Below, one piece after another: positions 1 through 20,738 of a DNA stretch of 20,738 nucleotides (its first letter is position 1; every line of letters begins with the position of its first letter). This DNA comes from a virus. The translations under genes were made by a program, and so were the position numbers. The notes beneath the pieces are model-generated. The model was not told the origin of the DNA. It did not search any database and was given only the letters and a program-made list of their open reading frames with translations. Where the stretch lies: the IMG/VR virus record IMGVR_UViG_3300042884_000229, positions 1-20,738 of that record, one strand, 5' to 3'.

Positions 1-510
1 CCGTAGGACCATCGCTGTAGGAATCGTACGGCTAGCGAATCTCCCGAATCGCAACCGTATCGGCAACGGCTCATCCTGTGACCGTTGCTCAAGCCACCAA
101 AGGCGACTTGCCGACCATCACAATAACAGACCCTCGGCAAAATGCAAGGAATTGGCAGTCTCGTCCTACGGACCGTGCAACGCCCACGTGTGCGACATGG
201 CGTACACCTGCCAGTGACATGAGAAAAACACCCCCCCAAAAACCTCACGCCACACACACGCATACCCGCCCGTCACACGATGGCTGGGTTCCGTGTCACG
301 CTCATGCACGCACGCCTGTGGGGCGACCCGTGTGCTATACCCCCATGGGTATGGCATGGATACCCCTATGGGTATTGGATTTCCGCTGTTTCAATCCTCA
401 CACGTGGAGGGGGGCATGGGGGGGTGCGCCCGTGCATCGTGCTAAGAATGATATAACGAATTTCCAGTGCGTTGTATTTTTGGTTTCGGGGGTTTACAGC
501 CATACCTAGG
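1..510. other. GC-rich stretch without a convincing gene
   Basis: This stretch is visibly richer in G and C than the phage genes to its right and has C-rich, low-complexity parts (about 225-330). An open frame runs from a GTG at 78 to 509 and another is open from the window edge to 217, but neither translation looks like a structured protein and neither start has a Shine-Dalgarno. A 192-base open frame on the - strand (166-357) is equally unconvincing. Because it lies beyond the end of the leftward operon and near the terminase genes, it could hold a genome end, packaging site or origin, but nothing in the sequence proves this. Confidence 0.45.
337..375. repeat. Twin palindrome, operator-like
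   Basis: Two 16-base palindromes, ATACCCCCATGGGTAT (337-352) and ATACCCCTATGGGTAT (360-375), differ at one central base and start 23 bases apart. Each has 6-base perfect arms (ATACCC/GGGTAT). The spacing is close to two helical turns, as expected for a dimeric protein bound at two sites on the same face of DNA. A half-site (GATACCCC) recurs at about 579-586. No gene directly abuts the pair, so its target is unknown. Confidence 0.5.
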
Positions 511-520
511 CATTAAAAAG

Positions 521-544
521 GACCCCCGTGGGGGTCTTTTTTTT
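521..544. terminator. Bidirectional rho-independent terminator
   Basis: The perfect GC-rich palindrome GACCCCC-GT-GGGGGTC (521-536) is followed on the + strand by eight T (537-544) and preceded by AAAAAG. Read leftward, the same stem is followed by CTTTTT. It lies 50-70 bases past the stop of the last leftward gene (589), so its main role is probably to end the leftward operon. It could also stop rightward transcription arriving from the left. Confidence 0.85.
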
Positions 545-588
545 GGGTCCCTTTTTGGGCTATATTATATAAGGGTTTGATACCCCTT

Positions 589-903
589 TTAGGAGCCTTT
601 TACCCATTTCTGATTTTTGGGTTGGCTTGTTTTGCTGGGTGACCATTTTACTTTGTCTGCCCAGTAGGCTGCCGACATGGGTCCTTTGGAGATGTTGGAG
701 GCGTGGCGGCTTTTGAAGGCTTTGCGTTGTCCTGCGGTTTGGTTGGTTTTTACACCTTGTTGTCCGAATCGGATGGTTTTGATTTGTCCACCTGATTTGG
801 CTACTACGATGTGGGATTTGGTTGGGTGGCTGGGAGTACGTTTTGGTTTGTTGTATCCTGTGACTCCTGCTCGTGCTAGTCGTGGGTCTGGTTTTGCTGG
901 CAT
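589..903 (-). CDS. Conserved small basic phage protein (RFGQQG type)
   Basis: A 104-residue basic protein with the central signature KTIRFGQQG (about 58-66), then KAFKSRHASNISKG and MSAAYWADKVKWSP. I recognise this pattern from small proteins of many aquatic phages, where it is annotated only as hypothetical; its function is not known. The open frame extends up to 1014, but the start at 903 is preferred. It has an AGGA Shine-Dalgarno at proper spacing, begins with MPAKPDPR and follows the DUF5872 gene stop by one base, whereas the longer form would overlap that gene by 110 bases. It is the last gene of the leftward operon before the terminator at 521-544. The basic, aromatic-poor composition would suit nucleic-acid or virion binding, which is inference. 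Confidence 0.8.
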   Translation of the reverse strand: MPAKPDPRLARAGVTGYNKPKRTPSHPTKSHIVVAKSGGQIKTIRFGQQGVKTNQTAGQRKAFKSRHASNISKGPMSAAYWADKVKWSPSKTSQPKNQKWVKGS

Positions 904-904
904 G

Positions 905-1312
905 TTATTTTCCTGTCCTTGCTTTACGTGACGCTGTTTTGGCTTTGGGTGTGTTGGGTACGAACTGTTTTCCTTTTGCTGTGCCTTCCCGCTTTTTGCG
1001 GGTAGTCGCAGCATACTCTGAAGGGGTTAAAGATTTAACTGCTTTCTTCGGCAGATATCGTTCCCCTGTAGCCTTTGGTCCTTGGGTTGAGGGTTTACCA
1101 GATTTGGTTCCCCATTCTTCTTTTGTCCATTTGGATAATGATTTTTGTTTGCTGGTTTTGGGTCCACCGTACCCTCCACCAGCCTTCTCATAGGATTGTG
1201 CCAGTAGTTGTGCTTTGCGGGCTGACCATTGCCCTGCTTTGCCCCCTTTTGTCCCAGCCATAATTTGGTTCTTTAAACGGGTACGTAACTCAGGTTTGGT
1301 GTATTCAGCCAT
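905..1312 (-). CDS. DUF5872-like protein
   Basis: A 135-residue, strongly basic protein. The order of motifs matches what I recall of the DUF5872 family: GKAGQWSARKAQLLAQSYEKAGGGY (split here: GQWSARKAQLLA, then KAGGGY), a KQKSLSKWTKEEWGT segment, GERYLPKKA and a C-terminal KGKQFVPNT. The family is widespread in viruses of aquatic microbes and its role is not established. The ATG at 1312 overlaps the previous gene's stop as TAATG, with an AGAGGT Shine-Dalgarno about 7 bases upstream, so translation is likely coupled. Family assignment is from memory of the motif pattern, not from a search. Confidence 0.8.
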   Translation of the reverse strand: MAEYTKPELRTRLKNQIMAGTKGGKAGQWSARKAQLLAQSYEKAGGGYGGPKTSKQKSLSKWTKEEWGTKSGKPSTQGPKATGERYLPKKAVKSLTPSEYAATTRKKREGTAKGKQFVPNTPKAKTASRKARTGK

Positions 1313-1620
1313 TATAGTACCTCTATTTTAATTATCCACGATATAGGGATATGGTTGATGTCTCCGACTGTTTTAATGCTGCCATCTTCGGATTCAAAGA
1401 TTGTCCCTGCTAGGGTCAGATAGTGTTTTTGGCAGTCATGCCACACCCTTCCGAGGGTGGTGGCTTCTGCTGTTTCTGGCTGGTATTCGTCTACTTCGTG
1501 CCAACCTGAGTGGGGTGCGTGAGCGTCCCGCCATGTCACCTTCACGGGTGTCCAAGCATCCAAGGATTTGATGAATTCAATATTATGGTCCATACTATAG
1601 GTGCTTTGTACTATGTGCAT
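1312..1620 (-). CDS. Conserved phage hypothetical (WxDAH / VGDINHIP type)
   Basis: A 102-residue protein with a motif chain I recognise from short phage proteins: VTWRDAHA (28-35), GWHEVDEY, a LGRVWHDC segment, YLTLAGTIF and a C-terminal VGDINHIPISWI. These proteins are small, probably single-domain beta-rich folds, of unknown function. The start at 1620 has an AAAGGT Shine-Dalgarno 6-8 bases upstream; an internal Met at codon 10 lacks one. It is second in the leftward operon, after the 41-residue membrane protein, and its stop overlaps the next start (TAATG). Confidence 0.8.
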   Translation of the reverse strand: MHIVQSTYSMDHNIEFIKSLDAWTPVKVTWRDAHAPHSGWHEVDEYQPETAEATTLGRVWHDCQKHYLTLAGTIFESEDGSIKTVGDINHIPISWIIKIEVL

Positions 1621-1640
1621 TTGTGTACCTTTAGTCTAGT

Positions 1641-1766
1641 TTAATCTAGCGGTTCAGACTGGAAGTTCTTCACCGCATTATACACCGTAACCACTACAAC
1701 GGATACTGCTAGGACAATTCCGCAAGCGGAACCGACTACTAGTTTAAAAAATAATGACCATTTCAT
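1641..1766 (-). CDS. 41-aa single-pass membrane protein
   Basis: This short open frame encodes 41 residues starting MKWSLFFKLVVG. A hydrophobic run of about 20 residues (5-29, including GIVLAVSVVVVTV) forms one membrane segment, preceded by basic residues and followed by a short polar tail ending SEPLD. The ATG at 1766 has AGGA 7 bases upstream. It is the first gene of the leftward operon and lies just after the hairpin-rich leader. It could be a lysis accessory or a membrane-acting early protein; nothing in the sequence decides this. Confidence 0.65.
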   Translation of the reverse strand: MKWSLFFKLVVGSACGIVLAVSVVVVTVYNAVKNFQSEPLD

Positions 1767-1790
1767 TGGTTTGTCCTAGCCTAACTGTCA

Positions 1791-1889
1791 GAATGTGTTG
1801 CCCGTTCTAGGGCAGCACATTCACTATTTCTATAGTTACAGTATATCGGTTACCTACACTTACGTTCGGTAACCGTACAGTTTCACTGT
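1791..1889. ncRNA. Array of four hairpins between divergent operons
   Basis: Four inverted repeats follow each other almost without gaps. (1) 13-base arms with a 6-base loop, 1791-1803 / 1810-1822; one pair is U-G on the + strand but A-C on the - strand. (2) ACTAT-TTCT-ATAGT, 1823-1836, directly abutting. (3) CGGTTACC / GGTAACCG, 1847-1854 / 1868-1875, with a 13-base loop. (4) ACAGT-TTC-ACTGT, 1877-1889. If the - strand element at 1919-1897 is a promoter, all four lie in the roughly 130-base leader of the leftward operon. They could instead be protein-binding palindromes or a small RNA. No T-tract follows, so simple terminators are unlikely. Confidence 0.5.
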
Positions 1890-1896
1890 CCCCCCC

Positions 1897-1919
1897 TATA
1901 ATCCCCCCCACTTGTTCTA
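1897..1919 (-). promoter_or_regulatory. Leftward copy of the TAGAACAA/TATA element
   Basis: Reading leftward, TAGAACAA (1919-1912) is followed by nine bases, seven of them G, then ATTATA (1902-1897) and another run of seven G. Compared with the + strand copies the distance to the TATA part is one base longer. It faces the leftward operon starting at 1766, so it is a plausible promoter for it. Its reverse complement is a TATAAT box set in symmetric C7 tracts. Confidence 0.5.
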
Positions 1920-1945
1920 TACCAAAAGTCTAAGCCGGCACCTAC

Positions 1946-1967
1946 TAGAACAACCCCCACATTAATA
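1946..1967 (+). promoter_or_regulatory. TAGAACAA-N6-CATTAATA element (putative late promoter)
   Basis: TAGAACAA (1946-1953), six bases (CCCCCA), then CATTAATA (1960-1967), whose last A is the A of the terminase small subunit ATG. It shares spacing and sequence with copies at 6556, 10255, 14304 and 19902. No Shine-Dalgarno lies between it and the gene. It is proposed as the promoter for the 1967-6546 unit. Confidence 0.65.
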
Positions 1968-2386
1968 TGGAAAACACCCTAGACGAACGTCAAGAAAAAT
2001 ACCTAAACTGGTTGCTGGTACCACAAGGGTACCGCACCCCGCCAACCCAAGAAGCCTATGCAAAGGCGGAAGGTGTAGACCCAGCAACACTAAGGCGTTG
2101 GCAGAAGAAACCACACTTCAAGTCTGAGTGGGAAAAGCGAGTACAGGAACTACAAGGCAGTCCAGAACGAACCCAGAAACTATTGGACGAAATCTATGAG
2201 CGTGCTCTTAAGGGCGACAATAAAGCCGCCCAACTGTACCTTCAGGCTACGAACCGTCTTGCTCCGCAGACGGTTAACATTAACCACACCCAATCTTTGG
2301 CTGAAATCTCCGATAAAGACCTAGAGGAACTGATTGCTGGTGTGGCACGGACAGAACAAGCCAGCAGGCTTCAGGAGATGGACTAG
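1967..2386 (+). CDS. terS: Terminase small subunit (probable)
   Basis: A 139-residue protein with an N-terminal helix-turn-helix (about 27-47: TQEAYAKAEGVDPATLRRWQ) like the homeodomain-type HTH of phBC6A51-like small terminases. A helical region follows (65-98), then an acidic C-terminus. The role would be to recognise viral DNA and deliver it to the large subunit at 4945. Length and HTH-plus-oligomerisation layout are typical. It is the first gene of the rightward block. Its ATG is the end of the TAGAACAA element and has no Shine-Dalgarno, which fits a leaderless message. Another DNA-binding regulator is possible, but position and layout favour terminase. Confidence 0.75.
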   Translation: MENTLDERQEKYLNWLLVPQGYRTPPTQEAYAKAEGVDPATLRRWQKKPHFKSEWEKRVQELQGSPERTQKLLDEIYERALKGDNKAAQLYLQATNRLAPQTVNINHTQSLAEISDKDLEELIAGVARTEQASRLQEMD

Positions 2387-2396
2387 GCTGTTTGGT

Positions 2397-2549
2397 ATGG
2401 CTAGGCTCGTTGAGTGCCCTCTGTGCGGCTGTGAGTACCCTCCTGAGGCAACTCGGTGGATGTGCCCAGAGTGCAAGTTCAAAGACACCTGCTGTGACGG
2501 GGAGCCTAGGGTCAAAAAAATGCGTGACAACATAGAACAGGATTACTAA
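2397..2549 (+). CDS. Small zinc-ribbon protein
   Basis: A 50-residue protein dominated by cysteines: CPLCGC (7-12), then MCPEC (22-26) and CC (32-33). The CxxC...CxxC arrangement (7/10 and 23/26) suits one bound zinc. An in-frame ATG at 2334 would lie inside the terminase gene; the ATG at 2397 starts just before the conserved part and 11 bases after the terminase stop, so it is preferred, although its Shine-Dalgarno is weak. Small zinc-ribbon proteins occur next to terminase genes in related phages. The partner is unknown, possibly terminase or DNA. Confidence 0.7.
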   Translation: MARLVECPLCGCEYPPEATRWMCPECKFKDTCCDGEPRVKKMRDNIEQDY

Positions 2550-2554
2550 TAGTA
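2533..2554 (+). promoter_or_regulatory. Degenerate copy of the TAGAACAA element
   Basis: TAGAACAG (2533-2540), six bases, then TAATAGTA (2547-2554), ending on the A of the ATG at 2554. The 21-base offset from the first T to the start codon equals that of the copies at 1946, 6556 and 14304. The 3' part matches the consensus at six of eight positions and the 5' part lies inside codons of the zinc-ribbon gene, so chance cannot be excluded. An AGGA is also present 11 bases before the ATG. Confidence 0.3.
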
Positions 2555-2889
2555 TGGTGCCTGCAAAACAAGACATTAAAATTATGCGTGGAGACACCGA
2601 AGTTTTTAACATTACTGTTACCGACTCCGCTGGTGCTCCTATTGATTTAACTGGTGATATTTTCACGAGCCAAATTCGCTATAACCGTGACGATTCCAGC
2701 ATCGCCGCTACTTTTAACTGTACGATTCCAAACCCAACCGCAGGTCAGGTTCGTTTAACACTTCCTGCTGGAACTTCCGCCACTTTAACTAGCGGTAGTG
2801 CTTTTTGGGATTTGCAACGAAACGATGCTGGCGTTATTACGACCATTATTGCTGGAAAGTGCACCATTCTCGCTGACGTAACTAGGTAA
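2554..2889 (+). CDS. BppU-N-like tail/baseplate-type protein
   Basis: A 111-residue beta-rich protein. The opening pattern [20 protein letters not shown], then a PIDLTG turn (29-34), matches the N-terminal domain of baseplate upper proteins and related tail proteins (the BppU/DUF2479 type), which attach receptor-binding proteins to the tail. Here the domain stands alone, directly before the collagen-like fibre gene with 2 bases between them, so it may be the attachment adaptor of that fibre. The last residues ([12 protein letters not shown]) end a beta-sandwich typical of this fold. The family link is by motif resemblance only. Confidence 0.6.
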
Positions 2890-2891
2890 CT

Positions 2892-4517
2892 ATGGCTATT
2901 AGAGATATTGAGGTCAGAATTGAGGACCCAGCACAATCCAGTCTGGGTATCACTGTAACCGATATTGATGTTCAAATATCTAGCGTAACCAACGGTGTTG
3001 CATCCAGCGGTCTGGTCACGCTTGTCGCAGCCGCTAATGTGGGTCCACGAGGTCCACAAGGACTCGTGGGACCCATTGGTTTAACAGGTCCTATTGGACT
3101 TACTGGACCGCAAGGACCTCAAGGTATTCAGGGTCCTATCGGCTTAACTGGTCCAATTGGTGTAACGGGTCCTCAGGGTCTTACGGGTGCTACTGGAGCG
3201 ACTGGTGCCCAAGGAGCCACTGGTGCCACTGGTGCTACTGGTCCAATGGGTCCCCAAGGACCTACAGGGTTGACTGGAGAGACAGGACCACAGGGACCTC
3301 AGGGACCAACTGGAGCGACAGGTGCAACTGGACCAACGGGTTTAACAGGCAATAATGGTGCGGATGGCGACCATTATCACACAACATCTACAACTACTTT
3401 AACTCTTGCCAGCAGCGGAACTATAACTCTTTATACTGTTGACCTAGGTTTAGATTATTCTATTGCCCAAACAGTAATTATCGCACATGACCTAGATGAC
3501 TATATGCTTGGTCAGGTTGTTTCTTATAATGAATCTACTGGTGAACTTGTTGTAAGTTTAACATTTAAAAACGGTACAGGTACTTTTTCTTCTTGGAACG
3601 TTAACCTTAATGGTGCTGTTGGTATTCAAGGTCCTGCTGGTCCGACTGGACCAACAGGTGCTACAGGTCCTCAGGGTCCACAAGGCATCCAAGGTTTAAA
3701 GGGTGACACTGGAGATACGGGGGCAACTGGTCCTATTGGTCCGACAGGTGCTACGGGTGCTACAGGAGCCACTGGTCCTCAGGGACCTATTGGTTTGACT
3801 GGTCCTCAGGGACCGCAGGGTGTTACTGGTGCCACGGGTCCTCAGGGACCCGCTGGCGAGGCTGGCGTACCTGCTGGTTCTGTGCAAATGTATGCAGGCT
3901 CAACTATTCCTACTGGATGGTTGTTGTGTGATGGTGCTGCTGTTAGTCGTGCTTCTAATCCTGCTTTGTTTACTGCTATTGGTACAACATATGGTTCTGG
4001 AGATGGTTCAACTACGTTTAACCTTCCTGATATGCGTAGCCGTATGCCTATTGGTGCTGGGACAGGTACGGGGTTAACTAACCGCACTTTGGGTGTTGCT
4101 GGCGGTGGCGAAACTAAAGTTATTAACTCTGCTAACTTGCCGACACATACACATACAATTAATCATGACCATCCTGCTACTTCTAGCGGTACTGAGTCTG
4201 CCGACCATACACATAGCGGTAGCACAAGTGGCGTTAGTGCAAACCACTTACACGCTGTTGGTTTTAACTTTGTTGCACGTGCGGCAGGTTCTTCTGCTTT
4301 TGCTGGCTCGGATGGTACTTTTACATTTAGCATGAACTCAGGACTTCAAAGTGCCGACCATGGACACCCTTTTGGAACAGGTGGTCGTAGTGCTGCGCAT
4401 AGCCATTCTACAGACCTTGCAAACTTTACAGGCTCTAGCGGTGATGGTGGATTTACAAATACACCGCTTGACGTTGTTAACCCGTTCCTTGCTCTCAATT
4501 TTATCATAAAGGTATAA
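2892..4517 (+). CDS. Collagen-like tail fibre with tail-collar domain
   Basis: A 541-residue receptor-binding fibre. Residues 1-50 are a short N-terminal attachment domain. Residues 51-159 form a Gly-X-Y collagen-like shaft and 160-243 a globular beta insert starting DGDHYH; 244-325 are a second collagen-like shaft. Residues 326-400 form a phage tail-collar domain ([23 protein letters not shown], split as [11 protein letters not shown] and [21 protein letters not shown]). The C-terminal part carries six HxH pairs (419, 425, 439, 452, 490, 503) and ends [11 protein letters not shown], the usual collar-type terminus. HxH pairs coordinate iron in the trimeric tip of T4 gp37, so a metal-bound trimer is likely. 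The shaft should trimerise. The TAC-like gene follows after 2 bases. Its position between the terminase subunits is unusual. Confidence 0.9.
3042..3368 (+). repeat. Collagen-like Gly-X-Y coding repeat, block 1
   Basis: About 36 Gly-X-Y triplets (residues 51-159 of the fibre), rich in GPQ, GLT, GAT and GPI. The DNA is a degenerate 9-base periodicity with GGT/GGA/GGC glycines, so it is prone to recombination and length change. Confidence 0.9.
3621..3866 (+). repeat. Collagen-like Gly-X-Y coding repeat, block 2
   Basis: About 27 Gly-X-Y triplets (residues 244-325), separated from block 1 by an 84-residue globular insert. It shares [10 protein letters not shown] and GATGATGATG stretches with block 1, suggesting duplication or exchange between blocks. 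Confidence 0.9.
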
Positions 4518-4519
4518 CG

Positions 4520-4930
4520 ATGAAATTTCCATTAAAGAATACACCAATACCAAAGTTTCCTATGGGGAATGGTGTTGCTCAAAATTCAGAAGAATTTATG
4601 GAAGCATTAAAAATTATTAGAGGATGGATGTTAACAGAGTCGGATTGGACACAAACAATGGATTCACCATTACCTGAAGATGTTAAGCATGCTTGGCGGG
4701 AATGGCGACAAGAACTTCGTGACATAACAAAAGTAATTAATGTTGACAATGTTCAGGAATGGTTTGAAGTTTCAGACCCTCCTATTGTTGGTCGCCCTGA
4801 TGCGTGGAACAGTTGGGAGTATGAGCAATACAATATTTTGTATTCCATTTTTGAAGATTTGTCTAAAGAAACTGAAGCACAAATTCTTTATCAGGAACAA
4901 CAAAACCAACAGGGTAATCATACTCATTAA
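4520..4930 (+). CDS. Phage tail assembly chaperone-like protein
   Basis: A 136-residue protein. The central segment R34-x-x-x-L-x-x-SDWTQ (41-45), followed by D48-S-P-L-P and AWREWRQELRDI (59-69), matches the small tail assembly chaperone family (Phage_tail_APC) often found right after tail fibre genes. Despite the family name, in many phages it is the fibre's own helper. An N-terminal part rich in prolines precedes it, and the C-terminus is Gln-rich and ends HTH. An AAAGGT Shine-Dalgarno overlaps the end of the fibre gene. Position makes folding or attachment of the collagen-like fibre its likely task. Confidence 0.75.
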   Translation: MKFPLKNTPIPKFPMGNGVAQNSEEFMEALKIIRGWMLTESDWTQTMDSPLPEDVKHAWREWRQELRDITKVINVDNVQEWFEVSDPPIVGRPDAWNSWEYEQYNILYSIFEDLSKETEAQILYQEQQNQQGNHTH

Positions 4931-4944
4931 AGGTATTTGGGTTT

Positions 4945-6546
4945 ATGGACCTTCAAGCATTAATAAACGAACGTGAATGGCGTAAATGCCGTGGACCCGA
5001 AAACGCCACACTTGAGGAACAAGTGCAGGCGTTTGTCTACTTTTGTGAAAACTATTGGCATATTAAACATCCTGAGCGTGGACGTATTAAGTTTGAAATG
5101 CGTGAAGCCCAAATTGAAACCATTACGGTGTGGATGTCCGAACGTTATAGTGTTGTTTTAAAAGCACGCCAGATTGGCTTTTCTACATTGGGTGCTGCCT
5201 ATGCCTTTTGGTTGGCTTTCTTTCAACCTGACCGCTTTATAGTTATGTTGTCAAGAACGGAACGTGAGTCCGTTAAGTTGCTTGCTAAATCTAAGTATGG
5301 TTATCGTTTTATTCCTCAATGGATGAAGGAACGTGGACCTTCTCAGATTACTGACCATCAGTTGAAAATGGTTTTTAGCAATGAGTCGGCTATTGAATCT
5401 TTGCCTAGCGGTTCTGACCCTGCTCGTGGTGAGTCTGTGTATTTGGTTATTGTGGACGAATGGGCTTTCTTGCCTAACCCTGAGGAAGCGTGGGCTTCTA
5501 TTGAGCCTATTGCTGACGTTGGTGGTCGTGTGATTGGTTTGTCCACCGCTAATGGGTCTGGTAACTTTTTTCATCAACTGTGGGTTGGTTCCCAAACAGG
5601 AACCAACCAGTTCACAGGTATTTTCTTTCCTTGGTCTGCTGGTGACCGTGACGATGACTGGTATACCGTTAAAGCAAAGAACATGCAACCTTGGCAGTTG
5701 CATCAGGAATACCCACGAAGCCCTGAGGAGGCTTTCGTAAAATCAGGTAACCCTGTTTTTGATATTGACATGTTGGATGCCATGCCAACAATTGAACCCG
5801 ATGTGGGGTATTTGCATGTTTACTCTGACAAGAATTATGAGTTCCGTGATTCTGACGATGGTCCTTTTAGCATTTGGGATTATCCCCGACCTGATGGAGT
5901 ATATGTCGTGGGAGCAGACGTGGCAGAAGGTCTTAGCCATGGTGACTATAGTTCTGCTCATGTTGTTAATGCTGTCACTGGCGAAGTTGTAGCCCACTGG
6001 CACGGACATATAGAGCCAGACCTATTTGGCGAGTTAATGGCTGATATTGGATGGTGGTACAACCAAGCACTGGTTGGTATTGAGTCCAACAACCATGGTT
6101 TAACCTCCCTTAAGGCTGCCCAGAAGATGGGTTACAGAAACCTGTATAGGCAACGTAAGTTATCTTTGCGCAACCCTAGCCAGACTGAAACTTTGGGTTG
6201 GCGTACTACTGCCGCCAGTAAACCTTTGGCTATTGACGAGTTATCGGCTGCTTTAAGAAACGATGATTTAACAGTCTACGACTTTAAAACCATCGCTGAA
6301 TTAAGAACCTATGTTCGCAAGGACAACGGGAAAACCTCTGGGTCACCCCATGACGACAGAACCATTTCTTTGGCTATTGCTAACCAAATGCTGAAGTATG
6401 TATGGCTTCCCGAATTCAGGGGTGACACGATTGTCCCAGCCAATAGTTTAATTTGGTGGGAACAACACCTTATGCATGATGTTGGGGAGGGTAAAATTCC
6501 GATTGGTGCCCATAATATCCGTTCCAGTACACGAAACCCTGTTTAA
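4945..6546 (+). CDS. terL: Terminase large subunit
   Basis: A 533-residue packaging motor and nuclease. N-terminal ATPase: a Walker A variant K73-A-R-Q-I-G-F-S80, Walker B YLVIVDE with D171/E172, and coupling motif LSTANG (199-204). C-terminal RNase H-type nuclease: acidic residues in VVGADVAEG (D325), VGIES (E380) and SPHDD (D470/D471). All expected catalytic residues are present and the length is normal. It works with the portal (7733) to fill proheads. The start has AAAGGT about 10 bases upstream and follows the chaperone gene by 14 bases. It is separated from the small subunit by four genes. Confidence 0.95.
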   Translation: MDLQALINEREWRKCRGPENATLEEQVQAFVYFCENYWHIKHPERGRIKFEMREAQIETITVWMSERYSVVLKARQIGFSTLGAAYAFWLAFFQPDRFIVMLSRTERESVKLLAKSKYGYRFIPQWMKERGPSQITDHQLKMVFSNESAIESLPSGSDPARGESVYLVIVDEWAFLPNPEEAWASIEPIADVGGRVIGLSTANGSGNFFHQLWVGSQTGTNQFTGIFFPWSAGDRDDDWYTVKAKNMQPWQLHQEYPRSPEEAFVKSGNPVFDIDMLDAMPTIEPDVGYLHVYSDKNYEFRDSDDGPFSIWDYPRPDGVYVVGADVAEGLSHGDYSSAHVVNAVTGEVVAHWHGHIEPDLFGELMADIGWWYNQALVGIESNNHGLTSLKAAQKMGYRNLYRQRKLSLRNPSQTETLGWRTTAASKPLAIDELSAALRNDDLTVYDFKTIAELRTYVRKDNGKTSGSPHDDRTISLAIANQMLKYVWLPEFRGDTIVPANSLIWWEQHLMHDVGEGKIPIGAHNIRSSTRNPV

Positions 6547-6555
6547 TTTCCAAAG

Positions 6556-6577
6556 TAGAACAACATTAGCATTTATA
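6556..6577 (+). promoter_or_regulatory. TAGAACAA-N6-CATTTATA element (putative late promoter)
   Basis: TAGAACAA (6556-6563), CATTAG, then CATTTATA (6570-6577). It fills most of the 30-base gap after terL, and its final A is the A of the next ATG. No Shine-Dalgarno is present. Proposed promoter for the 6577-10252 unit. Confidence 0.65.
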
Positions 6578-6810
6578 TGGCAATTTATGAGTTTGATTGT
6601 GAAAGTTGTGGTCGTCATGCCACCGCAGAGGAATTGCCTCGGCGGGGGCATGTTTGCTTTGCTTGTCACGTTAAAACAGTTGACCTAGGATTCAAGTATG
6701 GTAAGGAAAACTTCCATGGTCCTACTATTAAAGAGCGTCAAAACAAAATTGTAAACGATGCCAAGGCAGCAGGTATTAATGCTGTACCTAGTCGGGACTA
6801 TGGTTTCTAA
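6577..6810 (+). CDS. FmdB-like zinc-ribbon protein
   Basis: A 77-residue protein whose opening MAIYEFDCESCG is the hallmark of the FmdB-type zinc ribbon (usually M-P/A-I-Y-E-Y/F-x-C-x-x-C). The second pair is C27/C30. The C-terminal half is basic and ends SRDYGF. The four cysteines should bind zinc; the target in phages is unknown. The ATG abuts the TAGAACAA element with no leader and no Shine-Dalgarno, yet the motif shows this is the true start. The stop overlaps the next start (TAATG). Confidence 0.8.
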   Translation: MAIYEFDCESCGRHATAEELPRRGHVCFACHVKTVDLGFKYGKENFHGPTIKERQNKIVNDAKAAGINAVPSRDYGF

Positions 6811-6992
6811 TGGAAATCTGGATTCCTGTTATTGCGGCTATTATTACTGGTCCTACTGTAGTAGTTCTACAAAAGTTACGTAGGGAAAATACTAGCCAAC
6901 ATGCAGAATCCAGAGGTATCTTGACCCATATTCTTAATAAAGTTGAAAAAATAGACGACAAACTAGATAACCATATTAAAGAAGGACATTAA
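6810..6992 (+). CDS. Small membrane protein, holin or spanin candidate
   Basis: A 60-residue protein with an N-terminal membrane segment (3-21, IWIPVIAAIITGPTVVVL), a basic junction (QKLRRE) and a polar C-terminal helix (HILNKVEKIDDKLDNHIKEGH part) with coiled-coil spacing. This one-pass plus coiled-coil layout is common in small proteins of phage lysis regions. It is translationally coupled to the FmdB-like gene and followed after one base by a second membrane protein, so the pair may be the holin system for the M15 peptidase at 9491. The exact role is inferred from layout and neighbours. Confidence 0.6.
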   Translation: MEIWIPVIAAIITGPTVVVLQKLRRENTSQHAESRGILTHILNKVEKIDDKLDNHIKEGH

Positions 6993-6993
6993 C

Positions 6994-7182
6994 ATGACAT
7001 ACAAAGACGCTTTTCACCGTGCGTTGGCAACTTTTGTTGCTGGAGCAGCATCAGCACCAGTTTCGGCTGCTGTATTAAACCTAGAAACCGTTAAGTTTAT
7101 CGTAGCCTCTGGTTTGGCTGCTGTGTTGAACTTGGTTGTTCGTTGGGCGCAAGTTTATCTTGAGCCAATTGAGGTTCAGTAA
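6994..7182 (+). CDS. Small two-segment membrane protein, r1t-type holin candidate
   Basis: A 62-residue protein with a short charged N-terminus (MTYKDAFHRA), a first hydrophobic segment (about 10-29) and a second (33-52) joined by a short loop with E31 and K34. The opening resembles r1t-like holins, in which a K-D-x-x-x-R-A pattern precedes an Ala/Val-rich segment. As a holin it would open the inner membrane at the end of infection. The C-terminus is acidic. The start follows the previous stop by one base; the stop overlaps the next start as TAATG. Confidence 0.6.
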   Translation: MTYKDAFHRALATFVAGAASAPVSAAVLNLETVKFIVASGLAAVLNLVVRWAQVYLEPIEVQ

Positions 7183-7733
7183 TGGCTCGTAGAAAACCTG
7201 AGGGTATTATTGACGACATTTTCTTGCCAGTGGGCAAGAAAGCCGTCCATGAGGTACGTTCTGGTGTTCGTGAAATTCTTCGTCAATCTATTAAGGCTGC
7301 TGAAAAAAATAAAAAAGCAGAAAAATATGTTGCTTCTAAGCAGGTTCGCCATAAACAAGAACTTAAAGGCATTGAAGAACGAATGATTAGAAACATGGGT
7401 CGTAAAGCCACAAAGGCTGGCAAACAATCTGCTGGTATTAATACTCGTGACACTGCCCAAGTTCAACTTAGTAAAGTTGCTGGAACCAGCAAGCCACGTC
7501 ATTTGATTTCTGCTAAGGATTATCAAAAGAACTTGGGTAAGTTAACTAACGATATTAAGAAGCGTTTTCCTGATGAGGCTTCGTTTCAACGTGCTTTGAA
7601 GGAAGAAGCACGTGATGTTAAAAAGGCTAAGAATGTTTCTCAAGCCCAAAAGAAAGCCCCCGCTAAGAAGGCTCCTGCAAAGAAGGCACCAGCCAAAAAG
7701 GCTGCCGCCCCTAAAACACCTAAAGGTAAATAA
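7182..7733 (+). CDS. Lys-rich protein with RKPEGIIDDI head and AKKAP tail
   Basis: A 183-residue, highly basic protein. The N-terminus reads RRKPEGIIDDIFLPVGKK (3-20), a motif shared with the proteins at 12179, 12496 and, more loosely, 12742. A helical, charged middle part follows. The C-terminus (157-183) has repeated AKKAP units ending KTPKGK, like the tails of histone H1 or bacterial histone-like proteins, which neutralise DNA. A DNA-binding or DNA-condensing virion protein is plausible, and the shared N-terminus may be a docking signal. It sits between the holin candidates and the portal, overlapping both neighbours by TAATG. No known family is recognised. Confidence 0.7.
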   Translation: MARRKPEGIIDDIFLPVGKKAVHEVRSGVREILRQSIKAAEKNKKAEKYVASKQVRHKQELKGIEERMIRNMGRKATKAGKQSAGINTRDTAQVQLSKVAGTSKPRHLISAKDYQKNLGKLTNDIKKRFPDEASFQRALKEEARDVKKAKNVSQAQKKAPAKKAPAKKAPAKKAAAPKTPKGK

Positions 7734-9481
7734 TGGCTAGGAAATCACAGTCTGAGCAAATCAGCAAATACCGTTCTCATCTTGCCGCCTCTAAGAAGTG
7801 GCGTAAAGATGAAGGATACGATGCAACGTGGCGTAGACTAGTTGACATCTATAAGGGTAAGCATTATGACCATTATAGTGACGAGGACAGAATGTTGATT
7901 AACATTTCGTTTTCCACTATTAACGTTATTGCTCCTGCTGTAGCGGTTAACTATCCTAAGATTACTGTTAATGCTCAAAGACCTGATAATGCTGCTAATG
8001 CTGTTATTGCTGAGGCTGTTGTTAACTATTGGTGGCGTTACCGTGACATCCGCACGGAGTTCCGCCGTGCGGTTAAAGACTTGTTGATTGTTGGTCATGG
8101 TTGGGTTAAAACTGGTTATCGTTTTGTTGAAGAATCAGTTATTAACGAAGATGGTGACGACAACGACCCGATGGAAGGTGGAGAACCCACACCCAATAGT
8201 GTTATCCTTCAGGACTCTCCGTTTGCGGAACGTGTTTCCCCGTTTGATGTTTTTGTTGACTCTGATGCTACTAGCATGACTGATATTAAGTGGATTGCTC
8301 AACGTATTCGCCGCCCAATCGGTGATGTTAAAAGTGACAAGCGTTACAATAAGGCAGCCCGTGATGCTGTTGAAGTTATGGCTGTAAGCCGATACACGGA
8401 TGACCCTAGCCAGCGTAAGGTTTACGACAAAAACTATGGTTATGCTGAGATTTGGGAATTTTACGACATCAAGAACCGTACTATGTGTGTCTTTACTGAG
8501 GCTGGTGAACATTTTTTAGTTAAGCCTATGAGTATGCCTTATGCGTTTGGTCATCCGTTTGTTATGTTGCGTAACTATGATGTCCCAGACATTTTTTACC
8601 CTATTGGTGACCTTGAGCAGATTGAACCTTTGCAACGTGAATTGAACGAGACACGTTCGCAGATGATGAATCATCGCAAACGTTTCTCTAGAAAGTATCT
8701 CTATAAGGAGTCGGCGTTTGACCAGTTTGGTCGCAACGCCTTGGAGTCCGATGAAGATAACGTGATGGTTCCTGTTGTTTCTGATGAGGCTCTTTCTAGT
8801 GTTATTGCTCCTATGCCTGCTGTTATTTCTCCTCCTGAGTTTTATAACCAGTCTGAATTGATTAGCAGGGACATTGAGCGTATTACTGGTTTGCCTGAGT
8901 TTATGACTGGTGGTTTGCCTGAGATTCGCCGTACCGCTACTGAGGTTTCCGCTATTCAGGATGCCGCTAACGCCCGTACTGCAGATAAGTTGGCTATTGT
9001 TGAAATGGCTATTTCCGAGGTGGGTCGCCGCATGTTGCTTCTCGCCCAACAGTATATGACTGGTGAGCAAGTTGCACGCCTTATGGGCAAGGACGGTGAA
9101 CCTATTTGGATTACTTATGACCGTGAATATCTTGAGGGCAACTTTGACTTTGAGGTAGTTGGTGGCTCTACGCAACCCAACAACGAGGCTGTCCGTAGAC
9201 AGATGGCTTTGCAAATGGTTGACGCTATGGCTCCTTTTGCTGGTGCTGGTATTGTTAACATGCAAGAGTTGGCTGGCTATGTTCTTCAGCAGGGCTTTAA
9301 TGTTAAGAACCCAGAGAAGTTTTTGTCCATGCCTGAGCAACCTATGGCTACACCTGCTGGTGCCCCTGCCCCCGAACAGTTGCCTGCTGGACCTGAGGGT
9401 GGTATGCCCGCCCCTCAAGGCGGCATACCACCTGAAATGTTGGCTATGTTGCAAAACGCTGGTGGGCAACCACCACTATAA
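7733..9481 (+). CDS. Portal protein
   Basis: A 582-residue protein with the features of podovirus-type portals. It has an N-terminal YKGKHYDHYSDEDRMLINISFSTIN region, a helical AVVNYWWRYRDIRTEFRRAVKDLLIVGHGWVKTG core (cited in part) and a DLEQIEPLQRELNETRSQMMNHRK stretch. ITGLPEFMTGG and RRTATEVSAIQDAANARTADK (cited in part) follow at about 385-420 before a Pro/Gly/Gln-rich tail. Twelve copies would form the ring through which DNA passes, docking terminase outside. Length and its place after terL and before scaffold and capsid genes agree. The start is coupled to the previous stop (TAATG). Confidence 0.9.
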   Translation: MARKSQSEQISKYRSHLAASKKWRKDEGYDATWRRLVDIYKGKHYDHYSDEDRMLINISFSTINVIAPAVAVNYPKITVNAQRPDNAANAVIAEAVVNYWWRYRDIRTEFRRAVKDLLIVGHGWVKTGYRFVEESVINEDGDDNDPMEGGEPTPNSVILQDSPFAERVSPFDVFVDSDATSMTDIKWIAQRIRRPIGDVKSDKRYNKAARDAVEVMAVSRYTDDPSQRKVYDKNYGYAEIWEFYDIKNRTMCVFTEAGEHFLVKPMSMPYAFGHPFVMLRNYDVPDIFYPIGDLEQIEPLQRELNETRSQMMNHRKRFSRKYLYKESAFDQFGRNALESDEDNVMVPVVSDEALSSVIAPMPAVISPPEFYNQSELISRDIERITGLPEFMTGGLPEIRRTATEVSAIQDAANARTADKLAIVEMAISEVGRRMLLLAQQYMTGEQVARLMGKDGEPIWITYDREYLEGNFDFEVVGGSTQPNNEAVRRQMALQMVDAMAPFAGAGIVNMQELAGYVLQQGFNVKNPEKFLSMPEQPMATPAGAPAPEQLPAGPEGGMPAPQGGIPPEMLAMLQNAGGQPPL

Positions 9482-9490
9482 GGAGTTATT

Positions 9491-10252
9491 ATGGATGATG
9501 ATGTAATGGTTCCGTGGGGATACGGCGGAAGAAAAATACGTCTTAAAGATATTGAAAATGACCCCATTTTTAAAGATATTGCTCCGATGTGGCAAAAGCG
9601 TATTTTAAAAATGATTCAAGAAAACCCAACTATTGGTGTTGGTGCCAGTGCCCGACCAGAACCAGAAGTTGTTAAATTGTTTAATGAACGTTATAAGCCT
9701 TTTACTGGAAAGTTGGATTATAACGACCCTAAGGTTTATCAAGCCTTTAAAGAGGGTAAATATAAAGAATATAACGGTCAAATATATAAGTTAAAAGCAG
9801 GTAAGGCTGCTGCCGCCACCCCTAATGCCAGTTGGCATACGGGTGGCTTTGCTGTTGATTTAGTAGGTGACACAAAGTTGGCTGGGGAAATAGCAGACCG
9901 ATATGGTCTTAGACAGGTTACGTCCAATAACGAAACTTGGCACTTTCAACCTAAAGGTATGCCTGACGGTAGACGAGTTATTGACTTTTTAAAATCTGAA
10001 TATGGTTATGACATTCCAGAAGAAGGTTTGCCTGTAGAGGCTTTGGCATATATTAACGATAATTTTGCCAGCAACTCCCCTGTCCATCCTAAAAAGGTTT
10101 TGGACGACATACGCAAACTTATTGGCAAAGACATGTTGCATAACAGGTTTAAACGCCCTAAGGATAATCCTTTGAGTGTAAAGAAACTGGAACATGCAAA
10201 TAGACGACCTACACGGACGTATATGCCTTCTAATTTTGGACCAGTTCGGTAA
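9491..10252 (+). CDS. M15-type peptidase, endolysin candidate
   Basis: A 253-residue protein with the zinc-peptidase signature of the M15 (VanY/DD-carboxypeptidase) family: SWHTGGFAVD (H116, D123) and NNETWHFQP (E148, H151), i.e. three zinc ligands and the catalytic Glu. A region of about 100 residues precedes the core and a basic C-terminal tail of about 80 residues follows it; the latter could bind the cell wall. The reaction would be cleavage of peptidoglycan stem peptides. An AAGGAG Shine-Dalgarno precedes the ATG. It lies between portal and scaffold rather than in a separate lysis block, so it may be the endolysin working with the membrane proteins at 6810-7182 or a virion-borne wall hydrolase. 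Confidence 0.8.
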   Translation: MDDDVMVPWGYGGRKIRLKDIENDPIFKDIAPMWQKRILKMIQENPTIGVGASARPEPEVVKLFNERYKPFTGKLDYNDPKVYQAFKEGKYKEYNGQIYKLKAGKAAAATPNASWHTGGFAVDLVGDTKLAGEIADRYGLRQVTSNNETWHFQPKGMPDGRRVIDFLKSEYGYDIPEEGLPVEALAYINDNFASNSPVHPKKVLDDIRKLIGKDMLHNRFKRPKDNPLSVKKLEHANRRPTRTYMPSNFGPVR

Positions 10253-10254
10253 AG

Positions 10255-10276
10255 TAGAACAACTATACCATATATA
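10255..10276 (+). promoter_or_regulatory. TAGAACAA-N6-CATATATA element (putative late promoter)
   Basis: TAGAACAA (10255-10262), CTATAC, CATATATA (10269-10276), three bases after the M15 gene stop. The scaffold ATG lies 34 bases downstream and has its own Shine-Dalgarno (CTAGGAG). It would drive the scaffold and capsid unit. Confidence 0.65.
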
Positions 10277-10309
10277 GAGCAACCATTAGGACTCTAGGAG
10301 AAAAAAAAT

Positions 10310-11107
10310 ATGAGCGATGAAATCGCACCCGTATCTGATGTGGAACCCAATGATGTTGGGTCACCCGATTCCAGTGAGGTAAATCAAACCGCAGACATTC
10401 CCGTATTGAATGTTGACGAGTATTCGGATTACCGAATTCCCGTCAAACTAGATGGGGAGGAACTACAGGTTCCGCTTTCTGAGGCTATTGCTGGTTACCA
10501 GCGTCAAGCAGATTATACTCGCAAGACACAGGAACTCGCAGAGCAAAGGCAATCTTTACAGTTTGCTTCTACTCTGCAGACTGCTCTTGAGAATGACCCT
10601 GCTGCTACCATTGACTTACTCAGTCGTCATTATGGCATTTCACGTGCTCAGGCTCGTGAAATGGTTGATGACATGGGGTTTGAATCTGAGGATTTGGACC
10701 CTGTGGATAGGAAGATGCGTGAGTTGGACACCCGTATAGCGCAGTTTGAGGAATACCAATCGCAACAACAAATTGAGCGTGAGGTTCAACGCCTGCAGTC
10801 CAAGTATTCGGATTTTGATATAACAGAAGTTGTCCAAGCCGCAATTAAGGCTGGGACAAATGATTTGGAAGCAGTTTATAAACAAATCGCTTTTGATAAG
10901 TTTTCTAAACAAAGAGAATTAGAAACTGCCGCTTTACAGCAGAAGCAACTTCAGGAATCTAAGGTTGTGGAATCTAAACGTCAGGCGGCTGTTGTTGAGG
11001 GTGGGGCTTCTGCCACATCATCTACAACGAATGATTCTTATGAGTCTATTAACTCTATCAGTGATGCGTGGGCTGCAGCCAAGAGACAATTAAACGCTAA
11101 TTTTTAA
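10310..11107 (+). CDS. Scaffolding (capsid assembly) protein
   Basis: A 265-residue acidic, Gln/Glu-rich protein lying directly before the major capsid gene. The segment YRIPVKLDGEELQVPLSEA, then YQRQADYTRKTQELAEQR, is typical of podovirus scaffold proteins. Residues 130-180 and 200-220 have coiled-coil character, and the C-terminus (about 243-265, ISDAWAAAKRQLNANF) is the short helical, basic end that usually binds coat protein. The N-terminal 40 residues are low-complexity and acidic. A CTAGGAG Shine-Dalgarno and A-rich spacer precede the ATG, suggesting high expression. Confidence 0.85.
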   Translation: MSDEIAPVSDVEPNDVGSPDSSEVNQTADIPVLNVDEYSDYRIPVKLDGEELQVPLSEAIAGYQRQADYTRKTQELAEQRQSLQFASTLQTALENDPAATIDLLSRHYGISRAQAREMVDDMGFESEDLDPVDRKMRELDTRIAQFEEYQSQQQIEREVQRLQSKYSDFDITEVVQAAIKAGTNDLEAVYKQIAFDKFSKQRELETAALQQKQLQESKVVESKRQAAVVEGGASATSSTTNDSYESINSISDAWAAAKRQLNANF

Positions 11108-11125
11108 TAACTAGGAGAAAATAAA

Positions 11126-12091
11126 ATGGCTGGAAATAGTAACTTTGATGCAATTCTTTCAACAACACTTGCGAACTATCGTGACCAGTTGACAGATAAC
11201 GTATTTACGGCTCGTCCGTTGACCTACCACCTTATGGATAAGGGTCGTATTCGTATGGTAAACGGCGGTACGAAAATTGTTGAACCATTGATTTACGGTC
11301 AGAACAGCACCGTTAAGCCTTACAGTGGTTACGACTCTATTGACCTTACACCACAAGAAGGAATCTCGGCTGCTGAATTTGAATGGAAGCAGTACGCTGC
11401 ATCTATCGCAATCAGCGGTATTGAAGAAGCCAAGAACAACGGCGAACAAGAAGTTATTAACTTGTTGGAAGCCAAAATCATGCAGGCTGAAGAATCACTT
11501 CGTGAAGGCTTCAACCAGATGTTCTTTGGTGACGGAACCGACACCCTTGGTGCTGGTGGTACAAACTCAGGTAAGTCTTGGAACGGTCTTGGAAACTTGA
11601 TTGAATCAGGCAACACTGTTGGTGGTATCAACTCGGCTTCAGGTCAGGGTAACGACTGGTGGCGTTCATACGAGCAAAACACCGCTGGTGCTTTGACTCT
11701 CGCACAAATGGCAACCGCATACAACAGCGTGTCTGTTGGTAACGACCATCCCGATATGGTTCTTACTACACAAACATTGTTTGAAAAGTATGAGTCGTTG
11801 CTGCAACCACAGTTGCGTTACACAGACACCAAGACAGCAGATGCAGGCTTCCAGAACCTTTTGTTCAAGTCAGCACCAGTTGTGTATGATGTCCATGCAC
11901 CTGCAGGAACAATGTTCTTTATTAACTCAAAGTACATTTCGCTTGTTGGTCACTCGGAGAAGTGGTTTGCAAACACCCCGTTTGTACGCCCTGAGAACAT
12001 GGATGCCCGTTACGCACTTATCATGTGCTACGGTAACTTGACTATCCGTAACCGTGCAAAGCAAGGCAAGTTGACGGCTAAGACCGCCTAA
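11126..12091 (+). CDS. Major capsid protein
   Basis: A 321-residue protein of the HK97-fold coat type seen in podovirus-like phages. It has the N-terminal NFDAILSTTLANYRDQLTDNVF, an extended-loop-like segment (40-100), a helix-rich region (EEAKNNGEQEVINLLEAKIMQAEESLREG, cited in part), a Gly-rich loop (137-172) and a core ending in FVRPENMDARYALIMCYGNL (cited in part). It follows the scaffold gene by 18 bases with CTAGGAG at good spacing and is closed by a strong hairpin. Codon choice differs from its neighbours: by my reading all but one of its 25 Asn codons are AAC. This fits very high expression. Confidence 0.9.
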   Translation: MAGNSNFDAILSTTLANYRDQLTDNVFTARPLTYHLMDKGRIRMVNGGTKIVEPLIYGQNSTVKPYSGYDSIDLTPQEGISAAEFEWKQYAASIAISGIEEAKNNGEQEVINLLEAKIMQAEESLREGFNQMFFGDGTDTLGAGGTNSGKSWNGLGNLIESGNTVGGINSASGQGNDWWRSYEQNTAGALTLAQMATAYNSVSVGNDHPDMVLTTQTLFEKYESLLQPQLRYTDTKTADAGFQNLLFKSAPVVYDVHAPAGTMFFINSKYISLVGHSEKWFANTPFVRPENMDARYALIMCYGNLTIRNRAKQGKLTAKTA

Positions 12092-12107
12092 TTGCTGATG
12101 ACAGGAT

Positions 12108-12139
12108 AATGGGAGAGGACTGTTGGGTCCTCTCCCATT
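12108..12139 (+). terminator. Terminator after the capsid gene
   Basis: A perfect 13-base stem (12108-12120 with 12127-12139) and a 6-base loop TGTTGG lie 16 bases past the capsid stop. Only three T directly follow the stem's CCCA, so release may be partial and allow some read-through into the basic-protein genes downstream. Confidence 0.8.
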
Positions 12140-12178
12140 TCTGTATAACATTATTATTTAAAACACTAGGAGTTTAAT

Positions 12179-12493
12179 ATGCCAAATGCACGTAAACCAG
12201 CAATTACTGGAATGGCAAAACCACACGGAATCGTTGATGACGTTGTGGTTCCGTTGGCTAAAAAAGTAATTGGGGCTAGGACAAAGCCTAGTCGTAATGC
12301 AACAAAGAAAATGATTGTTGCAGCAAAAAAGCGTAACGCTTATGAAACAATTACAAAAGGTCAAAATCCATTTGCTACTGGATTTAAAAGCGATGAAGAT
12401 GTCGCTAAACTTATAGGTAAAAGCAAGTATTACAAGAAAAATACTAGCCGTAAAGAAGTTTCTAATGTTCGTAAAAAAATGAAGGGTAAATAA
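12179..12493 (+). CDS. Small basic protein A of the RKP-x-GIxDD family
   Basis: A 104-residue, Lys-rich protein. Its N-terminus RKPAITGMAKPHGIVDDVVV shares RKPAITGMA(K/R)P-x-GI-x-DD with the next gene and KPxGIxDD with the gene at 7182. The rest is basic with few hydrophobic stretches and ends KKMKGK. A CTAGGAG Shine-Dalgarno precedes the ATG. It is the first of five basic-protein genes after the capsid terminator. Function is unknown; a capsid-targeted DNA-binding protein is a reasonable guess from charge and location. Confidence 0.65.
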   Translation: MPNARKPAITGMAKPHGIVDDVVVPLAKKVIGARTKPSRNATKKMIVAAKKRNAYETITKGQNPFATGFKSDEDVAKLIGKSKYYKKNTSRKEVSNVRKKMKGK

Positions 12494-12495
12494 TC

Positions 12496-12738
12496 ATGGC
12501 TGCAAGAAAACCAGCAATTACAGGAATGGCACGCCCCGAAGGCATTAAGGACGACATCGGCAAATACATCTTTAAGAAAGCAGCCAAGGCTACTTCAAAA
12601 AAGCGTGAAAAGGCTTATGTTAAGATGCAGAAGATGGGTCCTGTTGGTGACGATAAGAAGTTTATGAAACAGTCTGACAAGTTTGAAAAGTTGGGCAAGC
12701 GTGAAGTTTCTTATCGTGCAAAGTCACGAGGACGATAA
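12496..12738 (+). CDS. Small basic protein B of the RKP-x-GIxDD family
   Basis: An 80-residue basic protein that repeats the N-terminal block of its upstream neighbour (ARKPAITGMARPEGIKDDI) and then diverges into a Lys-rich helical stretch (KKAAKATSKKREKAYVKMQ). The two genes are probably an old tandem duplication. It begins 2 bases after the preceding stop, with AAGGG about 10 bases before its ATG. No known family is recognised. Confidence 0.65.
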   Translation: MAARKPAITGMARPEGIKDDIGKYIFKKAAKATSKKREKAYVKMQKMGPVGDDKKFMKQSDKFEKLGKREVSYRAKSRGR

Positions 12739-12741
12739 TTA

Positions 12742-13143
12742 ATGGTTAATCGTAAACCTAAAGGTTGGGACATCATGGATGATGTTAGCAACTTTATAAA
12801 AAGAGACAAAACTGGTGTTACAAAAAAAGTTAGTGACGCTGGAAACAAACTCGCAAAAGGCACTACTGGTGCTATGAAGTATGCTTTTGGGGACCCGAAA
12901 AAGGGTTGGCAAAACGTAGCCTCTGAGTCTGCCATGTGGCTTGTGCCTTATGGTAAAATCGGTAAGGGTGCTAAAGCGGTTGTTAAAAATCGTAAAGTTA
13001 TTGGCAAGGTTGCTAGTGGTGCGGCGCAAACTGCTGTTGCTTTAACTGCTAAACCTGCCGCCGATAAGGCTTTGGCTAAAACCCGTAAACCTAAAACTAC
13101 AAAACATATGGTTTCTGGTAAGAAGCCACCTAAAAGAAAGTAA
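12742..13143 (+). CDS. Small basic protein C
   Basis: A 133-residue basic protein. The N-terminus NRKPKGWDIMDDVSNFI keeps RKPxG...DD(V/I) of the family but with three extra residues inside the motif. The middle holds an Ala/Gly-rich, moderately hydrophobic stretch (about 36-100, including SAMWLVPYGKIGKGAKAVV) and the C-terminus a Lys/Pro-rich tail (KTRKPKTTKHMVSGKKPPKRK, split). GAGGA precedes the ATG by about 10 bases. Possibly an internal virion protein; function unknown. Confidence 0.6.
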   Translation: MVNRKPKGWDIMDDVSNFIKRDKTGVTKKVSDAGNKLAKGTTGAMKYAFGDPKKGWQNVASESAMWLVPYGKIGKGAKAVVKNRKVIGKVASGAAQTAVALTAKPAADKALAKTRKPKTTKHMVSGKKPPKRK

Positions 13144-13150
13144 GGTTGTT

Positions 13151-13594
13151 ATGCCTAAAGTTAATGGTAAAGAGTTTCCTTATACTGCTAAGGGTAAGCG
13201 AGATGCTGCTAAATACGCTAAAAAGGAAAAAGATAGTTTTAGCGGTGTTAAAGCCAAAAAACCAGTTAATAAAAAATCACAGGCTGGAGATTTAAGTTCA
13301 GAACGTGGCGTGATGCGTAAGGCGGCAGCATCAAATCGCAGTAATCGTAAATCATCTGAAGGCTTGCCTACAGGTTTAGTTACTGTAACCCACAGAGATA
13401 AAAAGGGAAAGTTAAAAAACAGCACCGTAAATCGCTCTTATGGTTCCACAATGCCATCAAGCAATTATTACTTTACAGGTAAAAAGAAAACTGCTTCAAC
13501 GTCAAAACTTGGACCCGCTAAAGGTAAGCCACAGGTCAAAACGGTTAAACCGTCCAAGCGTACAATAACAGCAAAGAAACTGAAAGGTTACTGA
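13151..13594 (+). CDS. Small basic protein D (MPKVNGKEFPYT type)
   Basis: A 147-residue, very basic protein beginning MPKVNGKEFPYTAKGKRDAA, a start I recognise from small head-region proteins of many phages; their function is not established. The middle segment (GLVTVTHRDKKGKLKNSTVNRSYGSTM, cited in part) could form a small beta structure, and the tail is Lys/Thr-rich. AAGG lies 6 bases before the ATG. It lacks the RKPxGIxDD motif of its neighbours. Confidence 0.65.
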   Translation: MPKVNGKEFPYTAKGKRDAAKYAKKEKDSFSGVKAKKPVNKKSQAGDLSSERGVMRKAAASNRSNRKSSEGLPTGLVTVTHRDKKGKLKNSTVNRSYGSTMPSSNYYFTGKKKTASTSKLGPAKGKPQVKTVKPSKRTITAKKLKGY

Positions 13595-13595
13595 T

Positions 13596-14306
13596 ATGGC
13601 TAAGTTGCCAATTGATGATATTGTTAAAGCGGTAATGAAACAAATTGGTTCTAAACCAAACCAAAAAGTGCGTTACGACTTTGCCAAGCAAACTGGAACT
13701 ATGGGTAAGAAAAACCCTAGCAGTAAGGTAACTGGCAAGAAGGCGGCTGAACGTGCCCGTGCAGCCGCACCAAAGTCCTCTAGCGGTGCTAAACAATCAC
13801 GCCGTAAAGGTACCAGCACTACTGGTCGTCCTGTTGGGCGTATTGCTCAGACTCGTCCTGAGCGTAAACGCCGTGACTTTGTTTCTACCAAGAATACTGG
13901 TATTACCACTAACGATTCTCAGCGTAGGGCTGCGAATCGGGAAGCAAACAAATTCCTTAGAATGAAGGGTGAGGGTGGAGCCAAAGGTAACAAGTCTACT
14001 AGCAAGGACATGCCAGTGGAAGTCAAGGGTTCTATTATTAAAGTGCCGAACAAGGCTACTTTGCGTGCACCTAAGCCAGAGCGTAGTTCTTATGAGGCGG
14101 ACCAAATGCGTAGAGAGTTCATGGCGGATTTGAACCGTGGTTTTGGTGGTAGCAAAAAACCAACCAAAAAGGCTGCTTCTGAAAAGACACCTAAGGGTAC
14201 TAAGCCTGCTACGAAGAAGGCTCCTGTTAAGCCAACCTCTAAGGCTAATACAAAACAGTCATCTAGTCGCCCTCAGGCTCGCACACCTAAAAAACCTAAT
14301 AAATAG
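13596..14306 (+). CDS. Basic protein E with histone-like tail
   Basis: A 236-residue, Lys/Arg-rich and low-complexity protein. It starts MAKLPIDDIVKAVMKQIG, which keeps a PxDDI core weakly like the RKPxGIxDD family. Residues 40-100 are Arg/Lys/Ser/Ala-rich, and the last 60 residues hold KKAP and KTPKG units like the tail of the protein at 7182. The composition suits condensation of packaged DNA or binding to it. Its TAG stop forms the first three bases of the TAGAACAA element at 14304. No family is recognised. Confidence 0.65.
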   Translation: MAKLPIDDIVKAVMKQIGSKPNQKVRYDFAKQTGTMGKKNPSSKVTGKKAAERARAAAPKSSSGAKQSRRKGTSTTGRPVGRIAQTRPERKRRDFVSTKNTGITTNDSQRRAANREANKFLRMKGEGGAKGNKSTSKDMPVEVKGSIIKVPNKATLRAPKPERSSYEADQMRREFMADLNRGFGGSKKPTKKAASEKTPKGTKPATKKAPVKPTSKANTKQSSSRPQARTPKKPNK

Positions 14307-14325
14307 AACAAGCGGGCTATTTATA
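14304..14325 (+). promoter_or_regulatory. TAGAACAA-N6-TATTTATA element (putative late promoter)
   Basis: TAGAACAA (14304-14311), GCGGGC, TATTTATA (14318-14325). It begins at the stop codon of the preceding gene and ends on the A of the following ATG, with no Shine-Dalgarno. Proposed promoter of the tail-gene unit. Confidence 0.65.
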
Positions 14326-14600
14326 TGAGTATTAAAGGTTCTGTGCCTGCGCACGCTTATTATGGTGCACCAGTTTCGGGTAACCGTCCTGCAGGGATGC
14401 AGGGCGGTTCTCGTCTTGCATCGGGGTCTGGACCTTATTTGGGGCGTGGAAACAAATGTTCAGGCAAAGATGACACCTGTGAAGGCAACCGTGTCAAAGA
14501 CGAGGCTTTTTGCGCTGGTCACCTTAGGTCCCTGAAAGGTGCCAAAACCGCCCCTGTTTTGTCCGAGCCTACAGTAGAGGTGGTTGAAGATGGCGTTTAA
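14325..14600 (+). CDS. Small Cys/His protein, possible zinc binder
   Basis: A 91-residue protein with a Gly/Ser/Ala-rich first half and the pattern C45-x6-C52-x10-C63-x2-H66, consistent with one zinc site. The surrounding residues (KCSGKDDTCEGNRV, FCAGHLRSL) resemble small CCCH proteins found near neck genes in phages. The C-terminus is acidic. It has no Shine-Dalgarno; its ATG is the end of the TAGAACAA element. It overlaps the start of the next gene by 11 bases, so the two are coupled. Confidence 0.65.
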   Translation: MSIKGSVPAHAYYGAPVSGNRPAGMQGGSRLASGSGPYLGRGNKCSGKDDTCEGNRVKDEAFCAGHLRSLKGAKTAPVLSEPTVEVVEDGV

Positions 14601-15309
14601 TACGATGACTGCAGCCGATATTCGGGCTGCTGTCAGGTCTATTACTGATTTGGATGCTGACGATATTTCTGATTCTATTCTTAATCTTTACATTCGGGAT
14701 GGCTACTATCGTATTTTGGATGTTGAAAAGCGATGGTCTTTTTTAGAGTATTCTTTTAACTTTAACACACGAACTGGTGTTCGTGCGTATAACATTGCAG
14801 AGTTAACCGATGAACCACTTGGTCAGGTTATTTCTATTGTGGATAACCGTGGAACTGGTTACCGTTTGGACATGATTGGCTACGACATGGCTGAAACTAC
14901 CTATATTGGTTCTTACGACACTAATGGTGACCCGTTGTTTTATGCTGTGTGGGCTGGTGCTATTCATTTGTATCCCAAGCCTAATAATGTGCGTTCTCTT
15001 AGTGCACGTGGTTATCGTGAGCCTTTGGATTGGCAAACTGAGGGTGGTGCTGTTGATGCGCCTGCTACGCTTCATTTCCCGTTGGTGTATTACGCTTGCA
15101 GTCGTATTTACCAACAGTTGGAAGATTCGGCTATGGCTGAGCAATATAAGCGTGCATATGATGAGGGTGTTGCTTTGGCGGTTAAGACCGCAACAACACC
15201 CACCAGTCATAACCATATGATTTTGTCGCACGGACAAACAAAGAGGCGACCTACCTATAATGGTTGGTTGAACTCTTTGGGTTCTGACCGTTCTCGCTGG
15301 GGTCTGTAA
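14590..15309 (+). CDS. Head-tail adaptor / tail tubular protein A-like
   Basis: A 239-residue protein resembling T7 gp11-type adaptors. It has an N-terminal helical part (MTAADIRAAVRSITDLDADDISDSILNLYIRDGYYRIL, cited in part), a beta-rich middle (YNIAELTDEPLGQVISI, LFYAVWAGAIHLYPKP) and a helical C-terminal part with YYACSRIYQQLEDSAMAEQY. It would join the portal to the tail nozzle. A TTG two codons upstream is a weaker start; the ATG at 14590 has AGAGG upstream and is preferred. The stop overlaps the next start (TAATG), coupling it to the nozzle gene. Confidence 0.7.
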   Translation: MAFNTMTAADIRAAVRSITDLDADDISDSILNLYIRDGYYRILDVEKRWSFLEYSFNFNTRTGVRAYNIAELTDEPLGQVISIVDNRGTGYRLDMIGYDMAETTYIGSYDTNGDPLFYAVWAGAIHLYPKPNNVRSLSARGYREPLDWQTEGGAVDAPATLHFPLVYYACSRIYQQLEDSAMAEQYKRAYDEGVALAVKTATTPTSHNHMILSHGQTKRRPTYNGWLNSLGSDRSRWGL

Positions 15310-16967
15310 TGTCTATACAGATTTTTGAGCAGAAGGATTTCACTGGTGGTTTAAATCTGAGGTCGGACCAGTTTCAGTTGGCTGATAACGAATCCCCTGA
15401 AATGCTTAATGTTGAGGTTGACCCACGTGGTGGTGTATTTAGCCGTGGTGGTATGTCACGTATTAATACTGCTAATGTGTCTGGTACTTGGAGTCCTCAG
15501 AAGTTGTTTACTTTTGATTCTGCTTTTGGACGTAAACTTTTGTTGGCTAATAGTAACAAAATATCTCAGTATGTTTCTCCCAACTTTGTAACTATTAAAA
15601 ACGGTACGGGTGCCGATATTACTGCTTCTGGTGAGCATGGGTTTTGTGTTGCTTCTTGGGGTCAAACATTATACATGGTTTGTGGCAACACTGGTGCACA
15701 GGGTGGTTTTTCTTGGGATGGTTTAAACGCTGCCGTAAGTTTAAGTCCTAGCGGTTCTAGTCCTAATGCTTGGCAGTCTCGTAGTTCTGCACCTGCAGGT
15801 AAAATACCTCAGGCTGAACATGTTGTTGTTCATGCCAATAAGTTGTTTGTTGCAAACACCCGTGAAGCAACTGTTACCCATCCAAACAGAATCCGTTGGT
15901 CTGATGAGGCTTTGCCAACTAACTGGGTTGAAAGCGACTATATAGATATTTTTGGTGGCGGAGCAGAAATCACTGGTATGGCTGTAGTTAACGGTGTTCT
16001 TGCAATCTTTAAAGAAAAAGCCATCTACGTTTTGTACGGTTATTCTTCCGTCATTGGTGACGAGGATTTTCGTCTTGTGCAAATATCTAACGATATTGGT
16101 TGCTCTAATCATCATTCTATGGTGGCAACTGAAAGTGGTATTTTCTTTTATTCTGCCCGTAAAGGTTTGTTCTTTTTTGATGGTACAAATTTAAATAACA
16201 TTTTTGAACCTATGCGTTCAGCGTTTGACCTTGGGTTTATTAACAATGCAGCACCCGAAACAATTTCGGTGTCTGCACTTGGTAGACGCATTTGGTTGTC
16301 CTTGCCTTATGCTATTGATGGTTCTTCCCCCGATGTTCCTACTATCAACTTGGTGTACGACCCTTCTTTGGGTTCGTACACCATGTTTAAAACAGCAGAT
16401 GGATACGGTGTTGTTGACGGTATTGATTTCCGCACGGACAGCGGGGAAGAATGGCGTTTAATGTGTCACCCTGTGGTTCCTGCTGTGTTGCGTGTTGACA
16501 TGTTTGGTTTGGACCACGATAAAATTTTGGCTGGCGGTGTAGAGTCTGGTTTTGAAACTGTTTACCGCACTAAATGGTTTGATGCTGGTTCTTATATGCA
16601 ACGCAAAATGTTTCGCAGACCTGACTTTGTTATGCGTGAAACAGACACACCACAAAACATTACGGTAGATGTTTACCATGATTATCAGGAATCTGATGGT
16701 TCAGAGAAGCGTTCTTTTGTTTTAGGTTTGGAACCAACTTCTACTGGTATGTTGTGGGGTGACAATTGGGCTACTCTTATTGCTGGTAGTTCCACCCTGT
16801 ATGAGGGTTCGGTTTGGTCTAATGACACTCTTGGTGGTTCTATTAAGACAGCGAAAAATCTTGGACTGTGTAAGACGGTTCAGTTGCGGTTTACTGGTGA
16901 GTCCAGCAAACCGTGGGGTATTAACAGTATTGGATATAAATGGGTTCCAAGAAGGGTTAAAGGTTAA
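15309..16967 (+). CDS. Tail nozzle / tail tubular protein B-like
   Basis: A 552-residue beta-rich protein. The opening FEQKDFTGGLNLRSDQFQLADNESPEMLNVEVDPRGGVFSRGG (cited in part) is the hallmark start of podovirus tail-nozzle and stabilisation proteins. Beta-propeller-like repeats follow (HVVVHANKLFVANT, GMAVVNGVLAIFKEKAIYVLYG, SMVATESGIFFYSARKGLFFFDG, cited in part). It would form the end of the short tail below the adaptor. The length is somewhat shorter than T7 gp12. The overlap TAATG with the adaptor gene supports a stoichiometric pair. Confidence 0.8.
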   Translation: MSIQIFEQKDFTGGLNLRSDQFQLADNESPEMLNVEVDPRGGVFSRGGMSRINTANVSGTWSPQKLFTFDSAFGRKLLLANSNKISQYVSPNFVTIKNGTGADITASGEHGFCVASWGQTLYMVCGNTGAQGGFSWDGLNAAVSLSPSGSSPNAWQSRSSAPAGKIPQAEHVVVHANKLFVANTREATVTHPNRIRWSDEALPTNWVESDYIDIFGGGAEITGMAVVNGVLAIFKEKAIYVLYGYSSVIGDEDFRLVQISNDIGCSNHHSMVATESGIFFYSARKGLFFFDGTNLNNIFEPMRSAFDLGFINNAAPETISVSALGRRIWLSLPYAIDGSSPDVPTINLVYDPSLGSYTMFKTADGYGVVDGIDFRTDSGEEWRLMCHPVVPAVLRVDMFGLDHDKILAGGVESGFETVYRTKWFDAGSYMQRKMFRRPDFVMRETDTPQNITVDVYHDYQESDGSEKRSFVLGLEPTSTGMLWGDNWATLIAGSSTLYEGSVWSNDTLGGSIKTAKNLGLCKTVQLRFTGESSKPWGINSIGYKWVPRRVKG

Positions 16968-16969
16968 TT

Positions 16970-17272
16970 ATGGCTAATTTAAATATTCCTAACAACTTTA
17001 GTGCAGGTACACCTGCAGTTGCTAATAGTGTTAACGCAAACTTTTCTGCGGTTAAATCTTTTGTTGAAACAGAACTCGTCCAACGGGACGGTTCTGTTAA
17101 AGCAACAGCGGCAAGTTACGGTGAGGGTTCTATTCAGAACGTTGCGTTGGCTGAAGGCACTATTACTAATGATAAGTTGAATTATTCTTCTGTTCCTCGG
17201 ACAACGGTTTCTACGGATGACCCTACGGGCGGTAAGAATGGCGATGTTTGGGTTAAGGTGATTGTTCCGTAA
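16970..17272 (+). CDS. Tail fibre N-domain-like protein
   Basis: A 100-residue protein. The opening NIPNNFSAGTPAVANSVNANFSAVKSFVE is a frequent N-terminal attachment module of phage fibre proteins. A short helical linker follows, then a C-terminal TDDPTGGKNGDVWVKV segment of a type common in fibre and virion-surface proteins. As a separate small gene it may be an adaptor for the next protein, with which it overlaps by TAATG. AAAGG lies about 6 bases before its ATG, at the end of the nozzle gene. Confidence 0.6.
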   Translation: MANLNIPNNFSAGTPAVANSVNANFSAVKSFVETELVQRDGSVKATAASYGEGSIQNVALAEGTITNDKLNYSSVPRTTVSTDDPTGGKNGDVWVKVIVP

Positions 17273-18402
17273 TGCCTGCTGCTAATGGTCATTCTGCCAA
17301 GGCGTACCTTAATGGTTCGTGGAGGGATTGGGCTGCTGTTCAAGGTAACTTGAATGGCACTTGGAGGCTTGCCTCTGATGTTTTCGTGCGTCAAAATAAC
17401 GAGTGGAAAAAAGTCTGGGTTCGCTTAACTGGACCTACGGCTGGTTCTTCCAGCATTTCTCATGTGACTGCTACTATTTCTTGGACTGCTGGCGTAGGTC
17501 AGGATGGCTTTAAACTGTATCGTAACGGCACGTTTGTTAAAAACGTAATTGGTGCAAACACAACTACTGATGTTGTTCCCACTATGCAGGCTAACCACGT
17601 GTATACGGTTTCTGCGTATGCTGGTACTACGGAAACAGCGCAAATTCCTTGTGGTACGGTTCGTGCCGAGGTTGGCTCCACAACTGCTTCCAGTTCTATC
17701 ATAACCAACTGGGGTTATGTTAACGATTCTTGGAATGGAAACCAAATCGTATTTGGTTCTTCTTGTGTTGCTGTTCCAAACGCAACAGGTTACGAAAGAT
17801 TTTTACGTTGGGAATTCCCAACAGACATTCAAACTTTCCTGACTGATTACGGAGCAACCAACACGAGTTCTTATGGATTGGGTCAAGACTATACAGCCTA
17901 TACACAATGGAGAGCCTATGTTGACCACAATAGTGTTAGGTATTATGGTGCGTGGTCAAATCAATCAAACGTTACGGCTGGTCGTCCACAAATCAGAACA
18001 GCATCAACACAAGACATAGCATTTGACGCTTGGCTAGACCAAGAACGTTACTACACTGGTTTTGGTGCTGTAACAGAGTTAAACACATCTTACAATGCGT
18101 TTAACACAATTGTAGACTCCTATCAGTTCCGTAACTTTACGGTTAACTTTTCTAGTCAAATTACAGGAACAAACCGCACTATTGTTATATCAAAACCAGG
18201 AACTAACATTACGCTTGGTCCTTCTGGAATTGGCAACGGTTGGGATTCGTCAGTATTCACCGACTATGTAGACCAGCGGTTCCGTGTAGACCCACAAGGA
18301 AACAGTTGGTTTAGTTTCAACAACGCCAACAAACTAAGCGGTGTTATTCGTTTCAATGTCCGTGCTATAACTCAAACTGCAGTGAACCCAACAGTAGGTT
18401 AA
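17272..18402 (+). CDS. Fibre/adhesin-like protein with Trp repeats and FN3-like domain
   Basis: A 376-residue beta-rich protein. Residues 10-50 hold three short Trp repeats (AYLNGSWRDW, GNLNGTWRLA, VRQNNEWKKV). Residues 53-130 look like a fibronectin type III domain (ISWTAGVGQDGFKLYRNG, YTVSAYAG). The rest (130-376) is Asn/Thr/Tyr/Trp-rich and unrecognised, perhaps a further carbohydrate-binding or shaft region. Composition, size and position after the nozzle gene suggest a second receptor-binding or surface protein. Its start overlaps the preceding stop. Confidence 0.65.
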   Translation: MPAANGHSAKAYLNGSWRDWAAVQGNLNGTWRLASDVFVRQNNEWKKVWVRLTGPTAGSSSISHVTATISWTAGVGQDGFKLYRNGTFVKNVIGANTTTDVVPTMQANHVYTVSAYAGTTETAQIPCGTVRAEVGSTTASSSIITNWGYVNDSWNGNQIVFGSSCVAVPNATGYERFLRWEFPTDIQTFLTDYGATNTSSYGLGQDYTAYTQWRAYVDHNSVRYYGAWSNQSNVTAGRPQIRTASTQDIAFDAWLDQERYYTGFGAVTELNTSYNAFNTIVDSYQFRNFTVNFSSQITGTNRTIVISKPGTNITLGPSGIGNGWDSSVFTDYVDQRFRVDPQGNSWFSFNNANKLSGVIRFNVRAITQTAVNPTVG

Positions 18403-18406
18403 TGTT

Positions 18407-18550
18407 ATGGCTTGGATACCTAAAGGATTAAACGCTTTAACAGGATTAAAGTCGGGAACAACTCTAATTGAGTTGTTCACGTCTTTGGCTAAAGAGTTAA
18501 AACGTCTTGAAGATGAAATACAACAACTCAAAAAGGAGAAGAAACAATGA
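18407..18550 (+). CDS. 47-aa coiled-coil protein
   Basis: A short open frame of 47 residues starting MAWIPKGLNALTGLKSG. The second half (IELFTSLAKELKRLEDEIQQ then LKKEKKQ) has heptad spacing of Leu/Ile and alternating charge, typical of a coiled coil. The start lies 5 bases after the previous stop, with only a weak AGG upstream. The stop overlaps the next ATG (ATGA), and its last codons contain the Shine-Dalgarno AAGGAG for that gene, so the two are coupled. No family is recognised. Confidence 0.6.
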   Translation: MAWIPKGLNALTGLKSGTTLIELFTSLAKELKRLEDEIQQLKKEKKQ

Positions 18551-18984
18551 GCGACACTTCTGCTTTCTATGGTGACTTCGGTTTGTCCGAGGCACGTGCT
18601 ATTAGAAAACGAGCAAACTCCAGTATTGCAATGACACAGGCGGCAGCCATGGGTCAACGCCGAGGCAACCGAAACTTGGCGGATATTCAACGCCGATACA
18701 GCGAAGGTTTTAACCCTGTTGTTGCTGGCTATAACCGCCGTGGACTTGGTGGACCTAATGTTAGGTCGGGTGTGCGTACTGCTGGTTTGGAAAAGTATGC
18801 TGAAAATTTGCAGCGTGATTTGGGTCGTGAAACTGAAGGTATTTACGACCAGTTGGAAACTATTGCTTTTCAGAACGCTACAGACCAAGATGAACTTGAG
18901 GATTTTTTGGCGAATTTGCGGTTGAATAAACAACAGCAAATTCTTGGTTCTGCAATTGATATTAAACAGATGGCTTCATACTAG
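18547..18984 (+). CDS. Unrecognised phage protein, possible internal virion protein
   Basis: A 145-residue protein, mostly helical and polar, with RKRANSSIAMTQAAAMGQRRG near the N-terminus (cited in part) and a C-terminal helix rich in Gln, Glu and Leu (LEDFLANLRLNKQQQILG). AAGGAG lies 9 bases before the ATG. It lies after the tail genes and before two other helical proteins, a position where podoviruses often encode internal or ejection proteins. No motif decides this. Confidence 0.6.
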   Translation: MSDTSAFYGDFGLSEARAIRKRANSSIAMTQAAAMGQRRGNRNLADIQRRYSEGFNPVVAGYNRRGLGGPNVRSGVRTAGLEKYAENLQRDLGRETEGIYDQLETIAFQNATDQDELEDFLANLRLNKQQQILGSAIDIKQMASY

Positions 18985-18995
18985 GAGGAAACAAC

Positions 18996-19901
18996 ATGGC
19001 ACCACGTAGAGTATTTAATCCCAAAACAAGTAGGTTTGACCCTGTTCAATTACCTACACCTTCGGATGACCCTATTGAAAGAGTTCGTGGCGAGGTAGGA
19101 CAACGTTCTATGACTCGTGTCGGTGGTCCAGTCCGTGAAGGCAAGGACAGTCCGACATTTAGAACACCTACTCAGTTGACACCGCAGGCTCCTAAGTCTA
19201 CTGCTCCTGTGCCTGAGGAAGTTGACTGGAATGATGTTATGAGCCGATACAAAGATGACCCTTTGTTTAGTCAACTTATAAGCACTCTTTTTGGTGCTGG
19301 TGGCTCTGGAGGTTCTGGTCCTAGCCGTGCAGACCGTCAACGGGCTGCACGAACAGTTCAACAGGCTGGTCGTCAAGCCAAGAAAGATTATACCCGTCTT
19401 GGTGAGGAAGGTTTTGCTCGGACAATGGGGGAAGCCGATAAGTATTATGGTGGTCGTGAAACCACTGCCCGTCAGCAGATTGATGATGCAACAAGAAATT
19501 TCTTGCAGAACCTTGTTGCGCCAACGGCTTACACTAGTGCGCCGTTGCCTAATATGCGTGTTCAGGAGCAGGGCTTAAATGAGTCTCTAGGGGCTTATGG
19601 GGCTACTGGTGACCTTGCTAGACAGCAGATGGCTGCTGACCAAGGTGAACTTGATTTCGCTAATCAGTTGGCTACTCGTACTATGGGTCAGTTGAACACT
19701 GCACAAACGAACTATCTTGATGCTATCAGGAACGCTGGTTTGGGTGCACAGGCGGCTGCTCGTACTGGTTTAACACAGAACCTTGAGTCTATGCGTGGGA
19801 TGACACGTGCACAGGCTGATGCGGTTCGTCAGCAGTTGCTCCAGCAGGGCATTGAGGCGTTGATTTCTGGGAATCAAAACGCCGCTAATGCTTATCTGTA
19901 A
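18996..19901 (+). CDS. Unrecognised helical protein, possible internal virion protein
   Basis: A 301-residue protein. The first 90 residues are Pro/Arg-rich and probably unstructured. A Gly/Ser linker (GAGGSGGSGPS, about 97-107) leads to a long Ala/Gln/Arg helical region (110-295) with repeated QQ, AARTG and TRAQADA segments and coiled-coil character. No membrane segment is seen. AGGAGG lies 6 bases before the ATG. By position and composition it could be an ejected or internal capsid protein; the family is not recognised. Confidence 0.6.
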   Translation: MAPRRVFNPKTSRFDPVQLPTPSDDPIERVRGEVGQRSMTRVGGPVREGKDSPTFRTPTQLTPQAPKSTAPVPEEVDWNDVMSRYKDDPLFSQLISTLFGAGGSGGSGPSRADRQRAARTVQQAGRQAKKDYTRLGEEGFARTMGEADKYYGGRETTARQQIDDATRNFLQNLVAPTAYTSAPLPNMRVQEQGLNESLGAYGATGDLARQQMAADQGELDFANQLATRTMGQLNTAQTNYLDAIRNAGLGAQAAARTGLTQNLESMRGMTRAQADAVRQQLLQQGIEALISGNQNAANAYL

Positions 19902-19923
19902 TAGAACAAACACGGCATTTATA
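19902..19923 (+). promoter_or_regulatory. TAGAACAA-N6-CATTTATA element (putative late promoter)
   Basis: TAGAACAA (19902-19909), ACACGG, CATTTATA (19916-19923), starting at the base after the preceding stop. GGAG follows immediately and serves as Shine-Dalgarno for the ATG at 19932. TATA followed by GGAG resembles the end of T7-type promoters. Confidence 0.65.
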
Positions 19924-19931
19924 GGAGTTTT

Positions 19932-20723
19932 ATGGCTAGTAAAAAATTATCTAGGGAGCAAATTGCTAAGTTGCTTCAGTTAACTGGAGGCAATATTGAG
20001 GCTGTAACCGATTTGGGTGTAAACCCAAATCAGGTTTTGGCTGTCCTTATTTCTAGCCCTGAGTTGTTAACTTCTGCACGGACAAAGGCGCAGTCACAGG
20101 CTGAGGAGTTGGGTCTTGATTCTTTTAGGGAAGATTTTGAGTATGACCCTGAAACTAATATCAACTCTGTAAGCATGGCTTATGATGCTATGCCTGAAAA
20201 ATATCGTGATTTAGCAAAAGTTTATTTTAATCAAATTAAAGACACTGGTGGAAACAAAACAGGCATTGACACTGTTAATAAAACAATTTTTAAAGATAGT
20301 AGAGAACAGTTAAAAACTGATTTTGGTCTTACAGATGATGAATTTGACTCGTTCACCAATGACTTAAAGAAAGATGCTGAGTCTTTTATTGAGCAGGAAA
20401 ACACTAAACGGCGTAACCAAATGAAGGCTTTTATGGGTCGTCAAAAAGAATACGGCATTAAAGAGGGTGTTTCCGCTACCGAGGGTGTTCTTGCCAAGCA
20501 AAGTGGTTTCCGTGGTTTGTCCTCGCTACCTTTGTCCTTTGAAGATTTCTCCAAGGCTGAGTCTGAACGTTTAAGTAAGGAATTAAAGAAATCAGGCAAG
20601 AATGATGCCGCCATTGCTTCTTTGCTTCCTCAGTTTCAGGAGCGTTTAAAGAAGGATGTTGGTGGCAGATACCAGTCTGTTGCGTTAATGAATTTGCTTA
20701 AGCAAAATTTGATGGGTGAGTAA
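19932..20723 (+). CDS. Unrecognised helical protein
   Basis: A 263-residue charged, helical protein beginning MASKKLSREQIAKLLQLTGG. Lys/Glu/Asp content is high, no Cys or membrane segment is seen, and a segment of about 40 residues (KTDFGLTDDEFDSFTNDLKKDAESFIEQE, cited in part) is strongly acidic. A small UBA- or HTH-like helical domain at residues 5-45 is possible (EQIAKLLQLTGGNIEAVTDL). It heads a new unit behind a TAGAACAA element and GGAG. Internal virion or ejection-apparatus protein is a guess from position. Its stop overlaps the next start (TAATG). Confidence 0.6.
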   Translation: MASKKLSREQIAKLLQLTGGNIEAVTDLGVNPNQVLAVLISSPELLTSARTKAQSQAEELGLDSFREDFEYDPETNINSVSMAYDAMPEKYRDLAKVYFNQIKDTGGNKTGIDTVNKTIFKDSREQLKTDFGLTDDEFDSFTNDLKKDAESFIEQENTKRRNQMKAFMGRQKEYGIKEGVSATEGVLAKQSGFRGLSSLPLSFEDFSKAESERLSKELKKSGKNDAAIASLLPQFQERLKKDVGGRYQSVALMNLLKQNLMGE

Positions 20724-20738
20724 TGTCTGTTTCTAGGT
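20723..20738 (+). CDS. Start of a further gene, cut by the window edge
   Basis: An ATG at 20723 overlaps the preceding stop as TAATG, as at five other junctions here. Only MSVSR can be read before the window ends. Confidence 0.5.

Follow-up and report, generated by a model that had tools for sequence, protein, structure and literature searches.

The locus and its gene content

The question raised by this locus is why several small basic proteins, encoded around the portal and capsid genes of an uncultured phage, begin alike and continue differently. The window, i.e. the whole stretch of 20.7 kb (20,738 nt) that was analysed, is an IMG/VR virus record from an uncultured phage group. A capsid search of viral contigs yielded hundreds of relatives and a capsid search of genome contigs gave no match; the closest annotated phage capsid proteins aligning full-length exhibit 25-41% identity. 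The window encodes the small terminase (gene 1967), the terminase large subunit (TerL; 4945..6546, plus strand), the portal protein (7733..9481, plus strand; phrog_156, E 1.2e-31), a scaffold-like protein (10310..11107, plus strand; phrog_3927) with the conserved C-terminus SISDAWAAAKRQLNANF, the major capsid protein (11126..12091, plus strand; phrog_9953, E 1.3e-76) and a conserved small protein (14325..14600, plus strand), followed by gene 14584, which, together with gene 15309, represents the tail genes. Two slots are delimited in this map: slot 1 between TerL and the portal protein, and slot 2 between the capsid protein and gene 14325.

Some other genes of the window should be mentioned here. 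A minus-strand pair of overlapping genes (589-1014 and 905-1312), coding for very basic proteins (pI about 11) without the common start described below, belongs to known phage families (phrog_7595; DUF5872/phrog_14910). The product of 2892-4517, with Gly-x-y collagen-like repeats and a tail-collar-like C-terminus, is a probable tail fibre. An M15/VanY-like peptidase gene (9491-10252), located between the portal and scaffold genes, is present in 5 of the 153 loci surveyed (the window, L003, L004, L008 and L141), and it was therefore regarded as an accessory gene at an unusual place. The segment KVLDDIRKLIGK near the C-terminus of its product was considered as a further copy of the common start and rejected; since the DD pair is not kept in the orthologs (KVLDE, HVLDN), it was read as chance.

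A common start of basic proteins in the window

An earlier note on this DNA had described a short N-terminal block shared by four basic proteins. The peptides are all present in the products concerned—MARRKPEGIIDDIF (gene 7182), MPNARKPAITGMAKPHGIVDDVV (12179), MAARKPAITGMARPEGIKDDIG (12496), MVNRKPKGWDIMDDV (12742) and MAKLPIDDIVKAVMKQ (13596)—and the shared motif, hereafter the head, is real, far beyond chance and more widespread than first noticed. Among the 26 window proteins, 4 have its loose version, P-x-G-[ILVMW]-x(1-3)-DD-[ILV], within their first 25 residues; whole-protein shuffling (20,000 trials) gave a mean of 0.0006 such proteins and a maximum of one.

The basic genes of both slots are encoded on the plus strand. 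Slot 1 holds the gene of a 183-residue protein (7182..7733) with a short head, KPEGIIDDIF, at residues 5-14 (head DNA about 7182-7259). Slot 2 contains two proteins with long heads, one of 104 residues (12179..12493; MPNARKPAITGMAKPHGIVDDVVVPLAKKV, head DNA about 12179-12280, head HMM E 2.8e-15) and the other of 80 residues (12496..12738; MAARKPAITGMARPEGIKDDIGKYIFKK, head DNA about 12496-12594, head HMM E 1.1e-15). The common start is longer here than the block originally delimited, because the two proteins also share RKPAITGMA, a part of the conserved PAI box described below. The 133-residue protein (12742..13143) has a divergent short head, RKPKGWDIMDDV, which is the weakest of the set (head HMM E = 8.7, not significant alone); the protein, whose body contains a conserved GDPKKGW segment, was counted as head-bearing mainly because its orthologs keep starts of the KPKGW or KPQDLRDII type. 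Concerning the 236-residue protein (13596..14306), its PIDDIV had been taken for a possible relic, but the head present there, KLPIDDIVKAVMKQ, is of the short type lacking the PAI box and is conserved in the orthologs from L003, L004, L005, L018, L140 and L141. The 147-residue basic protein of the same slot (13151..13594), the N-terminus of which is weakly similar to phrog_33179, has no head and serves as an internal negative control, indicating that the head is not simply a trait of the basic genes located there.

A different segment, resembling AMWLVPYGKIGKGAK or AAMALFPGVG, was seen in the product of window 12742-13143 and in L068, L111, L154 and L157. Many relatives have it in the final or penultimate protein of slot 2, whether this has a head or not, and it possibly represents a common segment of ejection proteins.

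The head module among the relatives

The survey of 153 loci (the window and its relatives) covered 202 distinct basic proteins, 123 of which exhibit a head-like start, 59 in the long and 64 in the short form, a few of the latter (e.g. L028_6043 and L063_4743) being probably due to chance. The head is a two-part module consisting of a basic [K/R]xPAI box and the element G-Φ-(x)-DD-Φ, after which a strongly amphipathic helix follows. According to the head HMM alignments, the long form reads roughly M-A-x-K-[KR]-K-P-A-I-x-G-[LM]-(HS or xKP)-x-G-I-x-DD-I-x-x-P-x-A-K-K-V; the short form is the same head without the PAI box. The strict motif P.G[IVLM].DD[IVLM] was found 14 times in 634,000 ORF residues (the window and the first 80 relatives), in all cases N-terminally, within about 20 residues from the start of plus-strand ORFs. 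The DD[ILVMFA] element is present in residues 1-35 of 63 of 119 basic proteins, compared with 3.2 ± 1.7 after shuffling the same residues, and in residues 36-70 of just one of the 119. As a side observation, a 468-residue slot protein (L068:1892-3298) has a DD helix in three tandem internal copies (GMADDAAKVALKSAARGVADDAAKAALKSAAGGVVDDAAEVALKGAAKK).

The 14 residues counted from the second D have a helical moment of 0.51 (0.27 ± 0.013 when shuffled) and are not amphipathic as a strand, and in both structure models a helix begins at or beside the DD pair, with low confidence. The amphipathic stretch and the modelled helix start lead to a plausible picture, in which a flexible basic leader would be followed by a capped helix and then by a variable body. 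With a net charge of about +1.6 in 14 residues and its strong helical amphipathicity, such a helix could also be imagined to enter the host membrane or to join a DNA-delivery conduit after ejection; this is, however, very improbable, the mean hydrophobicity being low (0.03) and the GI.DD capping box with the PAI/HSQG boxes being more specific than a cationic amphipathic helix of that kind needs.

The profile search against phage proteins that the earlier note had proposed gave many matches in the relatives and none at E 10 among 50,697 records of cultured phages, with the method being blind to a tag as short as the 10-residue one of T4. The 7182 protein and the ADP-ribosyltransferase (ART)-like body described below were likewise absent from the cultured phages searched, and the head scan of bacterial genome contigs for a host or prophage found nothing. 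Pfam and PHROGs offered a convincing family for none of the head-bearing proteins. Neither a published account of such a head, with the terms tried, nor virion proteomics for this uncultured group was found.

Conservation at the protein level and the diversity of bodies

A DNA cassette shared at the gene starts by recombination only was ruled out, since the heads of one genome differ in their codons. In 189 ortholog pairs, residues have changed in 29% of head and 45% of body positions, whereas synonymous change in the unchanged residues is equal (32% in the head and 34% in the body); the head is better conserved than the body in 164 of 188 pairs, which are not independent of each other.

The 86 heads analysed in 42 loci are borne by 33 body clusters, this being an upper estimate because Lys-rich bodies defeat BLAST. 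One and the same body may carry a long or a short head depending on the phage: the body cluster of the 7182 protein is shared with L004, L102/L140 and L103, where the head is long, so that KPEGIIDDI of the window corresponds to SAITGLHSQGIIDDI in L004 and L103. In the latter two loci, PAITGLHSQGI is carried by the gene adjoining the 7182 ortholog. Heads of one genome found on different bodies resemble each other (0.442) beyond label shuffles (0.375 ± 0.020), which is what a shared partner would impose; the likeness among orthologs is higher (0.526), indicating that descent accounts for much of it.

Most bodies are Lys-rich and without a family match. A body with a conserved domain, restricted to relatives and absent from the window, was found in L004, L093, L095, L103, L140 and L151, with head-bearing representatives located upstream of the portal gene (L004:1316-1990, L093:10297-10827, L103:6274 and 7531, L151:539, L140:2526). 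The segments HGSP and YIGKVPRS are kept in it. Its first structure model was poor (pLDDT 50.8); that from another lead sequence contained a block with pLDDT 66-90 over residues 41-160 (mean 69.8 overall). The best Foldseek matches in the PDB were rifampin ADP-ribosyltransferases and an Rhs domain (E 0.03-0.11), and VIA-align gave a best Z of 7.2, i.e. under 8, among the 50 matches listed, nearly all of which we take to belong to the ADP-ribosyltransferase superfamily. As judged from the predicted fold, this body is a probable ART-like domain. In another subclade, the slot holds less basic proteins of 463-491 residues, which start with MAAWDDILRASLKAAGKA and similar sequences and have the DD helix start. 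The globular ART-like body and these proteins of other make-up together indicate that the heads stand on different kinds of bodies.

It should be pointed out that ordinary paralogy might account for this pattern. An ancestral basic virion or DNA-binding protein would have been duplicated often, with the Lys-rich low-complexity bodies diverging and the functional N-terminal helix being kept, so that the head would be the active part—for example, a minor structural element binding the capsid or portal—and no cargo label. The tandem arrays, the many orthologous families with a common gene-start sequence and the heads being most alike between orthologs would agree with such a history, and Lys-rich bodies may have diverged beyond the reach of BLAST. 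At least one body is, however, a conserved globular domain of the predicted ART-like type, others are proteins of 463-491 residues of different make-up, and a single body can carry the long or the short head, so that paralogy seems an unlikely explanation.

Position, gain and loss of the head genes

The 123 heads are distributed between the capsid gene and gene 14325 (88), between TerL and the portal gene (34) and just upstream of TerL (1), these counts taking in contigs that end inside a slot. The view that the genes flank the portal-capsid block was thus borne out, 122 of the 123 head-like N-termini lying in the two slots around the portal, scaffold and capsid genes. When 20 whole records were scanned in six frames with the head profile, 13 of them gave 27 matches in total, a few of which were placed in slots by hand; the slots of three relatives checked contain no heads. 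The head is a real module, conserved at the protein level, present on many body types, with the periodicity of an amphipathic helix and nearly confined to two slots. That it represents a conserved docking-like N-terminal module of head operons can be considered almost certain.

Genes for host takeover are typically small, highly basic and present in variable sets. The head-bearing proteins share these features, and they could be intracellular regulators or anti-host DNA-binding proteins of a late operon; the head would then have its partner among host proteins or in the phage replication machinery, and the products would never enter virions. This appears improbable for genes with 122 of 123 heads inside the head-assembly block, unlike early host-takeover genes.

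On the tree of 66 distinct capsid proteins, the presence of heads requires at least 3 changes (6 by parsimony). Such a patchy distribution indicates that the head is dispensable for the assembly of the phage head and represents an accessory trait gained or lost. The sets of head genes differ from relative to relative: L003, about 98% identical to the window in DNA, has one extra head gene of 540 bases (1067-1609), which lies precisely between the 7182 ortholog and the portal gene. The sequence TAAATAATGGC stands at both its junctions, which may point to microhomology at gene boundaries as the route of gain or loss. As in this pair, the bodies behave as accessory cargo with quick turnover.

Candidate docking partners and comparison with known systems

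The common head, the divergent basic bodies, the position in the head operon, the selection at the protein level and the many body types are the features to be expected of a tag for sorting or docking. As to the idea of the earlier note that the head is such a tag, comparable to that of the T4 internal proteins, the head/body pattern, the slots and the protein-level selection support it in part, the parallel with T4 being a good one; loading itself is what we infer, along with docking to a head protein, cargo inside the virion and ejection. A T4-like encapsidation or docking tag that loads cargo into the phage head is the explanation we favour, with somewhat better than even confidence. The flexible basic stretch with the PAI box and the DD-capped amphipathic helix would bind one common site of the assembling prohead, for which the scaffold, capsid or portal protein of the same operon is the most likely place. 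In this way, a wide range of small basic proteins, joined in relatives by the ART-like enzyme, would be loaded into the phage head, where they could condense or accompany the DNA and, after ejection, act in the host.

The scaffold-like protein (10310) and the capsid protein (11126) are the candidate docking partners. The scaffold C-terminus of the window phage has the conserved S-I-S-D-A-W-x-x-A-K-R-Q, to which the head helix exhibits a weak likeness, the best cases ranking in the top 0.01-0.2% of windows compared. Since the similarity is weak and the scaffold subtypes track phylogeny, mimicry of the scaffold C-terminus by the head is not claimed.

In T4, the internal proteins IPI, IPII and IPIII and the ADP-ribosyltransferase Alt are targeted to the prohead core by short N-terminal propeptides; the first 10 residues of IPIII suffice, foreign proteins can be loaded, and the tag is cut off by gp21 (PMC9026906, PMC3012670, PMC7411985). 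As there (PMC9026906, PMC3012670), one short N-terminal sequence is found here on divergent small basic proteins, and the repertoire varies among close relatives, as L003 and the window document. The T4 tagged cargo includes Alt (PMC9026906, PMC3012670), to which the predicted ART-like body of the relatives (Foldseek E 0.03 at best) may be compared. In contrast to T4, the genes of the present group are ordered as in podoviruses, and its records do not exceed about 40 kb; its head, composed of the PAI box and the GI.DD helix, differs in sequence, covers 15-30 residues and is found in as many as five genes of a slot.

A search of 10 records of 30-40 kb for a prohead protease of the S78 or ClpP type gave none; that for the S77 (T4 gp21 family) protease gave no match either, with its control being silent too, and is hence uninformative. 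Residues 4-318 of the capsid protein align to positions 6-328 of the 329 of the phrog_9953 profile, so its N-terminus is not extended in comparison with the family, and no capsid propeptide is apparent. The lack of an S78/ClpP-type protease in those records and of an extra N-terminal segment in the capsid protein suggests that the tag is probably retained, a gp21-like cleavage of the head being unlikely. We do not class the head system with that of T4 itself; by analogy, it probably works like it.

In SPN3US/phiKZ, the targeting of head-packed ejection proteins is ascribed to N-terminal segments (PMC7411985). These would be comparable to the present heads in their N-terminal position and putative targeting role, but are propeptides of 100 or more residues that are cleaved, in giant phages. 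The C-terminal helices by which phage scaffolds bind the coat are also short and acidic-capped at a terminus; they occupy, however, the opposite end and have weak profile similarity to the head. Encapsulin cargo-loading peptides, too, are short and dock different cargo in an HK97-fold shell, but they are mostly C-terminal and operate in cellular compartments.

Implications for small phages

With more reserve, as a tentative possibility that falls short of even odds, a protease-independent cargo-loading code may be envisaged for small phages of the podovirus-like type. It would comprise an N-terminal docking peptide that can be exchanged, an open and swappable set of cargo including ART-like enzymes as well as histone-like Lys-rich chains, an origin independent of T4 and a genome-specific partner. 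If the docking-tag explanation is right, short encapsidation tags with swappable cargo would have arisen also outside the T4-like phages, in a clade that is abundant and uncultured. Phage proteins delivered into the host could then be found from sequence alone, any gene with a head start being a candidate for cargo, and what small phages inject besides their DNA would become directly testable; the head would also offer a compact tag for putting proteins into capsids.
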